Shown here: positions 1 through 64,000 of the stretch, piece by piece
Position numbering within the stretch: the stretch's first letter is position 1
How the letters are laid out: every line of letters starts with the position of its first letter
Assembly: GCA_017555105.1 (NCBI GenBank)
Contig: JAFZHB010000015.1
Location: forward strand, 110,973-174,972
DNA length: 64,000 nucleotides
Direction: 5' to 3'
Source of the DNA: Alistipes sp.
GTDB lineage: Bacteria; Bacteroidota; Bacteroidia; Bacteroidales; Rikenellaceae
Made by a program: the position numbers and the translations under genes
Notes under the pieces: model-generated
Told to the model about the DNA's origin: nothing
Database searches by the model: none
Seen by the model: the letters and a program-made list of their open reading frames with translations, nothing else

Positions 1-357
1 TTGGGACGCGCGCAGGGGGTAGCCATGGCCGCTGCACTAAGCCGCGACCGCGCCGTCTTTGAGTATGCGCCCTCACGCATCAAGCAGGCGATTGCCGGCA
101 GCGGATCGGCCACCAAAGAGCAGGTCGCCGCATTGGTCTGCCGCACACTTACGGTGGAGACCCCACCCAAGCGACTCGATGCCACCGACGGCATGGCCGT
201 AGCGCTCTGCCACCACTACATGACCAGCAGTCCGCTCTACCGCGCCTTAGGCGAGGAGCGCACGAAGGGGTTGGGTGGCACGAAGAAAGCCGCCAAGGGA
301 GGCTCGAAGAGTTGGGCGAAGTTCCTCTCGGAGCATCCCGAGCGGGAGATCAAATAG
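1..357 (+). CDS. ruvC: Crossover junction endodeoxyribonuclease RuvC, 3' part
   Basis: RuvC cuts Holliday junctions as a dimer together with RuvAB during recombinational repair. Only the C-terminal 118 codons are in the window; the TTG at base 1 is an internal leucine, not a start, and the gene begins upstream. Visible family features are the segment EYAPSRIKQAIAGSGSATKEQV, which is the conserved region after the central sheet, and the acidic pair in RLDATDGMAVALCHH (about residues 60 and 63 here), corresponding to the last two catalytic aspartates of the family. A lysine/glycine-rich tail of about 30 residues extends past the usual core. The gene ends at a hairpin terminator shared with convergent recN. 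Confidence 0.93.
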   Translation: MGRAQGVAMAAALSRDRAVFEYAPSRIKQAIAGSGSATKEQVAALVCRTLTVETPPKRLDATDGMAVALCHHYMTSSPLYRALGEERTKGLGGTKKAAKGGSKSWAKFLSEHPEREIK

Positions 358-378
358 TCAGGATAGCACAGAGACAAC

Positions 379-404
379 AAAAGCGACCGGAAAGGGTCGC
401 TTTT
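379..404. terminator. Bidirectional terminator between ruvC and recN
   Basis: A 10-bp perfect stem (AAAAGCGACC paired with GGTCGCTTTT) with a 6-nt loop lies between two convergent genes, with A and T tracts on both sides so it can serve either strand. Confidence 0.85.
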
Positions 405-425
405 ATTATATAGGCAAACGAGTGA

Positions 426-2069
426 TTATGATCGCTGGAGTAAAATTTTTGCCTGCTCCATAGCCGCAGGGGTAATCTCCGCACCCGAGAGCATCTTCGC
501 AATCTCGGTCGTGCGCTCCTCGGCCGTCAAGCGACGCAGGTGGGTGCGTCCCTCGCTCTTGTAGACCACAAAGTGACTCTCGCCCTTCGAGGCAACCTGC
601 GGCAGGTGGGTGATATCGACTACCTGCATCGACTCCGAAAGCTCGGCAATGATCTCTCCCATAGCATCGGCAATACGACCCGAGACACCCGTATCAATCT
701 CATCGAAGAGGATCGTCGGCAGCTGCATGCGGCGGGCCAACATCGCTTTCAGGGCGAGCATCACACGCGAGAGCTCACCACCCGAGGCGATGCGCTCGAT
801 CGCTTGCGGACGCGCATGGGGATTTGCCGAGAAGAGGAACTGCACCCCATCGGCACCGCGACGCATCGGCTCACGCGGCGTAAGTTCTACCGTGAAGGTG
901 GTCTCCACCATACCCAGACGCGCCAGCGTGGCCACAATCTCCGAAGCAAAGGCCGGAGCGGCAGCCTCACGCGCAGCGTGCAGCTGATCGGCCAACTTAC
1001 GGGTCTGCTCCTCGGCCGCACGCACTGCCTCCTCGGCCGCGCGCACCGCTTCGTCGCTATGGTTGATGGCGGCCAGGCGTTCGAGCGATTGATCGCGCAG
1101 GGCAATCAGCTCGGCCTCCTCCTTCACACGGTATTTCTGTTGCAGGGAGATCAAATTATCCAGACGCGTCGTAAGGCGCTGCAGACGCTCGGGATCGGCA
1201 TCGATCCGCTCGCTATCGGCTGCCAGCGTACGCGTCAGGTCCTTCAACTCCTCAAGCACCGAACGCAGACGATCGGCGTACTCACCCGCCGGAGCGTAGT
1301 GGCTACGCACGCGCGTCAGCGCCTGCTCGCCCGCCTTCAAGCGGCTCAAGATGCCTGTCTCGTCGCTATCCAGGTCGTTGCGCAGTTCGGCAAAAGCCTC
1401 ACCGATGCGATCGGCGTGCTCCAAGACGGCCAACTCTTGCTCCACTTCGGCCTGTTCACCGGCACGCAGCTTGGCTGCCGTGAGCTCATCGCACTGAAAG
1501 CGAAGCCACTCCTCATCGCGGCGGTTTGCCTCAGCCTCGGCACGCAACGTAGCGAGCTCGCTACGCCTCTGCTGCATCTGCTCATACGCCTCGGCATAGG
1601 TCGCCAACAGCGCACAATTACCGGCCAGGGTATCGAGGGCGTGGATGCGAAAATCCTCCGAAGAGAGGATCAGATTCTGATGTTGGGAGTGAATATCGAC
1701 CAGGCGCGCACCCAGCTCGCGCAACTGCGTCAACTGCACAGGCAGGTCATTGACAAAGGCACGGCTCTTGCCGGCCGGCGTAATCAGGCGCGTGAGCGTC
1801 GTCTCGGCAGCATAGTCGAGTTCGTGCTCCTCGAAGAAGGGCTCCAAGCCCAAACCCGCAAGGTCGAAAACGCCCTCCACGCGGCAGTTACGCGTCATAT
1901 CCTTGATGGCCGAGCCCTCATTTTTTGCACCCAGCAGGAGCGACAAAGCACCCAGCAGGATCGACTTACCGGCACCCGTCTCACCCGTAATGATATTCAG
2001 GTGCGGATCCAGTTCCAACTCCAACGAGTCGATCAGGGCATAATTCTCAACCGAAAGGCGGCGTAACAT
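426..2069 (-). CDS. recN: DNA repair ATPase RecN
   Basis: SMC-like cytosolic ATPase acting early in double-strand break repair. The 547-residue length is normal for RecN. Seen in the protein: Walker A GETGAGKS at about residues 29-36, a long alanine/glutamate/arginine-rich coiled-coil middle region (about 150-370), an ABC signature SGGELSRVMLALK near 427 and Walker B ILFDEIDTG near 452. The start ATG at 2069 is 7 nt after the coaBC stop, so the two are translationally close. recN is the last gene of a leftward bamD-rpoZ-coaBC-recN operon and ends near the shared ruvC/recN terminator. Confidence 0.96.
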   Translation of the reverse strand: MLRRLSVENYALIDSLELELDPHLNIITGETGAGKSILLGALSLLLGAKNEGSAIKDMTRNCRVEGVFDLAGLGLEPFFEEHELDYAAETTLTRLITPAGKSRAFVNDLPVQLTQLRELGARLVDIHSQHQNLILSSEDFRIHALDTLAGNCALLATYAEAYEQMQQRRSELATLRAEAEANRRDEEWLRFQCDELTAAKLRAGEQAEVEQELAVLEHADRIGEAFAELRNDLDSDETGILSRLKAGEQALTRVRSHYAPAGEYADRLRSVLEELKDLTRTLAADSERIDADPERLQRLTTRLDNLISLQQKYRVKEEAELIALRDQSLERLAAINHSDEAVRAAEEAVRAAEEQTRKLADQLHAAREAAAPAFASEIVATLARLGMVETTFTVELTPREPMRRGADGVQFLFSANPHARPQAIERIASGGELSRVMLALKAMLARRMQLPTILFDEIDTGVSGRIADAMGEIIAELSESMQVVDITHLPQVASKGESHFVVYKSEGRTHLRRLTAEERTTEIAKMLSGAEITPAAMEQAKILLQRS

Positions 2070-2076
2070 GATCTGC

Positions 2077-3297
2077 TTATTTGGATAAGATTTTTACGAT
2101 GCGCTCGACGATGCGCACTGCCACCTCCTGCTTCGAGAGCAGCGGCAGCTCCTCGCTTCCTGCAGCATCGACAAAGGTCACCTTGTTCGTGTCGCCACGA
2201 AATCCGGCACCGGCATCGCGCAACGAGTTCAACACCACAAAGTCGAAGTGCTTCTTCGCGAGCTTCTCCTCAGCGTGCGCCTGCTCGTTGTCGGTCTCCA
2301 GGGCAAAGCCCACCAGCACACGGCCACCCTTCTCGGCACCGAGCGTAGCGGCAATATCCTTCGTGCGGCGCAGCGTCAGCGTGAGGTCGCCCTCATCGCT
2401 CTTTTTGATTTTCGAGGCGGCCACCTCACGCGGCGTGTAATCGGCAACAGCCGCGCACATCACACCACCATCGGCCTCCGCAAAGGCCTTCGTCGTCGCC
2501 TCATACATCTCCTCGGCCGTGAGTACATCGACACGCTCCACGCCTGCCGGAACAGGCAGTTCGGTGCGACCGCTCACAAGCGTCACGCGTGCACCGGCAC
2601 GCGCCAACTCCCCGGCAATGGCATACCCCATCTTGCCCGACGAGTGATTCGTAATGTAGCGCACGGGGTCGATCGGCTCGATCGTAGCGCCCGCCGTCAC
2701 CACAAAATGTCTATCGGTCAGCGGCTTTTTTTTTTCGCTGAAGTGCGCCTTGAGCGCCTCGACGATCTCTTCCGGCTCGGCCATACGACCCTTGCCCTCC
2801 AAACCGCTCGCCAACTCACCCGAATTGGGCTCGATGATCGCTACCCCATGCTGGGCAAGCTCCTCGAGGTTGCGCTGCGTGGTGTAGTGGGCATACATAT
2901 CGAGGTCCATGGCCGGAGCAACCATCACCGGACAACGCGCCGAGAGGTAGGTCGTCAGCAAGAGGTTGTCGGCCACGCCACCGGCCATCTTTGCCAGCGT
3001 ATTGGCCGTAGCGGGAGCGATCAGGTAGCAGTCGGCCCACTCACCCAACGAGACATGCGAGTTCCACTGCCCGTTCTCCGGATCGAAGAACTCGACCAAG
3101 ATCGGACGGCGCGAGAGCGTTGCCATCGTCAGCGGCGTGATGAACTGCTTGGCCAGCTGCGTCATGACCACCTGCACCTCGGCACCCTCACGCTTCAATA
3201 AACGACAGAGCATGGCGGCCTTGTAGGCTGCTATGCTCCCTGTAATACCCAGCAATATGTGTCGTCCCTGCAAGGGGCGATCCTGAACCGTTGCCAT
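2077..3297 (-). CDS. coaBC: Bifunctional phosphopantothenoylcysteine decarboxylase / phosphopantothenate-cysteine ligase
   Basis: Catalyses two consecutive steps of coenzyme A synthesis: ligation of cysteine to 4'-phosphopantothenate (CoaB) and FMN-dependent decarboxylation of the product (CoaC). The N-terminal flavoprotein domain opens with GITGSIAAYKA (about 18-28) and carries the PAMDLDM motif near 127-133, a variant of the PxMNxxMW substrate clamp. The C-terminal ligase domain shows SSGKMGYAIA near 215 and AAVADYTP near 282. The full length of 406 residues fits the bifunctional bacterial enzyme. It sits 31 nt after rpoZ and 7 nt before recN, a Bacteroidetes-typical grouping. Confidence 0.96.
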   Translation of the reverse strand: MATVQDRPLQGRHILLGITGSIAAYKAAMLCRLLKREGAEVQVVMTQLAKQFITPLTMATLSRRPILVEFFDPENGQWNSHVSLGEWADCYLIAPATANTLAKMAGGVADNLLLTTYLSARCPVMVAPAMDLDMYAHYTTQRNLEELAQHGVAIIEPNSGELASGLEGKGRMAEPEEIVEALKAHFSEKKKPLTDRHFVVTAGATIEPIDPVRYITNHSSGKMGYAIAGELARAGARVTLVSGRTELPVPAGVERVDVLTAEEMYEATTKAFAEADGGVMCAAVADYTPREVAASKIKKSDEGDLTLTLRRTKDIAATLGAEKGGRVLVGFALETDNEQAHAEEKLAKKHFDFVVLNSLRDAGAGFRGDTNKVTFVDAAGSEELPLLSKQEVAVRIVERIVKILSK

Positions 3298-3328
3298 TGG
3301 GGTTGATGGTTAGTGGTTGGGCTTCGAA

Positions 3329-3649
3329 CTATTTCGAAGCCTTACCATCGCGGTAGTAGATCTCGTCGTCGAGGAACTCCTCCGTAGCGATGATTGCCGG
3401 CTTCGGCAGACGCTCGTAGTAGCGCGAGATCTCGATCTGCTCACGGTTCTCGAAGGTCTCCTCCATCGTATCCGTGGGCGACGAGAAGTCGGCCAACTTA
3501 CGGTTCAACTCACTCTTCAGCTCAGCCGAGATCTGGTTAGCACGACGAGCGATGATGTTGATCGACTCGTAGATGTTACCCGTCTCATGATCCAAATCCG
3601 CCAACTTACGCGTTACGGTGTTGTTCGGAATGTTTTTCTTAATCTCCAT
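3329..3649 (-). CDS. rpoZ: RNA polymerase omega subunit, Bacteroidetes type
   Basis: Small RNA polymerase assembly subunit of the Rpb6/omega family. The 106-residue protein contains the family core GNIYESINIIARRANQIS (about residues 24-41), followed by a longer acidic C-terminal tail than in E. coli omega. Its position between bamD and coaBC, 14 nt after the bamD stop, matches the arrangement in many Bacteroidales genomes, where this gene is annotated as omega. The divergent tail makes motif-based recognition less certain than for the neighbouring genes. Confidence 0.85.
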   Translation of the reverse strand: MEIKKNIPNNTVTRKLADLDHETGNIYESINIIARRANQISAELKSELNRKLADFSSPTDTMEETFENREQIEISRYYERLPKPAIIATEEFLDDEIYYRDGKASK

Positions 3650-3663
3650 ATCTGTAATGTGTG

Positions 3664-4482
3664 TTATTTTACTTCTTCTTTCACGTGTTGATCGAGGTAG
3701 TCGCGTGCATGCTTGGCCATGCGATCCACCTCCTTGCGGTACTTCGACTCGGGGAACTCCTCACAGAACGAGAGGTAGGAGTCCATCATCGAGAGGTAGC
3801 GGTCGGTCTGCTTCGAGGCCACCGAGTTATCGGCGAGCTCGTAGGCCGAATCGACGATCAGGAACATGATCTGCTCACGATACTTCGAATTCGGATAGGT
3901 ACGCAACGCATTCTTCAGTGCCACGATGGCCGACTTATAGCGCCCGATCTTGTAGTAGGTGTAGGCGTTCAGGTAGGTCTTCTCGTGCAGACGCTCGGTG
4001 AGCTCCTCGTTGATCTGCTTAAACTGCTCGATGCGGTCGCTCTCGGGATAGCGCGAGATAAACTCGTTGATGGCGATCAAGGCGCGACTGGTCATCGTCT
4101 GATCGCGCTTCGCGTCGGGCGACATGTAGTAGTGGCACATGGCATACATACCCTCGGCATCCTCCAGGAAGGGGCTGCGGCCATAGCTCTTGCGGAAATC
4201 GTCGAAGAGCATCGAGGCCATCTCGTAGTCTTGGCCCTTATACTTACAGTGGGCGTTGTAGAACTTGATGCTATCCTCGCGCGTCGTATTGCGGTAGTAG
4301 TGCTCAACACCCTCGAAAAGGGTCGATGCACGCGACCACTTCGCCTTGCCGTAGTACTCCAACGCCTTGGTGTAGATCTTCTCAGGCTGCTCGCTTTTGA
4401 GCAGGGCATTGATGCCGCTGCAGCCAGAGAGAGCCACCAGCACAACCACAAGGGTCACCAAAGATAAAATTGTTCGCTTCAT
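3664..4482 (-). CDS. bamD: Outer membrane assembly lipoprotein BamD
   Basis: Lipoprotein of the BAM complex that inserts beta-barrel proteins in the outer membrane. I chose the ATG at 4482 because it gives a clean lipoprotein signal peptide with lipobox LSGC (cysteine 21); an upstream in-frame ATG at 4548 would put unrelated residues before the signal. The mature 250 residues are helical TPR-like repeats rich in Tyr and Ala, for example KALEYYGKAKWSRASTLFEG and NAYTYYKIGRYKSAIVALKN, as in the YfiO/BamD family. It is the first gene of the bamD-rpoZ-coaBC-recN operon, with a good promoter 36-67 nt upstream of its start. Confidence 0.92.
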   Translation of the reverse strand: MKRTILSLVTLVVVLVALSGCSGINALLKSEQPEKIYTKALEYYGKAKWSRASTLFEGVEHYYRNTTREDSIKFYNAHCKYKGQDYEMASMLFDDFRKSYGRSPFLEDAEGMYAMCHYYMSPDAKRDQTMTSRALIAINEFISRYPESDRIEQFKQINEELTERLHEKTYLNAYTYYKIGRYKSAIVALKNALRTYPNSKYREQIMFLIVDSAYELADNSVASKQTDRYLSMMDSYLSFCEEFPESKYRKEVDRMAKHARDYLDQHVKEEVK

Positions 4483-4517
4483 TCGATTTTGATATTCTGT
4501 TACAGCGCAATATCGCG

Positions 4518-4549
4518 CAAAGTTACACAAAAAGTAACGATTTGCCAAA
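4518..4549 (-). promoter_or_regulatory. Bacteroidetes-type promoter for bamD operon
   Basis: On the minus strand TTTG (4546-4549), a 20-nt spacer and TAACTTTG (4518-4525) match the -33/-7 consensus of the Bacteroidetes housekeeping sigma factor. It is placed just upstream of the chosen bamD start. Confidence 0.75.
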
Positions 4550-4756
4550 TAAATTTAGTATTCCGCCCGCAGAAGATTTTCCGAGTCCTCCCTTGGAGGG
4601 GACGACAGCCACCACCGTACCCACACACCAAACAAAGCCGACCGTCCCATTCGGCAAACAGAGTATCCCAGAAGAGCACTTTCATCACAGCTTAAACGCC
4701 TCTTACAATGGATTTTCACAAAAAGCACCTCCGCCTCACCCCCTTCTGGCAAAAAA
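4550..4756. other. Noncoding stretch between divergent bamD and greA promoters
   Basis: The bamD-greA gap is 399 bases. Apart from the two divergent promoters, about 200 bases remain in which I see no gene with a credible start, no tRNA and no clear repeat. Short frames on both strands lack recognisable content. A weak partial hairpin near 4585-4603 is the only structure noticed. Confidence 0.5.
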
Positions 4757-4788
4757 TTTGGAGATTCGGTTTTTTCGCCGTATCTTTG
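4757..4788 (+). promoter_or_regulatory. Bacteroidetes-type promoter for greA
   Basis: TTTG at 4757-4760, a 20-nt spacer and TATCTTTG at 4781-4788 form a near-ideal -33/-7 pair. The predicted start site leaves an mRNA leader of about 85 nt before greA. Confidence 0.8.
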
Positions 4789-4881
4789 TCAAAGATTTGA
4801 TGGGGTTCTGACCTTTTTACGAGGTCGGGATTCTTGTTTTTTGTTGCATTAGAAAACTTAAAAAAACTAAAAAATACCGTT

Positions 4882-5358
4882 ATGGCACAAGAACTGATCT
4901 ATTTGACGGCCGAAGGCTACAAGAAGCTGAAAGAGGAGCTCGACCACCTGCGTTCGGTGGAGCGTCCCGCAGCCGCAGCAGCCATTGCCGAGGCACGCGA
5001 CAAGGGCGACCTGTCGGAGAATGCCGAGTACGACGCTGCGCGTGAGGCTCAGGGATTGCTCGAGATGCGCATCGCCAACCTCGAGGCTACGATGACCAAC
5101 GCCCGCGTAATCGACGAGTCGAAGATCGACCGCTCGAAGGTGCAGATCCTGAGCAAAGTGACGCTGCTCAACAAGAACAACAACAAGGAGGTAACCTACA
5201 CGATCGTTGCCGAGCATGAGGCCAACCTGCGCGAGGGTAAGCTCGCCATCGGCACGCCGATCGCCAAGGCGCTGCTCGGCCACAAGAAGGGCGAGGAGGT
5301 TGAGGTAACCGTTCCGGCCGGTGTATTGCGTTTCGAGATCCTCGACATCTCGATCTAA
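4882..5358 (+). CDS. greA: Transcription elongation factor GreA
   Basis: GreA enters the RNA polymerase secondary channel and stimulates cleavage of backtracked transcripts. From the ATG at 4882 the product is 158 residues, exactly the family norm; an in-frame ATG at 4834 would add a non-conserved extension. The N-terminal coiled coil (LTAEGYKKLKEELDHL to about residue 75) includes the tip acidic motif in DKGDLSENAEYDAA, which coordinates the catalytic Mg in this family. The C-terminal globular domain ends KKGEEVEVTVPAG...FEILDI. Single gene with its own promoter and terminator. Confidence 0.97.
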   Translation: MAQELIYLTAEGYKKLKEELDHLRSVERPAAAAAIAEARDKGDLSENAEYDAAREAQGLLEMRIANLEATMTNARVIDESKIDRSKVQILSKVTLLNKNNNKEVTYTIVAEHEANLREGKLAIGTPIAKALLGHKKGEEVEVTVPAGVLRFEILDISI

Positions 5359-5384
5359 GCAACACCCGCACGCTGTTTTCATCG

Positions 5385-5418
5385 GTAGGGCTGCCCGCGG
5401 GCAGTCCTACTTTTTTTT
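5385..5418 (+). terminator. Rho-independent terminator of greA
   Basis: A GC-rich hairpin (GTAGG, one mispair, CTGCCC, GC loop, GGGCAG, CCTAC) is followed by eight T residues. Confidence 0.88.
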
Positions 5419-5433
5419 ACCTACATTTAGGTA

Positions 5434-5464
5434 TTGCCCCACCTTTCAGGCTGTTCTACTTTTG
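5434..5464 (+). promoter_or_regulatory. Bacteroidetes-type promoter for the TonB receptor gene
   Basis: TTG (5434-5436), 20-nt spacer and TACTTTTG (5457-5464), ending 30 nt before the receptor start codon. Confidence 0.7.
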
Positions 5465-5494
5465 CAGCGCAAAACAAAACAGAAAGAACAGCAG

Positions 5495-7792
5495 ATGAAA
5501 CAGATTTTTCTCACACTCCTCCTCGCCACGCTGGCCGTGAGCGTCACGGCACAGCACCACACCAAAAGCGATATCCACCTCTTCGGACATATCATCGACA
5601 GCAAAACGCGCCAACACATCCCCTACGCCACGGTGATTTTGGAGGGCACGCTGATCGGCACCACAACCGACGCCTCGGGGCACTACCTCTTCGAAAACCT
5701 CCCCGAGGGCGACTACACGGTCGAGGTCGGCACTTTGGGTTACCATCCCGCACACCAAACGGTCTGCCTCCACAAGCGGGGAATGACCGAGCTAAACTTT
5801 GAGATTCAGGAGGCGGTTGTAGCGCTTGACCAGGTGGTCGTATCGGCCAACCGCAGCGAAACGCTCAAGCGCGAAGCTCCTTCATTGGTGAACGTACTCG
5901 ACGATGATCTTTTCACGCGCGTAGCAAGCAGCTCACTTAGTGGCGGACTCTCCTACCAGCCGGGCGTACGCATCGAAAGCACCTGCCAGAACTGCGGCTT
6001 CCCGCAGGTGCGTATCAATGGTCTCGATGGCCGCTATTCACAGATTCTGATCGACTCCCACCCGCTCTTCTCGGCGCTGACAGGCGTCTATGGGTTGGAG
6101 CAGATCCCGGCCAATATGATCGAGCGCGTGGAGGTATTGCGCGGTGGATCGTCGGCGCTCTACGGTTCTTCGGCCATCGGTGGTACGATCAATGTTATCA
6201 CCAAAGAGCCCACTCGCAGCATGGCTGAGCTCAGCCACATGATCACCTCGCTCGGATGCAGCAACGCTTTCGACAACACCTCGACACTCAACGCTTCACT
6301 CCTCTCCGAGAGCGGTAAGAGCGCCATCGCCATCTTTGGACAGAGCCGCACCAGCAGTGGCTACGACGCCAACGGCGACGGATTCACCGAGCTGCTCACC
6401 CAAAACTCCGAAGCACTCGGTATGCGCGCCTACTTCCGCACAAGCAGCTACTCGCGCATCACGGCTCAATACCACCGCATCAAGGATTTCCGTCGCGGAG
6501 GTGACCACCTCAACCTCCCACCCCACGAGGCGATGACCTGCGAACAGGCCGACCACACCATCGACGGCGGAAGCCTCTCGTTCGATTGGTCGGCTCCCGA
6601 CCGTTCGAACCGCATCAGCACCTATTTCTCGTTTCAAAACACCGCACGCCAAAGCTACTACGGCGCAGGACAAGATCCGAATGCCTACGGTGCGACGGAT
6701 GACCTGACAGCCGGCGGCGGTCTGCAGTATGTGCATACCTTCAAGCGCCTCCTCTTCCTCCCCGCGGAGCTGACTCTCGGCCTTGAATACAGCCATAACA
6801 ATCTGCACGACACCTCGATTGGCTACGCTATTGACACACGCCAGCGTGCCGACATCTACGGCAGCTACTTCCAAAACGAGTGGAAAAACAAGCGCTGGTC
6901 CATCCTTATCGGCGGCCGTCTCGACAAGCACAATCTGGTCGACAATCCGATCTTCTCACCCCGCATCAATCTGCGCTACAACCCGAACGAAGAGTTGAGT
7001 CTGCGCCTAAGCTACGCCGGCGGATATCGCGCCCCGCAGGCTTACGACGAGGATCTGCACATTGCCATCGTGGGCGGCGAGCGCACACGCATCCGCCTGG
7101 CCGACAACCTGTGCGAGGAGCGTTCTACCTCGTGGAGTGCCTCGGCTGAGTGGTACCACACCTTTGGCAATGTCGCTACAAGCTTTGTCGCCGAGGGCTT
7201 CTACACCTCGCTCGACGATGTCTTTGCTCTGCGCACCATCGGCTCAGACTCAGACGGCGCCACCATCCAGGAGCGCTACAACGGTTCAGGTGCCACCGTA
7301 GCGGGCATCAACCTCGAGGCTCACGCCACGCTGACCCGCTGGTGGGAGCTGCAGGGAGGCTTCACCTGGCAGCGGAGTCGCTACAACGCCCCGGAGTATT
7401 GGAGCGAGGAGGAGGATACTGCCCCCTCGAAGCGGATGTTCCGCGCCCCCGACACCTACGGTTACTTCACGCTGCTCTTCACACCGTTACGCAAGTTCGA
7501 GGTTGATCTGACAGGCAACTACACGGGTAGTATGCTCGTACAACATTTCGCAGGATCGGGCACGGAGCACGATATCGCAGTAGAGACACCCCGATTCCTC
7601 GAAGCCAATCTCCGCTTGGCCTACACGCTCGACCTCTACCGCGATGTGCAGTTAGAGCTCTTCGGCGGTGTAAAGAACCTCTTCGACGCCTACCAAAAGG
7701 ATTTCGACAAGGGTGAAGAGCGCGATTCGGGCTATTTATACGGACCACAGCAGCCGCGCAGCTGGTTTATCGGGGCAAAGATTCGCTTCTAA
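5495..7792 (+). CDS. TonB-dependent outer membrane receptor with CxxC in the plug
   Basis: Outer-membrane active transporter of 765 residues starting at the ATG at 5495 (signal peptide MKQIFLTLLLATLAVSVTAQ). Order of parts: a carboxypeptidase-regulatory-like beta domain (about 25-105, HIIDSKTRQHIPYATVILEG and following), a plug domain beginning near VVVSANRSETLKREAP with the usual ERVEVLRGGSSALYGSSAIGG, then a beta barrel ending in the aromatic terminus GAKIRF. The plug holds a C-x2-C pair (residues 164 and 167, TCQNCGFPQVRINGLDG). No SusD partner is adjacent, so this is not a typical SusC glycan importer; a metal, heme, siderophore or vitamin ligand is more likely, but the substrate cannot be read from sequence. 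Confidence 0.9.
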   Translation: MKQIFLTLLLATLAVSVTAQHHTKSDIHLFGHIIDSKTRQHIPYATVILEGTLIGTTTDASGHYLFENLPEGDYTVEVGTLGYHPAHQTVCLHKRGMTELNFEIQEAVVALDQVVVSANRSETLKREAPSLVNVLDDDLFTRVASSSLSGGLSYQPGVRIESTCQNCGFPQVRINGLDGRYSQILIDSHPLFSALTGVYGLEQIPANMIERVEVLRGGSSALYGSSAIGGTINVITKEPTRSMAELSHMITSLGCSNAFDNTSTLNASLLSESGKSAIAIFGQSRTSSGYDANGDGFTELLTQNSEALGMRAYFRTSSYSRITAQYHRIKDFRRGGDHLNLPPHEAMTCEQADHTIDGGSLSFDWSAPDRSNRISTYFSFQNTARQSYYGAGQDPNAYGATDDLTAGGGLQYVHTFKRLLFLPAELTLGLEYSHNNLHDTSIGYAIDTRQRADIYGSYFQNEWKNKRWSILIGGRLDKHNLVDNPIFSPRINLRYNPNEELSLRLSYAGGYRAPQAYDEDLHIAIVGGERTRIRLADNLCEERSTSWSASAEWYHTFGNVATSFVAEGFYTSLDDVFALRTIGSDSDGATIQERYNGSGATVAGINLEAHATLTRWWELQGGFTWQRSRYNAPEYWSEEEDTAPSKRMFRAPDTYGYFTLLFTPLRKFEVDLTGNYTGSMLVQHFAGSGTEHDIAVETPRFLEANLRLAYTLDLYRDVQLELFGGVKNLFDAYQKDFDKGEERDSGYLYGPQQPRSWFIGAKIRF

Positions 7793-7813
7793 TGCAATTT
7801 TTTTCGCGATTTA

Positions 7814-7845
7814 TTTGGAGCATCGAAAAAAAACCTTTACATTTG
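7814..7845 (+). promoter_or_regulatory. Bacteroidetes-type promoter for tRNA-His
   Basis: TTTG (7814-7817), 20-nt spacer and TACATTTG (7838-7845), about 32 nt before the tRNA. Confidence 0.75.
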
Positions 7846-7876
7846 CACTCCGATTTACCACAGGTAGGTCGTATAT

Positions 7877-7951
<75 letters not shown>

Positions 7952-7962
7952 CTTAAGACAGA

Positions 7963-7996
7963 AAACGCTTGGATTTAGATCCAAGCGTTTTTTTTG
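7963..7996 (+). terminator. Terminator after tRNA-His
   Basis: A perfect 12-bp stem (AAACGCTTGGAT with ATCCAAGCGTTT), 4-nt loop and a run of T. Confidence 0.9.
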
Positions 7997-8045
7997 TTTT
8001 TCGAGGATACTTCCGTCGCATTCGCGCCCTATCGCCCCTATCCTG

Positions 8046-8119
8046 CTGTCAGTTTGTCATTTTTTTTGACAGAAAAACCTGCCAAACGCGCGTTGGCATA
8101 CCTATTGTTATTATCTTTA
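8046..8119 (+). promoter_or_regulatory. Candidate heat-shock control region upstream of groESL
   Basis: Two spaced inverted repeats lie in tandem: TGTCA-N7-TGACA (8055-8071) and TGCCAA-N7-TTGGCA (8080-8098), with centres about 26 bp apart, followed by TATCTTTA (8112-8119), which resembles a -7 element but has no TTG at the usual distance. This is not the CIRCE operator. The layout suggests protein binding sites for stress control, but that is inference. Confidence 0.5.
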
Positions 8120-8185
8120 CCGTCGCAAACAAGCCTAAACGCGAAAAAAAATAAAAACAATATAACAACTAAAAACTAAAAGACT

Positions 8186-8455
8186 ATGCATGTAAAACCG
8201 TTATCGGATCGGGTATTGATTCTCCCGAATCCCGCAGAAGAGAAGACCGCAGGTGGTCTGTTTATTCCCGACACGGCCAAGGAGAAGCCGCTAGCAGGTA
8301 AAGTAGTAGCCGTAGGTCCGGGCACGAAGGATGTGAAGATGGAGGTCAAGGAGGGCGACACGGTCCTCTATGGAAAGTACTCGGGTCAGGAGCTCCAGAT
8401 CGATGGCACGGAGTATCTGATCATGCGCCAGAACGACATCCTGGCAATCATCTAA
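8186..8455 (+). CDS. groES: Co-chaperonin GroES
   Basis: Heptameric lid of the GroEL chamber. The 89-residue protein has the family start [14 protein letters not shown], a mobile loop region around [18 protein letters not shown] (about 14-31) with the hydrophobic GGLFIP segment that contacts GroEL, and the C-terminal [16 protein letters not shown]. It is followed by groEL after 31 nt with no terminator between, so the pair is one operon. Confidence 0.98.
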
Positions 8456-8486
8456 TTGTTGAACTGCAGAAAAAGAGATTGAAGCA

Positions 8487-10118
<1,632 letters not shown>

Positions 10119-10141
10119 TAGCCGCTCCATCCGATCATTTT

Positions 10142-10173
10142 GCCCTCGATCCATCCGATCGGGGGCTTTTTTT
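10142..10173 (+). terminator. Terminator of groESL
   Basis: A 10-bp stem GCCCTCGATC/GATCGGGGGC (one wobble pair) followed by seven T residues. Confidence 0.85.
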
Positions 10174-10280
10174 GGAAGCCTTATATTTGTGAGCGTCAGA
10201 GCTATGACACAAATACAGCGCGCCTCCCCTCCCGATAGATCCCACTTATACCCTCATCAAACAATACAATGGCTTATTTA

Positions 10281-10310
10281 TTGCTTTCCCGCAATCGGAG
10301 ATTATCTTTG
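10281..10310 (+). promoter_or_regulatory. Bacteroidetes-type promoter for PepSY-like gene
   Basis: TTG (10281-10283), 19-nt spacer and TATCTTTG (10303-10310), 24 nt before the start codon. Confidence 0.75.
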
Positions 10311-10334
10311 CAATAAGGAGAATTTAAAAACCGA

Positions 10335-10778
10335 ATGCGTATGAAAAAGTTAAGTTTACTGACCATGCTGGGGCTGCTGCTCTTTACGCCGGTGATGGCC
10401 GACGAGTACCTCACCATCAGCGAGCGTGAGCTCCCGCGTGCGGCGCGCGAGCTGCTGATGCTTCACTTCCCCGACCAAAGCGTCAGCCGCATCCTGATCG
10501 ATCGCGAGCGTTTCGACCACGACTACAAGATCTACCTCGCCGACGGCACCTCGATCGAGTGCGACAAGCAGGGGCTCTGGCAGGAGATCCACTGCAAGGG
10601 GCGAGCTGTTCCGTCGGAGCTGATCCCCGGGGCGATCCGTCACTCGGTCGAGGAGCGCTTTGCAGCACGGCCGATCGTGAAGATCGAACGCGACCGCCAC
10701 GGCTACGAAATCGAGCTTGAAGGGGGCATTGACCTGGAGTATTCACACCGCGGTCGCCTGCTCGAAATCGACAACTAA
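10335..10778 (+). CDS. Periplasmic PepSY-like protein
   Basis: Small secreted protein (147 residues) with a signal peptide ending near VMADE. The mature part is a tandem of two PepSY-like units: residues about 30-85 (LPRAARELLMLHFPD ... YKIYLADGTSIECDKQGLW) and about 95-147 (IPGAIRHSVEERFAARPIVKIERD ... YEIELEGGIDLEYSHRGRLLEID). Bacteroidetes have many such proteins; they resemble beta-lactamase-inhibitor-type folds, but their ligands are unknown. The ATG at 10341 is an alternative start two codons downstream. It has its own promoter and no obvious operon partner. Confidence 0.8.
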   Translation: MRMKKLSLLTMLGLLLFTPVMADEYLTISERELPRAARELLMLHFPDQSVSRILIDRERFDHDYKIYLADGTSIECDKQGLWQEIHCKGRAVPSELIPGAIRHSVEERFAARPIVKIERDRHGYEIELEGGIDLEYSHRGRLLEIDN

Positions 10779-10843
10779 ACACCCTGCAAGCGAGCTATCA
10801 GCGAAACAAATAGCAGCATAAAATAAGATGATCGAGAAAATGA

Positions 10844-10872
10844 TTGTTTTTGAAAAATGTGTTGTATATTTG
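10844..10872 (+). promoter_or_regulatory. Promoter for ferritin gene
   Basis: TTG (10844-10846), 18-nt spacer and TATATTTG (10865-10872), with a roughly 45-nt leader to the ferritin start. Confidence 0.65.
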
Positions 10873-10923
10873 TATAGCGAACAACGCAAAACACGATTAA
10901 AAACACACTAAAACAATACAACT

Positions 10924-11448
10924 ATGTTAAGCGCAAAATTACACGCTGCTATCAATGAGCAGATCAACGCCGAGTTGTGGTCGGCTTATCTCTATCTCTC
11001 GATGTCGATGGACGCCGAGGCTAAGGGTTACAAGGGTGTTGCCAACTGGTTCTTCGTGCAGTGGCAGGAGGAGCAGGATCACGCCCGCATCCTGATGAAC
11101 TACCTCAATTCGCGCGACTGCAAGGTTGAGCTCAAGCCGATCGCCGAGGTGCGCACGGAGTGGAATTCGGTACTCGAGATGTACCAGGAGACCCTCAAGC
11201 ACGAGAAGGTGGTTACGGGCCTGATCAACAACCTGGCTGCTATCGCCGCTGAGGACCGCGACTTTGCATCGTCGAACATGCTCGTATGGTTCATCGACGA
11301 GCAGATCGAGGAGGAGGAGTCGGCTCGCGATATGATCTTCGCTACCGAGTCGGTAGAGGGTGACAAGTATGGCATGTACCAGCTCGACAAGGAGCTTGCT
11401 GCCCGCACCTACACGCAGGCATCGCCCCTGGCTGCCAGCGCCGAGTAA
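10924..11448 (+). CDS. ftnA: Non-heme ferritin
   Basis: Cytosolic iron-storage protein forming a 24-subunit shell. All expected di-iron ferroxidase ligands are at the canonical positions: Glu17, Glu50, His53, Glu94, Gln127, and Glu130 of the third site. Total length is 174 residues, a normal four-helix bundle plus short fifth helix and an Ala/Ser tail. No heme-binding bacterioferritin methionine signature was noticed. Single gene between its own promoter and a 12-bp hairpin terminator shared with the convergent SDR gene. Confidence 0.96.
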   Translation: MLSAKLHAAINEQINAELWSAYLYLSMSMDAEAKGYKGVANWFFVQWQEEQDHARILMNYLNSRDCKVELKPIAEVRTEWNSVLEMYQETLKHEKVVTGLINNLAAIAAEDRDFASSNMLVWFIDEQIEEEESARDMIFATESVEGDKYGMYQLDKELAARTYTQASPLAASAE

Positions 11449-11470
11449 GGGAGTAATCTCTGCATAACAA

Positions 11471-11499
11471 AAAAACCGAGGATCACTCCTCGGTTTTTT
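11471..11499. terminator. Bidirectional terminator between ferritin and SDR genes
   Basis: A perfect 12-bp stem AAAAACCGAGGA/TCCTCGGTTTTT with a TCAC loop lies between convergent genes. Confidence 0.92.
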
Positions 11500-11515
11500 C
11501 GTTTCTACCCCTCAC

Positions 11516-12307
11516 CTATCGTGCCGACACATTGCGGGCAATGAGGCGGAAGAGCCACGGGATGTAGCGGTAGAAGGGCACCATGATCGTATCGAAGCCG
11601 CCGATCACCTTCTCGTGCTTACAGCGAGCAATGGCGCGCAGTGCCACGCGAGCGCACTTCTGCACATCGTAGCCGTTGGCCTGACCCGGATCCATGATGC
11701 CGGTCGCCTTGCCTGTGCCGTCGAGCGCATTCTTCGAGACATCGGTGTGGATGCGACCCGGGATGAGGATCGTGGTCTTGATCTGCGGATACTCGAGCGC
11801 AATCGTCTCGTAGAAGCCGTGGATGGCGTGCTTCGAGGCGCAGTAGGCCGAGCGCACAGGGAAGCCAAAGACACCCGACACAGACGACACGAGTGCGATG
11901 TGCACACCACGCTCCAGGAACATCTCCTTCAACGCCTTCACCAGGTAGATACCTCCGAAGTAGTTCACCTCCATCAGGCGGCGATCCACCTCGATCGAGG
12001 TCTCGAGCGTGAGCGAGCGCTGTGAGATACCGGCATTGAGCAGCAGGAAGTCGATCTGATGTCCCTCGGCATAGATCCAGGCCACCAGCTCGTCGATCGT
12101 CGCCGGCTGCTCCATATCCACCGTCTTACACCAAGCCTTCACGCCCAGCGCACGGCACCCCTCGGCTACCTGCTCGAGCGTCTCCATGCGGCGCCCCGTG
12201 AGGATCACATGCGCACCACGCTTGGCATACTCGTAGGCCATCGCCTCACCAATACCACTGCCACCGCCCGTCACCAGCACGGTCTTATCCTTGAATTGCA
12301 ACTTCAT
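11516..12307 (-). CDS. Short-chain dehydrogenase/reductase
   Basis: Classical SDR oxidoreductase of 263 residues. NAD(P)-binding TGGGSGIG is at about residues 14-21, the structural LNAGIS near 96, the catalytic Ser in LVSSVSG and the catalytic YCASK near 156-160. Arg residues just after the first strand (GRRMETL) suggest NADP preference. The C-terminus (FYRYIPWLFRLIARN) is hydrophobic/amphipathic, like DHRS7-type SDRs that act at membranes. It follows the GT90 gene by 14 nt, so it may work on a lipid or glycan precursor, but the substrate is unknown. Confidence 0.9.
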   Translation of the reverse strand: MKLQFKDKTVLVTGGGSGIGEAMAYEYAKRGAHVILTGRRMETLEQVAEGCRALGVKAWCKTVDMEQPATIDELVAWIYAEGHQIDFLLLNAGISQRSLTLETSIEVDRRLMEVNYFGGIYLVKALKEMFLERGVHIALVSSVSGVFGFPVRSAYCASKHAIHGFYETIALEYPQIKTTILIPGRIHTDVSKNALDGTGKATGIMDPGQANGYDVQKCARVALRAIARCKHEKVIGGFDTIMVPFYRYIPWLFRLIARNVSAR

Positions 12308-12321
12308 AATTGTCGTTTGTT

Positions 12322-13311
12322 TTAACGCTGTTTCGTATTTCGGAAATATTTATCGAGCACCAAGAGCGAGATCAGCTTCTCGCGGCGCTTGTCTCGGAAC
12401 TGATCGATCCAGGCATGGGCGTTGCGAATAATCTGCTCGGCCTCCTCCGGGTGATCAATATAGTACTGCAGGCGCTCCTCCAGGTCGGAGAAGTCCTCCT
12501 TGATCTCCACATAGTGGACATTGGGCTGCAGGCGTCCCTCCATAAACCAGGTTTCATAGGTCGGACGCGGCATCACGGCCAGCGAGTTGCTCGACATGAC
12601 CCATTTGAGGTTCGTCGCCACATCATTGCCCTCCAGGCAGATCACGAACTTATAGTCCAGGTGGTCATACTCCGTGATGCGATCCACCAGCCACTCGGGC
12701 TGAATGCGCGGGTGGTTGTTGATGACCCCCACATCGCAGATCTTCGAGCCAAACCACTGTTTGACGAAAGACTCGCGCTTGACATAGTTCGGGTGGTGAT
12801 AGTTGATGTTGCTGCGGAAGATCGCCTGATCGCGCTTCTCGCGGAAGGGGATGCTATCCTTCAAGAAGAGGAAGTGGCGATACTTATTGAGCTTCAACAC
12901 CACCGAGTTGGCCACATCGCCCGCAATCGGACGGCTTTTGAGAATCGCCGGCACGGGCGGCACCTCCGTCACATCGCCCTGATCAATGCGCCACAGGAGG
13001 CGATCATCGAAGTAGCGCGTGTGCTCGTAGGCATCGACAAAGTAGGCCGACTGCAGCGTACCCGGACGCAACTCACCCAGCGGCGTAAGCCCCTCGGGGG
13101 TCGCCGCAAGCGGCTGCAGTTTGCAGTAGTAATCTACACGATCACGGATGTAGTCCCAATCCGCACGCTCCTCTGCCTCCTTCAAGAGGGCCGGCAGGCG
13201 GTATCTCGTCCAACCCTTCGGTGTGATGTAACGCAGAAATGCCTGTGCAAAGTAGAGCGGCTTGGGCACCTTGCGACGCAGGAGGTTGTTCCAAAAATTC
13301 TTCGATTTCAT
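12322..13311 (-). CDS. GT90-family glycosyltransferase (CAP10/LPS type)
   Basis: A 329-residue protein with no signal peptide that resembles the glycosyltransferase 90 / CAP10 family of lipopolysaccharide core and capsule glycosyl (often xylosyl) transferases. Recognisable parts are SVVLKLNKYRHFLFLKD, a stretch near YKFVICLEGNDVATNLKWVM (about 217-236) and SLAVMPRPTYETWF, the donor-site segment of the family, followed by YVEIKEDFSDLEERL. It is probably involved in outer-surface glycan building. It lies between plsX and the SDR gene on the same strand, separated from plsX by a hairpin. The acceptor cannot be predicted. Confidence 0.82.
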   Translation of the reverse strand: MKSKNFWNNLLRRKVPKPLYFAQAFLRYITPKGWTRYRLPALLKEAEERADWDYIRDRVDYYCKLQPLAATPEGLTPLGELRPGTLQSAYFVDAYEHTRYFDDRLLWRIDQGDVTEVPPVPAILKSRPIAGDVANSVVLKLNKYRHFLFLKDSIPFREKRDQAIFRSNINYHHPNYVKRESFVKQWFGSKICDVGVINNHPRIQPEWLVDRITEYDHLDYKFVICLEGNDVATNLKWVMSSNSLAVMPRPTYETWFMEGRLQPNVHYVEIKEDFSDLEERLQYYIDHPEEAEQIIRNAHAWIDQFRDKRREKLISLLVLDKYFRNTKQR

Positions 13312-13330
13312 CTTGAATCCAATCCAATGA

Positions 13331-13380
13331 AAAAGCCTCGCAACCCATCTACTGATCAGCAGCGGGCCGACGAGGCTCTT
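13331..13380 (-). terminator. Long hairpin after plsX
   Basis: On the minus strand AGCCTCG (13371-13377) pairs with CGAGGCT (13334-13340), followed by T residues. The loop itself contains a palindrome around CTGATCAG, so the whole segment can form an extended hairpin. It would separate plsX from the GT90 gene. Confidence 0.6.
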
Positions 13381-13389
13381 TGTTTGTGG

Positions 13390-14430
13390 CTATTCGGCCT
13401 TCTGCTCGGCGGCCAAGGCGGCACGCAACTTAGCAGGGAAGTTACCCTTGATGTCACGCTCCATCGAGCAGATCATGCTGCAGATGGCACGCGCCGACGA
13501 GCTACCGTGACCGATCATTACCGGCGCATTGATACCGATCACCTGCGTACCACCGATGCTCTCGGCGTTCATGGCATCCCAGAAATCAAACTGGTAGTAG
13601 AGCTTCGGGATGATGCGGCCCAATACCGGGCGCAAGAAGTTCATCAGGCGCGGCTTGCCACCACCGAGTTTGAAGTTGATGCGGTAGAGCGCCTCCGCCA
13701 TCTTCAGGATCGTATTGCCCACAAAAGCATCCGTCACCACAACATCGGGATCCGGACCGCCATAGGTACCCGTAAAGATGTACGCAGACTCGACATTACC
13801 CACGAAGTTCAGGCGCTTATCCGCCTTCAGCAGATCGTAGGTGGCCTTCGCCTGGGCATTACCCTTGCCCTCCTCCTCGCCGATGTTGAGCAGCGCCACA
13901 CGCGGGTTCTCAATACCGAGTACCGACTGTGCATAGATCGAGCCCAGCAGACCATACTGCGCCAGCACCTCGGGCTTGGCGTCTACATTCAGACCGACAT
14001 CGAGCACAATGCCGCGGCGGTTGATCAACTTCGGAATGAGCGCCGAAATCACGGGGCGGATCACGCCCTCCACGGGCTTAATGACCTGCACCGAGCCCAC
14101 GAGCATAGCACCCGTCGAACCGGCACTTGCAAAGCCGTTGATCTTACCCTCGGCCAGCTGCTTGAAACCGACCACGATGCTCGAATCGCTCTTCGAGATA
14201 AAGGCCTTTGCGGGATGGTCACCCATCTCGATTACCTGGGTCGTGGCCACAATATCAAACTTCTCGGCCGGGCAGTTGTGCTTGGCGAGCAGTTCGCGGA
14301 TGCGGGCCTCGTCGCCAAAGAGAACGATGCGGCTCTCCGCCTCGATCTTCTCCAATGCCATCACGGCACCCTCTACGGCCACCTCAGGGGCGAAGTCGCC
14401 ACCCATGGCATCAATACCAATCTTTATCAT
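13390..14430 (-). CDS. plsX: Phosphate acyltransferase PlsX
   Basis: Makes acyl-phosphate from acyl-ACP for phospholipid synthesis (with PlsY). The 346-residue protein begins IGIDAMGGDFAPEVAVEGA as in the family, and has SAGSTGAMLVGS (about 111-122), the GIVLDVGLNVDAKPE stretch and VVTDAFVGNTILKMAE. It lies downstream of DUF177 and rpmF, the usual bacterial order (yceD-rpmF-plsX), but a series of hairpins occupies the 122-nt gap after rpmF. No fabH follows; instead a GT90 gene is next. Confidence 0.97.
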   Translation of the reverse strand: MIKIGIDAMGGDFAPEVAVEGAVMALEKIEAESRIVLFGDEARIRELLAKHNCPAEKFDIVATTQVIEMGDHPAKAFISKSDSSIVVGFKQLAEGKINGFASAGSTGAMLVGSVQVIKPVEGVIRPVISALIPKLINRRGIVLDVGLNVDAKPEVLAQYGLLGSIYAQSVLGIENPRVALLNIGEEEGKGNAQAKATYDLLKADKRLNFVGNVESAYIFTGTYGGPDPDVVVTDAFVGNTILKMAEALYRINFKLGGGKPRLMNFLRPVLGRIIPKLYYQFDFWDAMNAESIGGTQVIGINAPVMIGHGSSSARAICSMICSMERDIKGNFPAKLRAALAAEQKAE

Positions 14431-14449
14431 AGCGTTGTAAAGTTTCTTC

Positions 14450-14491
14450 CTTAAAAAAATGAGCTGTCAAGCGTTGATACGCTGACAGCTC
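14450..14491 (-). terminator. Terminator-like hairpin upstream of plsX
   Basis: On the minus strand GAGCTGTC...GACAGCTC with an inner AGCG/CGCT stem is followed by a run of seven T residues. It lies between rpmF and plsX, only 20 nt before the plsX start, so it could terminate or attenuate read-through into plsX. Confidence 0.75.
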
Positions 14492-14552
14492 GTTTGGTCG
14501 AGGTCATCACCTCGGCAGCGATCGTTCGGAAAGGAGCCCTGCTCCTCCGACC

Positions 14553-14735
14553 TTACTCTGCCTTCTTCTCGATTGCCAGCTTACCACGGTAGAAGCCGCA
14601 CTCGGGGCAAACACGGTGGTAGAGGACTGCGCTACCGCAGTTCGAGCAGGTTACAACCGTCGGAACGACAGCCTTGTAGTTCGTTCTTCTCTTGTCTCGG
14701 CGGGTCGACGAGACTTTGTGTTTAGGATGTGCCAT
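14553..14735 (-). CDS. rpmF: 50S ribosomal protein L32
   Basis: 60-residue large-subunit protein: N-terminal MAHPKHKVSSTRRDKRRTNY, and two C-x2-C pairs (CSNCG and CPECG) that bind zinc, so it is the zinc-containing form of L32. Its place between DUF177 and plsX is the classical bacterial arrangement. Confidence 0.98.
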   Translation of the reverse strand: MAHPKHKVSSTRRDKRRTNYKAVVPTVVTCSNCGSAVLYHRVCPECGFYRGKLAIEKKAE

Positions 14736-14801
14736 TTTTCAATGTACTTTTATTAGTTTAACTTTTGTTTGCTATCAATTTTTCGGGTCGGAGAAACCCT
14801 G

Positions 14802-15353
14802 CTAATCTTCCTTCTCCATCTGTTGTTTGAGCGCAGCGAGCTTCTCCCACTCACTCCCCTTGACGGTCTCCTCCTCATCGGCTGCCTCCGCCTCAATGGC
14901 CGAGAACTCCTCCGCCGACACGATGCGGAAACGCTCCAACATCTCGGGGTTGCACTCACCCTCGGCGTGCACACGCTGGTAGGGCAGCGACAGGATGACA
15001 CTCTCGTAGATGTAGTGCGAGAGGTCCACCTCCGTATCACCCGGATAGAGCCACATCACCTCACCGTCATACTCCTGCTCCTCGGTCGAGAACTTCACAA
15101 CGAGTTCGCCGGCATAATCGATCGGCAGCGTGCACTCCTCCAGACAGCGGTCGCAGAGCGTCGTCACCTCGCCCTCGATCTTCACATCGAGCACGAGCTG
15201 CTGCTCCGAACGGTGGAGCTGCACATCAACCGTGCAATCTGCATCGTTAATCTCGCTTCCCTCGAAGGCGGCAAAAAGCGATCCGTCGACCTTGAACTGA
15301 AAGTCGTGAATCCCGTTCGAGAGGCCCTTGTAGGCGATTTTGCAGCTGTCCAT
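14802..15353 (-). CDS. DUF177 (YceD-type) protein
   Basis: Member of the DUF177/YceD family, needed in other bacteria and plants for normal 23S rRNA accumulation. I chose the ATG giving MDSCKIAYKGLSNG (183 residues), because the frame upstream begins only with TTG and has no conserved residues. The family core is visible: cysteine-rich CDRCLEEC near residues 67-74 and later GECNPE, with an acidic C-terminal tail. First gene of the DUF177-rpmF group, with its own promoter. Confidence 0.88.
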   Translation of the reverse strand: MDSCKIAYKGLSNGIHDFQFKVDGSLFAAFEGSEINDADCTVDVQLHRSEQQLVLDVKIEGEVTTLCDRCLEECTLPIDYAGELVVKFSTEEQEYDGEVMWLYPGDTEVDLSHYIYESVILSLPYQRVHAEGECNPEMLERFRIVSAEEFSAIEAEAADEEETVKGSEWEKLAALKQQMEKED

Positions 15354-15391
15354 ACTCGTTGTTAATAGAGGCATTGCGCACAATTAGTCCG

Positions 15392-15422
15392 CAAATTTAC
15401 GAAAAGTTTGTCTATTTGCAAA
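15392..15422 (-). promoter_or_regulatory. Promoter for DUF177-rpmF operon
   Basis: Minus strand: TTTG (15419-15422), 19-nt spacer and TAAATTTG (15392-15399), about 40 nt before the chosen DUF177 start. Confidence 0.75.
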
Positions 15423-15529
15423 CTTTCTTGCCGAGTTTTCAATGCTTTATGCTTCATATTGATACAAATGCATCCTCACACACCCTCGACAATTGAAGAA
15501 AAATGCTTATCTTTGTGAAAATGGAGTCC

Positions 15530-15928
15530 ATGAAACGATATACAATCGAGGTGCAGTGTAACGACGCCGAGTGGTGGCGTTACAATGTGGAGATGATGTG
15601 CGAAGAGCTCGATGCTTCGGGCGCGCGCCTCGGTATCAGTACCGCCTCGTCGCGCATTGCCGAGGTGGGTGCCAACCTAAGTGAGCCCCCGACCGGGGTC
15701 ACCATTGCCCGCAAGATCCGCCTCAAAACAAACCCCTGCCACACCGCACGGCTGCTGCTCTACCTGCTCCCCCACTCGCTCCCCAAAGAGCCCTCGGTCG
15801 AGGAGAACAAAGCGCCGAAGCTCTCCGTCAAGCTCTACTGCGGCGAGCTGCTGCTGCGCACCGAGCGCCACAGCATCAATCCCTGGGGCGGCCTCTCGCT
15901 CTCGATTCCCATCAGCGAGCTAAAGTAA
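15530..15928 (+). CDS. Small protein of unknown function
   Basis: I do not recognise this 132-residue protein. No signal peptide or membrane segment is seen. It is beta-rich in appearance (KRYTIEVQCNDAEWWRYNVEMMCEE at the start, LSVKLYCGELLLRTERHSINPWGGLSLSIPIS at the end), with prolines and charged residues in the middle. A TATCTTTG box at 15508-15515 overlaps the longer reading frame that begins at 15503, so I place the start at 15530 (15521 is another ATG); the leader is then very short. It stands alone between a divergent DUF177 operon and the gapA terminator. Confidence 0.65.
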   Translation: MKRYTIEVQCNDAEWWRYNVEMMCEELDASGARLGISTASSRIAEVGANLSEPPTGVTIARKIRLKTNPCHTARLLLYLLPHSLPKEPSVEENKAPKLSVKLYCGELLLRTERHSINPWGGLSLSIPISELK

Positions 15929-15989
15929 GTAAGATAGGTTATAATGGGGGTGACAAGAGCATCCCCTATTGGCGCTACCACCAACAAAA

Positions 15990-16021
15990 AAAAAGAGTTC
16001 TCATTGCTGAGAACTCTTTTT
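15990..16021. terminator. Bidirectional terminator between the unknown gene and gapA
   Basis: A perfect 14-bp stem AAAAAGAGTTCTCA/TGAGAACTCTTTTT with a TTGC loop lies between convergent genes. Confidence 0.93.
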
Positions 16022-16039
16022 CGTTGTGGCTTGTAAAGA

Positions 16040-17098
<1,059 letters not shown>

Positions 17099-17146
17099 TC
17101 ACAACCACCCTCAAAAATAGGGCCGGTTGTTATTTTTTTCACAGCG

Positions 17147-17178
17147 CAAAAATAGAGAGATTCTGCGGAATACGCAAA
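17147..17178 (-). promoter_or_regulatory. Promoter for gapA
   Basis: Minus strand: TTTG (17175-17178), 20-nt spacer and TATTTTTG (17147-17154), leaving a leader of about 85 nt. Confidence 0.75.
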
Positions 17179-17225
17179 TATAAATTAAATTTTTTTAGAA
17201 AAAACTCTATGCACTGCTTTTCAGT

Positions 17226-17675
17226 CTATTTCAGCACCTTCAGGATCACCTTGCGGATCATACCCTCACCTACGAGCGGAGCGTGTGCATCCTCAGGCAG
17301 GAGGATCGTAAACTGACCCGGACGCAGCGTGTAGTAGGTCTGCGGAGCGTCGTCGAAGAACTGAATATCCTTCTCGGCGTTAAAGGCATCCTTCGGAGCA
17401 GTGAGCGTCGAACGATCTGCCCAGCCAAAGGCCTCCTCGGCACCCGATACCAAGATCTGGATATCGATGTACTTGTCATGCACCTCGAGCTTCGCCTCCT
17501 CCTTCGTCTTCAGGCCGCGCTCCTGCACATTTGCAAAGATCGTGCGACCATCAAGCTCGTGTACTCCGGGCTCAGCCTTCGTCCAATCAACCGTAGCATA
17601 GAGCTCAAATGCCTGCTGGATGCGCGGCGAGAGTGCGTAGTAAGCCGCGCTGTTCTTCAAAGAATCGAAAATCAT
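17226..17675 (-). CDS. YhcH/YjgK/YiaL-family cupin protein
   Basis: A 149-residue cytosolic protein of the DUF386 (YhcH/YjgK/YiaL, EbgC-like) beta-sandwich family, proposed in other bacteria to handle sugar anomers (for example in sialic acid or galactoside pathways). Visible motifs: ELDGRTIFANVQE, LEVHDKYIDIQILVSG (His-rich metal site region, about 64-79), and FTILLPEDAHAPLV with the second histidine. It is the last gene of the long leftward block, 14 nt after the EEP gene. No sugar genes are adjacent, so its substrate is open. Confidence 0.87.
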   Translation of the reverse strand: MIFDSLKNSAAYYALSPRIQQAFELYATVDWTKAEPGVHELDGRTIFANVQERGLKTKEEAKLEVHDKYIDIQILVSGAEEAFGWADRSTLTAPKDAFNAEKDIQFFDDAPQTYYTLRPGQFTILLPEDAHAPLVGEGMIRKVILKVLK

Positions 17676-17689
17676 AGTTGTAAGTAGTT

Positions 17690-18832
17690 TTAGTTATACG
17701 GTGTTTGTTTTTTCAAGCGTACAAAGATCGGCAAGTGATCCGACCAATCAACCGGCAAGACCTCGTAGGAGAGGGTCTCAAAGTTATCCGACGAGAGCAC
17801 ATAATCGATGCGCAGCGCCTCGAAAAAGCCGCGGAAGGTGTGCGAATAGCCCGTACCACACTCCGAGAAGGCATCGTTCAACCCGCGCGCCATGCGACGG
17901 TAGGTGTAGGAGATGGGCGTATCGTTGAAATCGCCACAGACAATGCGGTGGCGCGGACGAACCGTCTTTAGGTGTGTGCGAATCGAGTCGACCTGATCGG
18001 CACGCAGCACGCTGTTCTCATGGAAACGGCTCACGATGCTCTTAATCTTGCTCTCGCGCGCCGTATCGAGCAGGTACTCGTGCTCGGTGATGTAGGCGTT
18101 ATCGACCGCCGTAATACCGGTTGATTGGAGGTGGTTGCTCACCACATGTACGGTATCCTCCCCCACCAAGAGATCGGCCCACACCGAGGTGCGTGGCGTA
18201 GTGATCACACCCGAACGCACGATGCGATAGCGGCTCAGGATCATCTGCGGGAGATGTTCCTGACCGGGCAGGCCAAACGAAGCCTGCCGATAACGATCGA
18301 GCACCTCGGCAAAGAGTTTGCTCTCCTCGGCCAATGCCGCGTTGTACTCTTGCAGGCAGATAATGTCGGGGCGCAACGAGTCGATCAGTTTGGCCACCCC
18401 ATCGGCGGCGCTACCACCCTGATCGCTGTAGAGTTGGCGGATATTGTACGAGAGGAGTTTAATGCTCGAACGGCCATAGGAGTCGACCGGGTAGTGGCGA
18501 CGCACCTCCGGTCGCCAGAAGAGCGAGATGGAGAAGGAGCTGATGAAGATCATCAGTGCCATCAGCGCTGCACGCTTCAGACGCCAGCGCACCACCCAAT
18601 AGAGTCCCAAAAGGAGTGTCAGCACATAGACAGCCGGCGCCACCAAGCCCAACATCGGCAGGGCCCACATATAGGCGGGATGAAAGCGCGGCACGATCAA
18701 CACCAATAGCATCAACGCCACAGCTAACCCCGAAAGCAGTGTAAGCACCCCATCCACCGCCAACGAGAGCAGGCTCGGGCGCTGGGGCGTTTCGCGGCTG
18801 TATCCGCCGTTGTAGTAGTCGTTGTATGCCAT
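17690..18832 (-). CDS. Membrane-anchored endonuclease/exonuclease/phosphatase-fold protein
   Basis: A 380-residue protein with three hydrophobic segments in the first 110 residues (about 22-45, 52-80 and 85-106), then an EEP catalytic domain facing the cell exterior or periplasm. EEP motifs are in order: LLSYNIRQL (about 124), DIICLQEYN with the metal-binding Glu (about 155), SNHLQST, VCGDFNDTP and the terminal DWSDHLPIFV with Asp-His. Relatives include Mg-dependent phosphodiesterases such as sphingomyelinase-type and nuclease enzymes. The actual substrate (nucleic acid or lipid head group) cannot be told. Located between rhomboid and YhcH genes. Confidence 0.85.
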   Translation of the reverse strand: MAYNDYYNGGYSRETPQRPSLLSLAVDGVLTLLSGLAVALMLLVLIVPRFHPAYMWALPMLGLVAPAVYVLTLLLGLYWVVRWRLKRAALMALMIFISSFSISLFWRPEVRRHYPVDSYGRSSIKLLSYNIRQLYSDQGGSAADGVAKLIDSLRPDIICLQEYNAALAEESKLFAEVLDRYRQASFGLPGQEHLPQMILSRYRIVRSGVITTPRTSVWADLLVGEDTVHVVSNHLQSTGITAVDNAYITEHEYLLDTARESKIKSIVSRFHENSVLRADQVDSIRTHLKTVRPRHRIVCGDFNDTPISYTYRRMARGLNDAFSECGTGYSHTFRGFFEALRIDYVLSSDNFETLSYEVLPVDWSDHLPIFVRLKKQTPYN

Positions 18833-18850
18833 TGCAGCGTTGCGTTGTGT

Positions 18851-19453
18851 TTAGAAGTAGAGTTTCCCCTTGCGACGCCAATAGTGGAGCAGCAAGAAGC
18901 CCCACGCCATACCGCCCACATGGGCGAAGTGTGCCACCTGTCCCACGCCTCGCCAGCCCAGGAAGAGTTCGATGAGGGCGTAGATGATGACAAACCACTT
19001 GGCCTTCATCGGGATCGGCGGGATGAGCAACATGATCGTTGCATTGGGATAGAGCACGCCAAAAGCCAGCAAGAGGCCCATCACCGCACCCGAAGCACCC
19101 ACCAGGAAGAGGGGCAGCTCACCCAGCAACCACGCCACCCCCCACTGAATGAGGGCTGCACCCACACCGCAGGCCATGTAATAGACCAGGAATCGCTGTG
19201 AGCCGAGGCGATACTCCAAGGTTCGCCCAAACATCCAGAGAGCGAACATATTGAAGAAGAGGTGCTCGAAGTTCGAGTGTAGGAACATATAGGTGATAAA
19301 CTGATAGGTGTGGAACCAGCGCGAACCAAGCGCCAAAGCACCATACTCCATCAGACGATCACCAACCGGGAGCATGGCTGTTGCCATGAAGACCAGCAGG
19401 TTGATGATCAGCAGGTTTTTAACCACCGGCGGGGTTTGAAATTGTCCATTCAT
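18851..19453 (-). CDS. Rhomboid-family intramembrane serine protease
   Basis: A 200-residue multi-pass membrane protein with six predicted helices and the minimal rhomboid core. The catalytic Ser lies in FLVGASGAVMG (near 118) and the His in VAHFAHVGGMAWG (near 174); the conserved HSNFEHLFFNM in helix 2 supports an active protease. Cleaves membrane-spanning substrates; none can be named here. Follows mutL after 41 nt and precedes the EEP gene by 18 nt. Confidence 0.93.
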   Translation of the reverse strand: MNGQFQTPPVVKNLLIINLLVFMATAMLPVGDRLMEYGALALGSRWFHTYQFITYMFLHSNFEHLFFNMFALWMFGRTLEYRLGSQRFLVYYMACGVGAALIQWGVAWLLGELPLFLVGASGAVMGLLLAFGVLYPNATIMLLIPPIPMKAKWFVIIYALIELFLGWRGVGQVAHFAHVGGMAWGFLLLHYWRRKGKLYF

Positions 19454-19494
19454 CGTCTAAACGGTTCTTCTACAAAGGTAGTGATTCTTTTCGA

Positions 19495-21546
19495 CTATCC
19501 CAACTTCTCGCGCAACTCTTCGAGCGTGAGTTCGGCAAAGATTGCCTTACCGCTCGGTGTGTAGCTATAGGCCTCGGTGGCCAGCAGCTGTTCGAGCAGC
19601 TGCTCGATCTGCTCGCGCGGCAGGCGTTGCGGGGTCGATTTTGCTCCGCGCACGGCCAGGATGCGCGCCGTCTCGCGGCGACACTCCTCCTCGGCATCAA
19701 GCGACTCGGCGAAGCACTGCATCAGTTCATAGAGCACCCCCTCCAACTGGTCAGGCGAGAGGTTGGGCGGCAGGGCATGCACCTCCACGCGCCCCTCCCC
19801 CGCAAAGCGCAGGTCGAAGCCCAGCGAGGCCAAGACCACCTCTTGCTCCTCGAGCAGGCGATACTCCTCGTGCGAGAGGGTCAACTGCTCGGCAAAGAGC
19901 AGCTGCTGCCCGACAGCCACAGCACCCGAAAGTTGTGCCAGGTACTCCTCGTAGAGGATACGCTCGCGCACACGACGCAGGTCGACCACCACGGGGCGAC
20001 CGCCATAGAGCGCCACAACCATCGACCCACCCAACGACAAGGGCTCGGCGAAGGTGGCCTGCGGCTCAATCTCCAAGCGCTGCTGCACCAGCGTCTCCTC
20101 TTCACTCGACTCGAAGTCGATGAAGCTCTCCTCTTCCTCCTGTTCCGAGGAGAGGAATTCCACGAACTGCTCGCTCGGCTGCTCCACGAGGGGCTCGCTC
20201 TCACTCGACATAAACTCCTCGAACTCTTCGGAGGGTTCGAGCAATTCGCGCCAAGCGGCACGCGTACGCGGCACGGCGGTCGGCGTCACACTCGGAACGC
20301 TCGACACACTCGACATGCGGGGCGCAACCGATCCCCCACCCAAGTCGCTGACGCACATCGAATCAGGATCGCGATAAGGCACATCGAATCCGCAGAAATC
20401 CTTATTCGGATCGGGAGCCGAAGGGTCGATATAGCTGTCACTAAAGGGGTTATAATCCTCGCGTGAGATTGCTCTGGGCTCGTGATAAACTGCACCGCTT
20501 CTCAACACAGGGATCTCGACATCGGTCGTACGGTCAAAATCCATCATCGGCACCGCACCCGATTTAGCGAGGGTCTCGCGTACCGCCGCATTGATAATCT
20601 GCCACACAGCCTCCTTATCGGCAAAGCGCACCTCGGTCTTCTTCGGGTGGATATTCACATCGATGCGGGCAGGATCAATCTCCAGAAAGAGGAAATAGGA
20701 GGGCTGTGCCGTCTGCGGAATCAGCTTCTCATAGGCGCGCATCAGTGCGCTGGTCAGGTAACTGCTCTCGAAGTAGCGTCCGTTGACAAAGAGGAACTGC
20801 TCCGTGTTGCGACGCTTGGCTGCGGCCGGTCGGCCAATGTAACCACGAATCGAGGCAATCGAGGTCGATGCCTCGACCTCCAAGAGGTTCTGCTTAATCG
20901 AGCGACCCACCAGGTCGACGATGCGTCCTGCGAGGCTCGTAGCCGGCAGCTGATAGACCAGCGCATCGTTCGAGTAGAGCTCGAACTCAATCTCGGGATA
21001 GCAGAGCGCCACGCGCTGGAATTCACTCTTGATCTGGCTGCCCGATGTCGTGCGTTTCTCGAGCATCGAGCGACGCACCGGCATATTAAAGAAGAGGTTA
21101 CGCACAAAGAACTGCGTACCCACGGGAGTCATCACGGGCTGCTGGCCGATGAATGATCCGCCGTGGATCTCCACCTGCGTGCCAATCTCATCCTCTGCCT
21201 GGCGCGTGCGCAACTCCACCTGCGCCACCGCCGCAATCGAGGCTAAGGCCTCGCCACGGAAACCGAAGGTGCGCAGGGCATAGATATCCTCGGCCGAACG
21301 GATCTTCGAGGTGGCGTGTCGATCGAAAGCCAGACGGGCATCGATGGGCGACATACCACAACCGTCATCGACGATCTGGATCAACTCACGACCTCCGTCG
21401 CGGTAGTTGACCTTCACGGTGCGTGCACCGGCGTCGATGGCGTTCTCCATCATCTCCTTGACCACCGAAGCGGGGCGATCGACCACCTCTCCGGCAGCGA
21501 TCTGGTTGGCCACAACCTCGGGCAGCAAACGAATCTTATCGGCCAT
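19495..21546 (-). CDS. mutL: DNA mismatch repair protein MutL
   Basis: Couples MutS mismatch recognition to downstream repair. The N-terminal GHKL ATPase is intact: PEVVANQIAAGEVVDRPASVVKE, MENAIDAGA, DDGCGM, RHATSKI and TFGFRGEALASI. After a long acidic Ser/Glu-rich linker (about 390-505), the C-terminal dimerisation domain follows. The metal motifs of endonuclease-type MutL are altered: the expected DQHAxxExxxxE is DLRRVRERILYE, and the CPHGRP-like end motif reads YTPSGKA. This suggests loss or change of nicking activity. Full length is 683 residues. Confidence 0.95.
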   Translation of the reverse strand: MADKIRLLPEVVANQIAAGEVVDRPASVVKEMMENAIDAGARTVKVNYRDGGRELIQIVDDGCGMSPIDARLAFDRHATSKIRSAEDIYALRTFGFRGEALASIAAVAQVELRTRQAEDEIGTQVEIHGGSFIGQQPVMTPVGTQFFVRNLFFNMPVRRSMLEKRTTSGSQIKSEFQRVALCYPEIEFELYSNDALVYQLPATSLAGRIVDLVGRSIKQNLLEVEASTSIASIRGYIGRPAAAKRRNTEQFLFVNGRYFESSYLTSALMRAYEKLIPQTAQPSYFLFLEIDPARIDVNIHPKKTEVRFADKEAVWQIINAAVRETLAKSGAVPMMDFDRTTDVEIPVLRSGAVYHEPRAISREDYNPFSDSYIDPSAPDPNKDFCGFDVPYRDPDSMCVSDLGGGSVAPRMSSVSSVPSVTPTAVPRTRAAWRELLEPSEEFEEFMSSESEPLVEQPSEQFVEFLSSEQEEEESFIDFESSEEETLVQQRLEIEPQATFAEPLSLGGSMVVALYGGRPVVVDLRRVRERILYEEYLAQLSGAVAVGQQLLFAEQLTLSHEEYRLLEEQEVVLASLGFDLRFAGEGRVEVHALPPNLSPDQLEGVLYELMQCFAESLDAEEECRRETARILAVRGAKSTPQRLPREQIEQLLEQLLATEAYSYTPSGKAIFAELTLEELREKLG

Positions 21547-21561
21547 AGCGTCTCTGTTGGG

Positions 21562-22005
21562 TTACTCCTGATAATCGTTCGGGACAATCGTAATGGGCTG
21601 TGCCTGCCACTGCACATCGCTAATCCCCGACTGATCGAACGGATCCTGCGCATTAGGCGCAACCCACTCAATCGTCTCTTGGCGGGCAGCATTTCGCTTG
21701 GCCGTGACAAAGATCTCGGCCAAACGCGGATAGAGCAGGGCGATCACGAGCAGCATCACGGCTGCTCCCAGCACCAGCTTCCACACCGACTTACCACGCT
21801 GTTCCTCGGCATCAGCCCGACGGGCAGCACGCGCCTCGCGCTGCGTACGGATATACTGACCCGGGGTGTACTCCTCGGTCATATCCGATCGCTGTCCGCG
21901 CAACTCAGCACGACGCTGCTCACGCCGCTCCTTCTCCGAATCGAAAAAGCGCGGAATGTAGTTGAAGCGGTTAGCGTGGCGCTTATAGGGTGAAAAAAGT
22001 CCCAT
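21562..22005 (-). CDS. Unknown single-span membrane protein
   Basis: I do not recognise this 147-residue protein. It starts MGLFSPYKRHANRFNYIPRFFD, continues as a highly basic, arginine-rich helix-prone region (about 22-72), has one membrane segment (about 74-92, WKLVLGAAVMLLVIALLYP) and ends in a soluble tail with NAQDPFDQSG. The positive N-terminal side predicts N-in topology. It lies between dnaJ and mutL in the same leftward block, which suggests conservation of the locus rather than a functional link. Confidence 0.75.
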   Translation of the reverse strand: MGLFSPYKRHANRFNYIPRFFDSEKERREQRRAELRGQRSDMTEEYTPGQYIRTQREARAARRADAEEQRGKSVWKLVLGAAVMLLVIALLYPRLAEIFVTAKRNAARQETIEWVAPNAQDPFDQSGISDVQWQAQPITIVPNDYQE

Positions 22006-22031
22006 ATTCTTTAAAAAAAGTATTTCGAAGG

Positions 22032-23189
22032 CTATCTAAAGAAGCTCTTCATGCGCTCAAAGATGTTCTGATCCTTAACCGACGAGGCCTTCTTGAAGTT
22101 GGGCTGCTCGGCGAGCTTCTCCACCAGACGCTTCTCCTCCGACGAGAGCTTCGAGGGAATCGTGATATCCACCACCACCAACTCATCGCCACGGCCGTAG
22201 CCGTTCACATCGGGCAGACCCTTGCCTCCCAGGCGCAACACCTTACCGGCATGCGTACCTGGAGCGATCTTGATCTTGGCACGGCCATCGACCGTCGGCA
22301 CCTCAACCGTACCACCGAGCAATGCGGTCGTCACGGTGATATTGAGGTTGTGGATCAGGTCGTTGCCATCGCGCAGCAGCTCCTCGTGCTCCTCCTCTTC
22401 GATCAGCACCTGCAGGTCTCCGTTCACACCGCCACGGCGGGCTGCATTACCCTTGCCCGAGACGGTCAACACCATACCCTCGCCTACACCGGCCGGGATC
22501 TTGATCTCAACCACCTCCTGGCCGCGCTCGGTACCCTCACCGCCGCACTTATCGCACTTATCGGTGATCACCTTACCCTCGCCACCACAGGTCGGGCAGA
22601 CCGTCTGCACCTGCATACGGCCAAAGAAGGAGTTCTGCATCGTCACCACATAGCCCGATCCGTTGCAGTTCGGACAGGTGCTATACGACGAGCTATCCTT
22701 GGCACCCGTGCCGCCACACTTATCGCAGGCAACCGTCTTATTGATCTTGAGCTTCTTCGTGACGCCCTCGGCAATCTCCTGCAACGAAAGGCGCACCTTG
22801 ATGCGGATATCCGAACCGCGGTTCACCGTACGGCCGCCGCCCGACGAGCGGAAACCGCCGCCGAAATGGCCACCGAAGATATCGCCAAACTGCGAGAAGA
22901 TATCCTCCATCGAGAAGCCTCCGAAGCCTCCGCCAAAGCCACCTGCGCCACCCGCAGCACCGTGCATACCGGCATGGCCAAACTGGTCGTAGCGGGCACG
23001 CTTGTCGGGATTCGACAGCACATCGTAGGCCTCTGCAGCCTCCTTAAACTTCTCCTCGGCCTCCTTATCACCCGGATTCTTATCGGGGTGGTACTTGATC
23101 GCCGCTTTGCGGTAGGCCTTCTTTATCTCATCGGCATTGGCGTTCTTCTCGACGCCCAACACCTCGTAGTAGTCTCTCTTTTCTGCCAT
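22032..23189 (-). CDS. dnaJ: Chaperone DnaJ
   Basis: Hsp40 co-chaperone of DnaK. J domain at the N-terminus with the HPD motif in [10 protein letters not shown], then a Gly/Phe-rich linker, four zinc motifs ([32 protein letters not shown]) and two C-terminal substrate-binding domains; 385 residues in all, a complete type-I DnaJ. It is 4 nt downstream of grpE. dnaK is not in the window. Confidence 0.98.
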
Positions 23190-23193
23190 CTTC

Positions 23194-23793
23194 TTACTCT
23201 CCTACGACCACCTTTGCGAAACGCAGCACGCGCTCACCCAGACGGTAACCCGTCTGCACGCAGTCGATCACCTTACCCTTCTGCTCCTCACCCGCAGCAA
23301 AGCGAGCCACAGCCTCGGCTACCTCCTCGTCGAACTCCGAGCCGATCACCTCGATCTCCGTCACACCACGCTGCTTGAGCGCCTCGGTGAACTTCTGGGC
23401 GATGAGCTGCACACCCTGGCGCACCGAATCGATATCCTCGGTCTTCTCCATCGCGGCTACCGCACGCTGCATATCATCGCGCACAGGCAGCATCGCCAAA
23501 AGCACATCCTTGCCACCCGTCTCTACGAGTTCCATTTTCTCGCGCAGCGTACGCTTGCGGTAGTTGTCAAACTCGGCCTGCAGGCGCACGAACTTATCCT
23601 TCCAAGCGGCCACCTCGGCCGTCAGCTGCGCGGTCGAATCCTCCGCCGCGGGCTCTGTCATTGTGTCAGCCTGTCCCTCCGTTTCGTCTGCCACATTGGC
23701 ACAGGGCTCACCCTCACAAGCGGGATAGCCCTCGCGGCCATCGAAGCCCTCATCGCCATTAACGGCCTCATTATAAATCTTTTCCTTCTCCAT
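23194..23793 (-). CDS. grpE: Nucleotide exchange factor GrpE
   Basis: Releases ADP from DnaK. From the ATG at 23793 the product is 199 residues: an acidic N-terminal tail (to about 60), a long coiled coil ([23 protein letters not shown]) and the beta domain with [21 protein letters not shown] and [22 protein letters not shown], the family signature. An upstream TTG/ATG-extended frame to 23832 lacks conservation. The 53-nt gap before it, the largest within the block, may carry a separate stress promoter, though I could not find a convincing one. Confidence 0.97.
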
Positions 23794-23846
23794 ATCTGAT
23801 ATTTTTCTTTGTTTCCACCACATAAAAAGCACAAATTATATACCAA

Positions 23847-24563
23847 CTACCCGATACCGAAGATCGCCGGTCGTCGTTGCAGATCGGGCAGGGTCGTCTT
23901 ACGCCAATCGGCCACACGGCGCGTAGCAATCCACTCGGTAGGGGCAGTCAAATCCATCGCCACCAAGAGGCGGGTTTCGGGCTGCAGGGTCTGCAGCAGC
24001 TCGGCCATCAGCTTGGCATTGCGATAGGGAGCCTCGATGAAGAGCTGCAGTTGGCGCTCCTGTGCGGCACGGCGCTCATAGAAGCGAATGGCTCGCTGAC
24101 GCTCGGCCGGCTTCACCGGCAGGTAACCGTTGAAGGCGAACGACTGTCCGTTGAGTCCCGAAGCCATCACCGCCAAGATGATGGACGAAGGGCCTACAAG
24201 CGGTACCACACGAATCCCTCGGCGGTGTGCCGCTTCGACAACCAACGCTCCCGGATCGGCCACACCCGGCACGCCGGCCTCAGAGATCACTCCGGCCGAG
24301 CGACCCTCCATCAGCGGGGCGATGAGCGCCTCCACCGCGGCACCGGCTACCGTGTGCTCGTTCAGCTCACGGAACTCCAGTTCCTCGATACGTCGCTCGA
24401 CACCCGCCTTCGAGAGGAAGCGGCGCGCCGAACGCAGGTTCTCGACAATGAAGTAGTCGAGCCCGTTCATCACAGCTCGATTGCCCTCGGGCAGCACCTC
24501 CCAGGGAGTTGTCTCGTCCGAGATCGGGCAGGGAATTAAATATAGTGTTCCTAAATTCGACAT
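23847..24563 (-). CDS. RsmI-like (COG0313) SAM-dependent methyltransferase
   Basis: Tetrapyrrole-methylase-fold enzyme of the family that includes 16S rRNA 2'-O-methyltransferase RsmI. Motifs: GTLYLIPCPISD at the N-terminus, ELNEHTV, GVISEAGVPGVADPGALVV (SAM-binding, about 92-110), VPLVGPSSIILA and FNGYLPVKPAER. With 238 residues it is shorter than RsmI (about 280), and the DITLRA segment after the first motif is replaced by TTPWEVLPEG, so it may be a paralogue with a different target. Overlap-free, 9 nt after murF-alr. Confidence 0.82.
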   Translation of the reverse strand: MSNLGTLYLIPCPISDETTPWEVLPEGNRAVMNGLDYFIVENLRSARRFLSKAGVERRIEELEFRELNEHTVAGAAVEALIAPLMEGRSAGVISEAGVPGVADPGALVVEAAHRRGIRVVPLVGPSSIILAVMASGLNGQSFAFNGYLPVKPAERQRAIRFYERRAAQERQLQLFIEAPYRNAKLMAELLQTLQPETRLLVAMDLTAPTEWIATRRVADWRKTTLPDLQRRPAIFGIG

Positions 24564-24572
24564 ACAAATTTG

Positions 24573-26942
24573 CTACTCCTTGATATATACGCGTTTCACT
24601 CGGCCTGCAATGGCGGTCAGCACCTCATAGGGAATCGTGCCGAGTCGCTCGGCCATCGCCTGCGGGTCGTGACCCGATGCTGCGGAGAAGATCTCCACCT
24701 CATCGCCCACCTTCACGCCCTCCACAGCCGTGACATCGATCATGCAGCTATCCATGCAGACGCGTCCCAAGATCGGGGCATCCACCCCCTTGACACGCAT
24801 CGACCAGACGCCACAACCGAGTCGACGGTTCAGGCCGTCGGCATAGCCGATCGGAATCGTGGCCACCACCATAGGCTGCTCCACCACCCCACAACGGCCA
24901 TAGCCGATCGTCTCGCCCACAGCGAGGTTTTTCAGCTGCACGATGCGGGTCTTGAGCGTAGCCACCGGGATCAACGACCCCTCCTCGGCATAGCCCAATC
25001 CATAGAGACCGATACCCAAACGGCAGAGGTCGTAGTGCGCCTCAGGGAAGCGCAACATAGCAGCCGAAGCGGCCAAATGGCGCTGTACGGGGTAGTCGAG
25101 TGCCGCCATCACCGCGCCCGAGAGCTGCTCGTATCGAGCAATCTGCTCACGCGTAAAGTCATCCTCCGAGGGGTCATCCGCACAGCAGAGGTGCGAGAAG
25201 ATCGTTGCCACCTGCACCTCCTGATGCTCGCTCAAACGCGCGATGAGCTGCGGCAGGTCCTCCTCCACGAAGCCCAGACGGTGCATACCCGTATCGAGTT
25301 TCAGATGGATCGGATAGCGCTTCTCGCCGCTGCGCGCCACTGCTCCGATAAAGGCATCGAGCGAGTGGAGGCTGTAGATCTCTGGCTCAAGGCGGTAGGC
25401 GATCATCTGCTCGAAGCTGTCAGCATCGGCATTGAGCACCACAATCGGCATCGAGATACCTCGCTCGCGCAGTTGCACACCCTCATCGGCAAAGGCCACC
25501 GCCAGGTAGGCTACCCCCTCGTGTTGGAGGAGCTGCGCCACCTCGTAGTCGCCCATACCGTAGGACGAAGCCTTAACCATCGCCACCACGCGCACCCCCT
25601 CGCGCAGTTGGCTGCGGAAGTAGTTCAGGTTGCGGGTCATCGCGTCGAGATTAACCTCCAAGAGCGTCGTGTGGCTCTTCTCGGAGAGAGCGTGTGCCAA
25701 CTTCTCGAAGCGGAACGAACGAGCCCCCTTCAACAAGACGGCTCGACCGGCCAACAGGCTGCGGCTAAGTTGCGCCATACAGGCCTCGGTCGTCGGGAAG
25801 AAGAGCTTCTTGCAACCGAACTTCGCCCCATGGAGCGCCATCTTCTCACCAATACCGATCAGAAGGTGGATACCGGCGCGCTGCACCATCTCTGCCACGC
25901 GGCCATAGAGCACCTCGTCGTCCAGACCGCTCTGGGCGATCTCCGAGAGGATCAGCACCTGCTCGCGTTCCATGGCCATCGTATGCAGGTAATCGAGTGC
26001 CAAAGCCAGCGAGTTGATGTCGAGGTTATAGGCATCGTTTACGAGCAACGAGCCGTGGATACCCTCCTTTACCTCCAGGCGCATCGCCACCTGCGGCACT
26101 GCCGCAAACGACGGCGCGGGGCAGCCCATCGCCAGGAGGAAGGCCTCGACCAACTGCGCATTGCGCTGCGAGGCGGCACTGCCAATCAGCTCCAAAGCCG
26201 GCGGTGTGCAGTGTGCCGCATCGACGAGCGTGCGCTCGCCATATCGCTCGAGGAGCAACTCCCCAAGCGGTTGGTAGTAGCTGTGGTAGACGATCTTGCG
26301 GGCACTACGCGCCAAGATCATCTTCTCCAGAGCCTTCTGTTTCATATCTGCAAAGTGCTCCTGATGCGCATCGCCCAACGAGGTGAAAACCACCACATCA
26401 GGACGAATAATGCGCTCCAGGCGCTCCATCTCACCCACCTCCGAGATACCCGCCTCAAAGAGAGCCACCTGCTCGTCACCCTCCAACATCAAGACCGAAA
26501 GCGGCACACCGAGCTGCGAGTTGTAACTCTTGGGCGAGCGATAGAACTTCACCCCCTCGGGCATCTCCTCGGCAATCCACTCCTTGATGACGGTTTTACC
26601 GTTCGAACCGGTGATGCCGACCACCGTACCGCGGAAATGGGCACGATGATACGCCGCCCACTGCTGCAACGCCTCGATGGCATTGCGCACCACTACACAA
26701 CCACACCCCTCGGCCGGTTCGATCGTTTGCTCGACCAGGAAGGCCGTAACGCCACGCCCGGCCATCTCGTCGAGGTAGTCGTGCGAGTCGTGATGCGCAC
26801 CGCGCATCGCCACAAAGAGCGGAGCTGCCCCCAGTTCACACGAGAGCGAGCGCGAGTCGGTGACCACGGAGCGCACCTCCTGATCGCGACCCACGAGCCG
26901 TCCGCCCGTAATGGCTGCCAATTGTGATAAGCGGTAGTTCAT
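24573..26942 (-). CDS. Bifunctional MurF ligase / alanine racemase
   Basis: Fused peptidoglycan precursor enzyme of 789 residues. The N-terminal half (about 1-430) is UDP-MurNAc-tripeptide:D-Ala-D-Ala ligase, with ATP-binding GITGSNGKTVIKEW near 102-115. The C-terminal half (about 435-789) is PLP-dependent alanine racemase, with the Schiff-base lysine in VVAMVKASSYGMG (near 455) and the catalytic tyrosine in PIGYADG (near 700). Coupling D-Ala supply with its use in one chain is a known Bacteroidetes fusion. It starts 3 nt after the mutS2 stop. Confidence 0.96.
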   Translation of the reverse strand: MNYRLSQLAAITGGRLVGRDQEVRSVVTDSRSLSCELGAAPLFVAMRGAHHDSHDYLDEMAGRGVTAFLVEQTIEPAEGCGCVVVRNAIEALQQWAAYHRAHFRGTVVGITGSNGKTVIKEWIAEEMPEGVKFYRSPKSYNSQLGVPLSVLMLEGDEQVALFEAGISEVGEMERLERIIRPDVVVFTSLGDAHQEHFADMKQKALEKMILARSARKIVYHSYYQPLGELLLERYGERTLVDAAHCTPPALELIGSAASQRNAQLVEAFLLAMGCPAPSFAAVPQVAMRLEVKEGIHGSLLVNDAYNLDINSLALALDYLHTMAMEREQVLILSEIAQSGLDDEVLYGRVAEMVQRAGIHLLIGIGEKMALHGAKFGCKKLFFPTTEACMAQLSRSLLAGRAVLLKGARSFRFEKLAHALSEKSHTTLLEVNLDAMTRNLNYFRSQLREGVRVVAMVKASSYGMGDYEVAQLLQHEGVAYLAVAFADEGVQLRERGISMPIVVLNADADSFEQMIAYRLEPEIYSLHSLDAFIGAVARSGEKRYPIHLKLDTGMHRLGFVEEDLPQLIARLSEHQEVQVATIFSHLCCADDPSEDDFTREQIARYEQLSGAVMAALDYPVQRHLAASAAMLRFPEAHYDLCRLGIGLYGLGYAEEGSLIPVATLKTRIVQLKNLAVGETIGYGRCGVVEQPMVVATIPIGYADGLNRRLGCGVWSMRVKGVDAPILGRVCMDSCMIDVTAVEGVKVGDEVEIFSAASGHDPQAMAERLGTIPYEVLTAIAGRVKRVYIKE

Positions 26943-26945
26943 ATC

Positions 26946-29438
26946 CTATGCGTGAAATGTAACAATCGTAATACCTGCGCCTCCGCGGTCGGCGTGTTCA
27001 TCCTTGGCCGAAGCGACCTCCTTCACCGAGCGCAGGTAGCTGCGGATCTCCTCCTTCAGCGCACCCGTACCCTTACCGTGGAGAATCGTCACCGAGCCAA
27101 TGCCCAGCATGATTGCATCGTCGACCAGGTCACGAACCTCCTCCAAAGCCTCCACGGCGCGCATACCGCGCACATCGATATTGTCGCGGAATTGGAGTTT
27201 GCGTGCCGAGATATCCGATGAATAGACCGTGCGTGCCGTGGTCGGGCGCGTTGCCTCGCGGTATTCGGCATTCGAGACCACCGTAAGCAGCCCCACCGAT
27301 ACGGTCGTAAGCATCTGGCCAAAGGCCACTTGGGCTCGCTTGCCCTGCACACTCTGCACCACACCAACGACATCCTGCCCCATCATGCGCACCTTCGAGC
27401 CCACCTCCACCGCTTTGGGTTTCGGTGCGGCGCTCTCCGCAGCGGGAGTTTTGCTTTGCTCGCCCTGTTGCGCCTTGCGCTCCTCGCGGCGCTGACGACG
27501 GCGCTCGATGCGCTCGATCTCGCGCTGCACATCGACCCCGCGCGTAGCGGCATCGGCCTTCTCAACCTCCTCGCGGAAGCTCTCCAGCTCCTTGCGCGCC
27601 AGGCGCGTGAGCTCCTTCTCGGCCTGCGCCTCACGGATCGTCTTGATCGTATTTTCAATCTGGCGGTTTGCCCCAGCTATGAGTTCCTGCGCCTCCTGCT
27701 TCGCACGACGCAGGATCTCCTGGCGCTCGGCACGAATCTTCTGCAGCTGCTCGGAGTAGTTCTGCTCGAGTTCCTCGACCTTGCGGTCGGTCTGGCGGAT
27801 GCGGTCGCGCTTCTGCTCCCAATAGTGCTTATCGCGGGCAATCTCACGCAACTGCTTCTCAAGGTTGATCTGATCGGAGCCCACCTTCTCGCTGGCAGCA
27901 CGAATCAACTCCTCCGGAAGACCGATCTTGCGGGCTATCTCGATGGCAAACGAGCTGCCCGGCTTCCCCTGCTCGAGGCGGAACAAGGGACGAATATGTT
28001 GCACATCGAAGGCCATAGCACCATTCGAGATGCCGGCATTCGACGAAGCGTAGTATTTGATGTTGGCGTAGTGGGTCGTGATCACGCCATAGGCGCCACG
28101 CTGCACCAGTCGATCGAGGATCGCCTCGGCGATCGCACCACCAATGTTGGGCTCAGTACCCGAACCGAACTCATCGATCAAGACCAGCGTGTCTGGCGAA
28201 GCGAGCGAGAGCATCTGCTTCATGTTGTGCAGGTGTGACGAGTAGGTCGACAGGTCGTTATCCATCGACTGCTCATCGCCGATATCGATCGAGATTGAAC
28301 GAAAGAGCGGCAGCTCGCTATTTTCGGAGGTCGGCACCAGGAATCCGCACTGGCACATATACTGCACAATGCCGGTCGTCTTCAAGCAGACCGACTTACC
28401 GCCCGCATTCGGACCCGAGATCACCAGGATACGCTTCGAGCTATCGAGCGTCAGGTTCAGCGGCACAATCTCGCGTCCCTGCGCCGTGAGGCTCTGCTCC
28501 AAGATCGGATGGCGAGCATCGCGCAACACCATGCGGTCGTCGAGCGAGAGGATCGGCTTCACGCAGCGATTCTCGATGGCCCAACGCGCCTTCGCACGCA
28601 ACATATCCACCTCGGCCAGGTAGTCGGCCGAATCCGCGATGAGCGGGGCTTCGGGGCGAATCTCCTCCGTCAGTTCAGTCAGGATGCGCACGATCTCGCG
28701 ACGCTCGGCATACTCCAGTTCACGCAGCTCGTTGTTCAGTTCGACCACCTCGACCGGCTCGATGTAGAAGGTACGACCCGTAGCCGACTCATCGTGGATA
28801 AAACCGGCCAGTTTGCGTTTGTTGGCCGCCGAGACCGGAATCACCGTCTTACCATCACGCACCGAGAGTTGCGCCTCGGCCTCCACAATACCGGCTCGCT
28901 TGGCGGCCTGCAAAACCTGCTGCAGGCGTTTGGCAGCCTGTCCCTCACGCTCGCGGATCGAGTGACGGATGGCATAGAGCTCCTCCGAGGCGCTGTCGCG
29001 CACCTCCTCACGCTCGTCCACCACGCGGTCGATACGCTCGACCAAGTGCGGGAAGAGCGCCACGCTCCGCGTCACGGCGTAGAGCGCCGGATAACTGTTG
29101 GCACGCTGACGAATAAAGGCTGCAACGGCTCCCACCGTACGCAGGGCACGCTGCAGCAGTGCAATCTCTGCCACATCGAGAAAGGTTCCCTCGATGCGCA
29201 ATTTGGCAGCCACCCCCTCCACATCGGGATAGTCGCCCGACGGGAAGTCGTACTCCATCATGAGCAAGCTGCGCATCTCATCGGCGAGCGTCAAGCGACG
29301 CTCGACTTCGCGGGGCGAGGTCGAGAACTGCTGTTCGGCGATCTTACGCTGCGCCGCGGGCATCGTGCATCGCGCCGACACCTGCTCACGCAATCGATCA
29401 AAACCGATCTTGCTCTCAAACGAGGAGGGGTAGATCAT
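26946..29438 (-). CDS. mutS2: Endonuclease MutS2
   Basis: MutS-family ATPase with a C-terminal nuclease domain; in other species it rescues collided ribosomes or suppresses recombination. The ATG at 29438 is chosen because the longer frame to 29549 has an arginine/serine-rich non-conserved leader and overlaps the previous gene. Walker A GPNAGGKS is near residue 345, Walker B DTLVLIDEFGSGTEP near 415, then a coiled coil (about 515-620) and the Smr domain at the end with DVRGMRAVEALEEV and HGKGTGALKEEI. 830 residues, standard length. Confidence 0.95.
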   Translation of the reverse strand: MIYPSSFESKIGFDRLREQVSARCTMPAAQRKIAEQQFSTSPREVERRLTLADEMRSLLMMEYDFPSGDYPDVEGVAAKLRIEGTFLDVAEIALLQRALRTVGAVAAFIRQRANSYPALYAVTRSVALFPHLVERIDRVVDEREEVRDSASEELYAIRHSIREREGQAAKRLQQVLQAAKRAGIVEAEAQLSVRDGKTVIPVSAANKRKLAGFIHDESATGRTFYIEPVEVVELNNELRELEYAERREIVRILTELTEEIRPEAPLIADSADYLAEVDMLRAKARWAIENRCVKPILSLDDRMVLRDARHPILEQSLTAQGREIVPLNLTLDSSKRILVISGPNAGGKSVCLKTTGIVQYMCQCGFLVPTSENSELPLFRSISIDIGDEQSMDNDLSTYSSHLHNMKQMLSLASPDTLVLIDEFGSGTEPNIGGAIAEAILDRLVQRGAYGVITTHYANIKYYASSNAGISNGAMAFDVQHIRPLFRLEQGKPGSSFAIEIARKIGLPEELIRAASEKVGSDQINLEKQLREIARDKHYWEQKRDRIRQTDRKVEELEQNYSEQLQKIRAERQEILRRAKQEAQELIAGANRQIENTIKTIREAQAEKELTRLARKELESFREEVEKADAATRGVDVQREIERIERRRQRREERKAQQGEQSKTPAAESAAPKPKAVEVGSKVRMMGQDVVGVVQSVQGKRAQVAFGQMLTTVSVGLLTVVSNAEYREATRPTTARTVYSSDISARKLQFRDNIDVRGMRAVEALEEVRDLVDDAIMLGIGSVTILHGKGTGALKEEIRSYLRSVKEVASAKDEHADRGGAGITIVTFHA

Positions 29439-29448
29439 CTTCACCGAA

Positions 29449-30435
29449 TTATTGGTTGTTAGCCTGCTTTGCAGCAGCCTTTGCGGCACGCTTCTCGGCC
29501 TTGGCCTGCTGTTTCTCGGGATCCTTACCGAAGAGCGAGAGGTGCACATAGCGCGCCGGACGAGCCTTCAGATCGGCCAACAGGGCCGCCAGGTGCTCGC
29601 TCGTAGCCGTCAGGTTGGCGTAAAGTTGCTCGTCGTACATCAGACGACCAACCGTACCCTCGCCGCTGTTGATCTGCTGCATCACCGTATTGAGCTGCTC
29701 GACCGTCGAGGCCAGCTTCTTCACCACGGCCTCCTCTTCGAGCTCGGCAACGAGCGTATTCACGCCACTAATGATGCTATCTACACGCATAGAGTTCTCA
29801 CCCAACATCGACGAGAAGGCAGCCAGGTTCTCCATGGTGGTTGCGAGCGCCTGCTTCTCCTGCGTGAGCAGGTCGGCCACATCGCCCGAAATCGACTCCA
29901 CATGCCCCATCGTCGCCTCCACATGAGCAGCATTCTGCTCCATGATCCGGTTCAGGTTACCCAGCGTGCGGTGCAACTCGTCGGTGAGCTGTACAAACTG
30001 CTGCTTGAAGAACTCGAACTCCGAGCCGGCCATCGTCATCAGATCGCGGTCGTAGCTCGAACGAATCGTATCGCCCTCCTGCAGGTAGCTATCCGCCGTG
30101 CCGTAGATGATCTCCACGGCCTTTCCGCCGAGCAGTCCGTCGCTGAAGATGCGCGCCTCGGAGTCGGTCGGGATGCGGTACGAGCTGCGCACGGTGAGGT
30201 GGATAAAGACCTTATCGCTCACTGCCGGGTTCAACTCGATGCGACGCACCGAGCCAATCTTCACGCCCTTCATCACCACAGCCGAAGCCTCCTGCACGCC
30301 ACTCACCTGGTCGTATTGGGCCACATATTCTACCTCTCGGCTCAAGACATCCAGCCCGCTCAAAAAGCGAACACCACCCCAAGCCAACAGAATCATTGCT
30401 ACGGCAAAAATGCCGATTTTAACCTCTCTTTTCAT
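29449..30435 (-). CDS. MlaD-like MCE-domain protein
   Basis: Inner-membrane-anchored periplasmic lipid-binding protein (328 residues). One membrane segment at the N-terminus (KIGIFAVAMILLAWGGVRFLSG) is followed by an MCE domain (about 38-115, VSGVQEASAVVMKGVKIGSV) and a long helical region (about 130-290) like other MCE proteins, which form hexameric lipid-transfer channels. The matching ABC ATPase and permease (MlaF/MlaE) are not in the window. It sits between the amidase and mutS2 genes. Confidence 0.9.
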   Translation of the reverse strand: MKREVKIGIFAVAMILLAWGGVRFLSGLDVLSREVEYVAQYDQVSGVQEASAVVMKGVKIGSVRRIELNPAVSDKVFIHLTVRSSYRIPTDSEARIFSDGLLGGKAVEIIYGTADSYLQEGDTIRSSYDRDLMTMAGSEFEFFKQQFVQLTDELHRTLGNLNRIMEQNAAHVEATMGHVESISGDVADLLTQEKQALATTMENLAAFSSMLGENSMRVDSIISGVNTLVAELEEEAVVKKLASTVEQLNTVMQQINSGEGTVGRLMYDEQLYANLTATSEHLAALLADLKARPARYVHLSLFGKDPEKQQAKAEKRAAKAAAKQANNQ

Positions 30436-30456
30436 CTTGTTTCTCTTCGTTTATTG

Positions 30457-31755
30457 CTATTTCGATGTTGCGGGGAGCTCGACAGCCACTACAAAAGCCG
30501 ACGGAAACTCCTTGCGTACCACAGCCGCAGCATCAATTGCTTCGTTTCTTGTTTTATACTTTCCCACGCCGTACTTATAACGGAACTCGCCGCTCGTCTC
30601 GTATTGGTGCACACGACCACGATAGCTCTTAAATTCCGACGCATTGAGCGACAAAGGCTTACGCGAGGCCATCACCTGCACCGTATAGATCGTATGCCCC
30701 GTCAGGTTGCGCTCGACGGGCTTCGGTGTCTCAACCGGTGCTGCAGGCTTGCGTTGCTGATCCTCGATCACCGCCTGGGCAGCTGCGTAGAGGCGCGGAT
30801 CGTAGAGCTTCTTATCCTCCGCACTCGCCCCCTTGGCCAGCTCCTTGACTGCCGGCTTCACGGCCGGCTTGGCCGTCGGCTTTGCGGCTGGCGTTGCCGG
30901 TTTGGCGGCCGGCTTCGGGGTCTCACCCCCTACACCCGGCACAGAGACCTGCACCATACTCCCCTCCTCGGCCATACGCGTGCCGAGCACATAGTTCGAG
31001 TACTCGCAGATCGACTGGTAGAGCGCTCGCACAATCTGGTTGATACCCTTCTCCGAGCGGAGGTAGGCGGCATCCTCACTATTCGACAGGAAGCCGATCT
31101 CGGTCAGCACACCGGGCATATTTGTCGCATAGAGTACGCGAAGCAGCTGCGGTTTCACACCGCGCGAGCTGCGCCCCGCCTTCACATAGTTGTTCTGGAT
31201 GCAGCGTGCCATCGTCTCGCTGTACTCGCCATAGGTGAACTGCAGATTTTGGATGTAGGCACGGATGATTGCCGCCTGGCGCTCATCCGACATATCGAGC
31301 AGGTCATCACGATTGCTCTCGAAGAGGGCATTCTCGTTGTAGCGCTGCTCTTTGGGACTCTCACCCATAATGAGCGTCTCAACACCCTTGGCCGTCGTCG
31401 AGCGAGCGGCATTGACATGCACCGAAATGAAAAGGTCACCCTCGGCCTTATTGGCCACATCGGCTCGTTTCTGCAGATCCTCCACCTTGGTCGGAGCGAG
31501 CGCCTTGTCCGTCTTACGCGTATAGACCACCTTCACGCCCGGCATCTCCTGCTCGATCATCTTACCCAGACGCAGCACCACCTTCAGCGTAATATCCTTC
31601 TCGCGAAGGTCGCCATACACGGCACCCGGATCGTTTCCGCCATGGCCTGCATCGAGCACCACCACGCGAACACCATAGGGGTGATTTTCGCCTTGCACGG
31701 TGGGTGCAAGCACCAGAAAAAGGGTCGTCAGCAACAAGAGAATACGCGCGCGCAT
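30457..31755 (-). CDS. N-acetylmuramoyl-L-alanine amidase with SPOR domain
   Basis: Zinc hydrolase that splits peptide stems from peptidoglycan glycan chains, needed for cell separation. A signal peptide (to about residue 22) leads into an Amidase_3 domain: zinc motif VVLDAGHGGNDPGAVYG, second His in LFISVHVNA and catalytic Glu in GVLTEIGFLSN. Then comes a Lys/Pro/Ala-rich linker (about 265-290) and a C-terminal SPOR domain (about 355-425, YTVQVMASRKPL), which binds denuded glycan at the septum. First gene of the twelve-gene leftward block, divergent from lptD. Confidence 0.94.
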   Translation of the reverse strand: MRARILLLLTTLFLVLAPTVQGENHPYGVRVVVLDAGHGGNDPGAVYGDLREKDITLKVVLRLGKMIEQEMPGVKVVYTRKTDKALAPTKVEDLQKRADVANKAEGDLFISVHVNAARSTTAKGVETLIMGESPKEQRYNENALFESNRDDLLDMSDERQAAIIRAYIQNLQFTYGEYSETMARCIQNNYVKAGRSSRGVKPQLLRVLYATNMPGVLTEIGFLSNSEDAAYLRSEKGINQIVRALYQSICEYSNYVLGTRMAEEGSMVQVSVPGVGGETPKPAAKPATPAAKPTAKPAVKPAVKELAKGASAEDKKLYDPRLYAAAQAVIEDQQRKPAAPVETPKPVERNLTGHTIYTVQVMASRKPLSLNASEFKSYRGRVHQYETSGEFRYKYGVGKYKTRNEAIDAAAVVRKEFPSAFVVAVELPATSK

Positions 31756-31798
31756 ATTTTTAACGGACTAAAATGGGTTCTATCTACAAATTTTTCAC

Positions 31799-31806
31799 TA
31801 TCTTTG
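31799..31806 (+). promoter_or_regulatory. Probable -7 element of lptD promoter
   Basis: TATCTTTG matches the TAnnTTTG box, but no TTG lies at the usual distance upstream, so only half of the promoter is visible. Confidence 0.5.
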
Positions 31807-31909
31807 TCGGTCGTACATCCCCCCGTTGGGGAGCAGCAAGCTCTCCCGTGAGGTGGTTTGCCGACTTTGTCGGCAAAAGTACAGAAAAAAATCGGTATTT
31901 GCGTTGATT

Positions 31910-34720
31910 TTGGAGAAAAGAACCACAAAATATCTGCTTTCAGCACTGATGCTGGCCCTCTTTGCAGAGTGTCTGTTCGGTTATGCCATGCCGCGTGAAG
32001 TGGGCGGGCGTTTCCGCGACGACACGCTGCACCGCACCGTATCTGAGCTCCTCGCCATCCCTGCCGACTCGGCAGTGGGCACAGAGAAGCTCTCCACCGA
32101 GCCGCGACGCTTGCGTCGTCGCGAGCGTATCGTTGCGCCTCAGATCCGGGCCGTTGACACCCTGGCGACCGACACGCTCTCCTCGGCAGAGCTGCTCCCG
32201 TCCGACACGCTGCTTGCACCGCGCCAATCGGAGCGCCAACCCCGTCCGGCGCGCAAACTGCTCGATGCCCCGATCACGGGTAAGAGCAACGACTCGCTCG
32301 TCTACGATGTCCGCAACAAGCTCGTCTATATGTACAGCGGAGGCGATGTCTCCTACAACACGAGCAACCTGAAGGCCGACTACATGCGTATCGACATGAA
32401 TTCGCGTCTGGTACACGCCTATGGCAAGGCCGACACCATCGACGGCCAGTACACGCTCACCAAGCCCGAGTATAGCGAGGGCGAGGAGAGCTATGCCATG
32501 GATACGATCACCTACAACCTCGACACGAAGAAGGCGAAGATCAAGGGCGTAGCCACGCAGCAGGGTGACGGCTGGCTGGTGGGTGGCGCGGTAAAGCGCG
32601 TCGACGAGAATGCCATCAACATCGAGAATGGTATGTACACCACCTGCGAGAACCTCGACCACCCGCACTTCTACCTCACCATGACCAAGGCGAAGGTAAT
32701 CCCGGGCAAGAAGGTGGTGACAGGTCCGGCCTACCTCGTATTGGAGGATGTGCCGCTCTACTTTATCGGCATCCCCGAGGGCTTCTTCCCCGTCAGCTCG
32801 GGTCCCAAGTCGGGTATCCTGATGCCGACCTACGGTGAGGAGTACTCGAAGGGCTTCTTCCTGCGCGACCTGGGTTACTACTTCACCCTCGGCGAGCACG
32901 CCGACCTGGCCGTGCGCGGTGGTTTCTACACGCTCGGTTCGTGGGAGGCCTCGGCCGCCTCGCGCTACATCAAGCGCTACAAGTACAGCGGTAGTTTCAA
33001 CCTCCAGTACTCAAACATCAAGACCGGTGAAAAGGGTGAGCCCGACTTCATCCAGCAGCAGAACTTCCGCGTGCAGTGGTCACACCAGCAAGACGCAAAG
33101 GCCAATCCCGGATCGACCTTCTCAGCCTCGGTGAACTTCGCCACGAGTGGCTATAGCAAATACTCGGCAACGAACCTCAACGACATGCTCTCAACGCAGA
33201 CCAACTCTTCGATCTCCTACTCGAAGAATTGGGCCGGCACGCCCTTCTCGCTCTCGGCAAATATGGCCGTGTCGCAGAACTCGCAGAACCAAACCATCGC
33301 CGTCACACTGCCGACGATGGTCTTCAACATGTCGCGTATCTACCCCCTGAAGCGCAAGGAAAAGGTGGGCAAGGACCGCTGGTACGAGAAGATCTCGATG
33401 CAGTATACGGGTAAGTTGACCAACTCGGTGCAGACCACCGAGAGCCAGGTCTTCACGAAGCAGACGCTCGAGAACATGAAGAACGGTGTCGAGCACTCGA
33501 TCCCCGTATCGGCCTCGTTCAACCTCTTCAACTACATCAACTTCACCCCCTCGTTCAACTGGAACGAGAAGTGGTACTTCAAGCGCCAGGAGTATGAGTG
33601 GAACCCCGTAACGAACCGCACCGACACATTGCCGGCCGACTACGGATTCTACCGCCTCTACAACTACAACCTCTCGGTGTCGACCTCGACGACCATCTAC
33701 GGTATGTTCGACTTCACGAAGAAGAAGCGCGACCGCAAGGTGCAGGCGATCCGCCACACGATCACCCCGTCGTTCGGTTTCTCCTATGCGCCCGACTTCT
33801 CCGACCCGAAGTACGGCTACTACCGCACGCGCCAGATCGACTCGACGGGTCGTTTCCAGACCTACTCGCCCTACGCGATCAACGCCTACGGCGTACCCTC
33901 GTCGGGTCGTGCCATGTCGGCCAACTTCTCGCTCTCGCAGAACCTGGAGATGAAAGTGCTCTCGAAGCGCGACACCTCGGGTGTGAAGAAGGTAAAGCTG
34001 ATCGACGAGTTGCGCCTGAGCGCCTCGTACAACTTCCTGGCCGACTCGATGCGTCTGTCGACCATCCCCTTCACCTTCCGTACGACGCTCTTCAAGAACT
34101 TCGGCATCAACTTCTCGACCACGCTCGACCCCTACAAGGTAACCCCTGAGGGTCGTCGTATCGACAAGCTCTTCTTCCCGGGTCGTGTCACCTCGCTCGG
34201 TTGGTCGTTTGGCTACACCTTCAAGTCGCGTCAAGACAAGTCGCAGTCCGCCATCAACGACATCAACAGCATCCCGCCCGAGTACCAGAACCCCTTCTTC
34301 GATCCTTATGGGCATATGGATCCCGTGCTGCGTCGTCAATACATGGCCCAAAGCTACTATGACTTCTCGCTGCCGTGGAACCTCGGCTTCAACTACGCGG
34401 TCAACTACTCGATCTCCTATGTCAACAACGGCACAACGGGATTCCGCCGCAACATCACGCAGACGGTCGGATTTAACGGCTCGGTCAACCTCACCCCGAA
34501 GACGGGTGTCACCTTCCAGGGAGGTTACGACTTCAAGAACCGCAAGCTGACCACCTCGGCCATCTCCATCTCGCGCGACCTGCACTGCTGGCAGATGTCC
34601 TTCTCGTGGATTCCGTTCGGCTTCCACCGCAGCTGGAGTTTCAACATTGGAGTCAAGGCCGCCTCGCTGGCTGACCTGAAGTACGACAAGTCGCAATCGA
34701 TGTACGATAACCTCTACTAA
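31910..34720 (+). CDS. lptD: LPS-assembly protein LptD homologue
   Basis: Outer-membrane protein that inserts lipopolysaccharide into the outer leaflet. About 936 residues: an OstA/LptA-like periplasmic domain (YMYSGGDVSYNTSNLKADYM ... TYNLDTKKAKIKGVATQQGDGW), then a large barrel with PKSGILMPTYGEEYSKGFFLRDLGYYF, as in the Bacteroidetes LptD family. Start is uncertain: TTG at 31910 gives a good signal peptide (EKRTTKYLLSALMLALFAECLFGYA); ATG at 31826 or 31949 are alternatives. I disfavour 31826 because the segment 31820-31877 is full of hairpins and looks like leader RNA. Single gene with a strong terminator. Confidence 0.88.
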   Translation: MEKRTTKYLLSALMLALFAECLFGYAMPREVGGRFRDDTLHRTVSELLAIPADSAVGTEKLSTEPRRLRRRERIVAPQIRAVDTLATDTLSSAELLPSDTLLAPRQSERQPRPARKLLDAPITGKSNDSLVYDVRNKLVYMYSGGDVSYNTSNLKADYMRIDMNSRLVHAYGKADTIDGQYTLTKPEYSEGEESYAMDTITYNLDTKKAKIKGVATQQGDGWLVGGAVKRVDENAINIENGMYTTCENLDHPHFYLTMTKAKVIPGKKVVTGPAYLVLEDVPLYFIGIPEGFFPVSSGPKSGILMPTYGEEYSKGFFLRDLGYYFTLGEHADLAVRGGFYTLGSWEASAASRYIKRYKYSGSFNLQYSNIKTGEKGEPDFIQQQNFRVQWSHQQDAKANPGSTFSASVNFATSGYSKYSATNLNDMLSTQTNSSISYSKNWAGTPFSLSANMAVSQNSQNQTIAVTLPTMVFNMSRIYPLKRKEKVGKDRWYEKISMQYTGKLTNSVQTTESQVFTKQTLENMKNGVEHSIPVSASFNLFNYINFTPSFNWNEKWYFKRQEYEWNPVTNRTDTLPADYGFYRLYNYNLSVSTSTTIYGMFDFTKKKRDRKVQAIRHTITPSFGFSYAPDFSDPKYGYYRTRQIDSTGRFQTYSPYAINAYGVPSSGRAMSANFSLSQNLEMKVLSKRDTSGVKKVKLIDELRLSASYNFLADSMRLSTIPFTFRTTLFKNFGINFSTTLDPYKVTPEGRRIDKLFFPGRVTSLGWSFGYTFKSRQDKSQSAINDINSIPPEYQNPFFDPYGHMDPVLRRQYMAQSYYDFSLPWNLGFNYAVNYSISYVNNGTTGFRRNITQTVGFNGSVNLTPKTGVTFQGGYDFKNRKLTTSAISISRDLHCWQMSFSWIPFGFHRSWSFNIGVKAASLADLKYDKSQSMYDNLY

Positions 34721-34743
34721 ACGGCACAAACAAAAGACGATTC

Positions 34744-34780
34744 AGACCTGCTCAACGATGCGTTGAGTGGGTCTTTTTTT
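34744..34780 (+). terminator. Terminator of lptD
   Basis: Hairpin with outer GACC/GGTC and inner CTCAACG/CGTTGAG stems followed by seven T residues. Confidence 0.85.
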
Positions 34781-34789
34781 GCTCTGCGG

Positions 34790-34820
34790 TTGGCGATTTG
34801 AGAAAAATTACCTATATTTG
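34790..34820 (+). promoter_or_regulatory. Promoter for the methyltransferase-rhaM-fucP genes
   Basis: TTG (34790-34792), 20-nt spacer and TATATTTG (34813-34820), about 37 nt before the first start codon. Confidence 0.75.
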
Positions 34821-34856
34821 TTCGATTAGTCGCTAATACCTAAAACCTTATATTCC

Positions 34857-35894
34857 ATGATGACCCACAGAGAACGATTCCTGGCCACAATCGCCCGCGA
34901 ACCGGTCGATCGTCCTGCCTCCTGGCTCGGCCTGCCCGTGCCGTCGGCTCTTCCCAAACTTTTTGCCCACTTTGGCGTAGACTCGGTCGACGCCCTGAAG
35001 CGCAAGATCGACGACGATGTCTATCCGATCCCCGTACCCTACCACAACCCGCCGACGAACGACATCGGCTGTTCGCTCTCGTTTGCCAAGAGCGGTGATG
35101 GCGGTGCACAGGATGAGCGCACGCTGACCGCCCCGGGCTTCTTCGAGGATATGACCGATCCGGCGCTGGTCGACACCTTCCCGTGGCCCGATCCGGAGGA
35201 GCACATCGACTTTCAGGAGGCACGCCGCCTGGCGATGGCCGCCCCCGAGGATTGCGCTCGCATGGGTATCATGTGGGCTGCCCACTTCCAAGATGCCTGC
35301 TCGGCCTTTGGCATGGAGAATGCACTGATGACGATGATGATCGCTCCCGAGATGTTCACAGCCGTGATCGACCGCATCACCGACTTCTACATCCGCTGTG
35401 GCGAGATCTTCTACGAGGCGACGAAGGGCTACCTCGACGCGGTGCTGATCGGCAACGACTTTGGCAGCCAGAACGGTCTGCTCGTCTCGCCCGAGGAGCT
35501 GCGCGCCTATGTCTTCCCGGGCACGAAGCGCCTGGTAGATCAGGCCAAGAGCTACGGCTTGAAGGTCGTACACCACTCGTGCGGTGCGATCCACCCCATT
35601 ATCGACGATCTGTTTGATCTGGGCATCGATGTCGTACACCCGATTCAGGCCAAGGCTCGCGATATGCAGGCCGAGAAGCTGAAGGCCGACTTCGCCACGA
35701 AGGGGTGCTTCTTTGGCGGCGTGGATGCGCAGCATCTGCTCGTCAACGGTACGCCCGAGGAGGTCGAGGCCGATGTGCGCCGTCTGAAGGAGATCTTCCC
35801 CACGGGGCTGATCCTCTCGCCGAGCCACGAGGCGATCCTGCCTGATATCAACCCCGCAAACATCGAGGCGCTGTTCAAAGCAGTACACGAGTAG
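34857..35894 (+). CDS. Uroporphyrinogen decarboxylase-fold protein, corrinoid methyltransferase type
   Basis: A 345-residue cytosolic TIM-barrel protein of the UroD/MtaA superfamily (COG0407). True HemE contacts are not seen. Instead it has HHSCGAIHPII (about 241-251), matching the zinc-ligand HxC motif of MtaA/MtbA-type corrinoid methyltransferases; the place where a third cysteine ligand would be expected reads LILSPSHEAILPD, with Ser. So methyl transfer to or from a cobamide or thiol is a better guess than heme synthesis. It is the first gene of a group with rhaM and fucP, which points to a role in deoxy- or methylated-sugar use. No corrinoid protein is adjacent. Confidence 0.8.
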   Translation: MMTHRERFLATIAREPVDRPASWLGLPVPSALPKLFAHFGVDSVDALKRKIDDDVYPIPVPYHNPPTNDIGCSLSFAKSGDGGAQDERTLTAPGFFEDMTDPALVDTFPWPDPEEHIDFQEARRLAMAAPEDCARMGIMWAAHFQDACSAFGMENALMTMMIAPEMFTAVIDRITDFYIRCGEIFYEATKGYLDAVLIGNDFGSQNGLLVSPEELRAYVFPGTKRLVDQAKSYGLKVVHHSCGAIHPIIDDLFDLGIDVVHPIQAKARDMQAEKLKADFATKGCFFGGVDAQHLLVNGTPEEVEADVRRLKEIFPTGLILSPSHEAILPDINPANIEALFKAVHE

Positions 35895-35940
35895 ATTGCA
35901 AAACGAAATTTAACAACAAGAACCGACAAAATACGCATTT

Positions 35941-36264
35941 ATGAAACGCTATGGTATGGTGATCGGCGTGAATGCCGATAAATTGGAGGAGTACAAGAAG
36001 TTGCACGCTGCGGCGTGGCCGAGTGTCCTGAAGATGATCAAGGAGTGCAACATCGACAACTACAGCATCTACTACAAGGATGGTCTGCTCTTCAGCTACT
36101 ACGAGTATGTAGGCACGGACTACGAGGCCGACATGGCCAAGATGGCTGCCGACCCCGAGACGCAGCGTTGGTGGGCAGTCTGCATGCCTTGCCAGCGTCC
36201 GCTCGAGACACGCGCCGAGGGCGAATGGTGGGCCAACATGGAGGAGGTTTTCCATCTTGACTAA
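35941..36264 (+). CDS. rhaM: L-rhamnose mutarotase family protein
   Basis: Interconverts alpha and beta anomers of L-rhamnose (or a related sugar such as L-fucose) before isomerisation. The 107-residue length and sequence fit RhaM: MKRYGMVIGVNADKLEEYKKLH with the catalytic His at position 22 as in the E. coli enzyme, NIDNYSIYYKDGLLFSYYEYVG, and RWWAVCMPCQRPLE before the terminal EEVFHLD. Located 46 nt after the methyltransferase gene and upstream of fucP. Neither rhamnose isomerase nor kinase is in the window. Confidence 0.92.
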   Translation: MKRYGMVIGVNADKLEEYKKLHAAAWPSVLKMIKECNIDNYSIYYKDGLLFSYYEYVGTDYEADMAKMAADPETQRWWAVCMPCQRPLETRAEGEWWANMEEVFHLD

Positions 36265-36274
36265 TCAAGATGAA

Positions 36275-36309
36275 ATTCAAAATTCAAACTTCAAAATTCA
36301 AAATTTAGA
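36275..36309 (+). repeat. Heptamer tandem repeat (ATTCAAA), copy 1
   Basis: Five back-to-back 7-mers: ATTCAAA, ATTCAAA, CTTCAAA, ATTCAAA, ATTTAGA, followed by ATTCATC. They fill most of the gap between rhaM and the fucP start at 36347. The same units occur at 53136-53163 and 58071-58105 on the opposite strand. Confidence 0.9.
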
Positions 36310-36346
36310 ATTCATCCTTAATCGTTGCTTCGTGGCAAAACAGTCA

Positions 36347-37549
36347 ATGTTCAAGAATGCAGCGGGGATCAACTACCTGATCCCCTTCCTGCTCATTGCG
36401 ACGCTCTACCTCTTGTGGGGCTGCGCACACGGCCTATTGGATGTGCTGAATAAGCACTTTCAGGAGGCCTTCGATATGTCCAAGGCCGAGTCGGGCTTCG
36501 TGCAGTTCTCAACCTACATGGCCTACTTCATCATGGCACTGCCGGCCGGCTTGATCATGCGGCGTGTAGGCTACAAGAAGGGTATCATCATCGGCCTGCT
36601 GCTCTTTGCACTGGGCGCCCTGCTCTTCGTGCCCGCCTCGTTCATCAACTCGCCCCTCCCCTTCTTTGCTGCACTCTTCATCCTGGCGTGCGGTCTCTGC
36701 ATCATCGAGAATGGTGCACACCCCTGCGCTACGGGCATGGGACCCGAGGAATATGCCGCACAGCGCATCAACATCGCCGCCGCCTTCAATGGCGTGGGTT
36801 GGATCGTGGGCCCGCTGCTGGGTGGTCTGCTGATCTTCGGCGGCGAAGGCTCGTCGTTCGATCTGGCGAAGCCCTACATCCTGGTAGGACTCTTCGTGCT
36901 GCTCGTCTGCCTCGTCTTCTCGCGCGTGCAGATCCCCGAGGCCGCCATGGAGGCCGACGAGGTGGAGAATGCCGTCAAGGAGGGCACTGCCGAGGGTTCG
37001 GTTTGGTCGCACAAGCACTTCAAGTATGCGCTGATCGCCCAATTCCTCTATGTAGGCGCACAGACGGGTGTCGGCAGCTACTTCGTAAACTATGTCTTGG
37101 AGCTCGACCCCTCGATGTCGAAGCTCACCGCTGCTCAGCTCCTGAGCATGGGTGGCATGGGTCTTTTCTTCGTGGGACGACTGCTCAGCTCGCTCTTTAT
37201 GAAGTGGATCTCACCTGGCCGTCTGCTGGCGCTCTTCGGAGCTGCCGCTACGCTCTGCATGGTGTTGGTGATCTGCTCCATCCCGACCGTTTCGCTCATC
37301 GCGCTCTTCCTCACCTTCTTCTTCATGTCGACGATGTTCCCCACGATCTTTGCATTGGGCGTGCGCGGCATGGGCGCACAGACCAAGAAGGCCTCGTCGC
37401 TGCTGGTGATGTGTATCGTAGGTGGCGCCATCTTCCCGATGGCCATGGGTTGGGTCGGCCAGACGAGCATGGCTGCAGGCTTCTCGCTGCCGCTCATCGC
37501 CTTCGCCTTTATCGCCTTCTTTGGTCTGCAACAGGCATTGAAAAAGTAG
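36347..37549 (+). CDS. fucP: MFS sugar permease, FucP family
   Basis: Proton symporter of the FGHS/fucose permease family, 400 residues from the ATG at 36347 with 12 hydrophobic segments. A longer frame from 36257 runs through the heptamer repeats and is not protein-like. Family cues: LLWGCAHGLLDVLNKHFQEAF, the early acidic/Asn region, MALPAGLIMRRVGYKKGIIIGL, and IIENGAHPCATGMGP. With rhaM and the methyltransferase homologue upstream, uptake of L-fucose, L-rhamnose or a methylated relative is likely. A bidirectional terminator follows. Confidence 0.92.
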   Translation: MFKNAAGINYLIPFLLIATLYLLWGCAHGLLDVLNKHFQEAFDMSKAESGFVQFSTYMAYFIMALPAGLIMRRVGYKKGIIIGLLLFALGALLFVPASFINSPLPFFAALFILACGLCIIENGAHPCATGMGPEEYAAQRINIAAAFNGVGWIVGPLLGGLLIFGGEGSSFDLAKPYILVGLFVLLVCLVFSRVQIPEAAMEADEVENAVKEGTAEGSVWSHKHFKYALIAQFLYVGAQTGVGSYFVNYVLELDPSMSKLTAAQLLSMGGMGLFFVGRLLSSLFMKWISPGRLLALFGAAATLCMVLVICSIPTVSLIALFLTFFFMSTMFPTIFALGVRGMGAQTKKASSLLVMCIVGGAIFPMAMGWVGQTSMAAGFSLPLIAFAFIAFFGLQQALKK

Positions 37550-37564
37550 CGATCAACAAGTCAC

Positions 37565-37599
37565 AAAAAAATCCTGCTCCAAACGAGCAGGATTTTTTT
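37565..37599. terminator. Bidirectional terminator between fucP and potD
   Basis: A 10-bp GC-rich core AATCCTGCTC/GAGCAGGATT, flanked by A and T tracts on both sides, lies between convergent operons. Confidence 0.92.
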
Positions 37600-38925
37600 C
37601 TACCATCGTCTATTGCGCTGTCGGCGTCGACGCACCTTGCGCACAACACCCAACACAAAGAGGCAGCCAAAGAAGAGCAGGATAAAGATCACCATTCCGC
37701 TATTGAGGTTATCGCCCTTCACGCGCGACCACATCTCCAACAGGTTGGCTGTGCGAGCGCCACTGTCGTGCATCATACCACAACGGTTGATCACGCTCAC
37801 ATCGGGATACATCGCCGGATTGATCACCACGCTGTCGGCATCCTCGCCAAAGAAATAGCGCACATCTAGGGGCTCCTCACAGCCCGACTCCACGGCTGAC
37901 TCCGACATATAGTCCATCACCTCCGGCGTAGCGATCACGCTCACATAACCAATCGCATCCATGTTACGAATGGCATTCTCGGGCTTGCACATGAAGTTGA
38001 TAAAGTAGGCCGCAGCCTTGGTATTCTTGGCATATTTCGGGATCACCCAGCCATCGAACCAGACCACGCTACCCTCATCCGGCACCACATAGTCCAACTC
38101 AACGCCTACGGCCTCCGCCTCGTCAATCGCCCACACGGCATCGCCGCTCCACGAGAGGTTGAGCCACGCCTTCTCCTTGGTCATGATCTCCTTGCCGAAA
38201 TCAGCCTCCCAGCCGGCAACATGGGGCTTCGCCCGCTTCAACAGTCCTTCGACCAGCGCGATCGAGGCATCCGAGGAGTCATACATCAACGAGTCGAGGC
38301 TCATCGCACCGCTCGCCAGCTCCTGCTGCTTGGCGTAGATCAAAAGCGGGCAGTAGACATCGCGGAAGGCATCTTTGATGAGCAGTTTCTTCGAGAATTT
38401 CGGATTCCACAATGCGCTCCACGAACTCACCTCCTCGCGCGTGACATACTTCGGGTTGTACAAAAATCCCGTCGTACCCCACATGTAGCCCACGGCATAG
38501 TCGTTGGCATCCTTACCGTGGCCGTCGATCTTATCAAACACCCGGTGGATATAGGGCGAGATATTCCCCAGATAGTTGGGCGTCGTGCCGAAATCTTTGT
38601 TAATGGGCAGCAGCAGATCATTGCGCAGCATGCGCTCGATGATATACTCCGAGGGGCATACCACATCGAAATCCTCCTTGCCTCGCTCAATCTTGGCGAG
38701 CATGATCTCGTTGATATCAAAGAGCTGATAGACCACCTTCACCTCTTCGCCCGTCTGCTCGAGGTACCACTCCTCGAACTCGGACAAGAGATCCTCATCG
38801 ATATAATCGGCCCAATTGTAGACCTTCAAGATCGACAAACGGCTATCATCCACGCCACAACCGGTCAATGCCGTGAGGGCAAAGCCCACCAGCAGCGCGG
38901 TCACCATCGAATAGAACTTTCTCAT
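37600..38925 (-). CDS. potD: Polyamine-binding protein PotD with C-terminal membrane segment
   Basis: Substrate-binding component of the spermidine/putrescine ABC importer. The N-terminus is a lipoprotein signal (lipobox LTGC, Cys 23), followed by the PotD-type LKVYNWADYIDEDLLSEFE and DVVCPSEYIIERM. Two thirds of the sequence follow the family. Unlike E. coli PotD (about 350 residues), this one has 441 residues and ends with a predicted membrane helix (about 406-424, MVIFILLFFGCLFVLGVV) and a polybasic tail. Last gene of the porin-potA-potB-potC-potD operon; its start overlaps the potC stop by 4 nt. Confidence 0.92.
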   Translation of the reverse strand: MRKFYSMVTALLVGFALTALTGCGVDDSRLSILKVYNWADYIDEDLLSEFEEWYLEQTGEEVKVVYQLFDINEIMLAKIERGKEDFDVVCPSEYIIERMLRNDLLLPINKDFGTTPNYLGNISPYIHRVFDKIDGHGKDANDYAVGYMWGTTGFLYNPKYVTREEVSSWSALWNPKFSKKLLIKDAFRDVYCPLLIYAKQQELASGAMSLDSLMYDSSDASIALVEGLLKRAKPHVAGWEADFGKEIMTKEKAWLNLSWSGDAVWAIDEAEAVGVELDYVVPDEGSVVWFDGWVIPKYAKNTKAAAYFINFMCKPENAIRNMDAIGYVSVIATPEVMDYMSESAVESGCEEPLDVRYFFGEDADSVVINPAMYPDVSVINRCGMMHDSGARTANLLEMWSRVKGDNLNSGMVIFILLFFGCLFVLGVVRKVRRRRQRNRRW

Positions 38926-39728
38926 CGTGCAGCCTCCTCCTCTTTACGGCGGTTACGCTCGGCTCGGACATTGATCACGACGAGCAGCAACAGCACAGTT
39001 GCAAAAATAATGGTTGAGAGCGGACGCAACTCCGGCGTAAGACCGCCCTTGCGTGCATCGGCATAGATAAAGGTCGAGAGAGTCTCCAAGCCCTCGGTAC
39101 CAATCGTAAAGATCGTAACGGCGAAATCGTCGATCGACAAGGTGAAGGCCAAGATAAAACCGCTAATCATACCCGGCTTGATCTCGGGGATGAGCACCTT
39201 GCGCAGCGCCTGAAAGGGCGTTGCACCCAGATCCAATGCCGCCTCGAAGATGTTGGGGTTCATCTGCTGCAAGCGCGGCAACACACAGAGCACGACATAG
39301 GGCGTGCAGAAGGTGATGTGCGCCAGGATAACCGTCGTATACCCCTGCGAGATACCCAGGCTGACAAAGAGCAGGAAGAGCGAGATACCGGTAATAATAT
39401 CCGGATTGAGCATCGGGATATTGTTCAGCGTATTCAACACCATCTTCTTGTGGCCGCGCAGGCGCTCGATACCAATCGCCGCCACACTACCCAGCAGGGT
39501 TGATACCGTGGCCGCAATCAATGCGATCACCAGCGTATTCTCGATGGCGCGCACCAACGAGTGGTGAGCCCCGCTTTGAAACAACGAGGTATAGAGCTTG
39601 GTCGAGAAACCGGTCCAGTTACCCAACACCTTAGCCTCCGTAAACGAGAAGATGGCGATGATGACAATCGGCGCATAGAGCAGCGCCAGAAGCAGCCACA
39701 GATAGGTTTGTGCAAAAAACTTCTTCAT
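38922..39728 (-). CDS. potC: Polyamine ABC transporter permease PotC
   Basis: Inner-membrane permease of 268 residues with six hydrophobic segments. The ABC-permease EAA loop is visible as EAALDLGATPFQALRKVLIPEIKPGMISG (about 165-193), which docks on PotA. Overlaps potB by one base (TGATG) and potD by four, so the three genes are translationally coupled. Confidence 0.95.
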   Translation of the reverse strand: MKKFFAQTYLWLLLALLYAPIVIIAIFSFTEAKVLGNWTGFSTKLYTSLFQSGAHHSLVRAIENTLVIALIAATVSTLLGSVAAIGIERLRGHKKMVLNTLNNIPMLNPDIITGISLFLLFVSLGISQGYTTVILAHITFCTPYVVLCVLPRLQQMNPNIFEAALDLGATPFQALRKVLIPEIKPGMISGFILAFTLSIDDFAVTIFTIGTEGLETLSTFIYADARKGGLTPELRPLSTIIFATVLLLLVVINVRAERNRRKEEEAAR

Positions 39729-40525
39729 CAGATAATTCCTCCCTCATTAGTTGCTCGATCCTCTTCGTTATCGCGAAAGAGGTCGGTAGCAAAGATGATC
39801 ACAAGCATAATCAACGACAAGGCGGCACCATAGTTCCACATACCGTTGTTGATGTTCTCCTGAATGGTCGTACCGAAGAGTTTGATGTTGTTCATCGTGA
39901 GCAACTCGGCAATGGCGAAGGTGGAGATGGTGGGCATAAAGACCATCATCACACCCGACATCACGCCCGGCATCGAGAGTGGCAAGACCACCTTCGAGAA
40001 GACCGTAAACGGGTTTGCACCCAAATCCTGCGCTGCCTCGATGTAGCTGTGGTCCATCTTCGACATCGTGTTGTAGATCGGATAGATCATGAATGGCAGG
40101 AAGTTATAGACCATACCAAAGATGAGCGCTCCCTCTCCCAACGGCAGGTGCATAAAGTCGAACAAGGCAACGGTAGCCAGCGTGCGCACCAGAATGTTGA
40201 TCCACATCGGAAGAATAAACAGCACCACCATCACACGCGAGCGGCAGAGCGATCTATTGCTCAAAATATAGGCTGCGGGATAGCCCAGCAGGATGCACAA
40301 AAGCGTCGTAATGATCGCAATACCAATGGAGTAGACAAATGTATTAGCCGCCTCCGGATTGGAGATAAACTTCGAGAAGTTATCCAATGTAAACTTGCCC
40401 GCAGCATCCTGAAAGGCATAGATGCCGATCAAGACCAACGGGAGCACCACGAAGACCAGCAGGAAGATGAAGTATGGGAAACTCCAACTGCTGCGCTTCA
40501 TAAACAACTTATATAACCACTTCAT
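39728..40525 (-). CDS. potB: Polyamine ABC transporter permease PotB
   Basis: Partner permease of PotC, 265 residues. Six hydrophobic segments and the EAA loop YIEAAQDLGANPFTVFSKVVLPLSMPG (about 165-190). It lies 21 nt after potA and overlaps potC by one base. Confidence 0.95.
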   Translation of the reverse strand: MKWLYKLFMKRSSWSFPYFIFLLVFVVLPLVLIGIYAFQDAAGKFTLDNFSKFISNPEAANTFVYSIGIAIITTLLCILLGYPAAYILSNRSLCRSRVMVVLFILPMWINILVRTLATVALFDFMHLPLGEGALIFGMVYNFLPFMIYPIYNTMSKMDHSYIEAAQDLGANPFTVFSKVVLPLSMPGVMSGVMMVFMPTISTFAIAELLTMNNIKLFGTTIQENINNGMWNYGAALSLIMLVIIFATDLFRDNEEDRATNEGGII

Positions 40526-40546
40526 CTCTACGTAATTATAGGGTTG

Positions 40547-41938
40547 TTACACGAAGGAGATACGCAAATCATCGGGCTGGATGCGAATGCCGACCACATC
40601 TCGATCGTCCCAGACATCGTGCGTATCGACATAGACATTCTCGTTGCTCTCGGTGCGCACGGTGAGGTGATAGTGGTCACCCTTATACAAGATAAAGCGG
40701 ACATCACCCACCAGGGTTCCATCCTCCTTGTTGTCCATCAGCTCAATCTTGTCGAAGTCCACCTCAACAAGCACCTTCTCGCCACCGGCAACCTCGGCCA
40801 CCTCCTCACATACGAACGCCTTGCCCAGGATCTCGACATGCGTGGAATCGATCATCGTACCCTCGAAGGTGTTGCACAGACGCTCCTTGTGCATCACATG
40901 AATATCCGACGGCTTGATGATCATACTAACGGTCTGACCCACCTCAAATGCGTTGTAATCCTGGATCATGATCTCATAACCCGAGGCCGTGAGCACCGTC
41001 ATTTCGTAGTGCACACCCTTGAAGATGCACGACTGCACCACACCATCGAAGTGTCCCGAGTCGGTCTGAGCCATGATGTAGACATCCTCGGGGCGGATCA
41101 CTACATCGACGGGGGTATTTTCGCCAAAGCCCTCATCGACGCACTCAAACTCCAAGCCCATAAACTCCACCACCTTGTCGCGGATCATCTTACCGTTCAA
41201 GATATTGCTCTCGCCGATAAAGTCGGCAACAAACGAGTTGACAGGCTCGTTGTAGATATCCGTGGGGGTGCCGATCTGCTGCACCTTACCCTCACTCATC
41301 ACCACAATCGTGTCGCTCAGGGTCAGAGCCTCCTCCTGATCATGCGTCACATAGACAAAGGTGATGCCCAGGGTCTTGTGCATCTCCTTCAGCTCCATCT
41401 GCATATCCTTACGCATCTTCAAATCCAAGGCCGAGAGGGGCTCATCAAGCAGCAACACCTGCGGACGGTTGATAATTGCTCGCGCAATCGCCACACGCTG
41501 CTGCTGGCCACCCGACAGCGAATTCACATCGCGCCACTCATAGTCGGTCATACCCACCATCTTCAGCGCCTTGCGCACACGCGTCTCGATCTCATCGGCC
41601 TTCACCTTTTTGAGTTTGAGGCCGAATGCGATGTTGTCATACACATTCAAATGGGGGAAAAGTGCATAACGCTGGAAGACGGTATTGACGGGGCGCTCGT
41701 GGGGCGGCACATCGGTAATATCCTCACCGGCGATACGAATCTCGCCCTGATCAACCGTGCCAAAGCCCGCCAAGATACGCAACAAGGTAGTCTTACCACA
41801 ACCCGAAGGACCCAGGATCGTTACAAACTCTCCCTGCTTCACGAAAAGGCTGACATCATTCAAGACGCACTTCTCGCCAAAATTCTTTGATATGTGGTTA
41901 AATTCGATAATGTAGTTCGAATCGTTCATCTCCTCCAA
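40547..41938 (-). CDS. potA: Polyamine ABC transporter ATPase PotA
   Basis: ATPase of the importer, 463 residues. Walker [14 protein letters not shown] (about 39-51), signature [14 protein letters not shown], Walker [12 protein letters not shown] and the switch His in [12 protein letters not shown]. The C-terminal part from about 240 is a long TOBE-type regulatory region of roughly 220 residues, longer than E. coli PotA (378 in total) and possibly a second TOBE repeat. Second gene of the operon after the porin-like gene. Confidence 0.95.
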
Positions 41939-41960
41939 TATACTTATTCCTGGTTAAACA

Positions 41961-43088
41961 CTATTTCTTACCCTGCTGCACACAGCCAACCAACCGTTTA
42001 AAGCCTCGCGTGAGGTTCATTTTCCAGGTGGCGCCAATGCTGATGATGTGTGCGTCGGTATCGTTATTCGATGCCCATATGGCGTGCAGGCGCAGGCTCT
42101 TATCCTCCTTCAGGGGGTAGAACTCCAATCCCGCACCATAAAACAGATAATCTTTGGAAGGAGCGATCTCACCCGACAGTAGCTCTTCCATATCCTCCTC
42201 ATCAAAGGCATACTCGCCCGTGAAATCGTACGGCTGAATTAGATCGTTGCGCTCCCAGCCGAATTTACCAAAGAGACGGAAGCGATCACCGAACTCATAC
42301 GACGGCATCGCGCTCACGGTCACATCGCGCAAGAGATCCTTCACCTTCGCGCCGCGCGCCATACCGTCGAGCATCAACGAGAAGCCACCGGCGTAGAACA
42401 TATTACCCAGATTGACCGACTTCACATAGCACCCCGGCTCATACTCCCACATATTGAGCGACCAATAGGACTCATAGCTATCCCATGCGCCGCGCCAAGC
42501 CACGCCATAGGCATACATATTATCCTCGAAGGGGGTCATCACAAAGGGGGAGTTGGCCACCTGCGCAATCAAGGTAGAGGTTTCAGCGTCGTTGCTCCAC
42601 GACGCCGACACACCCCACTGCCAACAGGCAAAGGAGTTGTAGAATCGGGAGTTCATATCGTAATACGAATCCAGATCATAGGCATCATACTCAAAGCTAC
42701 CTACGAGCAACGCATCTTTACCGGCCGTAAAGGCAAAATTACCAACCTCATAGGCGAAGGTCAACCAACATGTAGCATCGAAGAAAGACTCCCCGGGATC
42801 GGTGGTGAGTCGTTGATTCAGGCTATAAGAAAACCGATTACTGATCTTACCGTTAATGTCCAAATAGAGACCGTCGCCACCAAAGCCTCCGATTTTACCC
42901 GGAGTGGTACGATTATAACCATATCTCGCATCAAGCGAAATATCGGGGATATAATCCACGACATCGAATCCTTGCTCCTCATTCGAGAAAGAGATCTGCT
43001 GCAGCGCACTACTGTCAACTTCCTGCGCACAAACTGCAGAGCCGGCCATCAAAAACATAGCCCCCAGAAAGGTCCAAAGTCTTTTCAT
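41961..43088 (-). CDS. Porin-like outer membrane beta-barrel protein
   Basis: A 375-residue secreted protein with signal peptide MKRLWTFLGAMFLMAGSAVCAQ. The mature part is rich in Tyr, Trp, Phe and Gly, with alternating strands (SLDARYGYNRTTPG, LYLDINGKISNRFSYSLNQRL, FAFTAGKDALLVGSFEYDAYD), resembling phosphate-selective porin O/P-type barrels of Bacteroidetes. Many acidic residues (Asp, Glu) in the loops would suit a cationic solute. It is the first gene of the pot operon, 22 nt before potA, so I infer that it is the outer-membrane entry for polyamines. Confidence 0.75.
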   Translation of the reverse strand: MKRLWTFLGAMFLMAGSAVCAQEVDSSALQQISFSNEEQGFDVVDYIPDISLDARYGYNRTTPGKIGGFGGDGLYLDINGKISNRFSYSLNQRLTTDPGESFFDATCWLTFAYEVGNFAFTAGKDALLVGSFEYDAYDLDSYYDMNSRFYNSFACWQWGVSASWSNDAETSTLIAQVANSPFVMTPFEDNMYAYGVAWRGAWDSYESYWSLNMWEYEPGCYVKSVNLGNMFYAGGFSLMLDGMARGAKVKDLLRDVTVSAMPSYEFGDRFRLFGKFGWERNDLIQPYDFTGEYAFDEEDMEELLSGEIAPSKDYLFYGAGLEFYPLKEDKSLRLHAIWASNNDTDAHIISIGATWKMNLTRGFKRLVGCVQQGKK

Positions 43089-43214
43089 TAAGCAGTATGA
43101 TGTTTAATTACATAAGAGTTTTTTGGTTTATTTGGTTTTCTTGTTTGTTAGGTGAAAGAAAAAGCGGTTACAAGACCCCGTAAGAAAATCTCACAACCGT
43201 TTTTTCAATCGCAA

Positions 43215-43244
43215 CAAAATTATAATAAAATATCCAAAAAACAA
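43215..43244 (-). promoter_or_regulatory. Promoter for the porin-pot operon
   Basis: Minus strand: TTG (43242-43244), 19-nt spacer and TAATTTTG (43215-43222). The leader of about 120 nt contains a CGGTT/AACCG stem (about 43173-43200). Confidence 0.65.
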
Positions 43245-43313
43245 CCTGTTCGGCCTCTTTTTTTGGTATTCTGGCTATTTTTCTCTCGAATCATCCTGCA
43301 CCGAGCTCCGTGC

Positions 43314-46300
43314 TTAGAGTTTCTCGATCCAGAAGATGCCCGCACCGCGGTCGAGCAGGAGCTCCCCAGCCACCTTCACGCGCTTCTGCAAGCTCTTCAC
43401 CTCACCCGTGCGCGCGTCGATCTGCTTCACGGCGTAGCTACCCTTCGGTAGCGCCACCTGCACCTTTGTCGGCTCCTCGAGGTAGATCAGTGCGCCGTTC
43501 TCACCCGAGAGGCGATAGAGGCCCTCCTCGTGTGCTACCTCGGTCATCATCGGCACAGCCTTCAGCAGCGTCTCGTCCTCAACGCGGAGCACGGGGCACG
43601 AGCCACCGGCCATCACCACCGCCCAGGCATACTGCGGGTAGGCCTGACCCGAGTAGGTCACGGCCTTCTCGGGGTACTGCGTGCGGTACTCGCTCACGGC
43701 GCGATAGACCGAAGCGAAGCTGCTCTGCCCCACCTTCATCACGCGGGCAAACTGGCGCGGAGCCATGCTCTTGCCACCCTCGGGCTCGTAGGTCGTGCCG
43801 TCGGCACGGTGGTGCCAATAGCGAATGTCGATCATATCGATCACCTTCGAGCGAACGGGATCGGCCAAGATAGCGTCCTGCACATCTTTCGTCGTCGAGA
43901 GGGCTACGAGGGCATCGTTGCCCGTCTCGGCCTCCCACTCGGCGATGCAGTCGATCCAGAACTGGGTGAAGTGGAGCGGGCCGGTGTACTCCTCGCTAAT
44001 CAGATGCACCACATTGCGATTCTCGGCGAAGTGGTCGAGACACATGCGGATATAGTTGCGATGCAGGGCGCGACGCACGGGGTGCTCGACATCGTAGAAC
44101 ATCTGCGCCACGAAGATACGCTTATCACCGGCAAAGTTCGTCGGCTCGGGGAAGCCCGTATTATTGATGTTGTTCGTCGAGCGCCACGGGCTATCCACCC
44201 AGTGGGCACCCGCCTCCAAGATGTTGTGCTGGAAGTAGTTCTGATGGAAGAGCACCAAGCCTTCGCGCTCGGCCTTGTCGGCAAACTCCTTCAAACGGCT
44301 CCAATACCAGGTGTTGGGCTTCGTCAGGTCGTAGAGCGACATGCCCTCCCAAGCCGTGCCCTGACCGCTGCGCGCAAAGGGCTGCTCATAGTGCGGTGCC
44401 CAGACATCGGCATCGCGACGGCGCACGCGGATATGGTCGTCGCGACGACGATCGTACCAAAGGCCGTAGTTGTGGTCGATCAGCAGTGAGCCGCGTTGCT
44501 TCATGTGCAGAATGACCGAGTCGATGCGGTCCGTGAGGCCGTGGCCCTCGCGATCGGGCACAAAGCGCGTGATGTGGTCGGTAGCCTGGCGGATCGCCTG
44601 CGGCTGCAGGCTACCGCTCCACCAGCGCACCGACTGACGACCGCCCACCAAAAGGCGACCATCGGCCGTGTAGCGACCATTCGTGATAGCGTAGTGTTGC
44701 TTGGCGGGGAGCACCGCTGCGGGCTGCGTAAACTTAACCTCGTCGATCATCGGCACACCGGCACTCTCCACCGAGGCGGTGAAGGGGGCGCGTGCGATCC
44801 ACATCGGCATCGTCATACGCTCCTCATAGGCCTGCTTGGCCAGTTCGACCGCCACATGGATCTGCGGGCTGCTCGTAGCCGTCGTATTGCGGTCGTAGAG
44901 GCGGCAGATCGCCTCGGCACGCTCCTTACCGATGCGCTCGGAGAGCTGCGCGAGGAAGAGGCTGCGCGGACGCACAAACTCGTCGTTGGCATGGAAGAGA
45001 CCGTTGCCGACGCAGGTAGCCCAGCTGCCCGCAGCGTAGTTCTGCGCCTCGGGCGAGGGGGAGTAGCACTCGATGCCTGCGGCCGTACACTGCCAGAAGA
45101 GGCTGTTGGCCGTATTCCATCCGGCACGCTGGAAGGTGCGCTCCAGGTTCTTGAAACAGAGGTCGTGGCCATCGATATTCACCACATCAAAGAGCAGCGC
45201 ACAAGCCCACGAGCCGGTCGAACCGCTAAAGCCCTTCGACTCATACGAATCACACTGCACAAAGGCATTCGGGCCGGGGGCATAGATACCGGCCGAGAAG
45301 TCGTGCTGTCCGTGTACGGAGTAGCAACGCTGAAAGAGCGTCTCCTGACCCAGCGTCAGGAAGGTGCGACGGCGCGAGCCGGCCAACTCCGAGATCGGGT
45401 CGCTCGACTGGCAATCCTCTACCGTGATTTTGGCAGCCAACGGCTGCAGAGCCACAGCCGAGCCGGCCAACTGACGGAAATCGACCTGACGCACCCAGCA
45501 GTTGCGAGCCGCGTCGATCGAGACACCCGTCCAGGCGTGGTTCTCGTCGATCGGATTCGACGCATCATAGTCCGAGAGGATCGTCAGGTGCTCTACACCG
45601 CTCTCCTCAACACAACCACCCCAAGTGTAGGGGGCGATATAACTCTTGCGCTTCTCGAGATCGAGCGCCATCGAGAGGGGTGACGAGAGGGTCACGCGAT
45701 TGCCCTCAACGGCTACCACCGTGCGCTCCCAAGCCATATTCACATTGCCAATGCCTAACGCCTGGCGCATCTCCTCACTGATCACAACACCACGACCACG
45801 CGGCGGAACAACCGCCTCCTGGCGCACTCGCACCGTCGCACCCACCGTGATCCCTGCACTCGAGGCGACCTGTAACGAGCACTCGTTCAGCGGCAGATAA
45901 TCCCCCTCGAGCGGTTGCTCCTCGCCATAGTGGCGATCATCCTTACCTTCGATGTAAATCACCGCACCACGATCGACACCGCGCTTGAAGAGCACGGTCT
46001 GCTCCTTATCCACGCCTCGCAGCACCACACCCGAGGTGCGGATCCAGAGCGGCGTATCGAGTGCGTAGGTGCCCTTTTCGAGCAACACAGCACCGCGCCA
46101 CCCCTCGGCCGTAGGAGTCAGCGAAGCGACATAGTCGATCGCACGCTGCAGCTGTACGCTGTTGTCGCCCTCGACGGGAGCGACACGCACCACCACCGGC
46201 AGATCGGGGATCGCCTCATTCGAGTTGCGGTAACCGCAATAGGAGTAGTCGGGCAGACGATTGCCCTGAGCGTCGGTCTCATACACCAGACGCCCCTCAC

Positions 46301-46394
46301 GCCAAGAAACAGGAAAAGTGGGCTGTGCCGCAACCTCCGCGCAGCACATGCCCACTACTCCAAGAAGCGTGAATATCAGCTTCTTTGCACTCAT
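43314..46394 (-). CDS. Secreted two-domain polysaccharide-degrading protein (beta-helix plus TIM-barrel-like, DUF6298-like)
   Basis: A 1026-residue exported protein (signal to about residue 23). The N-terminal half (about 60-500) looks like a right-handed beta-helix of the pectate-lyase kind: SVQLQRAIDYVASLT, GVVLRGVDKEQTVLFK, and a ladder of short Asn/Cys/Val repeats. The C-terminal half (about 600-1026) resembles a glycosidase-type barrel (WYWSRLKEFADKAEREGLVLFHQNYFQHN, NVVHLISEEYTGPLHFTQFWID, VIDMIDIRYWH), with a beta-sandwich end. I match it tentatively to DUF6298 proteins from pectin loci. Catalytic residues cannot be assigned with certainty. It follows PL1 by 12 nt. Confidence 0.72.
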   Translation of the reverse strand: MSAKKLIFTLLGVVGMCCAEVAAQPTFPVSWREGRLVYETDAQGNRLPDYSYCGYRNSNEAIPDLPVVVRVAPVEGDNSVQLQRAIDYVASLTPTAEGWRGAVLLEKGTYALDTPLWIRTSGVVLRGVDKEQTVLFKRGVDRGAVIYIEGKDDRHYGEEQPLEGDYLPLNECSLQVASSAGITVGATVRVRQEAVVPPRGRGVVISEEMRQALGIGNVNMAWERTVVAVEGNRVTLSSPLSMALDLEKRKSYIAPYTWGGCVEESGVEHLTILSDYDASNPIDENHAWTGVSIDAARNCWVRQVDFRQLAGSAVALQPLAAKITVEDCQSSDPISELAGSRRRTFLTLGQETLFQRCYSVHGQHDFSAGIYAPGPNAFVQCDSYESKGFSGSTGSWACALLFDVVNIDGHDLCFKNLERTFQRAGWNTANSLFWQCTAAGIECYSPSPEAQNYAAGSWATCVGNGLFHANDEFVRPRSLFLAQLSERIGKERAEAICRLYDRNTTATSSPQIHVAVELAKQAYEERMTMPMWIARAPFTASVESAGVPMIDEVKFTQPAAVLPAKQHYAITNGRYTADGRLLVGGRQSVRWWSGSLQPQAIRQATDHITRFVPDREGHGLTDRIDSVILHMKQRGSLLIDHNYGLWYDRRRDDHIRVRRRDADVWAPHYEQPFARSGQGTAWEGMSLYDLTKPNTWYWSRLKEFADKAEREGLVLFHQNYFQHNILEAGAHWVDSPWRSTNNINNTGFPEPTNFAGDKRIFVAQMFYDVEHPVRRALHRNYIRMCLDHFAENRNVVHLISEEYTGPLHFTQFWIDCIAEWEAETGNDALVALSTTKDVQDAILADPVRSKVIDMIDIRYWHHRADGTTYEPEGGKSMAPRQFARVMKVGQSSFASVYRAVSEYRTQYPEKAVTYSGQAYPQYAWAVVMAGGSCPVLRVEDETLLKAVPMMTEVAHEEGLYRLSGENGALIYLEEPTKVQVALPKGSYAVKQIDARTGEVKSLQKRVKVAGELLLDRGAGIFWIEKL

Positions 46395-46406
46395 TTTTAA
46401 CGATTT

Positions 46407-48095
46407 TTAGAGCAAGCTCTTGCGACCCAAGAGCGTATCCTTGTTATTCTCGAGGTTCGTCCAATCCACCTTCATCGTGGGGTCGATACCGTTGATATAC
46501 TTCTCAATGTTCGTGTAGCCGTCACCGTTCATATCCTGCACGGCATCCGACGCATCGTTCGGATTCAGACCATACTTCTTCTCCCAAGCATCAGGCATAC
46601 CATCCTTATCCGAATCCTTCAGCGCCTTGCCACCCTTGTAGGTCGGCAGACCACCTACCTGCTGCGGGTCGGTGATGATACCCTGCTTATACGAGTCAGC
46701 GGGCAGACGACGCTTCACATAGAGCGGCTGGTGCTCCTTGGCATCCTTCGCGTAGAAGATCTTACCCGTCTCCACCTGCTTCATCACGCGGCTATCTACC
46801 GCGTCACGCTTCGGGAACGACGCACCGGCATTGACCATCACAAAGTCGTAGGCCTCGTCGGTCGGCATAATCGTCACGGGAGCCATCTCGAAGGGCTTCT
46901 CCATGCGTACCATCTTCCAGAGATGCTCATTCTCCTTCGTCACGAACTTATCACCGGCCATCACACCACCGGCCCAGTTGTCGGCTGCCACCTCGGCATT
47001 GCCCCAGGTGTTGTTACCGGCTACATAGGCGCGACCAAACAGATCGCGACCCTCCTGACCACGGCCGTTCTCCACCTTCACAATGCGCCAAGCGATCGGC
47101 TGATCCTTCGGCGTAATCGGACCCGGCTTGTAGTTGTTGTTGATGATGTTCATATAGCTCGTGTGGTCACCACCATCCACCGAACGGTTCCACCAGTTGA
47201 AAACCGTGTTGTTGATGAAGTTGAAGCTACCGTTCATACCCACCGAGCAGTTACGCGAGATGTTGCAGGCAAATACATTGCGAGCAAAGGTCGAGTTGTA
47301 ACCACCGATCGTAGCGCCAAAGGCGTGGTTGTACATATCGAGGCACTCCGAGAAGATCGAGTTCTGGATCGTGATGTTCACCGTCGGGAGCTTCAGACCA
47401 CGGCCATCCGCCTGGCGGTTGTATACATGGCGGTAGATCGACATATTCTCATCCAACCCCCACGAAGCCGACACATGGTCCACCATGATGTTACCCACAG
47501 CCTGACCACCAAAGGCATCGTCGCGGAAAGCCACATCGGTCTGACCACGGCGGAAGCGCATGTGGCGCACGATCACATCGTGCGTATCGATCAGGAACGA
47601 AGCACCCGTCACGCAGATACCGTCGCCCGGAGCGGTCTGACCTGCGATCGTAATGTACGGAGCACGGATGTTGATGGGCGACTGCAGGCGAATCACACCA
47701 CCCACAGCAAACACTACCGTACGCGCACCACCGGCCTCGCACGCCTCACGGAGCGTACCCGGGCCGCGATCAGCCAACGAGGTTACGACAAAGACCTTAC
47801 CACCACGGCCACCCACGGTGTACATACCACCACCCTCGGCTCCCGGGAAGGCCGGAATCTTTGCCTGCGGCAGATCCTCCGGCTTCGAAGCCCACGGACG
47901 ATAGACACGGCCAAACTCCTTCTCCTCCTGCTCAATAATCGGAAGGGCTTTCTCCCACGCCGCATCGGCCAACATATCCCATACAGCCGACTGCTGGGCA
48001 GCACGCTGCTTCACCGAGTCGGGCACCGTCGGATACTGAGCTGCAGCAGGCAGAATCATCGCCGCCGCAAACAACATCATGATAATCTTTTTCAT
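46407..48095 (-). CDS. Secreted pectate lyase, PL1 family
   Basis: Cleaves homogalacturonan by Ca-dependent beta-elimination. 562 residues with signal peptide MKKIIMMLFAAAMILPAAAQ. Parallel beta-helix with PL1 hallmarks: FPGAEGGGMYTVGGRGGKV, VVTSLADRGPGTLREAC, VIVRHMRFRRGQTD, NIMVDHVSASWGLDEN (catalytic-groove Asp/Trp region) and later KPGPITP. The C-terminus carries Ca-binding EF-hand/thrombospondin-3-like segments (DSDKDGMPDAWEKKYGLNPND and MNGDGYTNIEKYI). First gene of a two-gene unit with the DUF6298-like gene. Confidence 0.9.
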   Translation of the reverse strand: MKKIIMMLFAAAMILPAAAQYPTVPDSVKQRAAQQSAVWDMLADAAWEKALPIIEQEEKEFGRVYRPWASKPEDLPQAKIPAFPGAEGGGMYTVGGRGGKVFVVTSLADRGPGTLREACEAGGARTVVFAVGGVIRLQSPINIRAPYITIAGQTAPGDGICVTGASFLIDTHDVIVRHMRFRRGQTDVAFRDDAFGGQAVGNIMVDHVSASWGLDENMSIYRHVYNRQADGRGLKLPTVNITIQNSIFSECLDMYNHAFGATIGGYNSTFARNVFACNISRNCSVGMNGSFNFINNTVFNWWNRSVDGGDHTSYMNIINNNYKPGPITPKDQPIAWRIVKVENGRGQEGRDLFGRAYVAGNNTWGNAEVAADNWAGGVMAGDKFVTKENEHLWKMVRMEKPFEMAPVTIMPTDEAYDFVMVNAGASFPKRDAVDSRVMKQVETGKIFYAKDAKEHQPLYVKRRLPADSYKQGIITDPQQVGGLPTYKGGKALKDSDKDGMPDAWEKKYGLNPNDASDAVQDMNGDGYTNIEKYINGIDPTMKVDWTNLENNKDTLLGRKSLL

Positions 48096-48147
48096 TTTGG
48101 TTTTCGTTTTGTTTTATAAATTTATCTTTTTTGCACTTTTTACACTG

Positions 48148-48176
48148 CAAAGGTAACCTTTACGCTCGATTCCAAA
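48148..48176 (-). promoter_or_regulatory. Possible promoter for PL1-DUF6298 unit
   Basis: Minus strand: TTTG (48173-48176), 17-nt spacer (shorter than usual) and TACCTTTG (48148-48155). The 126-nt gap after GH2 otherwise shows nothing. Confidence 0.45.
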
Positions 48177-48221
48177 GCCCCCCCAACGGGTCAATCGTCT
48201 AAAAAGGTCCGTGAAACGACA

Positions 48222-50855
48222 TTACTGCACGCCAAACTCCTGCTGCTGACGATCCACCTCCTCCAGCAGGCGGCGTTTCTCCTCCTCGCTCAGCTGCGTA
48301 GCCTGACCGGTCGCCTCGCCCTGCTTGACTACCTGCACGGCATTGGCCTCATCGGCATAGCAGAAGGGGATCGAGGCGGGAATGCTCTCAAACTCGATCT
48401 CGGCCGCCGTCGGTGCATGCGTACCGGGATGCTCTACCTCGGCCTTGATGCGGATCTTGCCGGCCTTGCGGGTCGAGCGCACCAGGATCGGCGCCGAACC
48501 CCACTCCACGGGGCGCGGATTGGCGTGGATGCGCTCATCGCCGATGATCACACCCTCGCCCTCGATCGTGAAGCGGATATGCTCCTTCGCCATGCGACGC
48601 ACATGACCGCTATCGTCGGTCACCTCGGCCACCACCACCACGAAGTCCGAGCCATCGGCCACGAGCGGCTTGTTCTCCCAATCGACATAGAGACGCAGCT
48701 TGGTCGAACGACGCGACGGCATGCGCTTCATGGTGCAGACCACCTCGCCGTTGATGATACCCTCGGCCACCATGTTCACAGCCTGCCAATTCTTGTTCGT
48801 GTAGCTATACGAACGCGCCTCCCAGAAGTCCCACACATCCTCGAAGACTACGGGCGGATTGGGCATCGTGCGATCACTTCGCTCGACAGCCTTTGTCCAC
48901 GACTTGGCACCATCGTAAATCGAGAGGCGCACCGAGTCGCAATTCGTGAAGACCACGACATCCTTCTCCGACCACTGCGACATCTCGTGCATGATGTAAA
49001 CCATCGGGCCGCTCTCGGCCGTCGGGTGCTTCAGATCGGCAGCCGTCTGGCTACGGAACATCCAGTAGGCATATTTCGGCTGACGGAACGCATCGTAGAT
49101 ACCGCCCCAATAGGGATCGGGATGGTAGCCGCGCTGATGATCGAAGGGGTGCCACTGCGCACCGCCGATAAACTGCTTCTCCGTGTCGTACAACCCATTG
49201 TAGGTCGTCGCCAGCGAGAGCGCCTGAATCGACTGCGGACGCTCACCCCAACTGCGCGAGGCGCGGTTGTTGTTGTTGTGTGCATACCAATCATCGACAT
49301 TCTCACCCCACTCGCGCGTGAAGATCGTCTGCTCGGGAGCATCGGCCTTCTGCTCGTCGCCCGGCCAAGCATAAACCACATCGTAGTGCTCCTTCACACC
49401 GGCCGAGTGGACATCAGCTGCCGCCACCGGACGATAGGGATAGGGGTACTCATCCTTCGTGATCTGCAGTGCCTCGAGCGAGAAGTCGTGCGGATAGCGC
49501 GTCTCGTTGAGGATCGGCTCCCACATCAACACCGAGGGGTGGTTGCGGTCGCGGCGGATAATCTCGCGCGTATTCTGGTGCACACGCTCGGCGAAGATCG
49601 GCATTTTGTTCCAATACTGCCAACCCGGCGTAGCCACGATCACGAAAAGACCCAACTCATCGCAGGCATCCATAAACGAGGGATCCTGCGGATAGTGAGC
49701 CACACGGATGATGCGGCAGCCGGCATCACGCAGGCGCTTCGCATCGCGCCACTGCTGCGAGTTGGGCAGTGCATTGCCCACATAGGCAAAGTCCTGGTGG
49801 CGGTTCGCACCCACCAACTTACCAAAGGGTTTACCATTGAGAATGAAACCCTCCTCCTTCGAGAAGGCGAACGAACGGATACCGATACGCGTCACACCGC
49901 CATCGAGCGCTTCACCGCTCTTGCGATCCTTCACGCGCGTCTCCACACGGTACAGATAGGGATCATCCGGCGACCAGAGGTGCGGATTCTTCACCACGAT
50001 GGGCTGATCGAGCGCAGCCACAGCACCAGCAGCGAGCGTGAGGCGACCCTCGCGCTTTCCGACCACCTCACCTTCGGCCGTCTTCAACACATTCTCCACC
50101 ACCACCGTCTGGCTCTTGGCGAGTTTATTCTCCACCTCCGTGCGCACCGAGACCGTAGCCTGCTGCTCGGAGATATTCTCAAAGTGAACGAAGATACCGC
50201 CTCCCGCTACGCGGTTGGCCTCCACGGCATCCGTAATCGCCACCTTCGAACGACCGATAAGCCACACATCGCGGTAGATACCACCGTGGTAGGCGAAGTC
50301 GAGCGTATACTGCGGCTTGCCCGGAGGGTACATCTTGTCGTTCGTATTGTCGGCCTTCACGGCCACCAGGCAGCTCTCGCCTGCCTTTACGCCCGCCTCC
50401 GTGAGCGAGAGCATCACCGGCAGGTAACCGCCCAGGTGCTCCTCGACGAGCTTGCCATTCACATAGAATGCCTGCTTGCCCATCACTGCCTCGAAGTGCA
50501 GCAGCACCTCCTGCGCAGCGCACTCCTCGGGAATGGTGAAGTGCTTGCGATACCACACCACACCCTGGTAGTTACGGCAACCGCTGGCCTCGGCGGGGGT
50601 CAACTCCACCGTATGCGGGGTCGAGACCACCTCCCAGGCGGCATCGTCGAAGTTCAGCGCTTCCGCCCCGGCCACATCGCCCTTGAAGAAGCGCCAGCCA
50701 CCATTGAAATCATAGACCACTCGGCCACTGCCCTCCAGCGGTATCAGGCCTGCGACAGAGACCTCCTGCGGGGTATAGCCCTCGGCAGCTGCCATCCACG
50801 GCAAGCACCAACAGAGGGCGCACAAAACGAATTTTCGGATCATCGTTCGGTTCAT
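48222..50855 (-). CDS. GH2-family glycoside hydrolase
   Basis: Exported enzyme of 877 residues with the GH2 layout: signal peptide (to about 24), jelly-roll sugar-binding domain (VYDFNGGWRFFKGD ... YQGVVWYRKHFTIPEE), two Ig-like domains, a TIM barrel with the acid/base Glu in LMWEPILNETRYP and a likely nucleophile Glu in the TREWGEN stretch, and C-terminal beta domains. The family includes beta-galactosidases, glucuronidases and galacturonidases; with pectinases around it, an exo-enzyme for a rhamnogalacturonan side chain is likely. Its start codon immediately follows the stop of the GH95-like gene. Confidence 0.9.
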   Translation of the reverse strand: MNRTMIRKFVLCALCWCLPWMAAAEGYTPQEVSVAGLIPLEGSGRVVYDFNGGWRFFKGDVAGAEALNFDDAAWEVVSTPHTVELTPAEASGCRNYQGVVWYRKHFTIPEECAAQEVLLHFEAVMGKQAFYVNGKLVEEHLGGYLPVMLSLTEAGVKAGESCLVAVKADNTNDKMYPPGKPQYTLDFAYHGGIYRDVWLIGRSKVAITDAVEANRVAGGGIFVHFENISEQQATVSVRTEVENKLAKSQTVVVENVLKTAEGEVVGKREGRLTLAAGAVAALDQPIVVKNPHLWSPDDPYLYRVETRVKDRKSGEALDGGVTRIGIRSFAFSKEEGFILNGKPFGKLVGANRHQDFAYVGNALPNSQQWRDAKRLRDAGCRIIRVAHYPQDPSFMDACDELGLFVIVATPGWQYWNKMPIFAERVHQNTREIIRRDRNHPSVLMWEPILNETRYPHDFSLEALQITKDEYPYPYRPVAAADVHSAGVKEHYDVVYAWPGDEQKADAPEQTIFTREWGENVDDWYAHNNNNRASRSWGERPQSIQALSLATTYNGLYDTEKQFIGGAQWHPFDHQRGYHPDPYWGGIYDAFRQPKYAYWMFRSQTAADLKHPTAESGPMVYIMHEMSQWSEKDVVVFTNCDSVRLSIYDGAKSWTKAVERSDRTMPNPPVVFEDVWDFWEARSYSYTNKNWQAVNMVAEGIINGEVVCTMKRMPSRRSTKLRLYVDWENKPLVADGSDFVVVVAEVTDDSGHVRRMAKEHIRFTIEGEGVIIGDERIHANPRPVEWGSAPILVRSTRKAGKIRIKAEVEHPGTHAPTAAEIEFESIPASIPFCYADEANAVQVVKQGEATGQATQLSEEEKRRLLEEVDRQQQEFGVQ

Positions 50856-53135
50856 TTATTGTTTCGGTAATAGAATTTTCACATCCTTAGCACGGCTCTC
50901 AGGCAGCACACGCAGCTGCACCACCTCACCGCCGCGCAGCTCACACTCGACCGTGGTTTGATTCGGGGCATGGAGCTTAAAGCGTACATCCCACTCCTGC
51001 GGCCAGGCGGGGAAGAGCACGATGCGATCGCCGTCGGTCTGCATCAACATCTCCTGCAGGCCAATGGCGCCACTGCCGCCCCAATTCAAGTCGGGCGTCC
51101 AATCGAAGCCCGGTCCCCAGAAGGCGGGGAAGCGATGCGGGCCATTGGAGAGTTTCTCGGTGGTCAGGCGCACGGCATCCTCGGTTTGACCAAGCATCGC
51201 CGCCCAGATATTATCCTGCTTCCAACCCTTCGAGGAGCGCATCGCCACGGCGTGGTCGTCGTAGAGGTAGGTGTTGCGTGCCACCTCGATCGACCCTTCC
51301 GAGGCCATCGAGTAGTAGCGCCACGGGAAGACGGGATAGAGTTGCGGTGTCTCGCTGTTGTTGATGCGCTCCCACGCCACGGCCGGCGCAATCATCTCAC
51401 GCCCCTCGACAATGCGGTGAGGCACCTCGGGGATGCGATCGCGTAGCGCACGCCACGGCGCAACAGCCGTGTCGCCCTGCATCTGCTTCACCTCGATGTA
51501 AGTATCCAACACCCGCTGCAGACCCGCCACCGTAGAGGAGGCGTTATAGGTCATCTTATAAGTCTCACAACCCGAGCCGGGGAAGAGAATCAGCTTCTTA
51601 TTGCCATCGAGGCGGTTGCGACCACGGCGCGAAGCAAGGTATTGATAGTGCTCGTCGAAGAAGCGCAGTGAGCTCTCGATCAGCGGCTTATAGCGCTCAA
51701 TATCGGCGCGGTCGTAGCGATAGGTCTCCAGAATCATCTGGCAGAACTCCAGCACCGTATCCCAGCAATGCTCCAACCAGGCGTTGTACTCCACACCCTT
51801 ATCGAACCACTCGGGACGCTTCGTACCATACTCCATGTAGTTCGGCAGGCCGAAGAGCTCGATCTGCTCGGTGAAGGATGCACCCTCGTGTCCCCAATAG
51901 TAACGCGAACGCAGCTCGGCATTCTCACGCATACGCTCATAGAAGTTGAACTCCACGGGCATCAAATCGAAGTCACCCGAACGCAGCATCGGCCAGTAGA
52001 CCAGACGCTGGTTCTGCGCCGTCATCGTACCACCGCCCCAATTGCGGAAGTCGGGCGTAAAGCGCTGCTCGGCCACCACGAACTCCGGGTCGAAGGTAAA
52101 GAGGCCTCCGTTGAACTTCGTCGGATCGCTACCCGTTCGGTTGCAACCCAGCATATAGCGGAAGAGCGTATAGTTGCGTGTAATCTCGGTAGCCTTTCCT
52201 GCGCCCTCAATCCAGCTGCGCTGCCAGAAGTCGGCCCACCACTGCTCAGTGCGCTGCTTGGCCTGCTTCTCGCCGCGCATAGCGGTACGAGCCACCTGCT
52301 CAAGCTCCGTGATCCAGGGCGACACCAACTCGCTCTGCTTCGTATGCAGGGCGATTGTGAAAGCTACTTGACGCTGCGGACGCTCCGTGCGGAAGCGCCA
52401 AGCGCGGTAGTCGGTCGAGCAGTAAACACCCTCCTGCGTACCCACATAGGTCAGGTCGCCACTCCATAGACGGCCACCCGAAATCAGGTGAGCCAGCGGA
52501 TTCCACAGCTGCTCCTTCACGGGCTCCATCCCCTCCACCTCGACCGTGCGATCGAAGAGCGTACGGGCGGGGTTGTGGTGGTAGAAGGTCACCGCGTGAT
52601 CGGTCGGGAGCACCGTGTCGGCCGTAGTGATCAGTCCTGCGGGCTTCGCCCACTTGTGGGAGTTCTGACGCCCCTCCAACTTGCGGTAGGGACGATCCTG
52701 GTAGCGCCAATTCTCATAGGCCACCTCGCACATCACCGCCTTGGGGCTCTCAACGCGCACCTGCACCACGGGTGCAAAGGCATCGACCCAAAGGGTCACT
52801 TTTGCCCCCTGCATCTCCACGAGCATCTCGCTCTTCGAGAGGCGCAGCGTCTGGCTGAAGGGAGCTTGCTGATCGCCACCCTCGATCGTCAGGCGCACAC
52901 GACCCGCCTTGAGGAGCGTGTTGTGCTCATCGTATGAACCGCTGCGGCAGATGTAAAACAGGAGCTCATCGCCCTCGACCCAGACATTCAGACCCACATC
53001 TCCACCACCAAGCGGCATCGACTCCGAGGAGTTGGCGCTCTGCGTCGTCCAAATGAAATCGGCCGGTTGCGCCTGCACCATCCACGATCCAAACGCAAGA
53101 GCAGCCAGCAAGAAGTATCTTCTTAAATTGATCAT
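50856..53135 (-). CDS. GH95-like secreted protein (DUF5703 type)
   Basis: A 759-residue exported protein (signal to VQAQ). The N-terminal domain (QSANSSESMPLGGGDVGLNVWVEGDELLFYICRSG) resembles the beta-sandwich in front of GH95 fucosidase-type enzymes; the middle is an alpha/alpha barrel (YTLFRYMLGCNRTGSDPTKFNGGLFTFD ... QNQRLVYWPML ... ELFGLPNYMEYG), and the end is a small beta domain with LFPAWPQEWDVRFKL, also GH95-like. I infer an exo-glycosidase for L-fucose or galactose type residues, but classical GH95 catalytic residues were not confirmed. Confidence 0.72.
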   Translation of the reverse strand: MINLRRYFLLAALAFGSWMVQAQPADFIWTTQSANSSESMPLGGGDVGLNVWVEGDELLFYICRSGSYDEHNTLLKAGRVRLTIEGGDQQAPFSQTLRLSKSEMLVEMQGAKVTLWVDAFAPVVQVRVESPKAVMCEVAYENWRYQDRPYRKLEGRQNSHKWAKPAGLITTADTVLPTDHAVTFYHHNPARTLFDRTVEVEGMEPVKEQLWNPLAHLISGGRLWSGDLTYVGTQEGVYCSTDYRAWRFRTERPQRQVAFTIALHTKQSELVSPWITELEQVARTAMRGEKQAKQRTEQWWADFWQRSWIEGAGKATEITRNYTLFRYMLGCNRTGSDPTKFNGGLFTFDPEFVVAEQRFTPDFRNWGGGTMTAQNQRLVYWPMLRSGDFDLMPVEFNFYERMRENAELRSRYYWGHEGASFTEQIELFGLPNYMEYGTKRPEWFDKGVEYNAWLEHCWDTVLEFCQMILETYRYDRADIERYKPLIESSLRFFDEHYQYLASRRGRNRLDGNKKLILFPGSGCETYKMTYNASSTVAGLQRVLDTYIEVKQMQGDTAVAPWRALRDRIPEVPHRIVEGREMIAPAVAWERINNSETPQLYPVFPWRYYSMASEGSIEVARNTYLYDDHAVAMRSSKGWKQDNIWAAMLGQTEDAVRLTTEKLSNGPHRFPAFWGPGFDWTPDLNWGGSGAIGLQEMLMQTDGDRIVLFPAWPQEWDVRFKLHAPNQTTVECELRGGEVVQLRVLPESRAKDVKILLPKQ

Positions 53136-53163
53136 TTTGAATTTTGAATTCTAAACCTTGAAT
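53136..53163 (-). repeat. Heptamer tandem repeat, copy 2
   Basis: Read on the minus strand the 7-mers are ATTCAAG, GTTTAGA, ATTCAAA, ATTCAAA, ending directly at the ATG of the GH95-like gene. They fill 28 of the 32 bases between the esterase stop and that start. Confidence 0.88.
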
Positions 53164-53167
53164 TTAG

Positions 53168-54619
53168 CTACTCCTTAATCGGAGCCGGATCGGGCCAATC
53201 GTCCGTACGGAACGACGAGATCGGCAGACCATCCGAGCCAAAGAGGTCGCCCACGACCCAATCCTCAAAACCATAGCGCACGGCTACCGGATTGGGCACC
53301 TGATCGCTCGAGACGATCAGTTTCTTCTGCTTGACCTTGGCCGTTGCAGGATAGAATACGCGATCCTCACCGGCAATCTTCACCCACTTCGACTCGAAGG
53401 CGTGCTTGCACGAGATCCACATCGGGGCGCGATCGAACGAGATCTCGATCGTGCTACCCTTGATCTCCATCGATTTATAGACGGGGCTGTCGCAGTAGAT
53501 ACCCTCGAAGCCGTAGGTCTTGGCCAGCGCGTGGAGCGCCAAGCGCTCACCCGGGGTTTGCTTGTCGTAGGGGTGGATACCATCCTTCATACCCTTGTCG
53601 AGCAGCACGGCCATACCCGAATTGGGCACCATATGCTCCACCTTGGCCTGCTGTTCACGCAGATAGGCCGAGTTGTAGCGCGGCTGACCGGCAGCCGTGA
53701 TGATGTCGTAATCGAACGGCGCAATTTGGCAGTAGTAGAAGGGGAAGTCGCCCTGACCCCATGCCTCGCGCCACCCCTTGATCATCGTGGCGTGCAGATC
53801 GGCGTAGTAGTAGGCGCGATTCCAGTTGTCGCATCCCTGATACCAGATCACTCCGCGCATGGCCATACCGACAATCGGCTTGAGCATGCCGTTCCAGAGC
53901 GCCGTCGGGCAGCGCTGCTGCGTCTTGTCCACCTCGGCCTGCGTCTTGGGAAGCGTCACCTGCGGGAAGGCCGAGAGCATCTCCTCGGTCATCCACGCCT
54001 CACAAGCCGAACCTCCCCATGCCACACAGATCAGACCCACGGGCACCTGCAGTTCCTCCTGGATCATGCGACCGAAGTAGTAGGCCGTAGCCGAGAACTC
54101 GCGAATCGAGAGCGGCTTGGCCTCATTCCACTTACCCACAACATCCTCGACCTCCTCGATCTTGGCGTTGCGCTTCACCGTAAAGAGACGGATATGGGGG
54201 TTCGTACCCTTCGCAGCATCGAGGTTGCCATTCTCCACGGGCTGGTTCTTGAATCCCTTCATCGGCATCTCCATATTCGACTGTCCGGAGCAGACCCACA
54301 CCTCGCCCAGCATCACATTCTGCAGCGTCAGCACCTCGCCATCCGAGATCGTCACACAGTAGGGGCCTCCTGCCTCCACCGTCGGGATCGTGATTTTCCA
54401 GCGGCCCTCGGCATCCGCCTTGGTGGTGAAGCTCTTACCACTCCACGACGGGGTCACCTTCACCTGTTTGTTGGGCGTAGCCCAGCCCCACAGCGGGGCA
54501 TCGGTCTGCTGCTGCAGCACCATGTTATCACCAAAGATGGCGGGCATCTTCACCTCAGCCGAGGCCGTCAACGCCAGCACAAGCGCCACGGCAAGGGTCA
54601 ACATTCGATTCAGTTTCAT
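53168..54619 (-). CDS. Sialate O-acetylesterase-family (SASA) carbohydrate esterase
   Basis: Exported SGNH-type esterase of 483 residues (signal MKLNRMLTLAVALVLALTASA). An N-terminal beta domain (GDNMVLQQQTDAPLWGW) is followed by the nucleophile block VWVCSGQSNMEMPM, VGLICVAWGGSACEAWM, and the Asp-x-x-His part in DGIHPYDKQTPGERLA. The usual WYQGESN segment reads WYQGCDN here. In pectin loci such enzymes remove O-acetyl groups from galacturonate or rhamnose-bearing chains, opening them for the GH106 encoded just upstream in the same operon. Sialic acid itself is not implied. Confidence 0.88.
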   Translation of the reverse strand: MKLNRMLTLAVALVLALTASAEVKMPAIFGDNMVLQQQTDAPLWGWATPNKQVKVTPSWSGKSFTTKADAEGRWKITIPTVEAGGPYCVTISDGEVLTLQNVMLGEVWVCSGQSNMEMPMKGFKNQPVENGNLDAAKGTNPHIRLFTVKRNAKIEEVEDVVGKWNEAKPLSIREFSATAYYFGRMIQEELQVPVGLICVAWGGSACEAWMTEEMLSAFPQVTLPKTQAEVDKTQQRCPTALWNGMLKPIVGMAMRGVIWYQGCDNWNRAYYYADLHATMIKGWREAWGQGDFPFYYCQIAPFDYDIITAAGQPRYNSAYLREQQAKVEHMVPNSGMAVLLDKGMKDGIHPYDKQTPGERLALHALAKTYGFEGIYCDSPVYKSMEIKGSTIEISFDRAPMWISCKHAFESKWVKIAGEDRVFYPATAKVKQKKLIVSSDQVPNPVAVRYGFEDWVVGDLFGSDGLPISSFRTDDWPDPAPIKE

Positions 54620-54644
54620 ATCGGTTTTGTTTTATCTATTTAGC

Positions 54645-57600
54645 TTATTTCGGTTGCGTAATCTCCAACTCAAGCGGACCAAGCAGACCTGCAGGCAGGA
54701 GCGTCTGCTCCTTGCGGCGATAGGGGGCATTGGTCCAGATGCCGCGGAAGGGCGCTTTCCCCTGCTCCGCTCCGAGCAGGGCGTTTGCCCAGGTGTTCGA
54801 CACCTCGATCAAAAGTTTATTCTCACCCTTCTGCAACGCATCGGTCAGGTCGACCTCGTAGGGCTCCGTCCACGCCACACCGCAAGCCTTGCCGTTGAGC
54901 GTCACCGCCGCCACATCGCAGACGCGACCCAGACGGAGAATCACGCGCTCACCCTTGCGCGGCTTGTAGTTGAACGAGGTGCGGTACTCCACCGTACCCG
55001 AGTGGTAGCGCAACTCGTAGTGCGCCTTCTGCGACCAATCGAAGAGCTCCTCGCTACGCTCCGTACGCTTACCCTGCACACCCAGATCGAACGAGATCCA
55101 CCAGGGCTCAGTCTTCAACGGCTCGATGCGCGCCTCGGCATGCTGCGCCACCACCTGCGGCGCCTCACCGGCACGACGGAAGACCACGAAGAGTGAGCCG
55201 TTTGCCTCGAGCTCCAGCGTCAACTGCGTGCGTCCCTGCTCCACGCTCCAGACTGCAGCATCAGCCACCTCGCCCGTGAGCGGATTCCAAAGTTCAGGCA
55301 CACGACCTGCCACGCGCAGCGATAGATCGATCGTGCGACGCTCAGCGCGCTGGTTTGCAATGAAGTAGATATCCGTATCATCCTCCTCCGAGCGTCGGTG
55401 CGTCCAAGCCACCTCCTCGGCCACGATCACATCGCGCTCCAGACCATAGGCAGCGAAGTCCTCCTCCACATAGGGGATCTCGGGGATAATCACACCACCC
55501 GCCTTCAGCTCCTCGATCTTGGCACGCACCTCCGCGCTCATATGCCCCATCGGGTTCATCGGATGCGGAGCGGGCACTACAAAGACCTTGTACGAAGCGC
55601 CTCCCGGCAACACCATACGGCCATCCTTCACCTCGGCCAGGCGCAACAGTGCATCGCGGTTGAACGAGTCGTAGGCATAGCCGCGCAGCGGGTTCACCCA
55701 CTGCTCGGGATCGGCCATATTGGCCGAGTGGCTCACACCCACGGGACGGGTACGCAGCGGCTGACCCTCGTTGGCCAGGCGCACGCGCTCACGCTCTACA
55801 CGCTCCGCACCAAAGAGGCCGGGGAGCGAGGGCACGAGACGATCCGGCAGGATCGAGCGGCGCGGCATCTCCTCACCCGTGAAGACCGCCAGATCCACCA
55901 CCGGTACGCCATATTGCAGGAGCGCCTGACAACGCGCCGCATATTCGCTCAGCGCCTTGCCACCATGTTTAAACCAGGTGTTATCACGCTGGAAGTAGAG
56001 ACCGATGCCATCGAGCGTCATGCCCGGGCGGCGATCCATCCACGGATTGTGGGCATAGACATGGTAAACCAAGCGGTTCAGGCCCAGCGCGTAGTTGCGA
56101 TCGAGCAGCGGCTTGAGCATCGCCGGGGTCTCATCCCAGACGCCACGCACCTCCGTGAAGCCCTCAGCCGAGATGATCCGCTTGCCATAGACACGACCGC
56201 CGCTGATGGCATCCATCATATCATTCGGCTTGTCGTGCGTGGGGCTGTTGAGCCAGAACTCACCCATCGGCAGATCGACCTTATCGTAGTGATACATACC
56301 GTCGCTCACCATCGTCGGCGCTACACTCTCGGCCGTGAAGCGGCACTCATACAGGTCAGCCTTCTCGGCCAACACATCGAAGAAGACATCGTGTACCAAC
56401 TCGGCAATCGTCTCGCGCACATCACGCAACACACGCTCCGACTCCTCTGCCGAGACCATCGGAATACCCGCAAAGAGGGGCAACCACGGCATGAGGTCAT
56501 AGCCGCGACGCGCCTGGAACTCGGCCGCGAAATTGGAGCTCCAATTCTGCGAACCGCACTCCCAGCTATCGACATAGAGGATCTTCAACACACGCTTGGC
56601 CACCTCGGGATCGATCGTGCGGTAGATCTTGCCAAACCAATTGTCGATCTGCTTACCCACCGCTTCGCGGCTAAACTTATCGCACTCCAAACCTCGACCT
56701 GCGCCGCCCGTAGCGTTCGTGTGCCCCGTTGTCGTGTGGCCGATGCGCACCAAGCGCCAGCTGCCCGCAGGCAGTTCAGCCGTCAGGCAGTCTCCCTGGA
56801 GTGCCTGCGTCAGGTCGATCACCTCGTCGAGCTGCACACAATCCTCCGTAGCAACCTCTTGTGCCGTCGTCTCACGCGCTACGCGCCATACATAACCGGC
56901 CTTGCCCTCCCACTGATGGATGCGGGGCGTGCCACGGAAGCGTATCTCCTTGATTTTCAAATTAGCCTTCCACTTAGCAGCATCCAGATCCTCCGAGCCG
57001 GGCTCGCTCCCGTCGGGAGTCCACGCGAAACGGAACTCGCGTCCCGTGGTCGGAGGAATGGCGTGCGTCGAGTCAAAATCGGTATTCTGCCAGCCGTGAC
57101 GAGCCGGCTCAAAGGCCTTCACCAACTGATAGTCGCCCTCGGGCGTGCGCACGCTCATCACCAGACGATGTGCCTGGTAGTTGTTACCTCCCAGGACGAT
57201 CTCCACATTGTGCAGGGTCACCTCCTCGGGGAAAGTGCAGGTGATCTCACACGCCGCACCCGAGCTGACGCCTCCCGTAGGGTTCAGCACTGCGCGCTGC
57301 TTCTCCGTCTGCGGCTCAACCGTATTGCGCACCGAGAGGGTCGGTTTCGGTAGTTCGAATACCCCCTTCATCGGCATCGCCACCAAGGCAATGTCTTCGT
57401 AGTAGTTCTCCAGGTGTGCCGGCTTGGCAAGCTCTAACGAAAAAGGCTTACCACCCTCGACCACCTGCTCACTCGTCACCACCTTCTGCATCGACTCCGC
57501 AGGCGAGATCCACGGACCTCCGGCCAGCGCAAAGCCATCGCAGATATGTACACCCAGCTGCAACCCGAGACGGTCGGCCTCGTTGAAGGCCGTCTGCACA

Positions 57601-57899
57601 CGCTGCCACCAATTCTCGGTCAACTGATCCGAGTCGCCCTGGAAGGGAACGCCTCGCTTATCGTCGCTCGAACGGATCGTCACGAGGTAAGCACCACCCA
57701 GCCCGACATCGGCCATCGACTGCAAGTCGGCACGCACCCCCTCATCGGAGATGGCGCCATACATCCAATACCAAAGCGTCCAGGGACGCGCATCGCCCGT
57801 CGGTGTGCGAAATTGCTCATCGAGCTGTTGTGCCACGGCGGGCGAAAGGATCGCCAGCGCGAGGAGTAAAACGGTGATTCGTAGCGTAGAAAATCTCAT
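54645..57899 (-). CDS. GH106-family alpha-L-rhamnosidase
   Basis: Exported 1084-residue enzyme with signal peptide MRFSTLRITVLLLALAILSPAVAQ. The start of the mature protein, RPWTLWYWMYGAISDEGVRADLQSMADVGLGGAYLV, is the characteristic GH106 opening, followed by GLQLGVHICDGFALAGGPWI and EGFTEVRGVWDETPAMLKPLLDR, and a C-terminal galactose-binding-type beta domain (YELRYHSGTVEYRTSFNY ... LIEVSNTWANALLG). GH106 enzymes remove terminal L-rhamnose from pectic rhamnogalacturonans and other rhamnosides. First gene of the GH106-SASA-GH95-like-GH2 operon. Confidence 0.9.
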   Translation of the reverse strand: MRFSTLRITVLLLALAILSPAVAQQLDEQFRTPTGDARPWTLWYWMYGAISDEGVRADLQSMADVGLGGAYLVTIRSSDDKRGVPFQGDSDQLTENWWQRVQTAFNEADRLGLQLGVHICDGFALAGGPWISPAESMQKVVTSEQVVEGGKPFSLELAKPAHLENYYEDIALVAMPMKGVFELPKPTLSVRNTVEPQTEKQRAVLNPTGGVSSGAACEITCTFPEEVTLHNVEIVLGGNNYQAHRLVMSVRTPEGDYQLVKAFEPARHGWQNTDFDSTHAIPPTTGREFRFAWTPDGSEPGSEDLDAAKWKANLKIKEIRFRGTPRIHQWEGKAGYVWRVARETTAQEVATEDCVQLDEVIDLTQALQGDCLTAELPAGSWRLVRIGHTTTGHTNATGGAGRGLECDKFSREAVGKQIDNWFGKIYRTIDPEVAKRVLKILYVDSWECGSQNWSSNFAAEFQARRGYDLMPWLPLFAGIPMVSAEESERVLRDVRETIAELVHDVFFDVLAEKADLYECRFTAESVAPTMVSDGMYHYDKVDLPMGEFWLNSPTHDKPNDMMDAISGGRVYGKRIISAEGFTEVRGVWDETPAMLKPLLDRNYALGLNRLVYHVYAHNPWMDRRPGMTLDGIGLYFQRDNTWFKHGGKALSEYAARCQALLQYGVPVVDLAVFTGEEMPRRSILPDRLVPSLPGLFGAERVERERVRLANEGQPLRTRPVGVSHSANMADPEQWVNPLRGYAYDSFNRDALLRLAEVKDGRMVLPGGASYKVFVVPAPHPMNPMGHMSAEVRAKIEELKAGGVIIPEIPYVEEDFAAYGLERDVIVAEEVAWTHRRSEEDDTDIYFIANQRAERRTIDLSLRVAGRVPELWNPLTGEVADAAVWSVEQGRTQLTLELEANGSLFVVFRRAGEAPQVVAQHAEARIEPLKTEPWWISFDLGVQGKRTERSEELFDWSQKAHYELRYHSGTVEYRTSFNYKPRKGERVILRLGRVCDVAAVTLNGKACGVAWTEPYEVDLTDALQKGENKLLIEVSNTWANALLGAEQGKAPFRGIWTNAPYRRKEQTLLPAGLLGPLELEITQPK

Positions 57900-57936
57900 G
57901 GTTCGGGTCTAAATTCGGTATAGTATACTCAACATA

Positions 57937-57967
57937 CAAAGATATGCAAACGAAATGAAAAATCAAA
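57937..57967 (-). promoter_or_regulatory. Promoter for the GH106 operon
   Basis: Minus strand: TTTG (57964-57967), 19-nt spacer and TATCTTTG (57937-57944). Around the expected start site lies an 11-bp palindrome GTATA-N-TATAC (57918-57928) that could be an operator. Confidence 0.72.
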
Positions 57968-58002
57968 GGCCCAAAGCGACGAAACGGCAAAATTCAAGGG
58001 CG

Positions 58003-58037
58003 AAAAAAGCGGGGTGCATCCCGTAGGAGCACCCCGC
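58003..58037 (-). terminator. Terminator of the aldolase-SSS-fucI operon
   Basis: On the minus strand GCGGGGTGC and GCACCCCGC form a 9-bp GC-rich stem followed by six T residues. Confidence 0.9.
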
Positions 58038-58070
58038 CCAAAGTCGCATTCAAAATCTGCAAGCGCAGAA

Positions 58071-58105
58071 CTTCAATTTTGAATTTTGAATTCTAAATTT
58101 TGATT
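58071..58105 (-). repeat. Heptamer tandem repeat, copy 3
   Basis: Read on the minus strand the 7-mers are AATCAAA, ATTTAGA, ATTCAAA, ATTCAAA, ATTGAAG, beginning at the first base after the fucI stop codon. Confidence 0.9.
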
Positions 58106-59878
58106 TTACTTGTAGATAGGACCATAGTTCTGGCAAGCACGGTAGTCGGCACCCTCCGGATCCATGCCGTGAGCAGCCCACGACGAGGGACGGAAGATCT
58201 TCTCCTCCTCCACATTGTGCATGCAAACGGGGATGCGCAGCATCGAGCAGAGCGTAATGAGCTCAGCACCGATGTGACCATAGCTCACAGCACCGTGGTT
58301 TGCACCCCAATTGTTCATCACCGAATATACATCCTTAAAGTAGCCCTTGCCCGTCAGGCGCGGAGCAAACCAGGTGGTCGGCCAGGTGCGGTCCGTACGG
58401 TTGTTGATCACCTCGAAGATGTGCGGATCGGTGTTCACAGCCCAACCCTCGGCCAGCTGCAGCACGGGACCTACACCCTTCACCAGGTTCAGACGGCACA
58501 TCGTCATCGGCATCTCACCACGCGTGAGGAAGTGCGACGAGTAACCGCCACCACGGAAGTAACCACGATCGGCCGGATACCAGGTGGTAGCCGCCAAGCA
58601 CTTGTTCTGCTCCTCCTCGGTGATCTCCCAGAAGGGCTTCATCGTCGGGTTACCCTCGGCATCCGACTGCTGACCCGTAGCATCGAGCGTACATGCACCC
58701 GAGTTGATCAGGTGGATGATACCACCGGCAGCCTTACCCTCGAGCTTCATGCCCGATACGCGCTCAACAGCCTCAGGCGACCAGTAGGTACGCACATCGG
58801 CAAACATCTGCGAGCGGTTCGTCAGAAGTTTCATGAGCAACATCGAAACACCATTCAGCGTATCGTTCTCGGTAGCCAGCACGATCGGCTCGCGCAGGCC
58901 GTTCCAGTCGTACGAGGTGTTGAGCATCGCCTCAGCAAAGTCACCATTGGGCTTCCAGTCCGTCCACTGACGCTGACCCTGGAAACCACCCACGATGGCG
59001 TTGTGACCGCAGCCCTCCTCCTCGAAGCCCATCTCAGCGAGCTTCTCGTTACCGATCATCAGGTCGCGCATGATGAGCATCATCTTCACGACAAACTCCC
59101 AGTTCTGATCCTTCTCCTCGCGGCTGTAGACCAGATCCTCACGATTCCAATCCTTGCCCTCGTTCGGCTTGCAGTACTGCTCTACCCACGCCATAGCCTT
59201 CTCAAATTCGGCCTGGTCGTAGATACCCTGCTCCATACGACGCAGGATCTCCGTCTCGTCTACATACTCGTTGCGCATACCGAGGTACTCCTGGAAGAAG
59301 TCCGGATCGCAGGTCGAGCCGGCAATACCCATCGACACAGCACCGATCGAGAGGTACGACTTGCCCTTCATCTGCATCACAGCCAACGCTGCACGACCGA
59401 ACAAGAGGAGCTTCTCCTGCACATCGGCCGGAATCGACATATCCTCTACATCCTGCACATCGTGGCCATAGATACCGAATGCGGGCAGACCTTTCTGCGA
59501 GTGGGCAGCCAACGCAGCAGCCAGGTACACAGCACCCGGGCGCTCCGTACCGTTGAAGCCCCAGATAGCCTTCGGCATCAGCGGATCCATATCGATCGTC
59601 TCCGTACCATAGCACCAGCAGGGGGTTACCGACAACACTGCACCTACATTGTTATCGCGGAACTTATCAGCGCAGGCAGCAGCCTCAGCCACGCCACCGA
59701 TCGTCGTGTCGGCAATCACGCACTGAACAGGCGTACCATCCGAGTAGCGCAAGTGCTCCTCATAGAACTTAGCCACCGACTCGGCCATACCCATCGTCTT
59801 AGCCTCCAGCGACTCGCGCACACCGCGACGACGACCGTCGATCACGGGGCGAATACCAATTTTCGGATAATTTTTCAT
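58106..59878 (-). CDS. fucI: L-fucose isomerase
   Basis: Mn-dependent ketol isomerase converting L-fucose to L-fuculose (and D-arabinose to D-ribulose). The 590-residue length and the whole sequence follow Fuc[22 protein letters not shown] at the start, metal/catalytic Glu in [10 protein letters not shown] (near 334), Asp in [18 protein letters not shown] (near 358) and the His in [19 protein letters not shown] (near 535). Cytosolic. Third gene of the DapA-like-SSS-fucI operon. No fuculose kinase or aldolase is adjacent. Confidence 0.96.
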
Positions 59879-59911
59879 GGTTTTTCTCTCTTTATAGTTT
59901 TAGTTGTTAGC

Positions 59912-61387
59912 CTATTTCTTGTTAAAAAGTTTAGTCAGCACGAAGCCCACCAGGAAGATAGCCGTCGTACCAAAGACAATCGTCAGATAGGTGTGCAGCG
60001 GCGAGTGGAACTCGTAGAAGGGCGAGCCCTCGTTGATCAGCGGCGAGAGGCTCATCCACGCAATCACCAGCAGACCCACGATGACGGCAGCCACCGAGTG
60101 CGACTGCTTGACCTTGTGGCAGACAAGCGAGAGGAGGAAGAGACCCAGCATACCACCACTGAAGATCGAAGCGAGCTTCCACCAAGCATCGAGCACACCG
60201 TCGATATGCATCATCATCAGACCCATCACAATACCCAGGCCACCCACCACAAACGAGGCAAGGTAGAGGACATTCATATTCTTCTTCTCGCTCATCTCCT
60301 GCTTCGAGAAGCGCTTCACGAAGTCCGTCAGCACGATCGTCGCCGAGGAGTTGATACTCGTTGCGATCGTCGACATACCGGCCGAGAAGAGCGAAGCGAT
60401 CACCAGACCCGTCAGACCGGTCGGCAGACCATGCACAATGAACCACGGGAAGACCTTATCCGAGGCCGTACCCGCAGGCAGCAGCTCGGGCTGCGCCGTG
60501 TAGTAGGCGAAGAGCGCCGTGCCGATGTAGACGAAGACGAGCGACACGGGGATGTAGAGCAACGAACCAAACAGGGTTGATTTCACCGCCTCGGCCGTCG
60601 ACTTCGTGGTCATATAGCGCTGCACATAGTTCTGGTCGATGCCGTAGTTCTGCATATTGGTAAACAGACCATAGATGAGCACCACCCAGAAGGTCGGCTC
60701 GGCCAGGCTTGCACCAAAGCTACCCAGCGAGAACTTCCCGCTCGCCGAGGCGATCTGGAAGAGTTGCGAGGGGCCCTCGGGCATCGTAAAGGTGAGCAGC
60801 GCAGCACAAGCCACCGCACCCACGATCAGGATGATACCCTGAATAGCATCGGTCCACACCACCGCCGCAATACCACCCAAGAGCGTGTAAACCAGCGTAA
60901 TGACTCCCGTCCAGATAATGATCGACTGAATATCCCAGCCAAACATCGTATTGATCGGCAGCGCCAGGAGCAGCAGGATCGAACCCACGCGCGCCAGCTG
61001 CGTCAAGAGGTAGCAGATCGCCACATAGCAACGAGCCCAGTAACCAAACTTCTGCTCCAGGTAGTGGTAGGCCGAGACACTGTTCACATTGCGGTAGAGC
61101 GGAATGAAGATCTTGGCCGCCAGCCAGGTCGCAATCGGGATCGAGAGTGAGAAGACAAACGGATTCCAGTTACCGGCAAAGGCCTGTCCGGGCAGACCGA
61201 GGAAGGAGATCGAGGAGACGAAGGTGGCGAAGATCGACATACCCACCACCCAGGTCGGCAGCGATCCCTCAGCCTTCGTAAAGGCAGCCGCACCCTTGCT
61301 CGAACGGAAGTAGAACGAGCACCCGAAGAGGGCTACACCTCCCACGAAGATAAAGAAGACAATGTAATCGAGAAGCGTCAGTTCCAT
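59912..61387 (-). CDS. Sodium:solute symporter (SSS family)
   Basis: Inner-membrane Na-coupled transporter of 491 residues with about 13 hydrophobic segments. Family features: SIFATFVSSISFLGLPGQAFAGNW (helix 2, Na-site region), VNSVSAYHYLEQKFG, GGIAAVVWTDAIQGIILIVGA, and NYGIDQNYVQRYMTTKS. SSS members import sugars, sialic acid, amino acids or carboxylates. Position between fucI and an aldolase gene suggests a sugar or sugar acid; the exact one is unknown. Confidence 0.9.
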   Translation of the reverse strand: MELTLLDYIVFFIFVGGVALFGCSFYFRSSKGAAAFTKAEGSLPTWVVGMSIFATFVSSISFLGLPGQAFAGNWNPFVFSLSIPIATWLAAKIFIPLYRNVNSVSAYHYLEQKFGYWARCYVAICYLLTQLARVGSILLLLALPINTMFGWDIQSIIIWTGVITLVYTLLGGIAAVVWTDAIQGIILIVGAVACAALLTFTMPEGPSQLFQIASASGKFSLGSFGASLAEPTFWVVLIYGLFTNMQNYGIDQNYVQRYMTTKSTAEAVKSTLFGSLLYIPVSLVFVYIGTALFAYYTAQPELLPAGTASDKVFPWFIVHGLPTGLTGLVIASLFSAGMSTIATSINSSATIVLTDFVKRFSKQEMSEKKNMNVLYLASFVVGGLGIVMGLMMMHIDGVLDAWWKLASIFSGGMLGLFLLSLVCHKVKQSHSVAAVIVGLLVIAWMSLSPLINEGSPFYEFHSPLHTYLTIVFGTTAIFLVGFVLTKLFNKK

Positions 61388-61420
61388 TTAGTCCAATTTT
61401 CAGGATTCAACAAGCGAACA

Positions 61421-62320
61421 TTACGCCTTCAGCGCCTCCAATGCCTGACGCACCTTCTCACGCTCCTCTGCACGGAACTTGCGGTAGGGATACGAGAGGT
61501 AGTCGTCGCAGATGCCAAGCAGCGAGAGGGCGCACTTTACACCCTTCAGGTAGCTCGAACCATACTTACCCACCGTGTAGATCGAGGTCGAGATCTGCAT
61601 AATGCGACGCTGCAGCTCGCGCACACGCTTGATGTCGCAACGCTCGGCAGCCTCGAACATCTCCACATAGAGCTCAGGGAACATATTCGCACCGCCGTTC
61701 ACGCCACCATCGGCGCCCATCAGCACGCACTCACCGGTCAGCTCCTCCGGGCCCACATAGAGCGAGAAGTCCTCACGGTCGCCCAAGAGGTAGATCAGCG
61801 TCTCAAAGTAGTTCATATTGGCCGACGAATCCTTCAGACCCACAATATTGGGGTGATCTGCCAACACAGCCACGGTCTTGGCCTCGAGGAACACCTTCAC
61901 ATGCGAAGGCATGTTGTAGAGGTAGAGTGGCAGGCAGAGTGCATCGGCCAGAGCCGTATAGTACTCGATCAACTCCTGCTGCGAAGCGGCAAAGTAGTAG
62001 GGAGCAGCAGCCACCACACCCACAGCACCACACGCCTTGGCGTGCTCGGCCAAACGCACGCTCTCGTCGAGCGAAGTATCGGTCACACCCACCAGAACAG
62101 GCACGCGACCGGCCACCTGCTTGAGCACCAGCTCAACAAACTCGTAGCGCAGGTTGTAGGTCAGACTCTGCGCCTCACCCGTCGTACCCAGAATAAAGAG
62201 GGCGTGTACGCCACCCTTCAGCATGTGCTCGATCAGGCGTACTGCGCCCTCACGGTCCAACTCATCGTTACCCTTCAACGGGGTGATCATCGGAGGAATA
62301 ATGCCTCGTAACTTTTTCAT
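61421..62320 (-). CDS. DapA/NanA-family class I aldolase
   Basis: A 299-residue TIM-barrel aldolase/lyase using pyruvate Schiff-base chemistry. Lys163 in VGLKDSS is the Schiff-base residue, Tyr135 in LYLYNMP the catalytic tyrosine, and GTTGE (45-49) the carboxylate-binding loop. Pathway members include dihydrodipicolinate synthase, N-acetylneuraminate lyase and 2-keto-3-deoxy sugar acid aldolases; the co-transcription with fucI and an SSS symporter favours a sugar-acid or sialate-type substrate over lysine synthesis. First gene of the operon. Confidence 0.88.
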   Translation of the reverse strand: MKKLRGIIPPMITPLKGNDELDREGAVRLIEHMLKGGVHALFILGTTGEAQSLTYNLRYEFVELVLKQVAGRVPVLVGVTDTSLDESVRLAEHAKACGAVGVVAAAPYYFAASQQELIEYYTALADALCLPLYLYNMPSHVKVFLEAKTVAVLADHPNIVGLKDSSANMNYFETLIYLLGDREDFSLYVGPEELTGECVLMGADGGVNGGANMFPELYVEMFEAAERCDIKRVRELQRRIMQISTSIYTVGKYGSSYLKGVKCALSLLGICDDYLSYPYRKFRAEEREKVRQALEALKA

Positions 62321-62382
62321 AGTGCTGATTAGTTTTTATTTTTTAGTTGTTTCAATTGCCTTGTTAGCCATTTTAAGCCAAA

Positions 62383-62390
62383 CAAAGATA
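62383..62390 (-). promoter_or_regulatory. Probable -7 element of the aldolase operon
   Basis: TATCTTTG on the minus strand, about 62 nt before the aldolase start; no clear TTG at the right distance upstream. Confidence 0.5.
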
Positions 62391-62453
62391 TAAAAATTTG
62401 TTGAATTCTCATATAAAATTCACTTTCTCTCCCACCTTTTGTCAATATTTTCG

Positions 62454-62461
62454 TATCTTTG
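62454..62461 (+). promoter_or_regulatory. Probable -7 element of the GH28 gene
   Basis: TATCTTTG, 29 nt before the GH28 start; a TTTTG lies only 12 nt upstream, so the -33 partner is doubtful. Confidence 0.5.
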
Positions 62462-62490
62462 GTCAAATTTCCAACTCAAAACCATTTTTT

Positions 62491-63894
62491 ATGAAAATCA
62501 AACACCTCATTTTGCCGCTGATCGCGGTGGCTGTAGCCGCCTGCACGGCTCCTTCGCAGAGCGAATTGGCCTGGAAGAAACTCTACCCCGAGATCGAGTC
62601 GAAGATCATTGCTCCGACCTTCCCCGAGAAGAACTTCGACATCCGCGACTTTGGCGCTAAACCCGAGGTTGCTTCGCACGATGCAATCAACGCAGCCATC
62701 GACCAGTGTTCGGCCGAGGGTGGTGGCCATGTGATCGTACCCGCAGGTACCTGGCTCACGGGCGCACTCTGCCTCAAGTCGAATGTCGATCTGCACCTCG
62801 AGGAGGGCGCTACGCTGCTCTTCTCGGACAACCTGGATCACTACCCGCTCGTACGCACCCGCTGGGAGGGTATGGACTGCATCAACTACTCGCCGATGAT
62901 CTACGCCTTCCAGCAGGAGAACATTGCTGTAACGGGTCTTGGTACGCTCGACGGTGGTGCTTCACTCCAGAACTGGTGGTCGATGGTATGGAATGTAGAG
63001 ACGAATTGGGAGAAGGAGCGTCGCAACTCACAACGCTATGGCCGTCCCCTGCTGCAGGAGTGGATGGACGCCAAGAAGCCGATCGAGGAGCGCGTGATGG
63101 GTCACGGCTATGGTATGCGTCCGCAGCTGGTAAGCCCCTTCGAGTGTAAGAACATCCTCATCGAGGGCGTTACGATGATCCGCTCGCCCTTCTGGAACCT
63201 GCATCCCGTATTCTGCGAGAACATCACCGTACGCGATGTGAAGTTCAACAACGATGGCCCGAACGGCGACGGTTGCGACCCCGAGTCGTGCAACTATGTG
63301 CTGATCGAGGATTGCTACTTCAACACGGGTGATGACTGCATCGCCATCAAGTCGGGTCGCGACGGTGACGCTCGCGCATTCGAGATCCCGAGCCAGAACA
63401 TGATCGTCCGCAACTGCGAGATGAAGAACGGCCACGGTGGTGTGGTTGTCGGCAGTGAGATCGGTGCTGGTTACAAGAACCTCTTCGTAGAGAACTGCGA
63501 TATGGATTCGCCCGAGCTGGATCGCGCTATCCGCATCAAGACGAATGCCCGCCGCGGTGGTGTCATCGAGCACATCTATGTACGCAATGTAACGGTTGGC
63601 GAGTGCAAGGAGGCGGTGCTGAAGATCAACCTGATCTACGACCAGAAGAGCGTAGGCGACGCTACGGACTACCCCGTTGTACAGGATGTCTACCTGGAGA
63701 ATGTTACGAGCCAGAAGAGCCGCTATGGTGTCTGCGTAACCGCGCTGGAGAATGTCAACAACATCCACAACATCTATGTCAAGAACTGCGAGTTCAACAA
63801 CCTGAAGCAGGAGGAGTCGATCAAGGGTCTGTGCGATCCGATCAACTACGAGCAGGTGGCCATGAACATCGCCGCTGTGGAGTCGGTGGAGTAA
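62491..63894 (+). CDS. GH28-family polygalacturonase, lipoprotein
   Basis: Hydrolyses alpha-1,4-galacturonosyl or rhamnogalacturonan linkages. The ATG at 62491 gives a lipoprotein signal with lipobox VAAC, so the enzyme is surface- or periplasm-anchored; the longer frame to 62398 is discarded because it covers the promoter. The 467-residue beta-helix shows all GH28 motifs: NGDGCDPESC (near 255), TGDDCIAIKSG with the catalytic Asp pair (near 279), NGHGGVVVGSE with the conserved His (near 314) and RIKT (near 348). It is the only rightward gene of the pectin region, divergent from the aldolase operon. Confidence 0.94.
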   Translation: MKIKHLILPLIAVAVAACTAPSQSELAWKKLYPEIESKIIAPTFPEKNFDIRDFGAKPEVASHDAINAAIDQCSAEGGGHVIVPAGTWLTGALCLKSNVDLHLEEGATLLFSDNLDHYPLVRTRWEGMDCINYSPMIYAFQQENIAVTGLGTLDGGASLQNWWSMVWNVETNWEKERRNSQRYGRPLLQEWMDAKKPIEERVMGHGYGMRPQLVSPFECKNILIEGVTMIRSPFWNLHPVFCENITVRDVKFNNDGPNGDGCDPESCNYVLIEDCYFNTGDDCIAIKSGRDGDARAFEIPSQNMIVRNCEMKNGHGGVVVGSEIGAGYKNLFVENCDMDSPELDRAIRIKTNARRGGVIEHIYVRNVTVGECKEAVLKINLIYDQKSVGDATDYPVVQDVYLENVTSQKSRYGVCVTALENVNNIHNIYVKNCEFNNLKQEESIKGLCDPINYEQVAMNIAAVESVE

Positions 63895-64000
63895 TCTCGC
63901 CTCATGCACACAAAAAAAGAACCTACCGGCCGGTAGGTTCTTTTTTTGTGTGCATGAGGCGAGATTACTCCACCGACTCCACAGCGGCGATGTTCATGGC
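63859..64000. repeat. Perfect 142-bp palindrome reaching the window end
   Basis: Bases 63930-64000 are the exact reverse complement of 63859-63929. The left arm holds the last 36 bases of the GH28 gene plus its terminator half; the right arm repeats these in reverse, so it would read as the 3' end of an identical gene on the minus strand. The palindrome may extend beyond the window. Confidence 0.97.
63912..63947. terminator. Symmetric terminator after GH28
   Basis: A7-GAACCTACC, a GGCC loop, then GGTAGGTTC-T7 make a bidirectional terminator whose sequence is a perfect palindrome; it forms the centre of the larger palindrome 63859-64000. Confidence 0.85.

What the first reader, a model, noticed from the sequence alone, without database searches (positions are those of the whole stretch)
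63859..64000. Perfect 142-bp palindrome containing the GH28 gene end, running to the last base
The sequence turns back on itself exactly at the centre of the GH28 terminator (63929/63930), with no mismatch over 71 bp per arm and no spacer. Long spacerless perfect palindromes are usually unstable in bacteria because hairpin nucleases attack them, and a self-complementary terminator is a natural place for an assembler to fold back. So either this is a contig-end fold-back artefact, or there is a real tail-to-tail duplication of a GH28 gene.
Basis: partly seen in the sequence, partly recalled or inferred. Interest (0 to 1): 0.7.

Follow-up and report, generated by a model that had tools for sequence, protein, structure and literature searches.

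The report
Assembler fold-back at a contig end
The perfect 142-base mirror sequence is almost certainly an assembly error, where the sequence was folded back on itself at an ordinary gene-end hairpin; the true neighbour gene appears to begin another contig.

Summary
Base 64000 is the last base of contig G000:C13 (174,972 bp) in a 22-contig draft genome of an Alistipes-like bacterium. Three results say the right arm is not genomic. (1) In 4 of 7 close relatives GH28 is followed by a terminator and a convergent GH2 beta-galactosidase gene. This genome's GH2 orthologue starts at the first bases of contig C16, 59 bp short of the gene's end, so C13's end and C16's start are probably neighbours. (2) Two pairs of this genome's contig ends overlap by exactly 141 bp, so the assembler's k was 141; a genome holding a contig titled k141_ shows the same. 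(3) A de Bruijn contig folding onto its reverse strand ends on a palindrome of exactly k+1, here 142. None of the other 43 contig ends has a terminal palindrome above 4 bp. The genuine part is a dyad of up to 36 bp, an ordinary terminator. Reads were not available, so a real tail-to-tail duplication is improbable but not formally excluded.

The parts
62491..63894 (+). GH28 (polygalacturonase-like) gene, complete, stop codon at 63892-63894
   Evidence: inside the ORF 62398-63894, which the tool starts at an earlier TTG; the ATG at 62491 is my choice. Pfam PF00295 Glyco_hydro_28, E 1.3e-24
63912..63947 (.). 36-bp dyad A7-GAACCTACCGG/CCGGTAGGTTC-T7: an ordinary intrinsic terminator and the pivot of the fold-back. 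The genuine dyad may be this long or shorter, since its right half cannot be checked.
   Evidence: sequence; five other sites in the same genome with the same stem type but other loops; orthologous loci carry terminator-like dyads about 35 bp after the GH28 stop
63859..63929 (+). left arm: end of GH28 plus the left half of the terminator
63930..64000 (.). right arm: exact reverse complement of 63859-63929. Beyond about 63947 it is judged an assembly fold-back, not genomic sequence.
61421..62320 (-). DHDPS-family gene next to GH28; a near-identical neighbour lies beside the GH28 of G020 (L082:5-910), which supports orthology of the locus
   Evidence: PF00701; translations

Best explanation
The right arm is an assembly artefact. 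The GH28 gene ends in a nearly loopless, self-complementary terminator. At that dyad the sequence (a fold-back library molecule, or the assembly graph itself) turned onto its own reverse strand. The assembler, working with k = 141, walked through the central palindromic (k+1)-mer and stopped, because the next step was the reverse complement of sequence already used. The contig therefore ends on a palindrome of exactly 142 bp. In the real genome the terminator is followed, after a short intergenic stretch, by a convergent GH2 beta-galactosidase gene, which is the start of contig C16. Shown: the contig end, exact 141-bp overlaps of other contig ends, palindrome = 141+1, and C16 beginning in the syntenic GH2 gene. 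Inferred: that k was 141, that C13 and C16 are physically joined, and how the fold-back arose. I favour fold-back chimeric reads over a pure graph effect, about 60:40, because a k = 141 path needs support over 142 bp, far more than the 36-bp dyad.
For: The last base is the contig end. Two pairs of contig ends in this genome (C2s/C9s and C15s/C10e) overlap by exactly 141 bases, out of 44 ends compared (43 of them). A control genome (G061, reached through L108, whose contig is titled k141_...) shows exact 141-base sharing in 3 end pairs among 40 ends. A toy edge-based de Bruijn walk through a folded copy of this locus stops with an end palindrome of k+1 for 5 of 5 values of k, giving 142 at k = 141. 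In 4 of 7 close relatives the GH28 gene is followed by a terminator and a convergent GH2 gene, 74-495 bp between stops. The window genome's GH2 match starts at C16:2 and covers residues 1-1066 of 1086; C16:1-6697 is collinear with G020 at 77% identity, and the next gene follows in order. The other 43 of 44 contig ends carry no terminal palindrome above 4 bp (40 of these, the remaining 3).
Against: No reads, coverage or long reads were available, so the C13-C16 junction is inferred from synteny. The assembler used for this genome is not known. A real spacerless palindrome would also make a k = 141 contig end on 142 bp, so the length alone does not separate artefact from reality. In one of the 5 relatives with a readable downstream gene (L104) the convergent gene is not GH2, so the arrangement is not fixed in the group. 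In 98 readable contig ends of three other genomes holding k141-titled contigs I found no end palindrome of 10 bp or more, so such fold-backs are not common, and two of those three genomes (G062, G063) showed no 141-bp overlaps among the ends I took.
Confidence: 0.95

Rival explanations
1. A real tail-to-tail inverted duplication of the GH28 gene (at least its last 71 bp with the terminator) exists in this strain or in part of the population.
For: The assembled sequence taken at face value.
Against: 0 of 7 close relatives show a second GH28 in the fetched stretch. The GH2 gene that follows GH28 in 4 of 7 relatives begins contig C16 in this genome. The palindrome length equals 141+1. Long spacerless perfect palindromes are unstable in bacteria (recalled: SbcCD cleavage).
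Confidence: 0.03
2. The fold-back is real DNA, but only in the sequencing library: a hairpin or self-primed chimeric molecule made at the terminator during library preparation, faithfully assembled. This is one route inside the best explanation, not an alternative to it.
For: PMC10908179 (abstract and passages shown by the term search) reports chimeric reads holding inverted repeats in sonicated libraries and palindromes in endonuclease-treated libraries. A 142-bp path at k = 141 needs support well beyond the 36-bp dyad (inference).
Against: No reads were seen. An assembler's local extension step could carry a small-k fold-back upwards without any chimeric read (recalled workings of iterative assemblers).
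Confidence: 0.57

Closest known systems
Palindromic contig-end fold-back in de Bruijn assembly (edge-based, MEGAHIT type)
   Same: perfect, spacerless, at the last base of a contig, length k+1, pivot on a short palindrome
Fold-back chimeric reads from library preparation at inverted repeats or palindromes (PDSM model, PMC10908179)
   Same: the strand switches to its own reverse complement at a natural inverted repeat or palindrome
   Different: described there for human targeted sequencing; reads were not available here
Intrinsic (rho-independent) terminator between convergent genes
   Same: A-tract, GC-rich stem and T-tract about 35 bp after the GH28 stop; terminator-like dyads at the same place in relatives
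   Different: the stem here is symmetric through its centre; the five other sites in this genome with the same stem have loops that are not self-complementary

Membership tests
de Bruijn contig-end fold-back artefact | palindrome lies at the very end of a contig | tested here: met
   C13 is 174,972 bp; the window ends at 174972
de Bruijn contig-end fold-back artefact | palindrome length equals k+1 of the assembly | tested here: met
   k = 141 inferred from exact 141-bp overlaps of contig ends, with a control genome holding a k141-titled contig; palindrome 142; toy walk
de Bruijn contig-end fold-back artefact | pivot is a natural short palindrome | tested here: met
   36-bp dyad; terminator-like dyads in 6 of 6 readable orthologous loci. 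Caveat: the right half of this dyad cannot itself be verified.
de Bruijn contig-end fold-back artefact | the true continuation is found elsewhere in the assembly | tested here: met
   the syntenic GH2 gene starts contig C16; the physical join is inferred
de Bruijn contig-end fold-back artefact | reads from native DNA do not support the fold-back | not testable with these tools
   no reads held
real inverted gene duplication | both arms lead into unique flanking sequence | tested here: inconclusive
   the right arm has no flank at all: the contig ends inside it
real inverted gene duplication | a second copy beside the first, in this assembly or in relatives (a very recent duplication need not be shared) | tested here: not met
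   0 of 7 close relatives within the fetched stretches; dyads at the terminators of 6 readable loci have arms of only 12-19 bp; no second copy of the gene end in G000
intrinsic terminator | stable stem followed by a T-tract, downstream of a stop codon | tested here: met
   the right-hand half and T-tract lie inside the palindrome and could themselves be mirrored

The most novel reading that the evidence does not exclude
A real, very recent tail-to-tail inverted duplication of the GH28 gene end, with a long spacerless palindrome tolerated in an Alistipes-like bacterium, present in all or part of the population between GH28 and the GH2 gene.
Probability: 0.03. Interest if true: 0.4.

Novelty: not a real feature. 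Interest (0 to 1): 0.06.

Why it matters
It matters as a warning. A perfect palindrome of exactly k+1 at a contig end is a fingerprint of assembly fold-back, and k can be read from the overlaps between contig ends of the same draft genome. Such ends should be trimmed before claims about inverted duplications, palindromes or hairpins are made. Here it also tells which contig (C16) probably follows C13.

Tried and rejected
Real duplication: rejected as unlikely on synteny, a single GH28 match in relatives, and length = 141+1. A mobile-element end or telomere-like hairpin: rejected, because in relatives the same gene order runs on into a GH2 gene, which in this genome starts another contig. Chance palindrome: excluded. 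SPAdes as the assembler: a palindrome of 128 would be expected at k = 127 (that SPAdes' largest k is 127 is recalled), and 141-bp end overlaps do not fit it. General frequency: I surveyed ends of 20 contigs in each of three genomes holding k141-titled contigs (G061 40 ends, G062 20 starts only, G063 40 ends; 300 bases each). Two G063 ends read N throughout and were dropped. 0 of the remaining 98 had an end palindrome of 10 bp or more and one had 8, so the general rate stays unmeasured. G062 and G063 showed no end overlaps of 18 bp or more once the N pair was dropped. The terminator stem of this genome was not found in those three genomes (0 of 3). The scan of named genomes listed no contig of C13's length and says that records of the window's own genome may be left out, so the contig names, and with them the assembler, could not be read. 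Part's output was lost to runs of N in one locus; the palindrome part was rerun without N. Paper searches on palindromes and assembly or library artefacts: (15 of 123 listed; 12 of 60 listed; 9 of 9 listed) showed no title or abstract start that describes this k+1 signature. I saw listings only, and passages of two papers, so I do not claim that it is unpublished.

Full report
Observation. The palindrome is exactly as described: 63859-64000, arm 71, no mismatch, no spacer, centre 63929/63930. The next longest perfect palindrome in the window has an arm of 9. In 257 held records totalling 986,941 bases, partly overlapping, nothing else exceeds 22 bp apart from 6 re-fetched copies of this same locus. 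The window is G000:C13:110973-174972 and C13 is 174,972 bp long, so the palindrome runs to the end of a contig and not merely of the window. G000 is a 22-contig, 1.77-Mb draft, 86% complete. Its origin is not told.

What is genuine. The left arm holds the last codons of a GH28 gene (62491-63894; PF00295) and then a dyad, A7-GAACCTACCGG/CCGGTAGGTTC-T7, at 63912-63947, an intrinsic terminator. The stem AAAAGAACC...GGTTCTTTT occurs at six places in the genome, this one included. The other five have loops that are not self-complementary; only this one is symmetric through its centre. In relatives, 6 of 6 readable loci carry a terminator-like dyad at the matching place, with arms of 12-19 bp allowing mismatches (in L100 a second dyad further on scored slightly higher). 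For L106 the script set the stop too far downstream, so its centre offset reads -40; the dyad itself is visible in the sequence printed for the same contig (L028).

What should follow. Of 61 genomes searched by DNA, the window's own included, five others have a near full-length orthologue. A scan of named genomes gave 49 loci, of which seven are close (85-91% identity in the best segment): L100-L106, five of whose titles name cecum, colon or rectum of water buffalo, water deer or goat. In four of the seven (L100-L103) the GH28 gene is followed by a convergent GH2 beta-galactosidase gene (domains PF02836 and PF02929 tested on L080, the same contig as L103), with 162, 495, 217 and 74 bp between the two stop codons. 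In L104 a different convergent gene follows (it reads like an elongation-factor G relative, a name from recall). L105 and L106 reach the end of their contigs too soon to tell. GH28 gave one match in each of the seven (E <= 1e-30); no inverted second copy was seen in the fetched stretches.

Where it is in this genome. The GH2 protein's best match in G000 is C16:2-3202 on the minus strand: residues 1-1066 of 1086, 73% identity, running into the first bases of the contig. At DNA level C16:1-6697 is collinear with the G020 stretch, starting at base 60 counted from the end of the GH2 stop codon, and the next gene follows in order. So C16 begins just where the continuation of C13 is expected. The unassembled piece is estimated at about 98 to 519 bp past the palindrome's centre, taking the relatives' spacings.

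Why exactly 142. Contig ends of one de Bruijn assembly that meet at a branch share k bases. Among 44 contig ends of G000 two pairs overlap by exactly 141 bases (C2s/C9s and C15s/C10e). Three more pairs share 92, 32 and 26 bases, which I do not interpret. As a control, G061, reached through a locus whose contig title begins k141_, shows two 141-base overlaps and one 141-base shared terminus among 40 ends; the other two such genomes, G062 (20 ends) and G063 (38 readable ends), show none. I conclude that k was 141 in G000. Use of a largest k of 141 with MEGAHIT is on record, for example in PMC9927493 (passages read). In a graph whose edges are (k+1)-mers, a path that folds back passes one palindromic (k+1)-mer and then meets only the reverse complement of edges already used. 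A toy walk on this locus stops there for k = 87, 99, 119, 127 and 141, leaving an end palindrome of 88, 100, 120, 128 and 142 bp. I recall that MEGAHIT trims palindromic contigs in this way; I did not check its code.

Limits. The k+1 length says where the assembler stopped. It does not alone prove that the fold is false, because a real palindrome would give the same end. Synteny carries that weight: the gene that follows in relatives starts another contig. None of the other 43 contig ends of G000 is palindromic beyond 4 bp, and 0 of 98 readable ends in three other genomes are at 10 bp or more, so this is an occasional event. Whether the fold came from a chimeric library molecule (such molecules are described at inverted repeats and palindromes in PMC10908179; abstract and passages read) or from the graph cannot be told without reads.

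Verdict. The sequence observation is correct and the feature is, in my judgement, an artefact. The right arm beyond about 63947 should be trimmed, and C13 probably continues into C16 through a short unassembled gap.

Noticed in passing
G000 contig ends C2s/C9s, C10e/C15s (L008, L015, L066, L021): Exact 141-bp overlaps suggest that these contigs meet in the assembly graph; C17s/C19e share 92 bp, C5e/C18e 32 bp and C2e/C22s 26 bp.
   Followed up: partly
window 63912-63947; G000:C2:174751, C2:182995, C5:37570, C16:155819, C19:51217: Six terminators in this genome share the stem AAAAGAACC...GGTTCTTTT with different loops, as if one terminator stem were reused. Sequence outside the stem at C2:182995 (GCCTCAACACAC, read on the opposite strand) also resembles the window's GCCTCATGCACAC. 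The stem was found in 0 of 3 control genomes.
   Followed up: partly
window 50856-63894: A run of carbohydrate genes: a DHDPS-family gene and GH28 (Pfam), plus what look like glycoside hydrolases, an esterase, a sugar isomerase and a sodium-solute transporter (names from recall, not searched). Possibly a pectin (rhamnogalacturonan) or fucose utilisation locus.
   Followed up: no
L104:3900-6056: In one relative the gene convergent to GH28 is an elongation-factor-like GTPase (recalled from its sequence), not GH2, so the gene order differs there.
   Followed up: no
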